Of a stretch of DNA of 51,841 bases, positions 1 through 51,841 are shown in pieces (within the stretch, counting starts at the first letter, position 1; every line of letters begins with the position of its first letter). This DNA comes from Planctomycetota bacterium (GTDB lineage: Bacteria; Planctomycetota; UBA1135; UBA2386). Below the pieces are notes generated by a model. It saw only the letters and a program-made list of their open reading frames with translations. It did no database searches and had not been told where the DNA came from. A program made the translations under genes and the position numbers. The DNA is taken from assembly GCA_016872675.1 (NCBI GenBank), contig VGZG01000018.1, positions 1-51,841 of the forward strand, read 5' to 3'.

Positions 1-268
1 CCCCCCGGAACGCAGCCATCGCCGGCCGGCGGGGGCCAACGCAAACGGGCCCGACGCTCTGCTTGCGGGCAACGAACGGCCGCGGTAGCGCGCCTGGGCT
101 GGGGCCCCTTTTCGGAAAGGGTAGCCGCGCAAGACGTGACGAATCCTGAGCTTGCGAGAGGCGTAAGGGGCGGTCCCGACCTTCAGCCATGAGCAACGCG
201 CCCCCGCTCACGCACTGAAATACGTTGCGGACTCAGAGGCGGCGCGGCCGTTGTTTAGGATATGGCCT
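1..268. other. Non-coding left edge
   Basis: I see no convincing gene here. No frame shows the strong third-position GC preference of neighbouring genes together with a recognisable protein, and I see no tRNA fold. The end of the stretch carries an AGGA at 257-260, which serves as the ribosome binding site of the next gene. Confidence 0.5.
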
Positions 269-1405
269 ATGCGCCGACGTCGCCGCACATCGTCAACCAT
301 CCTCGCCGCTGCCTTGATCAGTGCGCCGCTCGCCGCTCAATCGCGCAACACCGTGCTCGTCGGCCCGCCCGCGCTCGGCGCCATCTGCTACGTGCGCCAC
401 GTGCTGCCGACCGGTAGCGTCGGCCATGTCGCCGGCTTTCTGTGGTCGGGGCCGTTCGCCGGCGCGGTGGCGGTGCCGGGGCTGGCGGTCAACGGCGTGT
501 TGCTCGTCGATCCGGCGGCGTTCGTGGCGCTCGGTCTCACGCTGACCAACGGCGTCGACCTGCCGTCGCTCGCGTTGGCCGTGCCGTACTTGCCGAGCGT
601 GCTCGGCAGCCAGCTCGACTGTCAATCGTTCGACCTCGACCTCGCCGGCGTGTTCCAGCTCGCGGGCAACGACGTCACGCTGACGGTAGTCGACGGCCCG
701 AGCGCGACGCTCAACATGGCGCCGATCGCGCCGGGGACGTTCCAGATGGGGTCGCCGACGATCAACAACAGCACGCAACCAGTGCACCAGGTCACGCTGA
801 GCGTCCCGTTCTGGATGGGCAAGTACGAGGTGATGCAGGCGGAGTACCAGTCGGTGTTGGGCAGCAATCCGAGTTACTTCGCCAGCGGGCCGAACGCGCC
901 GCTGCGGCCGGTGGAACAGGTGAGCTGGAACAGCGCCGTTGCTTACTGTCAGGCATTGACGGCCACCGAGCAGGCAGCTGGGCGCGTGCCGGCGGGCTAC
1001 CAGTACCGTCTGCCGACGGAAGCCGAGTGGGAGTACTGCTGCCGCGCTGGCACGACGACGGAGTGGAACACGGGCACGAGTCTGAGCACGAGCCAAGCGA
1101 ACTTTGGCGGCGTGATCGGCCAGACGACGACGGTCGGCAGCTACGCGCCGAACGCGTTCGGCCTGCACGATATGCACGGCAATGTGCGGGAGTGGTGTCT
1201 CGACTCCTACGCGCTGTACGCGCCCGGCCCAGTCACAGATCCGTTTGTGACCGGCGGCCCGTACCGGGTCTTTCGAGGCGGGAGTTGGCACACCTACAGC
1301 ACGGCGCCCGTCTGCCGCTCGGCCAGCCGTCACTACTTCACGCCCGGCTACGCGGACAGCAACCTCGGGTTCCGGATCGTGCTCGCCCCAGTTCTCGTGC
1401 CATGA
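269..1405 (+). CDS. Exported SUMF1/FGE-fold protein, probably non-catalytic
   Basis: The 378-residue protein begins with an Arg-rich n-region and a hydrophobic signal peptide ending near Ala-Gln. A beta-rich N-terminal region of about 120 residues that I do not recognise follows. From about residue 145 to the end it has the formylglycine-generating-enzyme (SUMF1) fold: FQMGS, the YRLPTEAEWEYCCRAG box, the GLHDMHGNVREWC box, RGGSW and a terminal NLGFR. True aerobic FGEs need a Cys pair just after the GGS(W/Y) motif. Here the aligned positions are Thr and Pro, so oxidation of sulfatase cysteines is unlikely, and a structural or ligand-binding role is more plausible. I preferred the ATG at 269 to a TTG at 251 because AGGA lies 8 nt upstream and the signal peptide then starts properly. 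It stands alone on this strand. Confidence 0.85.
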   Translation: MRRRRRTSSTILAAALISAPLAAQSRNTVLVGPPALGAICYVRHVLPTGSVGHVAGFLWSGPFAGAVAVPGLAVNGVLLVDPAAFVALGLTLTNGVDLPSLALAVPYLPSVLGSQLDCQSFDLDLAGVFQLAGNDVTLTVVDGPSATLNMAPIAPGTFQMGSPTINNSTQPVHQVTLSVPFWMGKYEVMQAEYQSVLGSNPSYFASGPNAPLRPVEQVSWNSAVAYCQALTATEQAAGRVPAGYQYRLPTEAEWEYCCRAGTTTEWNTGTSLSTSQANFGGVIGQTTTVGSYAPNAFGLHDMHGNVREWCLDSYALYAPGPVTDPFVTGGPYRVFRGGSWHTYSTAPVCRSASRHYFTPGYADSNLGFRIVLAPVLVP

Positions 1406-1611
1406 AGGCGCAACCTGATGAAGAGCCCCAGTGCGACCCTCGGTGGGCAAGCAGCGGTGGCGATCGCGTGCGCGGCAGGGTTCCTGCGGCACCTGGCGCC
1501 CTGGCCTGACGGCGACGACGTCGTCGTGGCGTCTGCTGGCGCCTTGGCTGCCGTGGTCTGGTTCTTCGGCATCGGCCTCACGCGCTACCTGGTGACAGCC
1601 CCCGCAACTGA

Positions 1612-3447
1612 CTACTTCTTCTTCAAGCTCTCGACAAACGCCATGATACGCAAGATCTCATCCCGCGTATACCGCGCCCCGAGCGGCTGCATCGCGCCCG
1701 TCCCGCCACCATAAATCACCTCGAACATCCCCACATCCGTCACAACCCGCGGATACGTCACCTGCGCATCCACGAGACTCGACCCGATGCGCCCCGTCCC
1801 ATCCGCGAGATGGCACGCCGCGCAACACTGATCGTAGAGCACGCGCCCCGCAGCAATCCCCTCCAGATCGCCGACATACGGGTTCTTGCCGGTCTTCTGG
1901 AACTCGATCGCCTTCACCGAGGCGGTCTCGTTGGGGTACATATCCATCTTCAACGGCGTGTTCGTCAGCGCGTGCAAGAACACCGGATCGCCCGAAGCCG
2001 GCGACGTCATCTGCGATACCAGCTGCTTGGTGAGCGCCGTCTCCTGACCGGGTTTCACCTCCGCCGCCGGCACGATGCGCCACAGCGCTCCCGGCGGATT
2101 GCCGGTGGCGCCGCGGTCCGCGGTGTAGAAGCAACTGCAATTCACGGCGTACACATAGCCATCCTCACCGACGCCACCGGCGGTGAATTGCAGGTTGGTG
2201 TGCAGCAACTCGTGGATGACCCACTTCGCACCATCCCAGCCCACACCGAACAGACGCCCCGAGCACCAATCCCCCACCAGATACACGCCGTTCATCCCGC
2301 CATAATTCGCTACGCCGAGGCCTTGCACGGAGCAGCCGTGGCCTTCCTTCAACGGCGCCGCCCCCGGATAGGGCACCTCGTGCGGATACTCAGCGACTGG
2401 CAACGCACCAAACGTTGAGCCTGCGTCGGTAGCGCCGGTCACCGGGTGAAGGTTCGACGCCTCCATCTTGTTCCAGCCGAAGTTCTCGCCGCCCTTGCTG
2501 CCGGCCGGTGACCAGTGGACCTCCTCCCAGTGGTTCTGGCCGACGTCGGCGATGAACAGCGCGCCGGTCTTGCCGTCGAACGAGAACTCATAGGGGTTGC
2601 GCAGGCCGTATTGCCAGATCTCCGGCCGAGCTCGCGTCTTGATCTGGGCGAAGTCGAACTCGCTGATGCCGAACAACTGCATCAGCCGCTCGTCGGCGGC
2701 GTGGGCGAACGGGTTGGTCGGCGGAATGTGGTAGGGAACCCGGTCGTTTTTCTCGGTGTTGACATCGATGCGCAACATCTTGCCGAGCAGCAGGCTGAGG
2801 TCTTGGCCGGACTCGAAGGGATCGCCTTCCCAACCACCGTCCCCGGACCCGATGTACAGATAGCCATCCGGTCCGAACTCGATCTGACCACCATTGTGGT
2901 TGTAGTACGGCTGCTCGATGCGCATCAGCACCTTGGCGGTCTGATTGGTGCGCTCGGCGGTCATCACATTCGGGCTCTTGGGGTCAACTTGGAACCGAAC
3001 GATCAGGCCGTCCCCGTTGAACGGCAGCGACGCATAGTGAACGTAGAAGTACCCGTTCCGTCGAAACTGCGGGTGGAAGGCCAACGAGTACAGACCCTGT
3101 TCGACGAACCCCGTCTGCACATCCGTTCCCAGCGGGTTGATCTTGGTCAAGTCGAGGAACGGCTCCGGGCTGACGGCGCCGTTCTTGTCCACGACCCTGA
3201 CGCGCCCCACGCGCTCGACGACGAAGATGCGGCCAGTCCCGTCGTTGGCCGCAGCGACGTTGGTCGGATCGTTAAAGCCCTCGGCAACCTTCACCAGCGC
3301 CAGTTTGGGGTTGCCCGGCAGCATGACGCCGGGGGTGGGTCGAGCCACCTGATCACGGTTTGCAGGCGGGCTCTGCAGGCGCACTGGCGCCAGCAGAAGC
3401 GCACTGGCGACCAACGACCAGAACAGCGGCGGAGACGAGAGGCGCAT
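1612..3447 (-). CDS. PQQ-dependent sugar dehydrogenase fused to cytochrome c
   Basis: This 611-residue exported protein has a signal peptide (residues 1-26). A six-bladed glucose/sorbosone-dehydrogenase propeller covers about residues 40-470, with typical segments such as FVVERVGRVRVVD, LYSLAFHPQF and YIGSGDGG. A C-terminal c-type cytochrome domain has the haem motif CAACH at residues 542-546 and a likely Met ligand at 586 (GAMQPLG). The family oxidises aldoses or related polyols with PQQ in the periplasm. The fused cytochrome would take the electrons directly, which makes this a self-contained dehydrogenase feeding the respiratory chain. The reading frame stays open another 92 codons upstream, but that extension is Arg/Ala-rich and overlaps the divergent gene's promoter. 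The ATG at 3447 starts the signal peptide. Confidence 0.9.
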   Translation of the reverse strand: MRLSSPPLFWSLVASALLLAPVRLQSPPANRDQVARPTPGVMLPGNPKLALVKVAEGFNDPTNVAAANDGTGRIFVVERVGRVRVVDKNGAVSPEPFLDLTKINPLGTDVQTGFVEQGLYSLAFHPQFRRNGYFYVHYASLPFNGDGLIVRFQVDPKSPNVMTAERTNQTAKVLMRIEQPYYNHNGGQIEFGPDGYLYIGSGDGGWEGDPFESGQDLSLLLGKMLRIDVNTEKNDRVPYHIPPTNPFAHAADERLMQLFGISEFDFAQIKTRARPEIWQYGLRNPYEFSFDGKTGALFIADVGQNHWEEVHWSPAGSKGGENFGWNKMEASNLHPVTGATDAGSTFGALPVAEYPHEVPYPGAAPLKEGHGCSVQGLGVANYGGMNGVYLVGDWCSGRLFGVGWDGAKWVIHELLHTNLQFTAGGVGEDGYVYAVNCSCFYTADRGATGNPPGALWRIVPAAEVKPGQETALTKQLVSQMTSPASGDPVFLHALTNTPLKMDMYPNETASVKAIEFQKTGKNPYVGDLEGIAAGRVLYDQCCAACHLADGTGRIGSSLVDAQVTYPRVVTDVGMFEVIYGGGTGAMQPLGARYTRDEILRIMAFVESLKKK

Positions 3448-3630
3448 GCCGACGCTGTACCACAATGCGGGCGGCGCCCGCAACCCAATCAGCCGCGGCC
3501 GGCGAGCGGCTGCTGCGCGAGGCGCTGCGGGCGCGCGGCCACACGGCGACGGGGCCGGTGACGGCGCCAGCGTTCGCGCGGCGGGAAGGCGGCGCGCGCC
3601 GCGCGCGCTGACGCTGCCGCGCGCGTCCGC

Positions 3631-3636
3631 TATCGT
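3631..3636 (+). promoter_or_regulatory. -10-like hexamer TATCGT, leaderless geometry
   Basis: TATCGT ends 6 nt before the ATG at 3643. Because transcription normally starts 6-7 nt after a -10 element, the mRNA should start at or next to the start codon. There is no Shine-Dalgarno sequence. Confidence 0.5.
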
Positions 3637-3642
3637 CGCGCC

Positions 3643-4857
3643 ATGCCGCTGCCGTCGCTGCCGACGCCGTCCGAACACGCGCGCCACTGGGACCTCGACC
3701 CGACGGTCGTGTTCCTCAACCACGGCAGCTTCGGCGCCTGCCCGCGCGTCGTGCTACAGCGGCAGCGGGAACTGCGCGCCGAGATGGAGCGCGAGCCGGT
3801 CCGCTTCATGCATCGCGAGCTGGATGGCCGGCTCGACGTCGCGCGCGCGGCGCTGGCGGCGTTCGTCGGCAGCGATCCGGACGATCTTGCGTTCGTGGCG
3901 AACGCGACGACCGGCGTGAACACCGTGCTGCGGTCGCTGGCATTCGCGCCCGGCGACGAGCTGCTGACCACCGACCACGAGTACAACGCCTGCCGCAACG
4001 CGCTCGACTTCGTCGCCGCGCGCAGCGGCGCCAAGGTCGTCGTCGCGTCGATCCCGTTCCCGCTGCAGTCCGAGCTGCAAACAATTGACGCCGTGCTCGC
4101 CAAGGTGACGGCGAAGACCAAGCTGCTGCTCATCGACCACGTCACCAGCTCCACCGGCCTTGTGTTGCCGATCGCACCGATCGTCGCGGCGCTGCGCGCG
4201 CGCGGCGTCGAGACGCTGGTCGACGGCGCGCATGCGCCCGGCATGCTACCGCTCGACCTGCGAGCGCTGGGCGCTGCGTACTACGCCGGCAACCTGCACA
4301 AGTGGCTGTGCACGCCCAAGGGCTCGGCGCTGCTCTACGTGCGGCGCGATCGGCAAGCGGACATCCGGCCGCTGGCGATCAGCCACGGCGCCAACAGCGC
4401 GCGCACCGATCGATCGCGGTTTCGGCTGGAGTTCGACTTCGCTGGCACTGACGACTTCACGCCGTTCTTGTGCGTGCCGACAGCGCTCGAGTTCCTGGGC
4501 GGGCTGCTGCCGGGCGGCGTGCCGGCGCTGATGCAGCACAATCGCGCGATGGCGCTGCGCGCGCGCGCGCTGCTGTGCGCGGCGGTCGGCAGCGCGCCGG
4601 CGGCGCCCGAGTCGATGATCGCCGGACTGGCGTCGGTAGCGCTGCCGGCGAGCGCCGCGCCGGTCGTGCCGCCGCTCGGCTTGGATCCGCTGCAGGTGCG
4701 CCTGTACGAGGACTGGCGGATCGAGGTGCCGGTGATGCGGTGGACGCAACCGGCGGTGCGGGCGCTGCGGGTGTCGCCGCAGGCGTACCACTCGGAGGCG
4801 CAGTACCGGTATCTGGCGACGGCGTTGGGCGCGCTGGCGACGGCACGCGTGGGATGA
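3643..4857 (+). CDS. PLP-dependent class V aminotransferase, isopenicillin-N epimerase-like
   Basis: The 404-residue protein is a fold-type I PLP enzyme of the isopenicillin-N epimerase / EgtE-like branch. Evidence is the N-terminal FLNHGSFGACP motif (residues 24-34), NATTGVN (87-93), the aspartate of VDGAHAPG (Asp194) that contacts the PLP ring nitrogen, and NLHKWL with the Schiff-base lysine Lys220. Length is normal for the family. Substrates in this branch differ widely (epimerisation, C-S lyase, desulfurase), and nothing nearby fixes the substrate. It is transcribed alone, divergently from the dehydrogenase-cytochrome gene, from a -10-like element directly before the start codon. Confidence 0.85.
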   Translation: MPLPSLPTPSEHARHWDLDPTVVFLNHGSFGACPRVVLQRQRELRAEMEREPVRFMHRELDGRLDVARAALAAFVGSDPDDLAFVANATTGVNTVLRSLAFAPGDELLTTDHEYNACRNALDFVAARSGAKVVVASIPFPLQSELQTIDAVLAKVTAKTKLLLIDHVTSSTGLVLPIAPIVAALRARGVETLVDGAHAPGMLPLDLRALGAAYYAGNLHKWLCTPKGSALLYVRRDRQADIRPLAISHGANSARTDRSRFRLEFDFAGTDDFTPFLCVPTALEFLGGLLPGGVPALMQHNRAMALRARALLCAAVGSAPAAPESMIAGLASVALPASAAPVVPPLGLDPLQVRLYEDWRIEVPVMRWTQPAVRALRVSPQAYHSEAQYRYLATALGALATARVG

Positions 4858-5052
4858 AGGGGGCGGCGCGAGGGCGCGCGTCTCGGAGCGAAGGGGGAGA
4901 GGAACGCCATCGCGGCGGCGAGCGGGACTCGGTGGCGCGGCGTGGACAGAGGGCCAGCGCTGGCGCGAACGCTGGGCGCTGACAACGAAAGGCCGAGGCG
5001 GCGGGAGGCGCTGCGCCGTCGCGCATGTACGAGCTGCCGCAGCGCGCGGCGC

Positions 5053-5256
5053 TCAACGACGCCTGGCCGCGCCGTTCGCCGGCAGCGCCAACCAAATGAC
5101 GCTCGCCAAGCTGCTCAATCCCACCAAGCCATAGATCGCTCGCCAAACGACTTGAGTGACAGGATCGAGCGGCTCAAACGTCGCCAGGAAGCCGAATCCG
5201 CAGAACCCCGCCACGGCAATCAAAGCAACCACGGCCATCGCGCGAAGTACCGTCAC
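5053..5256 (-). CDS. Small two-helix membrane protein, coupled to the selenoprotein
   Basis: A 67-residue protein begins at a GTG that overlaps the stop codon of the preceding AhpD-like gene (GTGA, 4 nt), so its translation should be coupled to that gene. It has two hydrophobic helices, about residues 5-28 and 38-58, separated by a short acidic loop, and ends in a basic tail (AARRR). This suggests an inner-membrane hairpin with both ends in the cytoplasm. I recognise no family. Shared transcription and translation suggest it works with the AhpD-like redox protein, but that is an inference from position only. Confidence 0.6.
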   Translation of the reverse strand: MTVLRAMAVVALIAVAGFCGFGFLATFEPLDPVTQVVWRAIYGLVGLSSLASVIWLALPANGAARRR

Positions 5257-5834
5257 CCGCCTTCGCCCCACGCCCGCACGAACGTCTCCGGCTCGACGCC
5301 GAGCGCGTCGGCGATGCGGTTGATGTAGTTGAAGTAACCGACGACCTGGGCCGCGTCGTGGATCGCCGTGTCGTCGAGGCCGACCGCCCGCAGCCCGTCG
5401 ACGTCGATCTGGCTCATCGACGCCGGCTCGTGGGTCAGCTTGTCGGCGAAGGCGCACAGCGCGCGATCGACCTCGGGCAACGGTGCGGTGCGCCAGTCGC
5501 GCGCGGCCGCCTCGACCCAGGCATCGCGCTCGCTATCGCCTTGCAGATGGTCGACCTCGGCACGGAGGTCGTGGGCGTGGCTGCGCCGTCAATAGACGCA
5601 GCCGTTCTCGTGGCTGACGACGACGGCGAGAAATTCGCGCTGCCGCCGGCTCAGCGGCGACTCGCCATACATGACGGCGCGGTAGAGCTGCATCGACGCG
5701 CGCAGCACGGCCGGGTTCGGCGTCATGATGCGCACGATGTTCCAGACGCGGCCGGCGCGCTTCCTCGACGCGTCGAGTTCGCGCGCGGCGTCGCCCTCGG
5801 CCTCGTCATCGGACAGTTGGCGAATGTAGGCCAT
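5253..5834 (-). CDS. AhpD-like peroxidase-related selenoprotein (Sec82 encoded by TGA)
   Basis: Read through one in-frame TGA (5591-5589), this is a normal-length 193-residue member of the carboxymuconolactone decarboxylase/AhpD superfamily, peroxidase-related branch. The N-terminal half runs to the motif NGCVY (Cys79). The TGA is codon 82, and the same frame continues as RRSHAHDL through to the helix pair ending GVEPETFVRAWGEGG. The family active site is Cys-x-x-Cys-x-x-x-His, and here it reads Cys79-x-x-Sec82-x-x-x-His86, so the TGA falls exactly on the redox cysteine. A perfect 7-bp hairpin follows at SECIS distance. The protein would be a cytosolic thiol/selenol peroxidase or disulfide reductase. 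The start at ATG 5834 follows a TATACT element by 7 nt. A pseudogene with one nonsense mutation is the alternative, but motif position, hairpin and intact downstream frame argue against it. No sel genes lie in the window. Confidence 0.82.
5552..5571 (-). promoter_or_regulatory. Candidate bacterial SECIS hairpin for the AhpD-like gene
   Basis: In the mRNA, CGACCUC pairs perfectly with GAGGUCG around the six-base loop CGUGCC. Counting the U of UGA as 1, the stem spans 21-40 and the loop G is base 29. Bacterial SECIS elements bound by SelB lie just downstream of UGA within the coding sequence and need a G (followed by U in E. coli fdhF) at the start of the apical loop. This hairpin meets both requirements. 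Confidence 0.7.
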
Positions 5835-5841
5835 GGGCGAG

Positions 5842-5847
5842 AGTATA
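5842..5847 (-). promoter_or_regulatory. -10-like hexamer TATACT of the AhpD-like selenoprotein gene
   Basis: TATACT matches the -10 consensus at 5 of 6 positions and ends 7 nt before the ATG at 5834, which places the transcript start at the start codon. I see no good -35 and no Shine-Dalgarno sequence. Confidence 0.6.
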
Positions 5848-6049
5848 CCACGCCGCGAGCCGCGCTCGTGCGGCGCCATGCCGGCCTCTGTGCACCGTTC
5901 GGCCTGCCGGCCACGCAGCGGCCCATCGGTGCGGCGCTGCTGTTCTTCGCCTGCGACGCGATGCTGACGATTCTGCTGGCGTCGCCGCGGTTCTTCCTGT
6001 TCGAACAGCCGCTGCTGCGCTGCAAGCGCCGTTTCGAACGCTGACGCGA

Positions 6050-7234
6050 ATGCTGACCATCATTCACGACAACCCGGTACGCGCGCTGGGCGACCTGGTC
6101 GAGATCGATCGCAAGTTCCTCGACGGCATGGCGACGTTCGTGCCTGCGGTCGGCGTACCAGTGACCAGCACGCATCCGCTGCGGCGCGGCGCCGCGGCGA
6201 TCGACGTATTGCAGGTGCCGGCCGCGAGCCTGCCGTTCCGCCTGGTTGCGCTCGATACCGAGGAACGCGGCGGTTACTCGGCAGCGGGCCGCGCTCAGCT
6301 CGCGGAGCTGGTGGCCAAGAGCCGCCTCGTCACTGGCAGCTACATCGGCGGTGGGTTCGCCGCGGCGCAGCGCCACGGAGTGCCCTACGTGATGGCGCTC
6401 GAGTATGACCTCGGCACCCAGGTGACCGTGACCCGACTTGGCGTCGGCGATCCGTTGCGCCGGTTGGCGCGAACCGTGCGCTGTGTCGCCGACTACGTGC
6501 GCCGTCAAATTCCGCAGATGCGGCGGGCGGCGGCGATCCACTGCAACGGTTTCCCGATCTACGACGCGGCGCGGCGCTGGAACGCCCAGTGCATGCTCTA
6601 CCTCGACTCGCGCATGCGGCGCGACATGGTGATCGAGGCGACTCCTCTGCAGGAACGGTTGCGCTCGCTGCCGGGGCGCCGCGCGCGGGTGCTCTACTCG
6701 GGCCGCTACGAGGCAATGAAGGGCGCCCTCGACTTCGTCCAGGTGGCGATCCACTGCGTGCGCGACGGCGTGTCGGCGGACTTCCTGTGCCACGGCCAGG
6801 GCGCCCAGGGTGAGGCGATGCGCGCGGCGGTCGCTGCCGCAGGGGTCGCCGACCGGGTGCAGGTGCGGGACGCGGTGCCGTTCCCCGAACTGGTCGCCAT
6901 CGCCCGGACCTGCGATCTGTTTGTTGCCTGCCACGTGCAGAGTGATCCGTCCTGCTCGTATCTCGAGGCCATGGGCGCGGGGCTTCCTGTGCTCGGGTAC
7001 GGCAATCGTATGTGGCGTCGCATGGCCGCTGAGTCGGCGGCCGGTAACCAGGTGCCAGTGCACGACCAGGCGGCCCTGGCGGCGGCGATTGCGGCCCTGC
7101 TGCGCGAGCCGCAGCGGCTCATCGAGTGGTCGAACCGCGCCCGCGCCTACGCCCTGCAGCACTGCTTCGAGCAGGAGTTCTCCCTCCGCACAGCCGGCAT
7201 CCGGGCCGCCTATGCTGCCGCTCCAGCGCGTTGA
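6050..7234 (+). CDS. GT-B glycosyltransferase, group 1 / GT4-like
   Basis: A 394-residue soluble protein. The C-terminal half has the glycosyltransferase group 1 pattern: VLYSGRYEAMKG, a D-F-L-C-H-G-Q-G strand, VQVRDAVPFPELVAIARTCDLFV, and the donor-binding SCSYLEAMGAGLPVLGYG segment. The N-terminal half (IHDNPVRALGDL onward) is the more variable acceptor domain. It would transfer a sugar from a nucleotide-sugar donor to a glycan or small acceptor in the cytoplasm. No glycan cluster surrounds it, so the acceptor is unknown. The upstream 215-bp gap separates it from the divergent selenoprotein gene, and no obvious promoter hexamer or Shine-Dalgarno sequence precedes ATG 6050. Confidence 0.8.
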   Translation: MLTIIHDNPVRALGDLVEIDRKFLDGMATFVPAVGVPVTSTHPLRRGAAAIDVLQVPAASLPFRLVALDTEERGGYSAAGRAQLAELVAKSRLVTGSYIGGGFAAAQRHGVPYVMALEYDLGTQVTVTRLGVGDPLRRLARTVRCVADYVRRQIPQMRRAAAIHCNGFPIYDAARRWNAQCMLYLDSRMRRDMVIEATPLQERLRSLPGRRARVLYSGRYEAMKGALDFVQVAIHCVRDGVSADFLCHGQGAQGEAMRAAVAAAGVADRVQVRDAVPFPELVAIARTCDLFVACHVQSDPSCSYLEAMGAGLPVLGYGNRMWRRMAAESAAGNQVPVHDQAALAAAIAALLREPQRLIEWSNRARAYALQHCFEQEFSLRTAGIRAAYAAAPAR

Positions 7235-7449
7235 ACCGCAGTCCGGCCGCGGTGAGCGGACAACGTGAGCGAGCGCGACCGGTAGCATGCGCCTCCTCGC
7301 CGCTGCGGTGGCCGCCGCGGATGCCCGGCCGGTGGTGCGCGCCGCCGACGCGGTGCAGCGGGAACTCGGCGGGCGGTGAGCAGCCGCGGCTGCGCTGACC
7401 ACCCGGGCGCGACGCAACGCCGCGCAAGAGGCCGCTACCACACCCCCAC

Positions 7450-8061
7450 TCACCCCACCACCACCCCCGCGCGCTCCCGCACCATCCCCGCAAACCGCGC
7501 CACCACCGGATGCACGCCGTGCTGCAACTCCGGATGGAACCCCGCCGCGAGGATCACGCCCTTCTGCACCAGCGCCGGATCGCCGTCGCGCCACGCCAGC
7601 ACCTCACACCCTTCCCCCACCGCCGCGACGCGTGGCGCGCGGATGAACGTGCCAGTCGTGCCCGCCGGCAAGACGTCGCTGCGCAGCGGGAAGGTGCCGG
7701 AGTGGTACTGCCGGCCATAGCCGTTGCGCACCACGGTGATCGGCAGCAGGCCATAGCTGCGCTGGCTCGGGTTCTCGACCGTCTCGGCGAGCAGGATCAT
7801 GCCCGCGCACGTCGCAAACACCGGCACGCCGCTGCGCAGCGCATAGCCGAGCGGGCCCCACAGGCCGTCGACGTCGAGCAGCTTGAGCATCGTCGTGCTC
7901 TCGCCGCCCGGCAGCACGAGGCCGTGCAGCCCGCGCAGGTCGGCCGCCGTGCGCACCTGACGGGTGCGCAGGCCCGCTGCCTGCAGCGCCGCTTCGTGGT
8001 CGGCGAAGTCGCCTTGCAGCGCGAGCACGCCGACGAGCGGCGCGCTCGGCTCAGACACCAC
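7450..8061 (-). CDS. pdxT: Pyridoxal 5'-phosphate synthase glutaminase subunit PdxT
   Basis: The 203-residue class I glutamine amidotransferase hydrolyses glutamine and channels ammonia to PdxS for PLP synthesis. It shows the LPGGESTT oxyanion-strand motif (residues 50-57), the nucleophile Cys85 in ATCAGM, and the His176/Glu178 dyad in FHPEL. It starts at a GTG that overlaps the end of pdxS by 11 nt, consistent with a coupled pdxS-pdxT pair. The segment [11 protein letters not shown] corresponds to the usual RNAFGRQ region. It is the last gene of the operon and faces the glycosyltransferase gene. Confidence 0.95.
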
Positions 8062-8968
8062 GGCCGGCGAGGCGCTCCTGCGGCGCCATCTGGTGGATGT
8101 CGATGCCGACCATCGGCTCGCCGAGGCCGCGCGAGACCTCGACCAGCGCCTTCGGGTCGTTGAAGTGCGTCGTCGCGCGCACGATCGCCTTGGCGCGCTT
8201 GACCGGATCGCCGCTCTTGAAGATGCCCGAGCCGACGAACACCGCCTCGGCGCCGAGCTGCATCATCAGCGCCGCGTCCGCCGGCGTGGCGACGCCGCCG
8301 GCCGAGAAGTTGGGCACCGGCAGCTTCTGGTGCTCGGCGACCCACGCGACCAGCTCGTACGGCACGCGCAGCTCGACGGCCTTGCGCTCGAGCAGCGTGC
8401 GCTCGAGGCCCTGCAGCGAGCGGATGCCCGTCATCAGCGCGCGCATGTGGCGCACGGCCTCGACGACGTTGCCGGTGCCGGCTTCGCCCTTGGTGCGGAT
8501 CATCGCTGCGCCCTCGTGGATGCGGCGCAGGGCCTCGCCGAGGTCGCGGCAGCCGCAGACGAACGGCGTGCGGAAGCCGCGCTTGTCGATCTGGAACTCC
8601 TCGTCGGCCGGCGTCAGCACCTCGCTCTCGTCGATGCAGTCGACTTCCATCGACTCCAGCATCTGCGCCTCGACGAAGTGGCCGATGCGCACCTTGGCCA
8701 TCACCGGGATGCTGACGGCCTTCTGGATGCCCGAGATCATGTCGGGGTCGCTCGCGCGCGCGACGCCGCCGTGCTTGCGGATGTCCGCCGGCACGCGCTC
8801 GAGCGCCATCACGGCGCAGGCGCCGGCGTCCTCGGCGATGCGCGCCTGCGTCGGGTCGATGACGTCCATGATGACGCCGCCCTTGAGCTGCTCGCAGAAG
8901 CCGATCTTGCTGTCGAGTTCTTCGGCGGTGAAGCCGGGGACGTGCGGGATGGGATGCAGCGTGGCCAT
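8051..8968 (-). CDS. pdxS: Pyridoxal 5'-phosphate synthase subunit PdxS
   Basis: The 305-residue TIM-barrel synthase makes PLP from ribose 5-phosphate (or ribulose 5-phosphate), glyceraldehyde 3-phosphate and PdxT-derived ammonia. It is one of the most conserved enzymes known, and the match is clear throughout: [22 protein letters not shown], the first active-site lysine Lys92 in [10 protein letters not shown], the second lysine Lys160 in [11 protein letters not shown], and [18 protein letters not shown] chose ATG 8968, which gives the standard N-terminus. The 28-codon extension upstream overlaps pdxR and is not family-like. Only 35 nt separate it from pdxR, so the three genes form one operon. 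Confidence 0.97.
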
Positions 8969-9003
8969 TGGATTCGTTGCGGGGGTTCGGACGGGAATGA
9001 AGG

Positions 9004-10500
9004 TCAGACGAAGGCGCGGCCGGGCACGGGGGCGGCCAGCAGCGCGCGGCACTGCGCCGCGAGCACCGCGACGCCGTTGTGGATCTGCTGCCGGTCGGCG
9101 CGCGTCAGCGACAAGCGGACGCCGCGCGATGGCAGGCCGTGGAGGTCGAACAGGCGGCCGGGCACGACGCGCACGCCGCGGTCGGCGGCGAGGTCGGCGA
9201 GGCGCTCGCCGTGGCCGGGCTCAGGCAGTTCCAGCCACGCGACGAAGCCGCCGTCGGGATCGGTCACCGAGCAGCCGGCGGGCAGTTGCGCGCGGCAGGC
9301 GTCCTGCAGCGCGGCGTGGCGCAGGCGCAGCTCGCCGCGCAGCGCGGTCAGGTAGCGGTCGAAGTGGCCGTTGCGGACGAACTCGACGAGCGCGGCCTGT
9401 AGCAGCGGGCTCGTCTCGAGGTCCATGAAGCGCTTCACCGCCGCCATCGGCCGCAGCAGGTCCTGGCTGCCGGCGATCCAGCCGATGCGCAGGCCGGGGA
9501 ACAGGTCCTTGCTGACGGTCGACACCGTGACGGTCAGCCCGCGCGGATCGAGCGAGCGCAGCGTCGGCAGCGGCTCGCCGCGCGTGCGCAGCGACGTCTG
9601 GTACTCGTCCTCGACGATCGGCGTGCCGGTGCGGCCGACGATCTCCAGCAGCGCGCGGCGCTGCGCGAGGTCGAGCGTGCGCCCGGTCGGGTTGTGGAAC
9701 GTCGGCGTCAGGTAGACGAGCCGCGCCTGCCGGCGCACCAGCGCGCGTTCGAGCTGCGCGAGGTCGAGGCCCTGCGCGGTGAACGGCACCGGCACGACAT
9801 TGAGTCCGTGCGCTCGCAGCAGGCCATGCATCTGGTGGTAACACGGCGCTGCCACCACCACCGTGTCGCCGCCGGCGCAGAACGTGCGCAGCACGAGGTC
9901 GAGCGCCTGCTGCGCGCCGGCCGTCACCAGCACGTCGTCGCCGGTCAGCGTCGGGTCGATCTCGCGCGAGCGCTCGGCGAGCATCGCGCGCAGCTCCGGC
10001 AGGCCGTTGTGCGCGTAGCCGTAGCCCAGCAGTTCGGCGCCGCGCTGCTGCAGCACGGCGTCCATCGCGCCGCGCCAGGCGTCGACCGGGAAGCGCTCGG
10101 CGTCGGGCGCGAGCTCGGCGAAGTTGGCGACCAGCGGCGTGCCCGGCGGCAGCGGCGGCGCGCCAACCATGTCCTGGCTGCGGCGCAGAGCGGCCTCGGC
10201 GTAGGGGCTGAGCGTCCGGGCGCTGGCGACCGGGCCAGCGCCGGCGGCGTGCTTCTGCGGCAGCACCGTGGTGCCGCGGCCGACGGCGCCCTCGACGAGG
10301 CCCTGGTCGGCGAGCTGCTTGTAGGCGTCCTGCACCGTCGCGCGCGTCACGTCGCAGGCGCTGGCGATGGTCCGAATCGGCGGCAGCCGGTCGCCGACGC
10401 GCATGCGGCCTTCGTCGATCGCACGCACGTAGAAGCCGGCGATCTGCGCAGCGAGCGGCGCCCTGGCTTCGCGGTCGAGTTCGGGGAGGAGGACGTGCAC
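9004..10500 (-). CDS. pdxR: PdxR/MocR-type regulator (GntR helix-turn-helix + aminotransferase domain)
   Basis: The 498-residue protein has an N-terminal GntR winged helix (about residues 10-80, with the [22 protein letters not shown] helix-turn-helix region). A fold-type I aminotransferase domain carries the PLP lysine Lys331 in [15 protein letters not shown] and the Asp of VEDEY (near 298). MocR regulators use PLP as effector, and PdxR members control pdxST. Here the regulator lies immediately upstream of pdxS in the same direction, instead of divergent to it, which suggests autoregulation of the whole operon. Start choice is uncertain: GTG 10500 fits the family, and an in-frame TTG at 10524 is possible. 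No ATG exists near the N-terminus. Confidence 0.9.
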
Positions 10501-10518
10501 CGGGCGAACATCTGTATC

Positions 10519-10552
10519 GGCCAAACTTGTCCCGTCAACCGGGCCATATTGG
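10519..10552 (-). promoter_or_regulatory. Candidate PdxR operator: two direct repeats
   Basis: On the plus strand GGCCAAACTTG (10519-10529) and GGCCATATTGG (10542-10552) share 8 of 11 bases. They start 23 bp apart, about two helical turns. They lie immediately upstream of the regulator gene, around a TTGACG box on the minus strand (10538-10533). MocR-type regulators typically bind direct repeats about two or more turns apart near their own promoter, so this is a reasonable operator candidate, though it was found by eye. Confidence 0.35.
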
Positions 10553-10723
10553 CTCAGATGTGTTCTATTCCGGTTCCCGGGCCTCCGGCGGCCGACTTGA
10601 GGCAACCTAAAAGAATGTCCTGCAGGCGTTTCCCCCATCGCATCGGCCCGAGGCTGGAAACCCCCGCCGGGCCGCGAGGCGGGCGCCGCGGCGGAGTTCG
10701 ATATTGCGAGGCCGGAGTAACGG

Positions 10724-11695
10724 ATGGCAGCAGTCAACACGTTGGCCGCAGCATGCGGTCTGGTCGCATTGGGGGTCGCCACGGGCGCGCAGGGCGCGTC
10801 TTGCCCCGACCCCAACGCCATCGCGCGCTCGCTCGAGCGCGGCGCCGCGACTCCGTCGGTGACCATCGAGGACATGGCGCCGATTGGCGGCGACCTGCCT
10901 GTCGTCGAAGCGCTGGCCCTGCCGCGCGCGACGACGACGATGCTCGGCGAAGTGCGGCTCGAGCCAGCGCCGTCCGGCGCGACGTTCGTCGTTGGCGACG
11001 GCGCGCTGCACGCCTTTGACGACGAGACGATCACCGCGTTCGCGGGCTGGTGCGGCGCACAAGCTGACGATCGCGCAACCGTCAGCGATCGCGACGCCGT
11101 GTTGGACGTGCAGCGCGGCCGCGCCGCGTTCGCGCTGGTCGCGGGTCCGCTGGCGGCGCACGAGCTCAAGGCCGGCATGCACGAGACGCCGGTCGCAGTC
11201 GAACTGTTCGCCATCGCCTGCTCGGCGCATGCGCCTCTGCAATCGCTGGCGAAGTCGCAGATGCGAAAGATCCTGACCGGCGAGCTGACCGACTGGAGCC
11301 AGATCGGCGGCGGCGCTGGCCCGATCACCGTCTTCGTGCCATCCGAGCGCGGCCTCGCCGAGCGCGCCGCGGAGACGATGATCCCGGGCGATCCGTTCGC
11401 CGCGCGCTGTGTCGCGCTGGCGGAGACGGAGCTGGTGAAGGCGCTCGCGCAGCCCAACGCGCTCGGCGTGGTGCGCGTCGGCCGCGGCGCACTGCCCGCG
11501 ACGGTCAAGCCGCTGGCGATCGACTGGAGTCCAGCGACCATCGACGCCTTCCGCGTCGGCGCGTACCGCTTCGGCGAGACGGTGTCGCTGGCGACGCTCG
11601 GCGCGCCGAGCGACGCCGCCGCGCGCTTCCTGGCGTCGTGCCGCTCGCGCAATGGCGCTGCGGCGCTGGCCCGCGCCGCGCTCGTCGCGCCCTGA
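10724..11695 (+). CDS. PstS-like periplasmic binding protein
   Basis: The 323-residue protein has an N-terminal signal peptide (about residues 1-24). Its features belong to the phosphate-binding-protein-like (PBP_like_2) family: the hallmark LTGELTDWSQIGGG segment (about residues 187-200) and a following PITVFVPSERG region that lines the anion site in PstS. Length and organisation suggest an exported solute receptor, perhaps for phosphate or another oxyanion. No permease or ATPase genes lie nearby, and the typical Ser/Thr-Gly anion-binding loops are not clearly preserved, so it may be a stand-alone sensor or scavenger. It has a Shine-Dalgarno GGAG (10714-10717) 6 nt before the ATG. The next gene on the same strand begins 76 bp after its stop. 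Confidence 0.75.
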   Translation: MAAVNTLAAACGLVALGVATGAQGASCPDPNAIARSLERGAATPSVTIEDMAPIGGDLPVVEALALPRATTTMLGEVRLEPAPSGATFVVGDGALHAFDDETITAFAGWCGAQADDRATVSDRDAVLDVQRGRAAFALVAGPLAAHELKAGMHETPVAVELFAIACSAHAPLQSLAKSQMRKILTGELTDWSQIGGGAGPITVFVPSERGLAERAAETMIPGDPFAARCVALAETELVKALAQPNALGVVRVGRGALPATVKPLAIDWSPATIDAFRVGAYRFGETVSLATLGAPSDAAARFLASCRSRNGAAALARAALVAP

Positions 11696-11771
11696 GCGCG
11701 ATCGCAGCGCGCGCCGGAGGGGCGTGAAGGTCCGGGTTGACCGCGCGGCCGCGCCCGCGGAACGTGAACAT

Positions 11772-13076
11772 GTGATCCCCCGTCGCCTCGCTCCGCTCGC
11801 GTTCCTGCTGACGGCCACGGCGTGCGCGGCGCTGCTGCCGCTGACGACCGCGGAAAGCGCGCGGATCGACACGTTCGACTTCGTCTGGCAGGAGCTCGCC
11901 AACGAGTACCCGATGTTCGGGCAACAGCAGGTCGATTGGGACGAGCTGCGCACGCGCTACCGCGCGGCGGTGCCGTTCGCGCGCGAGCCGCACGAGTTCC
12001 AGCACTTGATCGCCGGCATGCTGAGCGAACTCGGCGACCTGCACGTCTCGTACGAAGCGGCGCGGGACCGCTTCGCGCCGCCAGGCGGCGCCGCGACGTC
12101 GTTGCTCGACGCAAAGGGCTTCGCCGTGATGCCGATCGAAGGCCGGCTGCACGTCGTCGGCTGGCCGGAGGGGCAGGCGCCGCTCGCGCCCGGCGGCGTG
12201 CCGGTCGGCTCCGCCTGCCCGGAGATCTGGCGCGTCAATGGCTTCCCCGTGGTGCTGTCGCTGGTCGGCAACCTGCTGCTCGGGCCCGCCGGCTCGCCGA
12301 TCGAGCTGCAGCTGCGGTGGCGCGACGGCACCGTCACGCGCCACGCCATGCGCCGGCCCGCGGCAGCCGCTGCGCGCCCGGCGCCGCTGTTCGCGCACCT
12401 CGATCCCAAGGCGCGCGGCGCCCGCGCCGCGAAGGTCGATGACGCCGCGTGGATCGAACTGTGCACGTTTGTCGATAAGGGTGAGGTCGACGCAGCGGAG
12501 ATGGCGCTAGCGCAGCCTGAGGCGCAACGCGGCGTCGTGCTCGACCTGCGGCGCAATCAGGGCGGCCAGATCCTGCTGGCGCAGCGGCTGGTCGAACGAT
12601 TCCTGCCGTCGCCGATCGACTTCGTGTTCGTGCCGAAGGATCCAGTGGCGACGTGGTTCGGCCTGTTCGACGTCGAGCTGTTCGTCGTCGACGAGTGGCG
12701 GCCGCAGCCACCGACGCTGCTCGCGCCGCTCGTCGTACTGACCAGCGCGCTGACCGGAAGCTCCGCCGAGCACGCCGCGCGCGTGCTACAACGCCACTGC
12801 GGCGCGATCGTCATCGGCGAGCGCACGGCCGGCGCCGAGGCCGTGGTGCGCAGCTCCGACACACCGGACGGCTCAGTGCTGCGCTTTGGCAGCACGCGCG
12901 TCGTCGACCGCACCGGCGTCGGCTTGCAGCGCGAGGGCGTCGCGCCGGACGTGGCCGTTCAGCTCACCGTCGCCGACGTCGAAGCTGTCGGGCCGGCGCG
13001 AGCAGTGGCCGAGTGGGACGAGCGCCTCGCCGAAGCCGCAGCGGCGGCGTTGACACGGCGGCGCGCCGGCAGGTAG
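11772..13076 (+). CDS. S41-family (tail-specific/tricorn-like) exported peptidase
   Basis: The 434-residue protein carries a short hydrophobic N-terminal export signal. The C-terminal TSPc domain (about residues 215-420) has the VLDLRRNQGG strand-turn (256-265) and the catalytic-serine segment TSALTGSSAE, with the nucleophile probably Ser330. Family members cleave C-terminal or unfolded regions of exported proteins using a Ser-Lys pair. The lysine is not certain here. I chose GTG 11772 because the hydrophobic signal then begins at residue 6. A longer start, GTG 11724, sits only 3 nt after GGAGG and would put a charged 16-residue extension before the signal. It follows the PstS-like gene closely and may share its transcript. 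Confidence 0.78.
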   Translation: MIPRRLAPLAFLLTATACAALLPLTTAESARIDTFDFVWQELANEYPMFGQQQVDWDELRTRYRAAVPFAREPHEFQHLIAGMLSELGDLHVSYEAARDRFAPPGGAATSLLDAKGFAVMPIEGRLHVVGWPEGQAPLAPGGVPVGSACPEIWRVNGFPVVLSLVGNLLLGPAGSPIELQLRWRDGTVTRHAMRRPAAAAARPAPLFAHLDPKARGARAAKVDDAAWIELCTFVDKGEVDAAEMALAQPEAQRGVVLDLRRNQGGQILLAQRLVERFLPSPIDFVFVPKDPVATWFGLFDVELFVVDEWRPQPPTLLAPLVVLTSALTGSSAEHAARVLQRHCGAIVIGERTAGAEAVVRSSDTPDGSVLRFGSTRVVDRTGVGLQREGVAPDVAVQLTVADVEAVGPARAVAEWDERLAEAAAAALTRRRAGR

Positions 13077-13089
13077 CGCGCGGCTCAGA

Positions 13090-13845
13090 TCAAAAGCACA
13101 CGCCGACGCCGATATAGAGGCCGTCGATGGTCACGTCGGCGTCGAACTCGCGGTTCGTCGCCGTGCCTCCGGCATCGAGCAGGATGTAGCGGTAGCCGCC
13201 AAACACCTGGAACTCGCTGGTGACCGTCCAGCGCGCGAAGACCTCGGCGTCGAAGAAGCGGCCGCGCGCGTCGCCGGCGTCGGCGTACATACCGGCGAAG
13301 CTGGCGCCGAGCGCGACGTCGCCGAAGAACAGTTCGCCCTCGACGAACGGCATCGGCACGAGCGACTTGGCGATCGTTTCCTCACGACTGGCCGCAGCGC
13401 GCACCGTGAAGTCGCAGCGGTAGTAACCCACCTGCGCGCCGACGCCGAGGCGCAGGTTCTCGGTGTGCACGATGGCGTGGCTCCAATTGGCAGCGAGCGT
13501 GCTTACCCTGAGCGCGGTGTCGACCTGGACGCCGGCGGCGATGTCGCCATAGGGTTGGGCCAGCGTGCCCTGGCCGCCCTCGTCTAGCGCGAAGCTCTGG
13601 GCACGGAACCGGTTCTCGGCGGTGTCGGCCTGTAGTCGGCCGAAGGCCGACATGGACGTGTCGCCAAGGTCGAGATCGGCGGCGACATCGTTCTTCGCGG
13701 CGGAATTGAAGGGGGAGGCGGTGCCCGCCACGGCGACGTCGCCGTTAGCGCGCGCCAAGATCGGTCCAGCGTCGAAACGGTAGACGGCGCTGGCGCAACC
13801 GGCGAGCGGGGACAGCGCTAGCAGAAAGAGGGACTTGGGGGCCAT
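13090..13845 (-). CDS. Outer-membrane beta-barrel lipoprotein
   Basis: The 251-residue protein begins with a lipoprotein signal peptide whose lipobox LAGC puts the lipidated cysteine at residue 17. The rest alternates polar and hydrophobic residues in many short strands (for example LRLGVGAQVGYYRC, FQVFGGYRYILLDAGG) and ends with an aromatic residue, IGVGVCF, as outer-membrane barrels do. Small barrels of this appearance resemble OmpW/OmpA-like porin folds, but I cannot assign a family or substrate. It faces the S41 peptidase gene with only 13 bp between the two stop codons. Confidence 0.72.
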   Translation of the reverse strand: MAPKSLFLLALSPLAGCASAVYRFDAGPILARANGDVAVAGTASPFNSAAKNDVAADLDLGDTSMSAFGRLQADTAENRFRAQSFALDEGGQGTLAQPYGDIAAGVQVDTALRVSTLAANWSHAIVHTENLRLGVGAQVGYYRCDFTVRAAASREETIAKSLVPMPFVEGELFFGDVALGASFAGMYADAGDARGRFFDAEVFARWTVTSEFQVFGGYRYILLDAGGTATNREFDADVTIDGLYIGVGVCF

Positions 13846-13857
13846 AGCGGATCAACA

Positions 13858-13863
13858 ACCGTA
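13858..13863 (-). promoter_or_regulatory. -10-like hexamer TACGGT of the outer-membrane lipoprotein gene
   Basis: TACGGT ends 12 nt before the ATG at 13845, giving a predicted leader of only about 5 nt. No Shine-Dalgarno sequence fits between them. Confidence 0.4.
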
Positions 13864-14241
13864 CGCACGAACGCCACGGCTGCCGACAAAAACGTAGTGC
13901 GCTTCAGCGCGCGCGGCCATCACCCCCCCACCGTTCGCCGCAACTGCCGACGGATGTCCAACGCCATCGAGGGTTCGTGGCCGCGCCGGCTCTTCCCGGG
14001 GATTCGTTCCATTGCGTCGGGCGGCCGCGAAGCAGCCTCCCTGCGCGACGCAATCCGCCGCCATGCGTCTCACGACCTGTCGGCCGCTGCTGTTCCCGCT
14101 CGACGCCGCGGCCTGCTGCTTCCCCGAACGCCTCGCGCGCAAGCCCGGCGTCTTCGACGCGCTCGCGCGCGACGCACAACGGCGACGTGACGGTCCGCTG
14201 AGACGGGCCAGGGGGGATTCGGCAAGACGGCGCGCGCTCGC

Positions 14242-14247
14242 TATCCT
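14242..14247 (+). promoter_or_regulatory. -10-like hexamer TATCCT of the ABC-F gene
   Basis: TATCCT ends 11 nt before ATG 14259. The intervening bases are C-rich and contain no Shine-Dalgarno sequence, so a leader of about 4 nt is predicted. Confidence 0.45.
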
Positions 14248-14258
14248 GCTTCCCCCCG

Positions 14259-15890
<1,632 letters not shown>

Positions 15891-16120
15891 GCGGGCGCAA
15901 GAGCCGCGGGAAGTCGCGGCAGGCGGCGGCCGGCGCAGGTCGCCGGTGATCGCCCGCCGCTCGCGGCGCAGCGACACGCCGGTGTCGAGGCGTCCGATCT
16001 CGGGGCCGCGTGCGCCTCATGAGCGACGAGCGGGCGGGCTCAGTGCGCCACGCGCCACTACCCGTCCCCCAACACGTCCTGGGGGGGGTTCGCGTCGTGG
16101 GGCGACCGAGAACCGGTGGA

Positions 16121-17479
16121 TCAGCCGAGCCCGAAACCCAACCGCTGCAGTTCGTCGGCCAGCGTCTGGCGCGCGGCGAGGTAGCTGCTGCCTTCGCCCC
16201 ACGCCGCGGCGATGCGCTCGGTCCAGCCCTTGTCGAGATTGACGGGCTTGCCGCCGTAACCACCGCGCTCGGCGTTGGTGCGCGCGGCCCACGCGCGGAT
16301 CACCGCGTCGGTGCCGTCCAGCGCCGGATCGACGGCGGCGTGGTCATAACGCTCCCAATGCAGCACACCCGGCAGCGGCATGCGGCCGCGCGGCACCGGA
16401 TCGTCGGTCGGCACGCCGATCGTCATGCCAAACAGCGCGAAGCATCCCGGCGGCAGATCGAGCAGCTGCGCCAGCTCGATCGGATGGTTGCGCGCCGCGC
16501 CGATCATGCACGCGCCGAGGCCCTCGGCTTCGGCGGCGAGCTGCAGGTTCTGGCCGAGCAGCGCTGCGTCGACGACCGCCTGCAGGAACAGCTCCAGGCT
16601 CTGCGTCTGCAGCGTCGCGCCGTGCCGGCCGCACGCGGCGGCGAGCTTGCGCAGGTCGGCGCAAACGGCGGCGAACACCGGCGCCTGCACGATGTGCGAC
16701 TGGCCGCTGCACAGGCGCGCGCACGCGCCCTTCTGTTCGGCGTCCTGCACCAGCACGACGCTGTAGGCCTGGAGCCAGCTCGACGTCGAGGCGTGACGCG
16801 CGGCGTCGACGAGCCGTTCGAGCTGCGCCTTGGGCACCGGTGTCGGCGCGTAGGCGCGGCGGCTGCGGTGCGCGAACATCTGCGCCACGGTCGGCAGCGG
16901 GCCGGCGTGCAGCGCGCAGACGGCGGCGCGGTGGTCCTCGGGCCGATCGAGATCGGCGAGCACCCACGGATTGGCGCTCGGCAACGCGCGCACGCGCGCC
17001 GGCTCGCGGCGCACGAGGTCGCGCAGCACGGCGCCCGCATTCTGGATCTCGGCGAACACCGCGCGCGAAAATGCGACCGGGTGGCCCGGCTTGCCGCGGA
17101 ACAGCGGCAGCGCCACGCCAGCGCCCTGCAGCACGGCGGCGACACCGGCGAGCACGGTGTCGGCGGCGACGAGCGCGTGGTCGACGGGAAACACGACCAC
17201 CACGCCCGCGTCGGCCGGCAGCGCGCGCTCGGCCGCGCGCAGGCTGTCGGCCATCTCACCGCCGGCGGGCACACGCACGACCTGCGCGCCAAGACCTTCG
17301 GGCAGCGGCTCGGCGCCCTCGCGCCGCACGACCAGCACGTCGGCGACGCCCGCGTCGCGGCAACTCTGCACGACGCGTTCGATCGCGGTCGCGCCGGCGA
17401 GCTCGAGCAGCGCCTTGTCAGCGCCCATGCGCACGCCGCGTCCGGCCGCCGGCACGATCGCGACGGGGCGCGGCGTCAT
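16121..17479 (-). CDS. Fusion: MobA-like nucleotidyltransferase + nitroreductase
   Basis: A single uninterrupted 452-residue frame joins two enzymes. Residues about 5-190 are a MobA/MocA-like nucleotidyltransferase: AAGRGVRMGADKALLELAG (residues 11-29) is the nucleotide-binding loop with its conserved Lys, Asp100 in FPVDHAL is the likely metal ligand, and GKPGHPVAFSR is typical of the family. Residues about 195-440 are an FMN nitroreductase domain beginning MFAHRSRRAYAPTPVPKAQL and including a GLGACMIGA segment. I know no standard enzyme with this arrangement. A cofactor-modifying role (cytidylyl or guanylyl transfer plus flavin reduction) is conceivable but unproven. It begins 4 nt after the pyrE stop and must be co-expressed with pyrE. 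Confidence 0.82.
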   Translation of the reverse strand: MTPRPVAIVPAAGRGVRMGADKALLELAGATAIERVVQSCRDAGVADVLVVRREGAEPLPEGLGAQVVRVPAGGEMADSLRAAERALPADAGVVVVFPVDHALVAADTVLAGVAAVLQGAGVALPLFRGKPGHPVAFSRAVFAEIQNAGAVLRDLVRREPARVRALPSANPWVLADLDRPEDHRAAVCALHAGPLPTVAQMFAHRSRRAYAPTPVPKAQLERLVDAARHASTSSWLQAYSVVLVQDAEQKGACARLCSGQSHIVQAPVFAAVCADLRKLAAACGRHGATLQTQSLELFLQAVVDAALLGQNLQLAAEAEGLGACMIGAARNHPIELAQLLDLPPGCFALFGMTIGVPTDDPVPRGRMPLPGVLHWERYDHAAVDPALDGTDAVIRAWAARTNAERGGYGGKPVNLDKGWTERIAAAWGEGSSYLAARQTLADELQRLGFGLG

Positions 17480-17483
17480 CGCG

Positions 17484-18050
17484 TCAGCTCCCGCGGATCT
17501 CGCTGAGCGTCAGCAGGCAGTCGGTCTTCCACTCCTTGCGGAAGGCGTCGGCGTCCGGGTCCTCGCGGTCGGCGATCGCCATGACGACGACCGGCACGGC
17601 GCCGGCCGCGAGCACGGCGGCGATCGCTTTCTTCGCCGAGCCGCCGGTGGTCACCGTGTCCTCGAGGATCGCGACCCTCTCGCCCTTGTCGAGGTCGCCC
17701 TCGATCAGGCTGGCGGTGCCGTGGCCCTTGGCTTCCTTGCGCACGAGGAAGGCCTTGAGGTTCTGGCCGGTCTCGAAGCTCAGCGCCGCGACCGCGCTGG
17801 CGAGCGGATCGGCGCCGATGGTCAGGCCGCCGACGGCGGTGATGCCCGGGTAGCCCTTGAGCTTCTCCAGCAGCAGCTTGGCGATCAGCCACAGCCCCTC
17901 GGGGTGCAGGCTGACCTTCTTGCCATTGATGTAGAACGTCGAGCGCTTGCCGGACGCGAGCACGATGTCGATGCCGTCCTTGTAGGCGCGTTCGCGGACG
18001 AGCTGGAGAAGGCGGTTCTTACCCGCCTTGGGGTCGAAGGGCTTGGTCAC
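17484..18050 (-). CDS. pyrE: Orotate phosphoribosyltransferase PyrE
   Basis: The 188-residue enzyme joins orotate to PRPP to give OMP, the fifth step of UMP synthesis. It shows the substrate lysine region SGKRSTFYINGKKVSLHPEG, the AVGGLTIGADPL loop, and the PRPP-binding signature VAILEDTVTTGGSAKKAI. I use GTG 18050. A GTG 13 codons upstream (18089) would put the start inside a long hairpin (18065-18097) that is more likely regulatory. Codons just before the start also form a five-codon out-of-frame ORF ending on the GTG. It lies downstream of the FG-GAP gene on the same strand and directly upstream of the fusion gene. Confidence 0.92.
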   Translation of the reverse strand: MTKPFDPKAGKNRLLQLVRERAYKDGIDIVLASGKRSTFYINGKKVSLHPEGLWLIAKLLLEKLKGYPGITAVGGLTIGADPLASAVAALSFETGQNLKAFLVRKEAKGHGTASLIEGDLDKGERVAILEDTVTTGGSAKKAIAAVLAAGAVPVVVMAIADREDPDADAFRKEWKTDCLLTLSEIRGS

Positions 18051-18064
18051 GGGGCGACCAGCAT

Positions 18065-18097
18065 TGCCGCGGGGGAAACGCTTTTCCACCCGCGGCA
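18065..18097 (-). promoter_or_regulatory. Strong hairpin in the pyrE leader / FG-GAP gene 3' end
   Basis: The inverted repeat pairs TGCCGCGGG with CCCGCGGCA (9 bp). After one bulged base it pairs five more base pairs around a 4-nt loop. It lies between the stop of the FG-GAP gene and the pyrE start, with no T tract after it in either direction. It may be the 3' end of the upstream transcript or an attenuator/translational control hairpin of pyrE, whose counterparts in other bacteria are often regulated by leader structures. Confidence 0.55.
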
Positions 18098-18125
18098 GAG
18101 GGCACGCCGTGAACGACCCGCGCGG

Positions 18126-19466
18126 CTACTTGGCCGGCGCGGCGTTCTTCTTGGCGGCGAGGTTCTCGTACAGCCAGACGAACGACTTGCGCTGGCGCGG
18201 CGGCACCAGCGTGTCGAGTTCCTTCTGGGCGGCGCTGCGGTCCTTGCCGATCGCTTGGAAGTCCGACTGCCGCGCCTTGTAGCGCTCGGTGTAGAGCTTG
18301 CTGCGCGCCTCGCCGGCGGCGTCGCCGAGGCCGTCGTTGACCTCCTTGAGCACCTGCTGGAAGCGCGCATCGCAGTCCTTCAGCGCCGCCTGCAGCGCCG
18401 CGACGCGCTCCTGCTGTGCGGCGTCGAGCGGCTTCGGGCTCGCGCGCCAGTGCGAGTAGGCGCCGACCAGCAGGTCGAGGTCGCCGTCGCCATCGACGTC
18501 GCCGAAGTCCATGTACAGGCCGGCGTCGGGACGCGCTGGCGCGTCGCCGACGTGGTCCTGCTGGCTGCGCGCGATCAGCTCGATCGGCGCGCCCCACGCG
18601 GCGGCCTTGCCGTCGCCGACGTTGGGCCACACCCACACGCCGCCGCCCTCGCCGTCGCCGAACGAGCCGCCCATGCTGCCGCACGCGAGGTCCTGCTTGC
18701 CGTCGCCGTTCCAGTCGACGAGCCGCATGGTCGCGACCGTGCCGGGCACGTCGATCCGCGCGCCCGCCGCGGTGACCGGCTGGTTGACGAGGTCGAACGC
18801 CGGCTTGCCCGGCGCGCCGTCGTTGCGCCGCCAGAACACGCGGCCGCTCTCGTGGTCGCCGAGCAGCAGGTCGAGGTCGCCGTCGCCGTCCACGTCGAAC
18901 GCGAGCGTCGAGGTGGCGTGCGCTTCGCCTTCATGGCCGGGCGCGTCGTACGCGTGCGTGCTGTCCCACTTCTTGGTGTCGAAGTTCCAGAAGGCGTTGA
19001 GAACGATCCGCGCGCCGTCGCGGCCGAGGATCTGCTCCGGCTTCTGCCAACCTTGCTTGCTGCCGCGGCTGACGTGCGGCGAGCCGTCGAAGATGCCGGC
19101 GACGATGTCGAGCTGGCCATCCGCGTCGAAGTCCACGAACTGTGGACTCATGCCGATGCATCACCAGTTGTCGAAGTCGAGCGGCTGGCCGTCGGCGGCG
19201 AGCACCTTGGTCTCGGAGCCGTAGGCCGGCGTGCCCGCAGCAGCGTTCGCGCGCGGCGCGACGGTGAGCACGCCGATCAGGTCACCGACGACGACGTCGA
19301 CGCGGCCTTCGCCATCGAGGTCGTGCAGGACCGGCGACGGGTAGAGGCGGCCTTCGCCGAGAAACTTGTCGCCTGCTTTCAGGCGCACCGGCGGCGCGAA
19401 CTGCGGAGCCTGCGCGACGGCAGTCGCCGCAGCGCAAGCGAGAAGGGGCAGGAGGAGCGGGCGCAT
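18126..19466 (-). CDS. Exported FG-GAP/VCBS repeat selenoprotein (Sec102 encoded by TGA, adjacent to Cys103)
   Basis: Two abutting frames are one gene. ATG 19466 starts a signal peptide (MRPLLLPLLACAAATAVAQ) and an FG-GAP blade (SPVLHDLDGEGRVDVVVGD). The frame meets a TGA at 19163-19161 after DFDNW, and then continues in the same frame as CIGMSPQFVDFDADGQLD into further FG-GAP blades, through MRLVDWNGDGKQDLACGS and MDFGDVDGDGDLDLLVGAY, to a helical Lys-rich C-terminus. Reading TGA as selenocysteine gives 446 residues with Sec102-Cys103 between blades of one propeller. A 7-bp SECIS-like hairpin follows. FG-GAP blades bind Ca through D-x-D-x-D-G loops. The protein would act outside the cytoplasm, where Sec-Cys could form a selenylsulfide or bind a soft metal. 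The downstream half alone would lack any export signal, which argues against two genes. A nonsense-mutated pseudogene is the alternative. Confidence 0.82.
19130..19148 (-). promoter_or_regulatory. Candidate bacterial SECIS hairpin for the FG-GAP gene
   Basis: In the mRNA AGUCCAC pairs perfectly with GUGGACU around the loop AGUUC, and a G-U pair can extend the stem to 8. With the U of UGA as base 1, the stem spans 16-34 and the loop G is base 24, almost exactly the spacing of the E. coli fdhF element. Loop position 2 is G followed by U, as in the hairpin of the AhpD-like gene. Confidence 0.72.
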
Positions 19467-19475
19467 GCGCGTCAC

Positions 19476-19481
19476 AGGATA
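19476..19481 (-). promoter_or_regulatory. -10-like hexamer TATCCT of the FG-GAP selenoprotein gene
   Basis: TATCCT ends 9 nt before ATG 19466, the same hexamer seen before the ABC-F gene. This supports that ATG as the true start of the TGA-containing gene. Confidence 0.5.
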
Positions 19482-19724
19482 CCAACGCGCGGCCGACCAG
19501 CCGGCGCGCCAGCACGAAAAGTGGCCGGCTGGCCGACGCAGCGCGTGCGTCTGGGCCAGTGTGCGCATGCGCCGGACCGCGCGCACGGCGCGCTGCCAGT
19601 CGCGCGTTCGCGACGCACGGCTGACGGTAGTACCATCCCGCTCTTCGCACGAGCGCCCCGCCACCGCCGCTACTTCGAGCCGTCTTCCGCCTTGCAAACT
19701 GCACGCCGCGCGCAATCGCAACCC

Positions 19725-20636
19725 ATGGGACCGCGCTCGCTCCGCGAACCGCTCGTCGACGCCATCGACTTCGCCGCCGCCGAAGCGCTGGTGCGCTCGG
19801 GCATCGACAGCGCGCGCGTCGTCGTCGCCAACGGTCAGGACGCGCTGCGCGCACGCGACGCCGCGGCTGCCGGCTGTGCTGCCGGCGATGGGCCGACGCC
19901 GACCGCGCCGCATGTGCCGCCGTGGCGCACGCTGGTCGTGATCCCGACCTACAACGAGAAGGACAACCTCGCGGCGATCGTGCGCGCGATCTGGCTGTAC
20001 CTCGACTGCGACATCCTGGTGGTCGACGACGGCAGCCCGGACGGCACCGGCCAGATCGCCGACCGCCTCGCCGCCGCCGACGGCCGCCTGCACGTGCTGC
20101 ACCGCGCCGGCAAGCAGGGCCTCGGCACCGCCTACCTCGCCGGCTTCCGCTTCGCGTTCGAGCGCGGCTACGAGCGCGTCTGCGAGATGGACGCCGACTT
20201 CAGTCACGCGCCGTGGGACCTGCCGCGGCTGGTATTCGGCTCGGCCGACGCCGAACTCGTCATCGGCAGCCGGTACGTGCAGGGCGGCTGCACCATCGGC
20301 TGGGGCTGGCAGCGACGCCTGCTCTCGCGCGGCGCCAACCTCTATGCGCGCTGCGTGCTGGGCAGCGGCATCCGCGACAACACCGCCGGATTCCGCGTCT
20401 TCCACGCCGACGCGCTGCGGCGCCTCGACCTCGGCGCGGTCGCCGCGCAGGGCTACGCCTTCCAGATCGAGATGGCGTTCCGCATGGTGCGCGCCGGCTG
20501 CCGCGTGAAGGAGCTACCGATCCACTTCGTCGACCGCTTCGTCGGCAAGTCGAAGATGGACGGCAGGATCGCGCGCGAGGCGCTGCTGCTGGTTCCGAGG
20601 CTGCGCGGCCGCGTGCCGAAGCTGCGCGCGCGCTGA
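19725..20636 (+). CDS. Polyprenol-phosphate mannosyltransferase-like GT2 enzyme
   Basis: The 303-residue protein is a family 2 glycosyltransferase of the dolichol-phosphate mannose synthase type: VVIPTYNEKDNL (start of the GT-A domain near residue 68), VVDDGSPDGT, and the metal-binding DADFSH, followed by the family segment ELVIGSRYVQGG. It would move mannose (or glucose) from a nucleotide donor to a polyprenol phosphate at the inner membrane. It lacks C-terminal membrane helices, as catalytic-domain-only members do. The first 65 residues (helical, Ala/Arg-rich) are an unusual N-terminal extension. A long open frame extends far upstream but is antisense to other genes. ATG 19725 is the first convincing start. 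A TACCAT about 90 nt upstream could be its promoter. Confidence 0.85.
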   Translation: MGPRSLREPLVDAIDFAAAEALVRSGIDSARVVVANGQDALRARDAAAAGCAAGDGPTPTAPHVPPWRTLVVIPTYNEKDNLAAIVRAIWLYLDCDILVVDDGSPDGTGQIADRLAAADGRLHVLHRAGKQGLGTAYLAGFRFAFERGYERVCEMDADFSHAPWDLPRLVFGSADAELVIGSRYVQGGCTIGWGWQRRLLSRGANLYARCVLGSGIRDNTAGFRVFHADALRRLDLGAVAAQGYAFQIEMAFRMVRAGCRVKELPIHFVDRFVGKSKMDGRIAREALLLVPRLRGRVPKLRAR

Positions 20637-20652
20637 GCGCGGCCATCGCGGT

Positions 20653-20674
20653 GGCCGTGCGCGACGGCACGGCC
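20653..20674. terminator. Hairpin between convergent genes
   Basis: GGCCGTGC and GCACGGCC form a perfect 8-bp stem with a 6-nt loop between the stops of the mannosyltransferase and purF genes, so it can serve both transcripts. No T tract follows on either strand. Confidence 0.5.
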
Positions 20675-20681
20675 GTCGGGA

Positions 20682-22136
20682 TCAGGCCTTGCTGGCCTCG
20701 AGCCGATCCTGCTCGATGTCGTGCAGCATGCGCTCGGTGATGTCGCCGGTCGGGTACTTGCCCTCGAAGCACGCCTTGCAGAACTGCAGGTCCTTGTTGC
20801 CGGCCGTGCGCACCGCGTCCTCCATCTGCTCGATGGACTGGTAGAGCACGAAGTCGGCGCCGAGTTCCTTGGCGATCTCGGCCTCGTCGCGGCCGCGCGC
20901 GATGAACTCGCGCTTGGTCGACATGTCGATGCCGTACAGGCACGGGAACTGGAGTTTCGGCGAGTACGACGCGAGGTAGATCTTCTTGGCGCCCATCTGG
21001 CGCGCGATCTTGACGATCTGCCGGCTCGTGTTGCCGCGCACGATCGAGTCGTCGAGGATGACCACGTTCTTGCCCTCGAACTCGGCGCGGATCGGGTTGA
21101 GCTTGGCGCGGATCGTCGCCTGCCGCGCCTTGTCGTTGGGCATGATGAACGTGCGGCCGACGTAGCGGTTCTTGACGAAGCCCTCGCGGCACGGGACGCC
21201 GATCACCTCGGCCATCGTCTGGCCGGCGGTGCGCGCCGACTCCGGCACCGGGATGACGACGTCGGCCCGCAGTCCGGTCTGCAGGAACGCGCGGCCCAGG
21301 CGCCGGCCGAGCTCCATGCGCGCCTCGTACACCGACGTGCCGTCGAGGAACGTGTCCGGGCGGGCAAAGTAGACGTACTCGAAGATGCACGGCCGGTGCG
21401 GCTTGTTCCCCACCTGGCGGAACTGCGGCACGCGGTCCTTGCCAACCCACACCATCTCGCCGGCCTTCAGGTCGCGGATCACTTCGTAGCCGGCGACGTC
21501 GAGCACCACCGACTCGCTGGCGGCGGCGTACCATGTGCCCTCCGGCGTGACCTTCTTGCCGAAGATGCACGGCTTGATGCCGTACGGGTCGCGGAAGGCG
21601 TACATGCCATCGCTGGTGATGCCGCACACCGAGTAGGCGCCCTTCACTTTGTCGAAGACCTCCTTCACGGCGACCTGCGCGTCGTCGACCGTGATCGGAT
21701 CGGCGGCGCGGCGCATTAGCGCGTCGGCGAACACGTACAGCACGACCTCGAGGTCGCAGCTGCTGGCGAGGTGGATGTTGCGCTGCTGGAAGTACGTGCC
21801 CTTCAACTCGTGGAAGTTGGTGACGTTGCCGTTGTGCGCCATCGCCGTGCCGACCGGGTAGTCGAGCCAGAACGGCTGGACGTCGCCATCGTCGCCGAGG
21901 CCGACCGTCGGGTAACGCACGTGCGCGACGGCGAGGTGACCGCGCAGGCGGTTGAAGTGCTTCGTCTCGAACACCTCGCGCACGAGGCCGAGGCCCTTCT
22001 TGGCGTGGAACTTGTCCTTGAAGGTCACCGCGCCGGCGGCGTCCTGGCCGCGGTGTTGGATCGCGAGCAGTCCCGCGAGGGCGTCATGGATGGCGTCGGA
22101 ACCGTCGGGACCAAGGATCGAGATGAAGCCGCACAT
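20682..22136 (-). CDS. purF: Amidophosphoribosyltransferase PurF
   Basis: The 484-residue enzyme performs the first committed step of purine synthesis, PRPP plus glutamine to phosphoribosylamine. Starting at ATG 22136 places the catalytic nucleophile at Cys2 (MCGFISILG), as needed after Met removal. This decides the start against upstream in-frame codons. The N-terminal Ntn glutaminase shows AIQHRGQDAAG, HVRYPTVG and AHNGNVTN. The C-terminal PRTase has the PRPP loop VVILDDSIVRGNTSRQIV. Cysteines in FCKACFEGKYPTGD near the end recall the iron-sulfur-type PurF. The promoter must lie in the 31-bp gap to the divergent aminotransferase gene or inside it. Confidence 0.96.
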   Translation of the reverse strand: MCGFISILGPDGSDAIHDALAGLLAIQHRGQDAAGAVTFKDKFHAKKGLGLVREVFETKHFNRLRGHLAVAHVRYPTVGLGDDGDVQPFWLDYPVGTAMAHNGNVTNFHELKGTYFQQRNIHLASSCDLEVVLYVFADALMRRAADPITVDDAQVAVKEVFDKVKGAYSVCGITSDGMYAFRDPYGIKPCIFGKKVTPEGTWYAAASESVVLDVAGYEVIRDLKAGEMVWVGKDRVPQFRQVGNKPHRPCIFEYVYFARPDTFLDGTSVYEARMELGRRLGRAFLQTGLRADVVIPVPESARTAGQTMAEVIGVPCREGFVKNRYVGRTFIMPNDKARQATIRAKLNPIRAEFEGKNVVILDDSIVRGNTSRQIVKIARQMGAKKIYLASYSPKLQFPCLYGIDMSTKREFIARGRDEAEIAKELGADFVLYQSIEQMEDAVRTAGNKDLQFCKACFEGKYPTGDITERMLHDIEQDRLEASKA

Positions 22137-22147
22137 GGAGGGCGGCG

Positions 22148-22153
22148 AGCTTA
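22148..22153 (-). promoter_or_regulatory. -10-like hexamer TAAGCT of purF
   Basis: TAAGCT ends 11 nt before the purF ATG at 22136 and overlaps by two bases the -10-like element of the divergent gene, inside a 31-bp intergenic gap. Confidence 0.45.
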
Positions 22154-22157
22154 CCAT
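22152..22157 (+). promoter_or_regulatory. -10-like hexamer TACCAT of the class IV aminotransferase gene
   Basis: TACCAT ends 10 nt before ATG 22168. Any -35 would have to lie inside the 5' end of purF, since the whole gap is 31 bp. Confidence 0.45.
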
Positions 22158-22167
22158 CCGTCCCGCC

Positions 22168-23070
22168 ATGGCGAACCTGTGCAACGTCGATGGACGCATC
22201 ACCCCCGAGGCCGACGCGCGCGTGCCCGTGCTCGACCGCGGCTTCCTCTTCGGCGACTCGATCTACGAGGTCGTGCGGACGGTCGGCTCCGAACCGTTCG
22301 GCTGGCCCGAGCACTGGGAACGCCTGCGCGCCTCGGCCGCCGCCATCCGCCTACGGCTCGACCTGGACGAGACGATGGTCGCCCGCCGGATCGCCGCGAC
22401 GCTCGCCGCCGCCGGACGGGGCGACCACTACGTCCGCGTGGTCGTCACCCGGGGTGCTGGCTCGGCGCCCAACATCGACCTCGCCTGCGCCACCGGCGCG
22501 CCGTGCTGGGTGATCATGGTCCGCGAGTTGGCGCCGATGTCTGGCGCACCGGCGCGGCTCGCCCTGATCGAGCGGTTGCGCAACGACCGCCGCGCGCTCG
22601 ACCCGGCCACCAAGAGCGGCAACTACCTCAACAACGTCCTCGGCCTCGCCGAGGCCAGGGAGCTCGGCGCAACCGACTGCGTGATGCAGAACGCCCAGGG
22701 CTTCATCACCGAGGCGTCGACGTCCAACCTGTTCGCGCGCGTCGACGGCGCGTGGATCACGCCGCGCCTCGACGACGGCATCCTCGCCGGCGTCACGCGC
22801 GCTCACCTGCTGGCGTGGCTGCCGACGGCCGGCGAGCGGGTCGCCGAGGCGCGCCTGACGCCGGCCGACCTGCGGCGCGCCGACGAGATATTCCTGTCGA
22901 GCACGTTGCGTGACATTGCGCCGGTCACGCACCTCGACGGTAGGCCGCTCAATGACGGCGCGATCGGCCCGGAGTCGAAGCGCCTGCGATCCGCCTATCA
23001 AGCGTGGTACGCCGAGCGCCTATGCGCGCACTATGCGCCGCTTTGGCGCCGCCTCGTCGGCAGCGCGTGA
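22168..23070 (+). CDS. Class IV PLP aminotransferase (branched-chain / D-amino acid / ADC lyase group)
   Basis: This 300-residue fold-type IV enzyme has the family hallmarks VPVLDRGFLFGDSIYE (about residues 19-34) and the Schiff-base lysine in ATKSGNYLNN (about 147-156). The cofactor glutamate lies in the GFITEASTSNLF loop, and the LDDGILAGVTR segment binds phosphate. The three main activities of the group (branched-chain aminotransferase, D-alanine aminotransferase, aminodeoxychorismate lyase) cannot be separated from sequence alone. A divergent promoter shared with purF is compatible with a link to one-carbon/folate metabolism, but that is only a hint. Confidence 0.85.
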   Translation: MANLCNVDGRITPEADARVPVLDRGFLFGDSIYEVVRTVGSEPFGWPEHWERLRASAAAIRLRLDLDETMVARRIAATLAAAGRGDHYVRVVVTRGAGSAPNIDLACATGAPCWVIMVRELAPMSGAPARLALIERLRNDRRALDPATKSGNYLNNVLGLAEARELGATDCVMQNAQGFITEASTSNLFARVDGAWITPRLDDGILAGVTRAHLLAWLPTAGERVAEARLTPADLRRADEIFLSSTLRDIAPVTHLDGRPLNDGAIGPESKRLRSAYQAWYAERLCAHYAPLWRRLVGSA

Positions 23071-23117
23071 CCAGCAAGGGTCTGGCGCCGCCTGCCGCGG
23101 CGCATGTTCGAAGGCGC

Positions 23118-23138
23118 GCCGCCCGCAGCGCGGGCGGC
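23118..23138. terminator. Hairpin between convergent genes
   Basis: GCCGCCCGC and GCGGGCGGC form a perfect 9-bp stem with a 3-nt loop between the stops of the class IV aminotransferase and the AT-hook gene. AAAA follows on the plus strand, not a T tract, so it is not a classical intrinsic terminator in either direction. Confidence 0.5.
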
Positions 23139-23146
23139 AAAACGGC

Positions 23147-23578
23147 TCAGGCGAGCGCGTCGGCGAGGATCGCCTGGATCTTGCTGAGCGCGGCGTGGTA
23201 GCGCGCCTTCGCCTGCTCACTGCTCTTGACCATGCTGATAATGCCGGCCAGCGTGCCGTCAAAGGCCGGCGCGCCGACCGGGTTCTTGCGCGGGCGGCCC
23301 GGGCCACGCTTTACCGGCGCGCCGGCAATCGCGACCGCGAGCGCCGACTTGGCCGCCTTTGCTTTCGCCTTCGCTTTCGCTTTCGCCACCTTGCCCTGAC
23401 CGCGCGGCGCGGCCTTGACGATGCCGAGCAGCGCCTGCGCGCGACCAAACATAATCGGGTAAACCTTCAGCTTCTTCTTAGCCGCGGCCTCGGCGATGTC
23501 CTTGTAGGCGGCGGAACGGTTCGACTTGAGGGTGTCGACGATGAAGTCCATCGCCGGATTGCTCTTCTTGGCAGCCAT
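23147..23578 (-). CDS. Small Lys/Ala-rich AT-hook protein (nucleoid-associated)
   Basis: The 143-residue protein has three parts. An N-terminal helical domain (residues 8-56) runs from AMDFIVDTLKSNRSAAYKD to FGRAQALLGIV. A flexible Lys-Ala linker (62-80) follows. The third part is a canonical AT-hook KRGPGRPRKNP (90-100), then a C-terminal helical segment. AT-hooks bind the minor groove of A/T-rich DNA, which is scarce in this genome, so it could mark promoters or foreign DNA. The layout resembles histone H1-like nucleoid proteins, and the N-terminal domain may be a small winged-helix-like unit. Nearby bases are unusually A/T-rich upstream of its ATG (23579-23700), possibly its own binding region. 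Confidence 0.75.
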   Translation of the reverse strand: MAAKKSNPAMDFIVDTLKSNRSAAYKDIAEAAAKKKLKVYPIMFGRAQALLGIVKAAPRGQGKVAKAKAKAKAKAAKSALAVAIAGAPVKRGPGRPRKNPVGAPAFDGTLAGIISMVKSSEQAKARYHAALSKIQAILADALA

Positions 23579-23706
23579 GATCGGAGTGCTTGTAATGATG
23601 TAGGGGTCTGTCTGACATTGGGCAATGGCCCAAGCTCCGCGGAGATTGCGACAACGACTGCTCTCTGGCAAGTAGCTCTCGAATGAATCCGGAGAATATC
23701 TGTCGT

Positions 23707-25539
23707 TCATTTCCCCTGCGCGCCATTCGTGGTGGCAATCACGGTCCACGACTCGCCCGGTCCCAGCAGCAACGACGGCGTCGGCGCCAGCGCCTGCTGC
23801 AGCGCGTGCAGGCCGCGCAGCGCCATCCGCGGCCGCTCGGGATTGGACTCGGGCAGGAACGCATCGTCGATCGCGACGAGCCGCGGCCTGACCTTCTGCA
23901 CGATCGCCAGCAGCTCGGGCGCATACGGACAGACGACGGCGACGTCGACCGGCTCGGCCGGCACGTCCTCGGCGCGGAGCGTCGGGCCGACGAACAGGCA
24001 GCTCGGGCCCTTGGGCACGTCGATGCGGTAGCTGCAGCTCCAGGCGACGAAGCTGTCCTGTGGCGGCGCGCCGAGCGCGTCGATGCGGGTGCCGCCGGCG
24101 CTGGGATACGACTTGCCGGGCTCGACGATGGCCATCGTCGCCATCGGCACGACCGGCAGATGGAAGGCGACGTGCGTCAGCAGCGTGCGCGGCGGCTCGT
24201 GGAGCGCCATGCGCACGAGTAGCTGGTCGTTGCGCCGCGTCATGTCGAGCGGCTGCGTCAGCGCGCAGAACTCGATCGCACCCCACAGGAACTCCGGCAC
24301 GTCGGCGCCGGCAGCGTCAACCGCGAAGTTGCGCGTCGCCGAACGCACGAGCCAGCCGCCCATCGGCAGCCGGAAGAGTCGCGCAGCGCCAGCGGGCACC
24401 GGATCCTCGGCCGCCTTCGACAGCGCTTCCAGGCGATTGCGCCACAGCCACGGCAGGCCGCGCGCGTGCAAACCAGCGGTCTCGCGGTTCATGCGGCGAT
24501 GCACGCGTTGGCAGAGTTCGAGGAAGTCGACGCGCGGCATGCGCGCGCACGCGGTGTCGAGTTCCTCCAGCAGTTCGAGTCGCTTGGTCCCGCCGGCGTC
24601 GGCCGGGGCGCCCTTGCCGTCGAACACGGCCGGCGGATTGGCGAGCAGTCGAGCGATCCATGGCCCCCACCGCTTCTCGCCGGGCGGTGGCGCGTCCTTC
24701 GCGCCGGGCTTGGGCGGGAACTCGGGCACCAGCCCCTGCAAGGCCGACGTGTCGCCGAGCAGCATCAGGCTGGCGAGCAGGCCGGGATCGACCACCGGGC
24801 TGCAGCCGAACGTGAGCCCGATGCGCGTCTGCGGCATCGCATCGGTGGTCTCGTCGAAGTCGTTGACGACGACCTGCAGGTCGATCACGCGGCCGGCCTT
24901 CGGCGCGTCGTCGACCGGCAGGATCTCGCGCCACGGGATGCGCGCCTCGTAGCTGGTGACGCCGCGCTCCTTGTCGTGAACGGCGACAACGCGCGCCGAC
25001 TTCTCGTCGAGCATACGTGCGTCGCCGCGCAGCCGATCCCATTGCACGACCTGGCGGCCGGCCTCGTCGGCGAGCCAGAACTCGCGGTCCTCGCGGCGCC
25101 CCGGATCGTCGCCGGCGGCGCGCGTGTCGCGATTGGGGTCGAACGTCAGCACGACGCTGTCGCAGGCTGGGATCTCGACGATGCGCAGCGACTTCGCGTC
25201 GAGGCCGCGATGCCATTCGTCGCGCACGGCGAGGCCGACGTACAATGCGTCAGCGTCCCAGACGAAGAACGCCTGCGCGCTGAGGTCGCTGGCGCCGATC
25301 CAGGCCTTGTTGGCCGTGCCCGACAGCTGGCGCGTGTCGTCCAAGCGCAGCGCTGGCAGTTCCGGCCAGTCGACAAGCGAGCCGTCGATTGCGATCGCCT
25401 TGTCGCCGCGCGGCAGCGCCAGCGCATGCGGCACCAGCATCGGCTCCGGTCGCTGCGGCTTGTTGGAGCTGCCCGGCGGCCCCTGGGCAACGAGCGCCGC
25501 AGTGGCGGCCGCGGCCGCGATCACGCTTCGGAACGACAC
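23707..25539 (-). CDS. Exported protein with CBM9-like domain
   Basis: The 610-residue protein has a signal peptide (residues 1-19). A CBM9/DOMON-like beta-sandwich follows (about residues 45-245), with IDGSLVDWPELPALRL, FFVWDADALYVGLAVRDE and ARIPWREILP being typical of that fold. A central region of about 150 helical residues has no recognised family, and the C-terminal domain contains VDVAVVCPYAPELL and RLVAIDDAFLP, which resemble a beta-lactamase-fold scaffold without its metal ligands. It may bind carbohydrate in the periplasm or at the surface. It starts at GTG 25539, where GGAGG lies 5 nt upstream, and overlaps the end of the CPBP gene by 19 nt as the last gene of a four-gene operon. 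Confidence 0.68.
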   Translation of the reverse strand: MSFRSVIAAAAATAALVAQGPPGSSNKPQRPEPMLVPHALALPRGDKAIAIDGSLVDWPELPALRLDDTRQLSGTANKAWIGASDLSAQAFFVWDADALYVGLAVRDEWHRGLDAKSLRIVEIPACDSVVLTFDPNRDTRAAGDDPGRREDREFWLADEAGRQVVQWDRLRGDARMLDEKSARVVAVHDKERGVTSYEARIPWREILPVDDAPKAGRVIDLQVVVNDFDETTDAMPQTRIGLTFGCSPVVDPGLLASLMLLGDTSALQGLVPEFPPKPGAKDAPPPGEKRWGPWIARLLANPPAVFDGKGAPADAGGTKRLELLEELDTACARMPRVDFLELCQRVHRRMNRETAGLHARGLPWLWRNRLEALSKAAEDPVPAGAARLFRLPMGGWLVRSATRNFAVDAAGADVPEFLWGAIEFCALTQPLDMTRRNDQLLVRMALHEPPRTLLTHVAFHLPVVPMATMAIVEPGKSYPSAGGTRIDALGAPPQDSFVAWSCSYRIDVPKGPSCLFVGPTLRAEDVPAEPVDVAVVCPYAPELLAIVQKVRPRLVAIDDAFLPESNPERPRMALRGLHALQQALAPTPSLLLGPGESWTVIATTNGAQGK

Positions 25540-26090
25540 AGCATCCTCCGGATCATCAAGTAGTTGGCGACGGCGCCGGCCGTCGCGGTGGCGAGCAGGC
25601 CGAAGCCGAGTTCGACCATCAGACAGAACCCCGTCGCGTGGGCCAAGCCCAGCGGCAGCCAGGCCCAGCCGACCACGGCGCTATTCACGAGCGCCGCTGC
25701 GGCAACCGCCGCCGGTAGGCCAAGCCAGTCCGGCAGCGCCAGCCGGAACATCAACTCTTCCGCGACGGCGCCGGTGGCGACGAACGCGGCGATCGCAGCG
25801 TCGCTGCTATCCGCGAACAGCCGGCGGACCTCCACTTCGACGGTGGCGAGCTTCGGCAGGAAGCGGCGCAGCCGCGGCAGCAGCAGCGCCAGCGGCAGGC
25901 CGACCGCGAGTCCGAGGCCGGCGGCGGCGAACGGCCCGTGCGCGCCGATGGCGCGGAGCGGCAGTTCGTCGAAGCGTTCGCGCCACGCCAGCGACGCGAG
26001 CGCAACCGCGGTGAGTAGCGCGTGCGCGACGTAGCCGCTGGCGAGGCCAGGCGCCTCAGGCGACGCGTCGCCGCCCGTGTCGTCGCTCAC
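25521..26090 (-). CDS. CPBP (Rce1/CAAX-like) intramembrane protease family protein
   Basis: The 189-residue membrane protein has about five hydrophobic helices. It carries the first CPBP motif, Glu-Glu-x-x-x-Arg, in AVAEELMFR, and a later His in LPLGLAHATG matching the second motif. Bacterial members are putative glutamate intramembrane proteases, used for example in bacteriocin self-immunity. It starts at GTG 26090, which overlaps the stop of the signal peptidase gene by 4 nt (GTGA), so the two are translationally coupled. Pairing with signal peptidase suggests a role in membrane or exported-protein processing. Confidence 0.8.
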   Translation of the reverse strand: MSDDTGGDASPEAPGLASGYVAHALLTAVALASLAWRERFDELPLRAIGAHGPFAAAGLGLAVGLPLALLLPRLRRFLPKLATVEVEVRRLFADSSDAAIAAFVATGAVAEELMFRLALPDWLGLPAAVAAAALVNSAVVGWAWLPLGLAHATGFCLMVELGFGLLATATAGAVANYLMIRRMLCRSEA

Positions 26091-27334
26091 GGCGCCACCC
26101 AGCGCGCGCGCGGCCACGGTCCGAGGACCGCGCGCGGCACGCCGGCGAACGCGGCGGCGGCGACCGGCCCGAAGTGCCGGCTGTCGTGGCTGTCGAAGGC
26201 GCTGTCGCCGAGCAGGAACCAATGCCCAGCCGGCACATGCCGCGGCCAGCCGCCGGCCTGCCCGGGCATGCCGAGGATCGGGTCGCGCCAATGGTGCACG
26301 TCGCGGAAAACTTCGAAGTACGTCGCCTGCAGACGCGCGTCATCGCCGGCGACGCCGACCCACGCGAGCGCGCGCGGCCCTGGCGACAGCTGGCCGGGCT
26401 CGGGGTTCCAAGCCGCCTCGCGCGGCACGACGAGCATCGCCTCGCGGCGGCCATCGCAGATCAGGAACACGCGGTCGTCGAGCAGGCCGAATTCGACGAG
26501 ACCGCGCGGCGCCGGCAGGTCGAACTCGCGCAGCAGTTCGCCATCGCGCCACAGCGCCACCTTGTTGGCAGCCGGCTGCACGCGCCACGTCAGCGCTTCG
26601 TGGCGCGTCTCGAGCGTCAGCAGCAGATCCCCCTGCAGCGCCGCGAACGCCACCGCCATGCCGGCGTCGGCCACCGGCACGTCGGCGCCGACAGCACTGC
26701 GCGCGCCGTCGACCAGGACGCAGCCGGCATCGACGGGTCGCGCGGCGCCGACGCAGCCGTCGGGCAGCGGCGCGCCGTCGCGCTGTCGCCGCCCCGAACG
26801 CGCTTCGCGCCGCAGCTGCGCCTGCGCAGTCGCCAGCGAACCAAGCGATACAAGCGCCATGCCGCCGTCGGCGGCGCGCAGGTCGAGGCCGTCGCGCGCG
26901 GCTGCCGAGCCCGCGCTCGCCGCCCATGTCGCGCGCATGCCGCGCGCGGCGATCGGGTCCTTCTGCTCGCGCTGCAAGCGTTGCGCGTCGGGGCCGAGCC
27001 AGATGTCGCCTTGGCGCAGGTCGATCCAGCACGAGTCCCCGTCGTCGCCGCGCGCGGCGATGCGTTTGACCAACAGTTGACCGGGATCGCTTGGGTGCGC
27101 GACAACGGCGAGGTCGCGCCGGCGCAGCGCCGAGCCATCGGCAAGCTTGTCGACGTAGACGACGTCGCCGTCCTCGGCGTGGCCGTGCAGGACCGGCTCC
27201 ATGCTGCCGGTCGGCACGAGGTAGCGATCGCCGACGCGCAGGCGCAACGAGTGCACCGTCGCAATCGCCGCGAGCGCGACGAACAGCGCGTCGCGGGCGA
27301 GCGCGGCCAGGGGTTGCGGTCGGACGGCGTTCAT
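26087..27334 (-). CDS. lepB: Type I signal peptidase (S26) with a large insertion
   Basis: The 415-residue protein has one N-terminal membrane helix (about residues 10-28). The catalytic serine is Ser44 in PTGSMEP and the general-base lysine is Lys90 in LLVKRIAA. The conserved GDSAFDSHDSRHFGPV box lies close to the C-terminus. It cleaves signal peptides on the periplasmic side of the membrane. Between Lys90 and the GDS box lie about 270 residues, far more than in the core enzyme. They include a region that reads like a beta-sandwich (LLLTLETRHEALTWRVQ, ANKVALWRDGELLREFDLP), probably an inserted periplasmic domain. The start codon overlaps the aspartokinase stop (ATGA). Confidence 0.9.
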   Translation of the reverse strand: MNAVRPQPLAALARDALFVALAAIATVHSLRLRVGDRYLVPTGSMEPVLHGHAEDGDVVYVDKLADGSALRRRDLAVVAHPSDPGQLLVKRIAARGDDGDSCWIDLRQGDIWLGPDAQRLQREQKDPIAARGMRATWAASAGSAAARDGLDLRAADGGMALVSLGSLATAQAQLRREARSGRRQRDGAPLPDGCVGAARPVDAGCVLVDGARSAVGADVPVADAGMAVAFAALQGDLLLTLETRHEALTWRVQPAANKVALWRDGELLREFDLPAPRGLVEFGLLDDRVFLICDGRREAMLVVPREAAWNPEPGQLSPGPRALAWVGVAGDDARLQATYFEVFRDVHHWRDPILGMPGQAGGWPRHVPAGHWFLLGDSAFDSHDSRHFGPVAAAAFAGVPRAVLGPWPRARWVAP

Positions 27335-28497
27335 GCGGCGAAGAAACGCTGGTGCAGCAAGGCTACCGCAGCGCGCACGCGATCCGCGGGCACGGCGAAG
27401 GCGATCGCGTCGCCGGCGGGCAGCGCGTCCGCGGCGAGCGTCGGCACGCCGCCCTCGGCGAGCGACCGGGCAGCCGCGGCGACGCCGTCGGCAACGAGAA
27501 ACGAAGGCGCGCCGACGAGGCCGACGAGCGCGCCGCCGTGGGCCGCGGCGAGCGCGCGCAGCGTCGCCAAGCCATCGGTCGGCGCGACTGGATCGCCGGG
27601 CTCGACGTGGCCGATGGCCAGAGCGCCCTCGGGCGCTGGCGCGTCGGTGGCGATGCGCGTGCCGGGATCGTCCGGCGTGGCGACGCCGCGCACGACGATC
27701 GGCACGCCAGCCTGCGCGGCGAGCGCGAGCGCGTCGGGGTGCACGATGCGACTACCGCACGCCGCCAGCGCCAACGCGCACGCCGGCGTCAGCGCGCGCA
27801 GCCGCTGCGCCTGCGGCACGACGCGCGGATCGGCGGCGCAGACGCCGGCGACGTCCTTCCAGATCTGCAGTTCGGCGGCGCCGAGCGCCTGCGCGAACAG
27901 CGCGGCGGTGACGTCGCTGCCGTTGCGACCCAGGGTGGTGACGAAGCCGCGCGCGTCGCGCCCGACGAAGCCTTCGACCACCGGCACGCCAGCGGCCGCC
28001 GCGACCGCCGCGCGCATGCGCGTCGCGTCGGCGCGCGGATTCGCGGCGCCGAAGCGATCGTCGGTGACAACTCCCGCTTGCCCCGCGTCGAGCGCCTGCG
28101 CTGGCGTGCCGGCCGCGCGCAGCGCTGCCGCGACGAGGCGCGCACTGGCACGTTCGCCGTGGGCGACGAACTCGTCGCGCAATCGCGGCGTCACGGCCCC
28201 GACGAGCCGCAGGCCGCGCGCGAGGTCAGCGAGCCCGACGAAGACGTCATCGACGGTCGCCGGCGGCAGCCCGAGACCACGCGCAACCGCGCGATGGTGG
28301 GCGACGAGCGGGCCGATCGCCTGATCGCCGGCGCCGGCCGCAGCGGTGGCGGCGGCCAGCAGCGCGTCGGTGGCGCCGGCAAGCGCCGAGACCACGACGA
28401 CGGGGCCGGAAGCCTGGACAGCCTGCACGAGCGCGACGACGCGCCGGATGCCGGACGCGTCGGCGACCGCCGCGCCACCGAACTTCATCACGATCAC
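27331..28497 (-). CDS. lysC: Aspartate kinase
   Basis: The 388-residue protein matches aspartokinase. The N-terminal phosphate-binding MKFGGAAVAD, the strand-rich PVVVVSALAGATDALL and TTLGRNGSDVTAAL, and the WKDVAGVCAADPRVVPQA substrate loop are all diagnostic. The C-terminal region of about 100 residues appears to be a reduced regulatory (ACT-like) domain. The enzyme phosphorylates aspartate for lysine, threonine, methionine and diaminopimelate synthesis. Start is GTG 28497 or ATG 28488, three codons apart. It is the first gene of an operon continuing into lepB, the CPBP gene and the CBM9 gene, an odd combination of amino-acid and export functions. Confidence 0.85.
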   Translation of the reverse strand: MIVMKFGGAAVADASGIRRVVALVQAVQASGPVVVVSALAGATDALLAAATAAAGAGDQAIGPLVAHHRAVARGLGLPPATVDDVFVGLADLARGLRLVGAVTPRLRDEFVAHGERASARLVAAALRAAGTPAQALDAGQAGVVTDDRFGAANPRADATRMRAAVAAAAGVPVVEGFVGRDARGFVTTLGRNGSDVTAALFAQALGAAELQIWKDVAGVCAADPRVVPQAQRLRALTPACALALAACGSRIVHPDALALAAQAGVPIVVRGVATPDDPGTRIATDAPAPEGALAIGHVEPGDPVAPTDGLATLRALAAAHGGALVGLVGAPSFLVADGVAAAARSLAEGGVPTLAADALPAGDAIAFAVPADRVRAAVALLHQRFFAA

Positions 28498-28570
28498 CGC
28501 CGGATCATGCAGGCGGGCCGCAATCGCCGGAAGGCGGCGGCGCGGCATCTTCGCGGCGGCTTCGGTGTGG

Positions 28571-28578
28571 CATAGTGT
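28571..28578 (+). promoter_or_regulatory. -10-like element CATAGTGT of the LeuA-family gene
   Basis: Either CATAGT (ending 10 nt before ATG 28587) or TAGTGT (ending 8 nt before) fits the short-spacing pattern. The remaining leader is C-rich with no Shine-Dalgarno sequence. Confidence 0.4.
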
Positions 28579-28586
28579 CGCCCCCC

Positions 28587-29807
28587 ATGAACCGCATCGC
28601 GGACCTCATCCACGACTGGAACCTGACCGGCGGCGCGTTCCACCCGACCCGCCCGCTGCAGTTCGACGACGAGACGCTGCGCGACGGTCTGCAGTCGCCC
28701 GCCGTCAGCGACCCATCGCTCGAGCAGAAGATCGACCTGCTCGATCGCATGGATCGGCTCGGCATCCACACCGCCAACCTCGGCCTGCCGGGCGCTGGCG
28801 GCCGGCCGCGCGAAGACATCCTCAAGCTCGCCCAGCACATCGCGAAGAGCCGCCTGCGCATCGGCGCCAACGTCGCCTGCCGCACGGTGGTCAGCGACAT
28901 CGAGCCGGTCGTCGAGATGACGCAGAGGGCAGGCATCCCGATCGAGGTCTGCGCGTTCATCGGCAGCAGCTACATCCGCCAGTACGCCGAGGACTGGACC
29001 GTCGAACGCATGCTGCAGAACACGCGCGACGCGCTGACGTTCGCGCAGAAGCACCAACTGCCGGTGATGTACGTCACCGAGGACACCACGCGCGCGCGAC
29101 CGGAGACGGTCAAGGCGCTGTACAGCACGGCGATCGAACTCGGCGCTCGCCGACTATGCGTCTGCGACACCGTCGGCCATGCCACGCCGCAGGGCACGCG
29201 CGCGGTGGTGCGCTTCGTGCGCGAGCTCGCCGACCAGCACGACAAGACCCTGGGCGTCGACTGGCACGGCCACCGCGACCGCGACCTCGGCATCGCCAAC
29301 TGCCTCGCCGCGATCGAAGCCGGCGCCGACCGCATCCACGGCACCGCGCTCGGCGTCGGCGAGCGCGCCGGCAACGCGCCGATGGACCTGCTGTTGGTCA
29401 ATTGCCGCCTGCACGGCTGGATCGACAACGACCTGTCGACGCTGCCGCAGTACGTCGCCGCCGCCGCCAAGGCGCTCCAGGTCGACATCCCGCACAACTA
29501 CCCCGTGCTCGGCAAGGACGCGTTCGAGACCGGCACCGGCGTGCACGCCGCCGCCGTCATCAAGGCGTTCAAGAAGGGCGATGTCGAGCTCGCCGACGCG
29601 GTCTATTCAGGCGTGCCGGCCGGCATGGTCGGGCTGCAGCAGCTGATCGCGGTCGGCCCGATGGCCGGCAAATCGAACGCGGCATTCGTCCTCGAGCGTC
29701 TCGGAATCGAACCAACCGAGGAGCGCGTCCAACGCGTCCTTGCCGCCGGCAAGTCGAGCAAGCGCCTGCTGACGGACGCCGAGGTCCGCCACGCCGCCGG
29801 CGGCTGA
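28587..29807 (+). CDS. LeuA-family acyl-transferase (isopropylmalate/homocitrate synthase-like)
   Basis: The 406-residue protein is a DRE-TIM metallolyase. The metal and acyl-CoA site is FDDETLRDGLQSP (about residues 26-38), the HxH metal pair lies in VDWHGHRDRDLG, and the conserved helix GADRIHGTALGVGERAGNAP matches isopropylmalate synthase. It lacks the C-terminal LeuA allosteric domain. The DGLQ variant of the active-site motif differs from the usual DGEQ of isopropylmalate synthase and resembles HMG-CoA-lyase-like members. The product (isopropylmalate, citramalate, homocitrate or another) cannot be settled from sequence. It diverges from aspartokinase, so an amino-acid role is likely. An in-frame GTG four codons upstream (28575) overlaps the promoter element. 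Confidence 0.82.
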   Translation: MNRIADLIHDWNLTGGAFHPTRPLQFDDETLRDGLQSPAVSDPSLEQKIDLLDRMDRLGIHTANLGLPGAGGRPREDILKLAQHIAKSRLRIGANVACRTVVSDIEPVVEMTQRAGIPIEVCAFIGSSYIRQYAEDWTVERMLQNTRDALTFAQKHQLPVMYVTEDTTRARPETVKALYSTAIELGARRLCVCDTVGHATPQGTRAVVRFVRELADQHDKTLGVDWHGHRDRDLGIANCLAAIEAGADRIHGTALGVGERAGNAPMDLLLVNCRLHGWIDNDLSTLPQYVAAAAKALQVDIPHNYPVLGKDAFETGTGVHAAAVIKAFKKGDVELADAVYSGVPAGMVGLQQLIAVGPMAGKSNAAFVLERLGIEPTEERVQRVLAAGKSSKRLLTDAEVRHAAGG

Positions 29808-29853
29808 GCCCAGCCAGCCCATCAAGTCCGGCGGCGCCGAAGCCGATCCCGAT

Positions 29854-29860
29854 GGTGGAG
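29854..29860 (+). promoter_or_regulatory. Ribosome binding site inside a small hairpin
   Basis: GGTGGAG precedes ATG 29871 by 10 nt. ATGGTGG (29852-29858) can pair with CCACCAT (29866-29872), a 7-bp stem that would bury the Shine-Dalgarno sequence and part of the start codon, so translation may depend on ribosomes arriving from the upstream gene. Confidence 0.35.
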
Positions 29861-29870
29861 CACCACCACC

Positions 29871-30233
29871 ATGGACCCGGTCTTGGACATGCGCGTCGTC
29901 GAGGAGCTGATGTCGTTCGCCGACGACGGCGACCCGGAGCTGGTGCTGGACCTGATCCAGATGTTCCTCGATGACGGCCCCGCCAAGGTCCAGGCGGTCG
30001 TGCAGGGCGTCGCCGAGGGCGACTTCGAGCGCGCCGAGCGCGCCGCCCACTCGCTCAAGGGCTCGTCCGGCAACCTCGGCGCCAAGCTGCTGTCCCTGGT
30101 CTGCGAAGAGCTGCAGAACGCCACCCGCTACCGCCGGGCGGACGACTCCCGCCGGCTGGCTCCGCTGCTGCAGCAGCAGTACGCAGCCGCCGAGACCGAA
30201 CTGCGCCGGGTGCTCGCCGCGTACCAGGGCTGA
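29871..30233 (+). CDS. Stand-alone histidine phosphotransfer (Hpt) protein
   Basis: The 120-residue helical protein is a single Hpt domain with phosphorylatable His60 in AERAAHSLKGSSGNLGA, the diagnostic HSLKGSS motif. An acidic N-terminal helix and two further helices complete the four-helix bundle. Such proteins carry phosphate between response-regulator domains in multistep phosphorelays. No histidine kinase or response regulator is nearby, so its partners are encoded elsewhere. It follows the LeuA-family gene on the same strand by 63 bp. Confidence 0.9.
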   Translation: MDPVLDMRVVEELMSFADDGDPELVLDLIQMFLDDGPAKVQAVVQGVAEGDFERAERAAHSLKGSSGNLGAKLLSLVCEELQNATRYRRADDSRRLAPLLQQQYAAAETELRRVLAAYQG

Positions 30234-30383
30234 GCCAGGCGCCCGGCCGGTACGCGAGGTGGCCATCGCATCGGGGGCAGGCATCCGGCCGGGAGCGATA
30301 CCCCGCGGGTGGCCCGCCGAGCCAGCCGATTGCGTGCCGGCGGCTACCCCAGCGCACCGGCGGCGGGGCGGTTCCGGCGCGGC

Positions 30384-30686
30384 TCAGGCCGTCGCGTCGA
30401 GCGCCTTGGCGGCAGCCGTCTTGGCCGACTTGGCGGCCTTGTCGCCCGCGCCTGGACGGGCGAGCGCAAGTGGCTTCACCTTGGCGCCCGCCGGCGCCTC
30501 GGCCGCATGGATGTTGACCACCGCCATCGGCGCCTCGGCCGGCTCCCAGTTGGCCGCCTGGCCGCGGTAGACGCAGCGGTGGCACTTGTGGAAGAAGGTC
30601 CGCTGGCGGGCCATGCAGACGTCGACGCCGATCTGGTGCGTGATCAGCGGGGAGGCAGCGCCTTCGACGGACGGGCAGGTACGCAT
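30384..30686 (-). CDS. Small Cys-containing protein, putative zinc ribbon
   Basis: The 100-residue protein begins MRTCPSVEGAASPLITHQIG and contains CMARQRTFFHKCHRCVYRG. Cysteines at positions 4, 24, 37 and 40, with CHRC as the last pair, could bind zinc. The second half is low-complexity Ala/Lys/Pro with a tail KSAKTAAAKALDATA that may be disordered. I recognise no family. The N-terminal 50 residues look like conserved compact sequence and the codon use matches real genes here. It lies convergent with the Hpt gene and upstream, on the same strand, is the TIM-barrel gene. Confidence 0.6.
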   Translation of the reverse strand: MRTCPSVEGAASPLITHQIGVDVCMARQRTFFHKCHRCVYRGQAANWEPAEAPMAVVNIHAAEAPAGAKVKPLALARPGAGDKAAKSAKTAAAKALDATA

Positions 30687-30757
30687 GCGCGATGGGCCGA
30701 CCCCCGGTTGGCGTCGGCGGCAACGGGCGAAAGCGTAGGCCGCCGGCGCGCCGCAGG

Positions 30758-31591
30758 TCAACGATCGGATGCCGGCTGGCAGTGCCGAAAAATGTCGCGG
30801 CAGGTGGCGACGGCGACCGGCGCGCAGTGGCTCGAACGCGACAACTCAAAACAGACGGGTCCGGCGTAACCAACTGTTTTTAGCGAAGTTAGGATAGACG
30901 CAAAGTCGACGTCGCCAGTGCCGGGCAGGCGGTGTTCGTGTTCGCCGCGACGCATGTCTTCGAGGTGGACCTGCCGCAAGTGCGGGCCGACCGACGCGAT
31001 CACATGCGCCGGCTCCCCCTCCCACACGACGTACAGATGGCCGACGTCGAGCGTCAGGCCGGGGGCGTCCGACCCGAGGTCGGCCCGCAGCGCCCGCCAG
31101 CCGGCGACGGTATCGACCGCCATCCCCGGCTCGGGTTCGAACGACGGCTCCAGGCCCTCGGCCCGGACCAAGGCGGCGGCGCGGCGGACGCCCTCGCGCA
31201 GGCGGTCCGGACTGCCGCCGTCCGGACGGTGGTCGATCCCGGCCCAGAACGACAGCACCTTGGCCCCCAGTTGGGCCCCCATCGCCGCCGTCCGCCGCAG
31301 GTACTCGAACCGGCGCGCGCGGGCGGCCGGGTCGGGGGTCATCAGCGTCGGCTCGTGTTTGTGCCGTGGGTCGAGCAGGAAGCGGGCGCCGGTCTCCATG
31401 ACCGGCTGCAGGCCAAGTTCGGCGAGCTGCCGGGCGGCGGCGGCGAGGTCGCGGTCGGTCGTGGTCGCCGGGTCGAGGTGGCAGGTGTCCGGCGTGATCG
31501 CGACGGCCTCGTAGCCGTGCTCGGCCAGGAGCTGCAGCGCCTCGCCGAAGCGATGGTTCTGCAGGCCGTTGGTCTGGTAGCCGAGCCGCAT
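30758..31591 (-). CDS. Sugar phosphate isomerase/epimerase-like TIM-barrel protein
   Basis: The 277-residue protein is an AP-endonuclease-2-like TIM barrel: LGYQTNGLQNHRFGEALQLL at the N-terminus, EPSFEPEPGMAVDTVAGW, LTLDVGHLYVVW, VHLEDMRRGEHEHRLPGTGDVDF and YAGPVCFELSR. The Glu, Asp, His and Glu residues in these segments are the usual metal ligands of xylose-isomerase-like epimerases. The substrate is likely a sugar or sugar acid but is unknown. ATG 31591 lies 8 nt after the stop of the upstream one-helix protein, so both are co-transcribed. Confidence 0.82.
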   Translation of the reverse strand: MRLGYQTNGLQNHRFGEALQLLAEHGYEAVAITPDTCHLDPATTTDRDLAAAARQLAELGLQPVMETGARFLLDPRHKHEPTLMTPDPAARARRFEYLRRTAAMGAQLGAKVLSFWAGIDHRPDGGSPDRLREGVRRAAALVRAEGLEPSFEPEPGMAVDTVAGWRALRADLGSDAPGLTLDVGHLYVVWEGEPAHVIASVGPHLRQVHLEDMRRGEHEHRLPGTGDVDFASILTSLKTVGYAGPVCFELSRSSHCAPVAVATCRDIFRHCQPASDR

Positions 31592-31599
31592 CGCCGCCG

Positions 31600-32160
31600 T
31601 CAGCGCGTGCCGCCGCCCTTGCGGATGCGGTTTTCGAGGTTGAGCAGATCGGTATAGAGCTTGCCGAGATCGACGTACTCGCCGGGCATCGTCCAGCCCT
31701 CGAGCTCGGCCTCCTCGAGCCACGCCCAGTTGGTCGCGGTCATCGCCTTGATGGCCTCGCACTTGTCGCTGGCCGCCGACTGCTTCTGCCGCGCCAGTTC
31801 GTTGTTGCCGGCGGTGCGCGCCTGCACGCCTTCGTTGCTGAGCGTCTTGGCCTCGGCCAGCAGGTCGCGCGCATTTTGCGCCATGTCGGCGGCCAGGGCC
31901 GGCGCCGGCCTGGTCGGCGCCTTGCCCTGCTTGCCAGCCGGCGCGGGCGTCGCGACGGTCGGCGCAGCGGCCGGCTTGGTCGTCGACGACGCGGCGCCGC
32001 CATCGCCGTCCTTGTTGCCGCCGCCCATCAGCACGACGAGCGCGATCACGACGACGAGGCCGACGCCGCCGAGCAGCAGCACCATGTTTGAGGAGTTGGA
32101 GCCAGACGACGGCGCTGGGCGAGCGCTGCGGCCGGAGCGAGACGAGGGACGCGATGCCAT
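31600..32160 (-). CDS. Single-pass membrane protein with helical periplasmic domain
   Basis: The 186-residue protein has a Ser/Arg-rich N-terminus (residues 1-24), one hydrophobic helix (about 26-46), a Pro/Ala/Thr-rich linker, and a helical domain from about residue 90. That domain contains ARDLLAEAKTLSNEGVQA and a repeated pattern of charged residues suggestive of a short coiled coil. It ends in a basic segment RIRKGGGTR. I recognise no family. It leads a two-gene unit with the TIM-barrel gene and is divergent from the SGNH hydrolase gene, 80 bp away. Confidence 0.65.
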   Translation of the reverse strand: MASRPSSRSGRSARPAPSSGSNSSNMVLLLGGVGLVVVIALVVLMGGGNKDGDGGAASSTTKPAAAPTVATPAPAGKQGKAPTRPAPALAADMAQNARDLLAEAKTLSNEGVQARTAGNNELARQKQSAASDKCEAIKAMTATNWAWLEEAELEGWTMPGEYVDLGKLYTDLLNLENRIRKGGGTR

Positions 32161-32225
32161 GGGTGGCGAGCGTTCTATCCGCGCGCCCGCAGGACGGGTA
32201 GCGGACGGACGCCGCAGCGATGTCG

Positions 32226-32231
32226 TACGCT
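32226..32231 (+). promoter_or_regulatory. -10-like hexamer TACGCT of the SGNH gene
   Basis: TACGCT ends 9 nt before ATG 32241 and would lie inside the gene if the upstream ATG 32220 were used. It is identical to the hexamer before kdsD and supports the downstream start. Confidence 0.4.
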
Positions 32232-32240
32232 GCGGTGGTC

Positions 32241-33350
32241 ATGCCTCGTCCGGCACCTAGCCTCCGCGCCAAGCTCACGCTCGCCGCCATCGCCGCGCTG
32301 CTCGCCGCCGGGCTCGGCGCCGTCGCGTGGCGGTTCCTGCGCCCGACCGGCGTCGAGGTGACCGCGAGCGGCGAGGGCGCCGCCGAGACGTCGTGGCGCG
32401 GGCAGGAGGCCTTCGTTGTCGATCTGGTCGCCGGCCTGCGGCCACGGCGGTCGTCGACGATCGCGCACCCGATGACCGGGCTCGACCTCAGCGACCCGCA
32501 GCAGATCGAGAAGCGCCGCGACGCCCACGCCTTCCTGCGCGCGACCGAGCTGCCGACGCCGCTCGACCGCCCGACCGCGTTGTTCGTCGGCGACAGCCAC
32601 CTCGACGGCGTGGTGTCGACGGCCGACAACGCCACGACGCTGCTCGAGCGCGACAGCGAAGCCGCCGGCGCGCCGTGCTACTGCCTCAACGCCGGCTGCG
32701 GCCTCTACAGCCTGTGGCAGAGCGTGCTGCGCGCGCGCGACCTGCTGCCGCAGTGGCGGCCTCGCGCCGTCGTCGTCGTGGTGTTTCTAGGCAACGACTT
32801 CCTCGACCTCGACGACCCCACGGTGCCGCACCTCGACGACGCGCTACAGGAGCGGCCCGGCGACGAGCGCGCGGCGAAGGGCGGCGCGGCCGAGCGCCAG
32901 CGCGCGATCGGCCTGCAAGCGCCCCACGAGCAGTTGTTCTGGCAGGGGCTCAACCAAGCGGAGTGGTTGCGGCGCGATCCGACGCGGCACGACGCATGGC
33001 TGCGCAAGGCGGGCCATGCGGTTGCCGCGATGGAGGCCGCGGCGGCGGCGCACGGCGCGCGCGTGCTGTGGACGCTGCTGCCGTCGTTCGACCTCGTGTT
33101 CCCCGAGCACGCCGGCAACCTCAGCGCCGGCGCGAAGGCAGCGATCGCCGACGGCGGCCAGCGCCGCTTGCGCGACGACTTCGCAGCGCTGCTCGCCGCG
33201 CGCGGCGCGACCGTCATCGACGTCGCGCTGGCGTTCGCCGCCGACGGCGCGCTCGACCTCTACGCGCTCGACTTCCACGTCTATCGCAAAGGCCACCGCC
33301 TGCTGGCCGGAGCGCTGCGGCAGCCGCTGGCCGCCGCGCTGGCGCGCTGA
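32241..33350 (+). CDS. Membrane-anchored SGNH/GDSL-like hydrolase
   Basis: The 369-residue protein has a basic N-terminus and one hydrophobic segment (about residues 10-33) that is a signal anchor. The SGNH blocks follow in order: FVGDSHLDG (nucleophile Ser), LNAGCGLYS (block II Gly), VVVVFLGNDFLD (block III Asn), and a C-terminal ALDFHVYRKGH with the Asp and His. Such proteins remove or transfer acyl groups on sugars or lipids outside the cytoplasm, and some belong to the AlgX/AlgJ type. Start at ATG 32241 is preferred to ATG 32220 on promoter spacing and because it puts the anchor close to the N-terminus. It stands alone. Confidence 0.75.
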   Translation: MPRPAPSLRAKLTLAAIAALLAAGLGAVAWRFLRPTGVEVTASGEGAAETSWRGQEAFVVDLVAGLRPRRSSTIAHPMTGLDLSDPQQIEKRRDAHAFLRATELPTPLDRPTALFVGDSHLDGVVSTADNATTLLERDSEAAGAPCYCLNAGCGLYSLWQSVLRARDLLPQWRPRAVVVVVFLGNDFLDLDDPTVPHLDDALQERPGDERAAKGGAAERQRAIGLQAPHEQLFWQGLNQAEWLRRDPTRHDAWLRKAGHAVAAMEAAAAAHGARVLWTLLPSFDLVFPEHAGNLSAGAKAAIADGGQRRLRDDFAALLAARGATVIDVALAFAADGALDLYALDFHVYRKGHRLLAGALRQPLAAALAR

Positions 33351-33446
33351 GATACCGAGAGTCGGTCCATCCACGAGCCATCTGGAAGCCGCTGGTGAGC
33401 GCGTTCGCGGCGACGCAGGGCCGTTCCGGCGGATGCGCCGCAGCGA

Positions 33447-34757
33447 TCAGGCGTCGCGCTGCAGCACGGCGACGTAGCCGCCGTCGTGCGTGCCGGCCAG
33501 AGGCAGGGTGGTTGCTTCGGACCGCAGCGTCGCGCGCGGCGCCTGCGGGTCGGCGAGGACGGCGCGCACGACGTCGCCGTTCTCCTCGCCGTCGATCGAA
33601 CAGGTCGAGTACACGACCGTGCCGCCGGGCCGGCAGAGCCCGAGCGCCTGTCGCAACAGTGGCCGCTGCAGCGCCGCCATCTGCGCGAACGTCTCGGGTT
33701 GCAGGCGATCGCGCGCTTCGACGCGCCGGCCGAGCACGCCGCTGTTGGAGCAAGGCACGTCGGCGAGCACGGCGGCGACGCCCGTCGGCAGTTCGGCCGG
33801 TGACGCGACGATACGCACGACGTCGCCAAGGCGCAGGCGCGCGACGTTGTCGGCAATTTGCGCGCGCCGAGCGGGCGCGACGTCGAACGCGGCGACCGCG
33901 CCGCCGGGCCGCACGCGCTCGGCGAGCCGCGCGGTCTTGCTGCCCGGCGCCGCGCACAGGTCGACGACGTCGTCGCCGGGGCCGCACGGCACGGCCTCGG
34001 CGGCGGCAAGGGCGGTTGGATCCTGCGCCAGGAAGTCGCCGCGCCGGAACGCCGCCGTCGCGAACGGCGACTCGCCGCCGCTCCAGCGCCACGACAGCGG
34101 ATGCGCGGTCGGCTGCAACTCAACGCCAGCAGCATCCAGCTCGGCGCGCAACGCCGCTCCATCTGCCGCCGCAGCGAAGCGCAGGAAGACGTCCGCCGCC
34201 GCGCTCGCCGCCTCGGCGACCGCGCGCGCGCCAGCCAACCCATGCTCGGCGGCGACGCGGCGCAGCAACCAGTCGGGCAGCGAGTGCACGATCGAGAGTC
34301 GCGCCAGTTCGTCGGCGGGCAGGGGCGCCGGCAGCACGGCGCAGCGATCGGGTCCGAGCGGCAGTTCGCGCAGCGGATCGGTCGCGGGCCGGTCGGCGAT
34401 CGCGGCGGCGACGCGGCGCAGCACGGCGTTGGCGAAGCCGCGGTTGCCGCGCGCCAGCCCGACCGTCTCGTGCACGGCCGCGTGCGCCGGCATGCCGCGC
34501 ACGAACAGCAGCTGGTGCGCGCCCAGGCGCAGCGTGTCGAGCAACCGCGGGTCCTTCGGCAGGCCGCGTTGGCACAGCGCCGCCAGCACGTGGTCGAGCA
34601 AGCGACGCCGGCGCGCGACGCCGTGCGCCAACTCGAACGCAAACGCCTGGTCGCGCGGCGACAGGCCGGAGTCGACGAGCCCCTCGCGCAGCCGGTCGAC
34701 CCGGCCGCGCGACAATTCGACGAGCGCGTGCAGGGCGACGGCGCGGGCGGTGGCCAT
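33447..34757 (-). CDS. rsmB: 16S rRNA (cytosine-C5)-methyltransferase RsmB
   Basis: The 436-residue protein matches RsmB (Sun/Fmu). An N-terminal NusB-like helical domain (residues 1-140) starts TARAVALHALVELSRGRVDRL. A Rossmann methyltransferase follows with the SAM motif VDLCAAPGSKTARLAE, motif IV DVPCSNSGVLGRR, and the catalytic cysteine in VVYSTCSIDGEENGDVV. It makes m5C967 in 16S rRNA. It starts 14 nt after the fmt stop, which is the classic fmt-rsmB pairing. A GGGGAG sits unusually close (2 nt) to the start, so coupling from fmt is probably important. Confidence 0.93.
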   Translation of the reverse strand: MATARAVALHALVELSRGRVDRLREGLVDSGLSPRDQAFAFELAHGVARRRRLLDHVLAALCQRGLPKDPRLLDTLRLGAHQLLFVRGMPAHAAVHETVGLARGNRGFANAVLRRVAAAIADRPATDPLRELPLGPDRCAVLPAPLPADELARLSIVHSLPDWLLRRVAAEHGLAGARAVAEAASAAADVFLRFAAAADGAALRAELDAAGVELQPTAHPLSWRWSGGESPFATAAFRRGDFLAQDPTALAAAEAVPCGPGDDVVDLCAAPGSKTARLAERVRPGGAVAAFDVAPARRAQIADNVARLRLGDVVRIVASPAELPTGVAAVLADVPCSNSGVLGRRVEARDRLQPETFAQMAALQRPLLRQALGLCRPGGTVVYSTCSIDGEENGDVVRAVLADPQAPRATLRSEATTLPLAGTHDGGYVAVLQRDA

Positions 34758-34771
34758 GGCTCCCCGCGAAC

Positions 34772-35704
34772 TCAGCCGAAGCGCGCGTTAGGCACGATGT
34801 GGTGGCCGCGCACGAACTCGCCAGCGGTCATGTTGCGGCCGTTGTCGGGCTTGATGCGCGTGATGCGGTACAGGTCCTTGCCCGTGCACACGCGAATGCC
34901 TTCCTCGCCCGACGACTGTAGCGCGCCGGGAATGCCCATGCCGTAGAGGTCCTTCTCGACGAGACCCTCCATGACGATGAGGCGCTTGTTGCCAAGGCGC
35001 GTCTGCGCGCCGGGCTTCGGCGTCATCGCGCGCACCAGCCGATCGATCTCGATGGCGGGCAGCTTCCAGTCGATGATGCCGTGCTCCTTCTCGACCTTCT
35101 TGGCGTACGTCGCCTTGGCGTGGTCCTGCGGCGCGTACTTCGCCTTGCCCTGCTCGATGACGGCGCAGGCTTCGACCAGCGCGGCGCCGGACAGGTCGGC
35201 GAGCCGCTCGCGCAGCGCGCCGGCGTTCTCCTTGGGGTCGATCGGCGTCGACTTGGCCAGCAGCACGTCGCCGGCGTCGAGCGCCTCGACGATGCGCATG
35301 ATCGTTACGCCGGTCTCGGCGTGGCCGTCGCGCAACGCGCGCTGGATCGGCGCGGCGCCGCGGTAAAGCGGCAGCAACGACGCGTGCGCGTTGATCATGC
35401 CGTGCTTGGGCAGGTCGATCAGCGAGGGCTTGAGGATCACGCCGTAGCTGATGACGATGCCGAGGTCGGGCTTCAGCGCCCGCAGCTTGGCGACGAACTC
35501 GTCGCTGTGCGGGTCGTCGGGCTGCTCGCACGGCAGGCCGATCGCCGCCGCCGCGAGCTTCACCTCGCTGTCGTAGATCTTGCGGCCACGGCCGCGCGGC
35601 GCGTCGGGCTTGGTGACGACCAGCGCCAGCGCGCGGCCAGCGCTGGCGAGCGCTTTCAGCGCGGGGATGGCGAAGTCGCTGCTGCCGAAGAAGACAATGC
35701 GCAA
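34772..35704 (-). CDS. fmt: Methionyl-tRNA formyltransferase Fmt
   Basis: The 310-residue enzyme formylates Met-tRNA for initiation. Diagnostic segments are RIVFFGSSDFAIPALKAL at the N-terminus, KPDAPRGRGRK, the catalytic NAHASLLPLYRGAAPIQ box (Asn and His), and ALDAGDVLLAKSTPI. The C-terminal OB-like domain ends GHHIVPNARFG. The start codon is TTG 35704, because the glycine-rich nucleotide-binding loop begins a few residues later and no ATG is available. It leads an operon with rsmB. Confidence 0.95.
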   Translation of the reverse strand: MRIVFFGSSDFAIPALKALASAGRALALVVTKPDAPRGRGRKIYDSEVKLAAAAIGLPCEQPDDPHSDEFVAKLRALKPDLGIVISYGVILKPSLIDLPKHGMINAHASLLPLYRGAAPIQRALRDGHAETGVTIMRIVEALDAGDVLLAKSTPIDPKENAGALRERLADLSGAALVEACAVIEQGKAKYAPQDHAKATYAKKVEKEHGIIDWKLPAIEIDRLVRAMTPKPGAQTRLGNKRLIVMEGLVEKDLYGMGIPGALQSSGEEGIRVCTGKDLYRITRIKPDNGRNMTAGEFVRGHHIVPNARFG

Positions 35705-35837
35705 GGTCGTGGGGTCCGCTCGTAGGTGCGGCGGCGCAGGGTAGCCGTCATTCGCGCCCGCGGCGAGGGCAATCGGCGAGCGCGCTGGCGCGCTGCCATG
35801 CGTGGCGGCGCGCCGGCGAGGCCGTTACACCAGCGGC

Positions 35838-36626
35838 GTGAACGTCCCGCTCGACGACCCCGCGAACCTCGTCGCCTATGCGCCGACGGCGACGCGCCCC
35901 CTGTCGGTTTTCGGCGCGCCCGTCGAGGCCGCGCTGGTGCCGATCCGCAAGCGTCGCGCCGGCCGCGCCACCGTGGATCGGCCGGCTTTCGCGCCGAGCC
36001 GGGCTGCGCGCATCGTCGCCAGCGAGAGCTGCTGGCGCGGCGACGGGCTCGCGCTGACACCCAACGCCTTCCCGTTCGCGCGCGGCCAGCGGCTGTTGTG
36101 GCCCGAGGAGCCGCTGCGCGAGCCATCTGCCGCGATGTGGGCCGCGGCATTCGCATGGGCCGACGGCAAGGCCGGCGCGGCGCTGATCAACAACGTCGGC
36201 GCTGCGTCATCGATCGGCCGCGCGCACGCGCACCTCTGCGCCGAACGCCTGCCGTTCCTCGGCGCGCTGCGCGAACGGACCGGCCCGCGCGACCTGATCG
36301 AGTTGCCTGCCGGCGTCGAAATGGTGGCGAAGGACGTGCCGTTCTGCCTGCTCGGCGTGCGCGGCCCGGCGGCCGCACGCGCGCTGGCGGTCGTGCGCCT
36401 CGCGGAAGCGCGACTCACCGCCGCGTGGAACGTCGTCGCGCAGGACGGCGCGAGCTGGCTGCTGCCGCGGCGCGTCGAGACGCCGGCGCCGAGCTTCCCG
36501 TTGGCGCTCGGCGCCGCCGAGCTTTGGGGCCGCTGGTGCTACGTCGAGGCCGCGCCGTTCGCCGCCGCGACCGCCGCCGACCTCGAGGCCGCGCTGGTCG
36601 CCGCAAGCTGCCCGCCGTTGGCATAG
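35838..36626 (+). CDS. HIT-superfamily protein (GalT/Ap4A-phosphorylase-like)
   Basis: The 262-residue protein is a HIT-fold nucleotidyl-transferase/hydrolase. Its key motif is GRAHAHLCAERL with His130 and His132 in the His-x-His arrangement, preceded by ALINNVGAASSI, the usual Gly/Ser-rich turn. N-terminal strands include LALTPNAFPFARGQRLLWP. It may act on a sugar-1-phosphate nucleotide or a dinucleoside polyphosphate, and the substrate is not visible. Start is GTG 35838. A longer frame exists upstream but adds only an Arg-rich stretch. It lies between fmt (divergent) and the LPS operon. Confidence 0.6.
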   Translation: MNVPLDDPANLVAYAPTATRPLSVFGAPVEAALVPIRKRRAGRATVDRPAFAPSRAARIVASESCWRGDGLALTPNAFPFARGQRLLWPEEPLREPSAAMWAAAFAWADGKAGAALINNVGAASSIGRAHAHLCAERLPFLGALRERTGPRDLIELPAGVEMVAKDVPFCLLGVRGPAAARALAVVRLAEARLTAAWNVVAQDGASWLLPRRVETPAPSFPLALGAAELWGRWCYVEAAPFAAATAADLEAALVAASCPPLA

Positions 36627-36721
36627 CAGGCGGCGGCCCGGGCAAGGGCCGTGTCGAGCGCGCTCGCCAGGGCCGCGTCGACCCGATCGCCTGCGCAGTA
36701 GGTCCGCCTCGCCCCCGCCGC

Positions 36722-36727
36722 TACGCT
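36722..36727 (+). promoter_or_regulatory. -10-like hexamer TACGCT of the LPS operon
   Basis: TACGCT ends 10 nt before ATG 36738 of kdsD, the first of four overlapping genes. No Shine-Dalgarno sequence is present. Confidence 0.45.
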
Positions 36728-36737
36728 AGGCCACCCG

Positions 36738-37709
36738 ATGGACCCCAGGATCGAACGCGCGCGCGCGATCGTCGACTGCGAAGCCAAGGCCGTCCGCCAA
36801 GTCGCCGAGAGGCTGGGCCCGGCCTTCCTACAGGCGCTCGACCGCATCCTGGCGCTGCGCGGCCGCGTCGTCACCGCCGGCATGGGCAAGGCCGGCTTCA
36901 TCGCGCAGAAGACCTCGGCGACGCTCGCTTCCACGGGCACGCCGTCGATCTTCCTGCACCCGGCGGAGGCCATCCACGGCGATCTCGGCCGCATCGAAGC
37001 CGGCGACCTGCTGCTGGCGTTCTCCAAGTCTGGCGAGACGCAGGAACTGCTGGTGATGCTGCCGCACGTGAAGAACGTCGGCGTGCCGATCGTCGCGATC
37101 ACGCAGGACGCCGGCTCGACGCTCGGCCGCCACGCCGACCTCGTGCTCGAACTCGGCCGCATCGCCGAGGCCGGGCCGCACGGCCTCGCGCCGAGCGCGT
37201 CGACGACGGCGATGCTGGCGCTCGGCGACGCGCTGGCGCTGATGGTGCAGGAAGGTCGGCGCTTCGGCCCCGAGGACTTCGCCCGCTTCCACCCCGGCGG
37301 CGACCTCGGCCGACGCCTGATGAAGGTGCGCGAACTGATGCGAACCGGCGATCGCAACCCGGTCGTGCGCAGCGGCGCCACCGTCATGCAGGCGATCGAG
37401 GTGATGACGCGCACGCCAGGCCGCCCCGGCGCGACCAGCGTCGTCGACGCCACCGGCAAGCTGCTCGGCTTCTTCACCGACGGTGACCTGCGCCGGCTGA
37501 TCGAGCAAGGCCTCGCCGACCCGCGGCAACGCCTGATCGACGACGCGATGACGCGCACTCCGCGGGCAATCGACCCGGAGACCTTCGCGCTCGAAGCACT
37601 GGCGCTACTGCACCAGCGCGCCATCGACCAGATGCCGGTCGTCAGCGCCAGCGGCGCGCTGCTCGGCCTGCTCGACGTGCAGGACCTGCTCAATCTCAAG
37701 ATCGGATGA
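36738..37709 (+). CDS. kdsD: Arabinose-5-phosphate isomerase KdsD
   Basis: The 323-residue protein interconverts ribulose 5-phosphate and arabinose 5-phosphate, the first step of KDO synthesis for lipopolysaccharide. A SIS domain covers about residues 30-180: VVTAGMGKAGFIAQK, AIHGDLGRI, FSKSGETQELL and APSASTTAMLALGDALA. It is followed by FARFHPGGDLGRRL and two CBS domains (about residues 205-323) containing LGFFTDGDLRRLI and ALLGLLDVQDLL. The length matches E. coli KdsD. The stop overlaps the kdsC start (ATGA), beginning a chain of coupled genes. Confidence 0.95.
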   Translation: MDPRIERARAIVDCEAKAVRQVAERLGPAFLQALDRILALRGRVVTAGMGKAGFIAQKTSATLASTGTPSIFLHPAEAIHGDLGRIEAGDLLLAFSKSGETQELLVMLPHVKNVGVPIVAITQDAGSTLGRHADLVLELGRIAEAGPHGLAPSASTTAMLALGDALALMVQEGRRFGPEDFARFHPGGDLGRRLMKVRELMRTGDRNPVVRSGATVMQAIEVMTRTPGRPGATSVVDATGKLLGFFTDGDLRRLIEQGLADPRQRLIDDAMTRTPRAIDPETFALEALALLHQRAIDQMPVVSASGALLGLLDVQDLLNLKIG

Positions 37710-38263
37710 GCGGCCCCGCGCCCACCCCAGGCAGGCCGCGGCCGTCGCGCGACGTCCTCGCTACGATCGAGTTCCTGCTGCTCGACGTCGACGGCGTGCT
37801 GACCGACGGCCGCATTTGGTTCGACGCCGAGGGGCGCGAGCAGAAGACCTTCCACGTGCACGACGCATCGGGCCTCGTCTACTGGCACCGCAGCGGCCTG
37901 CGCTCGGGCTTCCTGTCCGGCCGCGGCGGCGACATCGTCGAACGCCGCGGGCGCGAACTCGGCGTGCACGAGTTGATGCTCCATCGCCGCGACAAAGGCG
38001 CCGCCTTCGCCGAGCTGTTGCAGCGCCAGCGGCTCGAGCCAGCGCGCGTCGCGTACGTCGGCGATGACCTGCTCGACTTGCCGGTGCTGCGCCAGGTCGG
38101 CTTCGCCGCGACGGTGCCCCAGGCGCGCGCCGAGGTGCTGGCGCAGTGCCACTTCGTCACCGCGCGGAACGCCGGCTTCGGCGCCGCCCGCGACGTCGTC
38201 GAGGAGTTGCTGCGCGCGCGCGACGCCTGGGACGCGATCCTGCAGCGGGACGGCCGCGGATGA
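37706..38263 (+). CDS. kdsC: KDO-8-phosphate phosphatase KdsC
   Basis: The 185-residue C0-type HAD phosphatase removes phosphate from KDO 8-phosphate. The nucleophile motif is LLLDVDGVLTDGRIWFD. The conserved KTFHVHDASGL loop, LSGRGGDIVERRGRELG, the Lys of RRDKGAAF, and the acidic pair in YVGDDLLDLPVL are all present. There is no cap domain, as expected for a tetrameric C0 enzyme. It overlaps kdsD by 4 nt at its start and the next gene by 4 nt at its end. Confidence 0.95.
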   Translation: MSGPAPTPGRPRPSRDVLATIEFLLLDVDGVLTDGRIWFDAEGREQKTFHVHDASGLVYWHRSGLRSGFLSGRGGDIVERRGRELGVHELMLHRRDKGAAFAELLQRQRLEPARVAYVGDDLLDLPVLRQVGFAATVPQARAEVLAQCHFVTARNAGFGAARDVVEELLRARDAWDAILQRDGRG

Positions 38264-41184
38264 AGCAGCTGCTTGCCTTCGTGCTGCTGCTAATCAGCGG
38301 CTTCGCGCTGGTGTTCTGGCTCGCCAGCGACGCGCCGACGTCGGTCGCGCCACAACTCGGCGGCGCCGCCGACGGCAAGCCGAGGTCGACGCCGCAGCAG
38401 CCAGGAGGCGTCGCCGTGCAGCAGGGTCCCCTCGGCGCGACGTTCTCGCAGACTGGCCCGCTCAACATCACGCGCTGGCGTGCGGTGCCTGAGACCGCCG
38501 GTCGCGAACGCAAGGAGGAGGTCTTCGTGCTGCAGGCCGCCGACAGCCGCCCGCTCGGCGAAGGCCGGCAGCAACTGGATGGCGTGACGGTCAAGTTGTT
38601 CGACGGGCCGGCGCACGCCGCGACGCTGCGCGCGCAGCAGGCGCTGGTCGCGCTGCAGCCCGACGCCAGCGGCAAGCCGTCGGTCGACGAAGGCAAGGAC
38701 ATCGACCTTCGCGGTGTGATCGTCGACGCCGAGCCTGGCAGTCGCCTGCGCGGCTTCCACCTCGAGCTCGGCGCCGCGCGCGTGCGCGTCGAAGATGGCG
38801 CCATCACCCTGGTCGCGCCCGACGACGAGCCGGTGCTGGCGCGCCTCGCCGACGACCGGCCACTGACGCTGCGCGGCTTCGGCCTGCGCGCGTCGCTGCC
38901 GAGCGATGCCAAGGGCCGGCTGCTGCGCGCCGACGTAGTCGTGCCGCGCGAGCCGGTCGCCGAACTCGAAGGCACGACCGTCCGGTCGCGCGGCGCGCTG
39001 CGCTTCGTCGATGACGCCGAACAGGGCGCCGCCGAGCTGACGCTGCACGACGCCGTCGAACTGACCAGCGACCGCGCCGGCTTCGCTGCTCCCGGCGGCG
39101 CCGCCGCCGCTGGCCCTGGCCGGCTCACCGTGCGCGGCGACCACTTCGTCGGCTGGCTGCTGCGCCACGAGGACGGCCAGCGCCAGCAGATGACATGGCG
39201 GCGGCTTGAGCTGACCGGCGCGCCGGCGACGGTGACGCTGCCCGGCGGCCGGCTGACGACGCCGCGCCTGACCGCGCACCCGAACGCCTATGGCGACCTC
39301 GCGTGGCTGACCGCGCACGGCGGCGAGAGCCGGATCGAGCAGACCGAAGCGCGTCGCGGCCGCGCCGTCGACGACACGCTGGTCGGCGTTAGCGAGAAGC
39401 GCGTCCACTTCGCCGAGCCGCGCGCGCTCGCCAGCGCGCACCTGCGCAGCTTCGGCTGGCCGCGCTGGACGATGCGGCCGCTCGAGCAGCTGCAGGCCGT
39501 GGTCGTCGAAGGCCGCGCCACCGTGCAGGACAAGACGTCGCTGTGCACGGCGACGGCCGGCGCACGCCTGTACCGGCGCGACGGCAGCGCCGCCGGCTTC
39601 GTGCGCGGCCTCGGCCAGTCGCGCGTCGAGCGCCGCGGCGTCGGCGCCGATAGCCGCGACCTCGTCGCCACCAGCAGCGACGGCTTCACGCTGACGGTGC
39701 GCGACGGCGTGCAGCGCGCGCAGATCGGGCCAGCGGCGCCGGGCGGCTTCGACGTCCCCGGGCCGTGGACCAAGAACGCCTTCACGCTGCGCCATGGCGA
39801 CGCCGAGGCCGCCGGCAACGGCGTGGCGACGATCGAGCAGCGCGGCGACGACGTCGTCGTCGAGGCCGGCGCGCCCGACGCGTCGATCACGGCGACGATG
39901 CCCAAAGAAGGCCTGGCCCTGCGCCGCGTGGCCCGGCTCTTCGCGCGCCTCCACGGCAATCGCCCCGTCGTCGTCGACGCCGCGGGATGGCCAGTGGACA
40001 TCGTCATCGCCCGCGGCGACGACCGCATCGCCGCGCGCGCGCCGCGGCTGTTGCAGATCGGTCCGGCCTCCCTGCGGTTGCTGCCGGCGGACCCACAGAC
40101 GCCGTTCTACTGGACCGGGCTGCCCGCCGCCGATCGCACGCCGACGCTGCGGCGCGCCATGACGAACAAAGACGGCGCCGTGCAGGACCTCGACGTGCGC
40201 GGGCCATCGATCGACGTTCACCACACCGGCGGCCGTAGCGCACTGGTCGACGCGATCGCCGTCGGCTTCGACCTGCCGGTGGTGCACGCGCGTATGCAGC
40301 AGCGCGCCGGCCAGGAAGCAACGACGCTTGCGTGCACGGCCGCGCGGCTGCGCCTGCTGCCGTTCCTCGCGCCGACGGTCTTCCGCGAGCGCCTGCTCGG
40401 CGACGACGCCGATGGCGCGCTCGGCCGCGCGCTGTTCCGTGGCGTCGGCTCGCCGTGGCTCGTCGTCGACGCCGTGCGCGACTTCCAACTCGACGATCCG
40501 CGCCAAGGCCACGTCGAGGGCCTGGGCGCGCGCCTGGTCGTCAGCCAGGGCGGCCGCGCGGCGATGTTCCTCGGCGATGCTTTCAACGGCGTTCCGGCAC
40601 AGGTCACGCGCGCGCACGATGGCCGCACGACGACGCTGCGCGGCGCCCGCGTGCGCGTCGTCGACGCAGCCGCCATCGAACTCGACGCCTTTGGCGCGTT
40701 TCCCGGCCGCGAGCAATTCCTCGCGCCAACGCTGACGTTGCACGAGGCGGAACGGACCGGTCTGCTGGCGCACATGCAGGCTGTCTGTCAGGGCGACATC
40801 GCGGTGCGCGGCGACGAGGTCGGATTCGGCGGCCCGGTCGCGGCCCGCGGCCTGCTGCCAGACGGCGCGCTCGATCCGCGCGGAATGAGCCTTGATGCAC
40901 GCACGCTGCGCCTGCTGCGCAGCGCCGAAACCGGCGAGATCGTGCGCGCTGACGCCGGCGACGTGACTCTCGACTGGACCGAGGCGCGGGCGCGCTGCGC
41001 GTCGCTCGACATCGACCTGCGCTGGAGCCGCATCGTCGCCGCCGACCCGCGCGACGCCGTGGTGACGATGCGCGACGGCCGCGAGCTGCGCTCACCGCGC
41101 ATCGAAGTGAACTATGCGACGCAGTCGGCGCGCATGACGAGCGGGCGCATGGCGCAACGCGCCGACGGCGAGGCGCCGCGGTGA
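38260..41184 (+). CDS. Giant LptC/LptA-like LPS-transport protein
   Basis: The 974-residue protein starts with one membrane anchor (about residues 3-22) and continues as a nearly uninterrupted beta-rich chain with repeated short strands, such as LRGVIVDAEPGSRLRGFHLELGA, VTLPGGRLTTPRLTAHPNAYG and LRSPRIEVNYATQSARMTSG. These are the signs of the OstA/LptA/LptC beta-jellyroll. E. coli LptC and LptA are each near 190 residues, so this one chain is about five times longer and could bridge the periplasm alone. It lies between kdsC and lptD with 4-nt overlaps on both sides, which supports LPS transport more strongly than the sequence itself. No separate lptA or lptC appears in the window. Confidence 0.72.
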   Translation: MKQLLAFVLLLISGFALVFWLASDAPTSVAPQLGGAADGKPRSTPQQPGGVAVQQGPLGATFSQTGPLNITRWRAVPETAGRERKEEVFVLQAADSRPLGEGRQQLDGVTVKLFDGPAHAATLRAQQALVALQPDASGKPSVDEGKDIDLRGVIVDAEPGSRLRGFHLELGAARVRVEDGAITLVAPDDEPVLARLADDRPLTLRGFGLRASLPSDAKGRLLRADVVVPREPVAELEGTTVRSRGALRFVDDAEQGAAELTLHDAVELTSDRAGFAAPGGAAAAGPGRLTVRGDHFVGWLLRHEDGQRQQMTWRRLELTGAPATVTLPGGRLTTPRLTAHPNAYGDLAWLTAHGGESRIEQTEARRGRAVDDTLVGVSEKRVHFAEPRALASAHLRSFGWPRWTMRPLEQLQAVVVEGRATVQDKTSLCTATAGARLYRRDGSAAGFVRGLGQSRVERRGVGADSRDLVATSSDGFTLTVRDGVQRAQIGPAAPGGFDVPGPWTKNAFTLRHGDAEAAGNGVATIEQRGDDVVVEAGAPDASITATMPKEGLALRRVARLFARLHGNRPVVVDAAGWPVDIVIARGDDRIAARAPRLLQIGPASLRLLPADPQTPFYWTGLPAADRTPTLRRAMTNKDGAVQDLDVRGPSIDVHHTGGRSALVDAIAVGFDLPVVHARMQQRAGQEATTLACTAARLRLLPFLAPTVFRERLLGDDADGALGRALFRGVGSPWLVVDAVRDFQLDDPRQGHVEGLGARLVVSQGGRAAMFLGDAFNGVPAQVTRAHDGRTTTLRGARVRVVDAAAIELDAFGAFPGREQFLAPTLTLHEAERTGLLAHMQAVCQGDIAVRGDEVGFGGPVAARGLLPDGALDPRGMSLDARTLRLLRSAETGEIVRADAGDVTLDWTEARARCASLDIDLRWSRIVAADPRDAVVTMRDGRELRSPRIEVNYATQSARMTSGRMAQRADGEAPR

Positions 41185-43760
41185 ACGCCGCGTCTGCGCT
41201 CGCCGCCGTCGCCTTCGCGGCCACCGCCGCCGCGCTGGCGCGCGCGCAGGAGCCGCAGGCGCCGACGGCCGCGCAGGCCGCGACGCCGGTGTGGGTCGCC
41301 GAGAGCAACCTGACGCAGTCGCTGGTGCGCGACGATTACCGCGAGTGGCACTTCTTCGGCGGCTTCCGCTTTGCCCTGCCCGGCCTCGACGTCGCGATTC
41401 GCGGCGGTAACGCGCTGGCGCTGACCGACCTCGAGGAGTCGCCGGCCAAGGCGCCGGCGCGCGACGCCGGCGGGCTCCGGCGCGAGCCGGCGGCGCCCGA
41501 TCCGCGCCGACACGTCTCCGAGTCCGAGTTGCAGGAACGGCTGACGCGCGCGCTGCGCGCCGTCGGCGACGCCGCGGCGCAGCCGCTCGCCGGTCGCGAG
41601 CAGCGCCTGCGCGATCTGCCGCGGTTGCTGTACTGCGAAGACGGCGTGGTGGTCGTCCGCGAGGGCGCGCAGGTCCTGCGCTGCGACCGGCTGTGGCTGT
41701 CGCCGCTCGATGACCGCGTTGTCGTCGAGAACGTCGAGCTGCGCTACGTGACGAAAACGCCGAGGGGCGAAGACGCGCTGGTCGTGCGCGGCCCACGCCT
41801 CGTCAAGCAAGGCGGCCGCTGGGTCGGACGCAACGTCACGATGACGACGTGCGCCGCCGGCGAGCCGCACGTCGCGCTCGCGGTCGACGAGCTGGAGATC
41901 CTCGAGCGCGACGGTGAGTTCGAAGTGGTCGCGCGCGGTCAATCGCTGCAGCTTGGTGGCGCAAGCGTGTTGCCGCTGCCCGACGCGCGGGTGTTCACCG
42001 CCAGCCAGAGCACTTTCCCGATCCGCTCCCTGCGCGCCGGTTGGTCGCAGCGGCTCGGCGCGGAGGGCGAAGTCGTCTTCGGGCTGCCGTGGAACGCCAG
42101 CGGCGGCGCCGTGCACGAGTGGCTGACCGGACGGCCTGCGAGCGAGTTCCGCGGCGACGCCGAGCTCGGCGTCGGCTGGATCGAGACGCGCGGCGCGCCA
42201 CTCGACGCCGCCATCGAGTACCGCGGCGGCAAGCTGTACGAGGGCAAGACCGAGGCGTTCTGGCTCGACGACAAGGGCACGGACCTGCGTGAGATCCAGA
42301 GCCGCCGCGACGGCTCCGACATCCCGCCGGGCCAGCGCGGCCTCGTCCGCACGCAGAACCGCTTCCGCCTCGGGCCGCAGACGACGCTCGACGCCGTGGC
42401 GTTCTACGCCAGCGATCCGGGCGTCTACTCGGAGTTCTTCGGCGGCGCGTACCGCACCGAAGAGGTCCCCGAGACCAGCGGCTACCTGCGTCATGCCGCC
42501 GGCAACCAACTGTTCACCGTCGGCACGCGATTCAACCTGTCCGAGTTCAGCTACCGCGACGACCGTGCGCTAGCACAGCGCTTTGTCGAGGAGTCGCCGG
42601 TGGTCACCTGGCAGCTGCTGGCGCAGCCGATCGCCGCGACGCCGTGGAACTCGCCGGTCGTGCTCGACCTGCAGACCGAGGTCGGCCAGCGGCGCAGCGA
42701 CTACGACGATCTCGACCAGGGCGCCGACCCGGGCCGCCTACGATTGCCTGACCTTGCGTACCGACCAGCGCCGCTGCGGCCCGCTGGCCGCGAACAGGAC
42801 CGCACACTGCGCTTCGACCAGCTCGTCGAGTTGTCGGCGCCATTCCACATCGCCGGTCTCAACGTGCGGCCGTACGGGTCGGTGCGGGGCACATGGTACG
42901 ACCGCACCAACGACAATTTCGGCGGCGACGGCGGCCGCGAGGGCCGCGTCGCGTCAACCGGTGGCGTCGACATCGGCACGCGCTTCTCGCGCACATGGAA
43001 GTGGATCGACGACGGCGCGACCAAGGGCCTGCGCCACGTCGTCGCCCCGCGCGTGCGCTGGCTCGACCGTTTCCATGTCGATGACGCGGCGGCGGAGTTC
43101 TTCGCTTTCGATGACCTAGACCGCCTCGGCGAGGAACAACTGGTTCGCGTCGAGATCCGCAACCTGCTGCAGTCGACCGACGGCAACGCCGACAAGAACC
43201 TGCCCCGCGACGTGGTGTTCTTCGACGTGGCGCAGGACATGTTCCCCGACGCCGCGCGCGACAACGAGGGCCAGGATCTCGGCCTGTTCCGCTACGACTT
43301 CCTCGTGCGGCCGCGGCTGCCGAACATGCCGTTCGAACGCGTCGGCTTCGGCGTCTACGGCGACCACGACTGGCGGGACGGCCTGCGAACGCTCGACGCC
43401 GAGCTGCAGCTCGGCCCGATCCTCGGCCTCGATTGGACCGCTAGCTACCGCGCCGACGCTACGGTCGACGGCGCCGTCGGCCTGATGGCGAGCGCGCAGT
43501 TGCTCGGCCGTTGGAACGTATTCGCCGGCAGCCAGCGCGATCTCGATCGCGACGAGTGGCTCGCCTATCGCTTCGGCCTGCGGCGCATCGACCACGACTG
43601 GATCATCGAGACCGGCGCCTCGTACAACCCGTTCGCGGACCAGGTCACGTTCACCATCGACTTCCTGCCGCAGCTGGGCAGCTTCAGCAGCCCGCGCAAC
43701 AGCCGCTTCGGCGGCGACGATGGGCTCGACCGTCCGGGCGCGACCGCGTCGTCGTACTGA
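41181..43760 (+). CDS. lptD: LptD-like LPS-assembly outer-membrane protein
   Basis: The 859-residue protein has a signal peptide cleaved near AQE. A periplasmic jellyroll domain follows (about residues 100-270; LYCEDGVVVVREGAQVLRCDRLWLSPLDDRVVVENVELRYV reads as stacked OstA strands). The rest is a large C-terminal beta-barrel, with runs such as PYGSVRGTWYDRTNDNFG and HVVAPRVRWLDRF and a final strand followed by a short tail. LptD inserts lipopolysaccharide into the outer leaflet. The barrel has LptD-type LPS-assembly features, but the paired cysteines of enterobacterial LptD are not evident. It starts at GTG 41181, overlapping the previous stop. Confidence 0.82.
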   Translation: MNAASALAAVAFAATAAALARAQEPQAPTAAQAATPVWVAESNLTQSLVRDDYREWHFFGGFRFALPGLDVAIRGGNALALTDLEESPAKAPARDAGGLRREPAAPDPRRHVSESELQERLTRALRAVGDAAAQPLAGREQRLRDLPRLLYCEDGVVVVREGAQVLRCDRLWLSPLDDRVVVENVELRYVTKTPRGEDALVVRGPRLVKQGGRWVGRNVTMTTCAAGEPHVALAVDELEILERDGEFEVVARGQSLQLGGASVLPLPDARVFTASQSTFPIRSLRAGWSQRLGAEGEVVFGLPWNASGGAVHEWLTGRPASEFRGDAELGVGWIETRGAPLDAAIEYRGGKLYEGKTEAFWLDDKGTDLREIQSRRDGSDIPPGQRGLVRTQNRFRLGPQTTLDAVAFYASDPGVYSEFFGGAYRTEEVPETSGYLRHAAGNQLFTVGTRFNLSEFSYRDDRALAQRFVEESPVVTWQLLAQPIAATPWNSPVVLDLQTEVGQRRSDYDDLDQGADPGRLRLPDLAYRPAPLRPAGREQDRTLRFDQLVELSAPFHIAGLNVRPYGSVRGTWYDRTNDNFGGDGGREGRVASTGGVDIGTRFSRTWKWIDDGATKGLRHVVAPRVRWLDRFHVDDAAAEFFAFDDLDRLGEEQLVRVEIRNLLQSTDGNADKNLPRDVVFFDVAQDMFPDAARDNEGQDLGLFRYDFLVRPRLPNMPFERVGFGVYGDHDWRDGLRTLDAELQLGPILGLDWTASYRADATVDGAVGLMASAQLLGRWNVFAGSQRDLDRDEWLAYRFGLRRIDHDWIIETGASYNPFADQVTFTIDFLPQLGSFSSPRNSRFGGDDGLDRPGATASSY

Positions 43761-43783
43761 CGGCGCGTGGGCGCAGCGGGCTG

Positions 43784-43803
43784 CGCGGGCTTCCTCGCCC
43801 GCG
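43784..43803. terminator. Hairpin between convergent genes
   Basis: CGCGGGC and GCCCGCG form a perfect 7-bp stem with loop TTCCTC between the stops of lptD and the DUF481 gene. No T tract follows on either strand. Confidence 0.45.
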
Positions 43804-43874
43804 GGCGCTCGCCGCGTTGCGGCCGCGCCCAGGGGATCGCGAGCCGCGCCGCGCGCCGTGCGCGTGAGCACGGC

Positions 43875-44900
43875 TCAGAACGACCAGCCGACCGACAGCA
43901 GCACGCGGTGGTCGCCTCGCTCTTGCCCGGGCGCCGGCGTGTTGTCGTAGTCGAACACGTGCGCGAGCGAGGCCAGCATGCTCTTGGTCAGCGAGGTCAC
44001 GACCTCGGTCTTCGCCTGCAGGTAGCTGTCGTTCGCGCTCTCGATCGAGGGGAAGGCTTCGACGCCGTGCGCGAGCCGGCTCGTGGCGCTGAACTGGTGG
44101 GTCAACTTGTAGGCGACGCGAGCCGCGATGTATTCCACCGACGGCGCGTCCGTGCGGTAGCTCTCGGTCAAGTACGAGAGACCGACTTCGGTCAGGAACG
44201 TCGTCGCGCCGTCCTCGATCCACGTGTAACCGAGGCCGGCGGCGCCGGTGAAGCGAAGGTCTAGCTGGGCGAGCGTGTCGCCGAGCCCGCGGGCGGTGGC
44301 GAGCGCATACCAGCGCTTGGACAGGAAGTAGTCGTACTTGAGGCCGGCGCCGGTGCGGCGCTGCGTCAGCGTCCACTCGCGATCGCCGGTGACGGCGTCG
44401 ATCTGCTTGTCCTGGCCGTAGTCCCACGCCGCGTCGAACGAGATGCGGTCCATGTCACTGCGGCGCGAGGCGTCGAGCGCGAGCCCGCCGGCCTTGCGGT
44501 CAGTGTTGCCCGTCGCGTACAGGCCGTTGACCTTCAGCGCGCCGGTCCACTCCGGCTCCCCTTTCTCCGGCGGGTTGATCTGACCGAGGTTGGCCAGCGC
44601 CAGCGACGTCGTTTCGCCTTCCATCTTGAGGTTGCCGTTCTCGATGCCGAGCAGGCGGCGCTGCAGCATGTCACCCGACTTGGTGGCGAGCTTGACCTGC
44701 GCGGCGGTCGTCATGTCGCCGACCTTCTCGATCGGCACGGTGACGTCGCCGAGCGCCGGCGAGTTGATGATGACCTTGCCGTCGGCCATCGACTTGATCG
44801 TGCCGGTCAGCACGTCGCCGTTGGTGAGGGTGATCTTGTCCTGGGCGACGGCGCCGGCGGCGAAGGCCGCGGCGGCCGCGAGCATGGCGGGGATACGCAT
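43875..44900 (-). CDS. DUF481 outer-membrane protein
   Basis: The 341-residue protein has a signal peptide (MRIPAMLAAAAAFAAGAVAQ). A small SH3-like beta domain (about residues 22-70; KITLTNGDVLTGTIKSM) precedes a DUF481/YdiY-like barrel recognisable from EWTGALKVNGLYATGNTD, GYTWIEDGATTFLTEVGLSY and the terminal VLLSVGWSF. The family is salt- or acid-inducible in E. coli (YdiY), and its function is unknown. I chose ATG 44900, 18 codons into the longer frame, because it starts the signal peptide. No promoter hexamer or Shine-Dalgarno sequence is obvious. Confidence 0.85.
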   Translation of the reverse strand: MRIPAMLAAAAAFAAGAVAQDKITLTNGDVLTGTIKSMADGKVIINSPALGDVTVPIEKVGDMTTAAQVKLATKSGDMLQRRLLGIENGNLKMEGETTSLALANLGQINPPEKGEPEWTGALKVNGLYATGNTDRKAGGLALDASRRSDMDRISFDAAWDYGQDKQIDAVTGDREWTLTQRRTGAGLKYDYFLSKRWYALATARGLGDTLAQLDLRFTGAAGLGYTWIEDGATTFLTEVGLSYLTESYRTDAPSVEYIAARVAYKLTHQFSATSRLAHGVEAFPSIESANDSYLQAKTEVVTSLTKSMLASLAHVFDYDNTPAPGQERGDHRVLLSVGWSF

Positions 44901-45026
44901 GGTGCGGCTGGCGAAGTTGGGGACGGGAGACGAAGCCGGGCGGCGATCATGCAATCGCCGCGCGCGCCCTCAAATCACAAAACACCTCGCCACGCCGAAC
45001 GCCGCCGATGCGCGGCCGCGCGCGAC

Positions 45027-46622
<1,596 letters not shown>

Positions 46623-46633
46623 GCGGGGCGAAG

Positions 46634-46639
46634 AGGGTA
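46634..46639 (-). promoter_or_regulatory. -10-like hexamer TACCCT of ettA
   Basis: TACCCT ends 11 nt before the ATG at 46622, with no Shine-Dalgarno sequence between them. Confidence 0.4.
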
Positions 46640-46785
46640 GGTGGCCGCGCCGGGGCGGTCAAAGGGCTGGCGGCCGATGCGGGTGGACGCAGCGCGCACG
46701 GCAGCGAACCGGCTGGCGCAAGGACGCGTCCGGCGCGCGCGGCCGACGCCGGCGCACAGCGCGGTCGCGAGGAACGCGCCGCCCC

Positions 46786-46827
46786 ACGGCTGCGCCGGTC
46801 ACTCGGACGGCTGCGCCGGTCACTCGG
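46786..46827. repeat. Two-copy 21-bp tandem repeat
   Basis: ACGGCTGCGCCGGTCACTCGG occurs twice head to tail (46786-46806 and 46807-46827) without mismatches, just after the stop of the metalloprotease gene. It is probably replication slippage, and I see no function. Confidence 0.7.
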
Positions 46828-46848
46828 CGTCGGGCGTGCGCGCCGCCA

Positions 46849-48456
46849 CTACGGCACCGTCACGCGCACGGCGTCGCTGGCGGCGAGGCCCTGCGGCGCG
46901 GACGCGTCGAGGAAGCCCGCCTGCAGCCACAGCTGCGTGCCCGCCGGCAGCGAGGCGATGCCGGCGAGGCCGAACACGATCTCCGTGCCGACGCCGACGA
47001 GCGTCGCAGCGATGTCCGGCGACGGCACCAGCGTCGCGCCGAGGATCGGCGCATTGATGGTCGATCCGCCGATCACCAGCACGCCGAGCGAGTTGGCGGC
47101 GTAGTTGCGCATCGTCGCCTGCAGCGGCTGCGCGAGGTTGATCGTGCCCGAACCGGTGATCGTCGGCAGGCCGGCGGCGCCGGCGACGCCGCCGTTGAGG
47201 TCGCACCACACCGGCGCGCGCGTCGCCCAGAACTGGCTGACCGTCGCCGCCGTGTTGTTGAGCGAGAGCGCGTTGTCGGCCGCGCCCGCCACGCCCATCG
47301 TGTAGCCGAGATGGGTGACGTTCGGGCTCGACCAGCGGTTGATCCGCGTCCCGGGCGAGTAGGCCATGATCGTGCGGTACGCGTTGTCCGGCGTGCGGTA
47401 GCCGTAGCTGTACGGATAGAGCGCGCCGCTCGCGTTCGCGGCATCGTGGTGACACGCCATGTTGTGACCGCACTCGTGCGTGAACGTGCGGCCCGGGATG
47501 CAGGTCCGGACGGTCACGCCGAAGGCGCTGCCGGCGAAGCCCGTCGACAGGCTCGTCATCAGGTAGGCGATGCCGCAGTACGACGCGCTCGCCGGGTTGG
47601 TGATCAGGTGCATCAGGTCGCCGCCGTACGTGTCGCGCGCCGCGAACACCTCGTCCATGAAGCCGTCGCCCGCGGTACGGAAGCGGCTGAGGTCCGTGTT
47701 GGTGCCGAGCTCGGCGTAGGCGGTCTCGGCCATGTGCACGAGGCGCATCCCCATCGCGACGCCGGAGTCGCGGTTGGCGAGGTTGCTTTGCTGCACCGCG
47801 CCGACGATCGCAGCCTCCATCGCGGCCGTGCCGCCGGCGTTCTGGCGCGCCAGCGCGGTGTAGAAGACGACGATGTCGACGATCGGCACGCTGCAGTCGG
47901 AGTTCGTGCCGAGGTCGCCGCCGGCGACGAGCGCCGCGGCGACGTGGTGCGTGTGGTCGGTCGCGCAGCCCATGTGCGGCGGCAGGAGCGTCTGGTCGAT
48001 GCGCTGCAGCACATGCACGTCGCCGACGCCGGTCGGCGCGACGACCCACGACAGTGCGTCGATGTCGATCTGGCCCCATGTCGTGCCGTCGGCGGCGACG
48101 GCGAGCTGGACGGTCGACGTGCGGCCGGGGACATGACCGACGAAGGCGCGGTGGCCGAGCACCCAGTCCTGGCTGGTGACCTCCCACGTCGCCTGCGCGC
48201 CGAACAGATCGAGCGCGAACGACGCCAGCGGCTGCTGCGCGCGCGCCGGGATCGCGGCGATCGCCGCGGCGTCGAGCCGGACGAAGGTCGACTGCGCGAC
48301 CATCGGGCTCTGCGCGCGCTCGGCGGCATCCCATTGCACGGCGGCCGGCGGTGGATTGACGATGGGCGCCCACAGCGGGGCGGGTTGCTGCGCGGCGGTG
48401 GCGGCGGCGATCGCGAGCGCGGCGATCGCGCTCCGCGGCATGGCGAGATTCGGCAT
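46849..48456 (-). CDS. Secreted metzincin-type zinc metalloprotease
   Basis: The 535-residue protein has a signal peptide ending near residue 22. A reprolysin-like catalytic domain starts near residue 190 (VPIVDIVVFYT). The zinc motif HECGHNMACHH places ligands His327, His331 and His337 with catalytic Glu328, and TIMAYSP supplies the Met-turn that defines metzincins. The region before it (about residues 30-180) may be an inhibitory propeptide; its Cys164 in HMGCATDH is a cysteine-switch candidate. The C-terminal about 120 residues form a beta-rich domain, perhaps for surface sorting. It would be a secreted protease digesting extracellular protein. Confidence 0.85.
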   Translation of the reverse strand: MPNLAMPRSAIAALAIAAATAAQQPAPLWAPIVNPPPAAVQWDAAERAQSPMVAQSTFVRLDAAAIAAIPARAQQPLASFALDLFGAQATWEVTSQDWVLGHRAFVGHVPGRTSTVQLAVAADGTTWGQIDIDALSWVVAPTGVGDVHVLQRIDQTLLPPHMGCATDHTHHVAAALVAGGDLGTNSDCSVPIVDIVVFYTALARQNAGGTAAMEAAIVGAVQQSNLANRDSGVAMGMRLVHMAETAYAELGTNTDLSRFRTAGDGFMDEVFAARDTYGGDLMHLITNPASASYCGIAYLMTSLSTGFAGSAFGVTVRTCIPGRTFTHECGHNMACHHDAANASGALYPYSYGYRTPDNAYRTIMAYSPGTRINRWSSPNVTHLGYTMGVAGAADNALSLNNTAATVSQFWATRAPVWCDLNGGVAGAAGLPTITGSGTINLAQPLQATMRNYAANSLGVLVIGGSTINAPILGATLVPSPDIAATLVGVGTEIVFGLAGIASLPAGTQLWLQAGFLDASAPQGLAASDAVRVTVP

Positions 48457-48680
48457 GGTGGTCAGAACAGGGTCGGCTATGGCGACTCAGTGGTCAATCC
48501 CGGATCGCGGTCGGGACAACTGTCCCCACCTCGCGCCCCGGCTCACGGCGCGCAAAGCAGCCGCCAAGTTGAGGATGCGCTTATGCATGTCGCCCTCGCC
48601 TTGGTCGGCGGAGCGTAGGGCGCGCGCCGCCGTGGCCACATCGTTGTCGCCGGCGCGCGGCGCCCCCATCATCCGCCGCC

Positions 48681-49874
48681 TTGGACCCGCTCGCCTCGTT
48701 CCTCCAGCAGCTGGCAGCCGCCTGCGCCGACGATTCGTTCGCGCGCCTCACGCTGTCCTCGCCCAACGACCCGGACGCCGACGTGCAGCGCATCGTTGCG
48801 CGGCTCGTCGAGATCCAGGGCGCGCGCTGCCTGTCGTTCACGTTGCGCGAGGCCAAGCGCGACACGACGCACAACGTCGCGCTCGACGAGGTTCCGGCGT
48901 TCGTTGGCCGCGAGCTCGCGCGCTTCCGCGCCGCGATGCTGGCGACGACCGCCGCCGACTGGCAGCTGCAGCTCGGTGATGGCGGCGACAAGCTGATCCG
49001 CCACAAGCCCAGCCAGAAGGCCAAGCCCGCGCGCGCGCACGACGAGAGCAAGAAGACCTACCTCGGCGCCGACGCGATGCCGTGGCTGCAGGCGCTCGAC
49101 CTCGTCGACCAGCAGGGCCGCACCAAGCCCAAGCTCGCCGACAAGAAGGCGCAGCTCGACCGCTACGTCGAGATCCTCGCGCACCTCGCGCAGGACTGCG
49201 GCTGGACCGCCGGCCAGGACCAGCCCGCCCTGCGGCTCGTCGACGTCGGCTGCGGCAAGGGGCACCTGACGTTCGCCGCGTGGCACCTCGTCGCCAACGT
49301 GCTGCGACGGCCGGTCGAGGCGATCGGCGTCGAGGCGCGGCCCGAGCTCGTCGAGCAAGCCAACGCGCGCGCCGCCGCCGTCGGCGCGCCGGGCCTGCGC
49401 TTCGTCGCCGGCGACATCGGCACAGCGCCCCTGCCCGCGGTCGACGCGCTGGTCGCGCTGCACGCGTGCAACACCGCCACCGACCACGCCATCCGCCGCG
49501 GCATCGAAGCGCGCGCCAAGCTCGTCGTCGTGGCGCCGTGCTGCCACCAGGAAGTGCGACCGCAGCTCGGCACGCCAGCGCCGCTCGGCCCCGTGCTGCG
49601 GCACGGCTTCATGGCCGAACGCATGGCCGAGTGGGTCACCGACGGCCTGCGCGCGCTCGTGCTCGAGTGGGCCGGCTACAAGACCAAGGTCGTCGAGTTC
49701 GTCAGCAGCGAGCACACCGGCAAGAACGTGATGATCGCCGGCGTGCGCGACGACGCGCCACGCAGCGAGGCGCAGCGCGCCGAGGCGCGCGCGCGCATCG
49801 ACGCCTTCAAGGCGTACTTCGGCATCGGCGCGCAGGCGCTCGATCCGCTGCTGCAGCAGGGCGCGCCGCGCTGA
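48681..49874 (+). CDS. SAM-dependent methyltransferase (METTL25-like)
   Basis: The 397-residue protein has a class I methyltransferase core with the SAM-binding DVGCGKGHLTFAAW (about residues 191-204), the acidic GVEARPEL, and the motif LVALHACNTATDHAI followed by APCCHQEVR. The last two are characteristic of the METTL25/Methyltransf_32 group, which in eukaryotes includes a ribosomal-protein histidine/arginine methyltransferase. The N-terminal about 120 residues are a separate domain. The target is unknown. It begins at TTG 48681, for which CATCAT ending 8 nt upstream could be the promoter, and faces the sulfatase gene. Confidence 0.75.
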   Translation: MDPLASFLQQLAAACADDSFARLTLSSPNDPDADVQRIVARLVEIQGARCLSFTLREAKRDTTHNVALDEVPAFVGRELARFRAAMLATTAADWQLQLGDGGDKLIRHKPSQKAKPARAHDESKKTYLGADAMPWLQALDLVDQQGRTKPKLADKKAQLDRYVEILAHLAQDCGWTAGQDQPALRLVDVGCGKGHLTFAAWHLVANVLRRPVEAIGVEARPELVEQANARAAAVGAPGLRFVAGDIGTAPLPAVDALVALHACNTATDHAIRRGIEARAKLVVVAPCCHQEVRPQLGTPAPLGPVLRHGFMAERMAEWVTDGLRALVLEWAGYKTKVVEFVSSEHTGKNVMIAGVRDDAPRSEAQRAEARARIDAFKAYFGIGAQALDPLLQQGAPR

Positions 49875-49893
49875 CGCGCGCGCGACGTCAGCG
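49869..49893. terminator. Hairpin covering both stop codons of convergent genes
   Basis: CGCTGACG (49869-49876) and CGTCAGCG (49886-49893) form an 8-bp stem with a 9-nt GC-rich loop. It includes the stop codons of the methyltransferase and sulfatase genes, which are only 13 bp apart. No T tract follows. Confidence 0.5.
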
Positions 49894-51291
49894 GCTCGCC
49901 TGCGGCGCGTAGGCCGCGCGGCCGCGGTCGCACTGCGCGCGCAGGTCGGCGAGCGTGGCGGCGAGCCCGGGATCGCCGGCGAGGTCGCGCGTCTGGTCGA
50001 AGTCGGCGACGTGGTCGTACAGCTCCTCCACCACCGGCGCGCGATCGATCCAGCGCAGGTAGGTGAAGCGCTCGGTGCGCAGTCCTTCGCTGCGTGGGAT
50101 GCGCGCGTGCACGAAGCGGTGCTCGTAGAAGAACGACCGCCGCCAGCCGGTCGGTTGCTCGCCGGCGAGCAGCGGCAACAGGCTCGCGCCTTGCTGCGCG
50201 GGCGACGCGACGAGGCCGGCGAGCGCAAGCAGCGTCGGCGCGAGGTCGACGTTGAGCGCCATCGCCGCGCAGCGCGCGCCGCGGCGTGAACGCGGCGCGC
50301 GCGGGTCGACGACCAGCAGCGGCACGCGGATCGACGGCTCGTAGGCGTACCACTTGTCGGCGAAGCCGCGTTCGCCGAGGAAGTAACCATTGTCTGAGGT
50401 GAACACGATCACCGTGTCGTCGGCCATGCCGCGCTGGCGCAGCGCATCGCGCAGGCGGCCGACGTTGGCGTCGACGGCGGCGATCAGCCGGTGGTAGCCG
50501 CGCACCATGCGCTGGTACTTGGCGGGTTCGTCGAAGCGCCAGCCAAAGCGGACGCGGCTCTCCGACGTGCGCAGGAACTCCGGCAGGGCTTGGAAGAACG
50601 CCGGGTCCATCGTCGCCGGCGGCGCGAACACGACGTCTTCGTAGAGTTGGTCGAACGCGCTCGGCCAGACGTACTGGCGCGGATCGCCGTCGGCGGCGTG
50701 CGGCTCGTGGAAGCTGACCGACAGGCACCACGGCTGGTCCTCGCTGCAGCCGTCGAGGAACGCCAGCGCGCGGTCGGCGGTGTGGTCGCACCGATGACGC
50801 AGCGCGCCGTCGGGCCCGAGCTTGCCGGCCGGCGGGCCGCCGATCGGCTCGAACACGTCGAACATCCGCGCTGGCGCGCCCTTCGCCGTCGTGATGCCGA
50901 ACTTGCCGACGAAGCCGGTGCGGTAGCCGGCGTCCTTCAGCAGCGTCGGGTAGCTGATCGCGACGTGCGCGTCGGCGAGCGGCGGTGTGCCAAAGGTGAA
51001 GCCGTGCGTGCCCTCGTACTGGCCGGTCAGGATCGATGCGCGCGACGCCGCGCAGATCGCCGTGGTGACGAACGCGTTGTCGAAGCGCACGCCGTCCGCC
51101 GCGAGCGCGTCGAGGTTCGGCGTGCGCAGCCGCGCGTCGCCGACGCAACCGAGGCTGTCCCAGCGCTGGTCGTCGGTGACGACGACGAGCAGGTTGGGGC
51201 GCTTCTTCGCCGGCGCTTCGGTCGTGACCGCGCACGCCGCGGCGAAGGCAGCGAGCGCGAGGGCGATGAGCACGGCGAGACGGCGCAGCAT
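49888..51291 (-). CDS. Exported sulfatase (Cys-type), probable lipoprotein
   Basis: The 467-residue protein has a signal peptide with a possible lipidation Cys20. The alkaline-phosphatase-like sulfatase fold shows NLLVVVTDDQRWDSLGC near the N-terminus (metal Asp pair), the modification site CAASR with Cys80 to become formylglycine, the GYRTGFVGKF segment, VSFHEPHA, and VFTSDNGYFLGERGFADKWYAYEPSIRVPLLV near the metal site. Activity needs a formylglycine-generating enzyme. The SUMF1-fold gene at the left of the window lacks the catalytic cysteines, so the maturase must be elsewhere. Substrates are likely sulfated glycans. A TATCGT element lies directly before the ATG. Confidence 0.92.
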   Translation of the reverse strand: MLRRLAVLIALALAAFAAACAVTTEAPAKKRPNLLVVVTDDQRWDSLGCVGDARLRTPNLDALAADGVRFDNAFVTTAICAASRASILTGQYEGTHGFTFGTPPLADAHVAISYPTLLKDAGYRTGFVGKFGITTAKGAPARMFDVFEPIGGPPAGKLGPDGALRHRCDHTADRALAFLDGCSEDQPWCLSVSFHEPHAADGDPRQYVWPSAFDQLYEDVVFAPPATMDPAFFQALPEFLRTSESRVRFGWRFDEPAKYQRMVRGYHRLIAAVDANVGRLRDALRQRGMADDTVIVFTSDNGYFLGERGFADKWYAYEPSIRVPLLVVDPRAPRSRRGARCAAMALNVDLAPTLLALAGLVASPAQQGASLLPLLAGEQPTGWRRSFFYEHRFVHARIPRSEGLRTERFTYLRWIDRAPVVEELYDHVADFDQTRDLAGDPGLAATLADLRAQCDRGRAAYAPQASR

Positions 51292-51297
51292 CGCCGC

Positions 51298-51303
51298 ACG
51301 ATA
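51298..51303 (-). promoter_or_regulatory. -10-like hexamer TATCGT of the sulfatase gene
   Basis: TATCGT, the same hexamer and spacing as before the class V aminotransferase gene, ends 6 nt before ATG 51291. A leaderless mRNA is predicted. Confidence 0.5.
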
Positions 51304-51529
51304 GCGGCGCGACGTGCGCGGTCGCTGACACAGTGCGGCTTGATCCCGTGTTCGCGCGCAGTCCGAGGCCCCCTCGCAGGAACCGGTACCACGACACGCC
51401 GCGGACCAACCAGCAATCGTTCGCGCGGGACGCTGCGTGCCGACGCGACGTGCCGTTGCTGGAGTGGACGGTCGGCACGCAGGCGTCGCAGCGATGATGA
51501 CCCCGCGAGCGAACGCCAGCCCCCGCCGT

Positions 51530-51841
51530 TCACCGCGCCGGCTGCACCGCGATCACCACGTCGTCGAGCGACGGCGCCAGCGCGTCGACCACGAACTCGC
51601 CGCGGAAACGCAGGCCGGCGTCGGTCGTCAGCTCCAGCGTCCAACGACCGACCGCGAGCGTCGGCGCGTAGCGGTACGGCAGTTCGCTGCGCGGGTCGAA
51701 GCTGCCATTGTCGTAGAGCCCGCCGTCGGGGCTGCGCAGCGCGAACTGCACGCGGCTCGGCGCGCCCCACGGCGGCGTCGGCAGCGGGAAGACCAGCTTG
51801 CGCCGCACCGCCGGCGTCACGACGAGGTCGAGCGTCGTCAG
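51530..51841 (-). CDS. Partial gene cut by the right edge, beta-rich protein C-terminus
   Basis: The frame is open to the last base of the window, so the N-terminus is missing. The visible 103 residues (LTTLDLVVTPAVRRKLV at the edge, then FALRSPDGGLYDNGSFDP and GRWTLELTTDAGLRFRG) read as a compact beta-sandwich and end VVIAVQPAR. The style resembles a C-terminal accessory or proprotein-convertase P-like/adhesion domain of an exported protein. I do not recognise the family. It lies 239 bp upstream of the sulfatase gene on the same strand. Confidence 0.6.
   Translation of the reverse strand: MTTLDLVVTPAVRRKLVFPLPTPPWGAPSRVQFALRSPDGGLYDNGSFDPRSELPYRYAPTLAVGRWTLELTTDAGLRFRGEFVVDALAPSLDDVVIAVQPAR

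Follow-up and report, generated by a model that had tools for sequence, protein, structure and literature searches.

Adjacent Cys and Sec residues are found in the C-terminal Gly-Cys-Sec-Gly of mammalian thioredoxin reductase, where the pair forms a selenylsulfide. In PQQ-dependent methanol dehydrogenase, a vicinal disulfide lies next to PQQ on the propeller of the enzyme. With regard to the RNA signal for Sec insertion, SelB recognises the nucleotides G23-U24 in the hairpin loop of E. coli fdhF. The selenoprotein families listed in Table 1 of a 2026 inventory (PMC13188914) have UGA-encoded Sec, a downstream hairpin, Cys homologs and a likely redox role in common, and some of them carry a vicinal CU motif; according to the same source, the majority of selenoproteins described so far have a thioredoxin-like fold. 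FG-GAP/FG-GAP_3 proteins (PF01839, PF13517), e.g., the integrin alpha propeller, CRTAC1 and ITFG2, are built from repeats with DxDxDG calcium-loop-like motifs.

Here, we relate to these systems a gene on the minus strand of a 51,841 nt window (i.e., the whole stretch of DNA that was analysed) from a Planctomycetota genome. The gene shares the listed traits of the selenoprotein families, but its pair has the order U-C, is placed in an inter-blade turn of a propeller, and the protein is probably exported. It shares the repeats of the FG-GAP/FG-GAP_3 proteins; unlike them, it apparently has five blades, the last of which contains a helical insertion, and its Sec/Cys-Cys pair is invariant. The vicinal Cys-Cys pair, the propeller and the probable location outside the cytoplasm are also found in PQQ-dependent methanol dehydrogenase, whereas blade family and blade number differ, and we found neither a sequence relation nor evidence for a PQQ site. 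Mammalian thioredoxin reductase is unrelated: there, the adjacent residues come in reverse order and belong to the C-terminal tail of a flavoenzyme. From the comparisons below, we consider it almost certain that the UGA at residue 102 encodes Sec, and very probable that the gene is a true selenoprotein of a newly recognised family, i.e., of exported FG-GAP beta-propellers as predicted by sequence and structure models. The features of the gene are collected in Table 1.

Table 1. Features of the selenoprotein gene, with positions in window coordinates and the respective basis of each assignment.
Feature	Position	Strand	Basis and remarks
Selenoprotein ORF	18126..19466	minus	446 aa, Sec = residue 102, TAG stop; translated with TGA=U; full-length collinear orthologs
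Probable Sec-type signal peptide, ~residues 1-19, MRPLLLPLLACAAATAVAQ	19410..19466	minus	sequence inspection; full-length homologs with hydrophobic N-termini
Sec102 codon TGA	19161..19163	minus	column is TGA or a Cys codon in every profile-aligned homolog
Invariant Cys103 codon TGC, directly after Sec	19158..19160	minus	invariant in A1 and A2
SECIS hairpin (bacterial type, apical), stem of 7 bp, loop AGUUC (19141-19137)	19130..19148	minus	fold, conservation, covariation, frozen synonymous codons
Strongest FG-GAP_3 match, residues 191-261, with calcium-loop-like motifs DxDGDGDxD	18684..18896	minus	Pfam PF13517, 68.7 bits vs cut-off 26.9
FG-GAP repeat, residues 251-280	18627..18716	minus	Pfam PF01839, 54 bits vs cut-off 22.1
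Helical insertion in last blade, residues 349-420	18207..18422	minus	AlphaFold2 helices 349-378, 385-398, 400-420, high pLDDT

The reading frame starts with the ATG at 19466, holds a sole in-frame TGA (19163-19161) and closes with a TAG that ends at 18126. Codon-position GC is coding-like both 5' and 3' of the TGA. An earlier note, made from the sequence of the window, had claimed a signal peptide and FG-GAP blades around this TGA as well as a Cys directly after it, i.e., a Sec102-Cys103 pair. All of these elements are present: FG-GAP_3 and FG-GAP score above their curated Pfam cut-offs, which together with the propeller fold predicted by AlphaFold2 identifies an FG-GAP repeat protein, and TGC is indeed the next codon. 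The gene adjoins two ordinary housekeeping genes, namely pyrE (downstream) and purF (upstream). Antisense to it runs an open frame of 1221 codons (window 16971-20636, plus strand), which is probably a high-GC artefact given its poor codon-position GC.

We scanned 84,980 species genomes for homologs. The strong named relatives are six, all of them Planctomycetota MAGs with TGA-Cys at the site; for one of these, the N-terminus is located on another contig. Distant relatives are three WOR-3 loci with TGA-Cys and one gammaproteobacterial locus with Cys-Cys. Both kinds of homologs that the earlier note had suggested searching for, TGA-Cys and Cys-Cys at the same place, thus exist. Matches are found in 29/34 genomes of the host's taxonomic family. 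Within Planctomycetota, 126/392 genomes (84/267 genera) reach 1e-15, the weakest of which may be other FG-GAP proteins. The family is also present in 30/147 WOR-3 genomes, with U-C in 12/12 loci read; of the three WOR-3 genomes from the initial scan, two contain a tRNA-Sec. Members fall into several paralogous subfamilies plus Cys versions, and a genome often holds several paralogs. At L111 (G414) and L112 (G172), we observed two neighbouring same-strand paralogs of the VW-U-CTSxTPQFVD subfamily, each with TGA and hairpin core. The remote matches L020, L021 and L023-L025 turned out to be other FG-GAP proteins with unreliable alignment at the site and were excluded. No family member was found among the IMG/VR viral contigs.

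To describe the site itself, we use two alignments. In the profile-guided alignment of the Planctomycetota loci, whose rows were not chosen by the codon at the site, this position shows only TGA or TGC/TGT, and Cys comes next without exception. In a 29-row protein alignment, columns 102 and 103 as well as many calcium-loop aspartates and glycines are invariant; these rows were drawn from TGA-form loci, such that column 102 is invariant by selection while column 103 is not.

The family is apparently undescribed, and it is widespread. Among the main texts of the open-access papers searched, we found none that joins FG-GAP with bacterial selenoproteins, in line with the earlier note, which knew of no FG-GAP selenoprotein family with this pair. 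Neither the 119 prokaryotic selenoprotein families and subfamilies of the 2026 inventory (PMC13188914 Table 1) include an FG-GAP or beta-propeller family, nor is any of the new deep-Sep families (PMC12013277) of FG-GAP type. Planctomycete selenoprotein candidates are listed in the supplement of PMC4807772. NCBIfam (June 2026) holds no matching model but only weak FG-GAP-type matches; the identities FusH, XAC2610 and lectin were rejected, since these weak matches reflect the repeats. The family places Sec in a propeller that is probably secreted, and does so in phyla with little-studied selenoproteomes. With standard gene callers, its genes would come out truncated or split, and the annotation of many genomes is therefore probably wrong here.

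The downstream hairpin folds as had been claimed for it, i.e., with 7 perfect pairs around the loop AGUUC at bases 16-34, counted from the T of TGA, and it starts 12 bases after the UGA codon. Its loop G-U, ~24 bases from the UGA, resembles G23-U24 of the E. coli fdhF hairpin. A comparable hairpin follows 8/770 TGA trinucleotides of the window (~1%), such that the hairpin alone is weak evidence and its conservation is what counts. Since such hairpins are rare and since TGA, Cys and hairpin together recur in dozens of genomes, we do not regard it as a product of chance. The stem is kept in the TGA genes of Planctomycetota and broken in the Cys genes, and some subfamilies have lost the outermost stem pairs, namely one or two pairs in one of these subfamilies.

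This is also reflected in the covariation statistics. Among 30 distinct sequences, 90.5% of the pair cells show standard pairing compared to 28-39% when one side of the stem is slid, and compensatory change has altered 17 pair cells on both sides. The observed score was reached in 0/500 shuffles; of these controls, the slid stems account for relatedness and the shuffles do not. WOR-3 genes were left out of the count because their stem is displaced by one base. The codons within the hairpin are nearly frozen, i.e., their synonymous diversity is 0.056 compared to 0.357 at 116 other conserved columns. Ser107 is encoded by AGT in 20/20 sequences and Pro108 by CCA in 19/20, while nearby host genes use these codons at 3.6% and 6%, respectively. 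In WOR-3, the stem differs (e.g., GUCGC-AGUUU-GCGAC) and encodes other amino acids, while the loop is mostly AGUUU, shifted by one base. Given a different stem and different residues with a near-identical loop, conservation acts at the level of the RNA and not of the protein.

With regard to the residue at the site, Sec forms are far more numerous than Cys forms among the loci read. The Cys-Cys form YCCVG(G/A)QPRFVDL occurs in six genomes of one planctomycete genus, and tRNA-Sec and selB are both absent from these genomes (6/6). Most of the tested TGA-form genomes have tRNA-Sec. Four of them lack a tRNA-Sec match, for which incomplete assemblies or strict filters are the likelier explanation because all four have selB. 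In a quick tree, Cys forms appear in three separate places, and the Cys clade of the six genomes is sister to a Sec clade. Sec/Cys exchange within the family thus tracks the presence of the Sec machinery, G220 excepted. The latter genome has a Cys form (locus L096) along with tRNA-Sec and selB, i.e., Sec can be lost at the site although the genome retains the machinery. This natural Sec/Cys split, matched to the Sec machinery, offers a clean way to see what difference selenium makes in an extracytoplasmic pair of adjacent chalcogens.

The AlphaFold2 model (10 sequences) has a pLDDT of 85.2 and a pTM of 0.81. Counting from its secondary-structure string, the predicted propeller apparently consists of five FG-GAP-type blades, the last of which is closed by the conserved strand FVWLYEN. 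According to the same string, Sec102-Cys103 are part of a short helical turn (residues 99-106) between blades 1 and 2, where the local confidence is moderate (~72 for residues 101-110). A Foldseek search against the PDB resulted in no close solved structure but in distant propellers only, with TM-scores of about 0.2-0.4. Sequence and profile searches of the PDB gave weak matches to integrins, CRTAC1 and ITFG2, which are due to the FG-GAP repeats only. As their motifs suggest, the FG-GAP loops may bind calcium.

Given these observations, we propose the following mechanism. In accordance with established biology, SelB, Sec-tRNA and the SECIS would place Sec at UGA102, after which the protein would leave the cytoplasm via the Sec pathway. 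As predicted by AlphaFold2, it would adopt the fold of a small propeller that carries calcium-loop-like motifs as well as the helical insertion. The vicinal Sec102-Cys103 pair could then form an extracytoplasmic redox centre that cycles via a selenylsulfide in thiol, disulfide or peroxide chemistry, and in hosts without selenium machinery Cys-Cys would do the equivalent, probably slower. This reading, i.e., that the pair does extracytoplasmic thiol or peroxide redox chemistry through a selenylsulfide, is the one we prefer, and we give it even chances; we derive it from the conserved U-C / C-C pair. The suggestion of the earlier note, namely that a selenylsulfide serves peroxide or thiol reactions or else that a soft metal is bound, is plausible in this respect. 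Against a redox role, we found no match of the protein to a catalytic family and no closely similar solved structure, and the propeller turn is unlike the usual sites of thioredoxin-fold selenoproteins. A comparison of 20 loci revealed no conserved partner genes beyond the nearest relatives, such that the neighbourhood gives no functional clue.

Instead of turning over, the selenylsulfide could be a permanent vicinal bond that shapes a ligand-binding surface of the propeller. The predicted fold is in agreement with such a role, ligand binding is frequent among FG-GAP proteins, and vicinal disulfides are known in PQQ propellers, as beside PQQ in methanol dehydrogenase. Nevertheless, we rate this as rather unlikely: it would be unusual for a host to pay the high price of the Sec system when all that is needed is a structural bond, because Cys-Cys suffices for it, and the strong excess of Sec over Cys among the loci read also argues against a solely structural bond. 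Still more doubtful is the reading that the protein, once exported, acts not as a redox catalyst but as a binding protein, with the pair as its site for soft metals or metalloids such as mercury, copper, silver or arsenite. Vicinal thiol/selenol pairs do bind soft metals. Furthermore, several of the listed selenoprotein families with CU motif are linked to mercury (SaoL, HgcA; PMC13188914). On the other hand, metal-resistance or transport genes are not conserved beside the gene in the 20 loci, and no match to a metal-protein family was found. For the exported propeller family of Planctomycetota and WOR-3 as a whole, we tentatively suggest that the Sec-Cys turn may be a new kind of extracytoplasmic active site and that the family would contribute to the upkeep of Sec decoding in the two phyla.

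Finally, we turn to the host genome (G000; 3.58 Mb, 95% complete) and its genetic code. The earlier note had advised to check for selA, selB, selC and selD, and all four are present: selC as a single tRNA-Sec (72.7 bits, above the Rfam cut-off) with anticodon UCA (TCA in DNA), and the others as profile matches of 447 bits (selA), 343 bits (selB) and 344 bits (selD), with selA and selD being adjacent. UGA is the stop of 11/13 window ORFs checked, i.e., the standard code applies and UGA is not reassigned. A mechanical ORF begins at the ATG at 19151, which would fit a shorter downstream protein with the TGA being a real stop, the mark of a pseudogene or a sequencing error; yet independent genomes from two phyla share the TGA in a single column, and upstream coding, signal peptide and hairpin are conserved, which makes this reading highly improbable. 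That a changed code or near-cognate suppression places Trp, Cys or Gly at UGA has a negligible chance, for although readthrough by itself is no proof of Sec, UGA also ends many family members themselves besides the window ORFs, genomes without Sec machinery have Cys in its place, and the SECIS is conserved.

The host selD (G000:C131:1270-2190, locus L035), just after selA, has an in-frame TGA within its match; SelD is therefore probably a selenoprotein itself. Two further ORFs on the minus strand of the window are worth recording. The first (16121-17479) apparently joins a MobA/MocA-like NTP transferase to a nitroreductase domain in one protein and reaches no equivalog cut-off. The second (23707-25539) encodes 610 aa without Pfam or NCBIfam match, shows coding-like composition and has a relative in G028 and G031.
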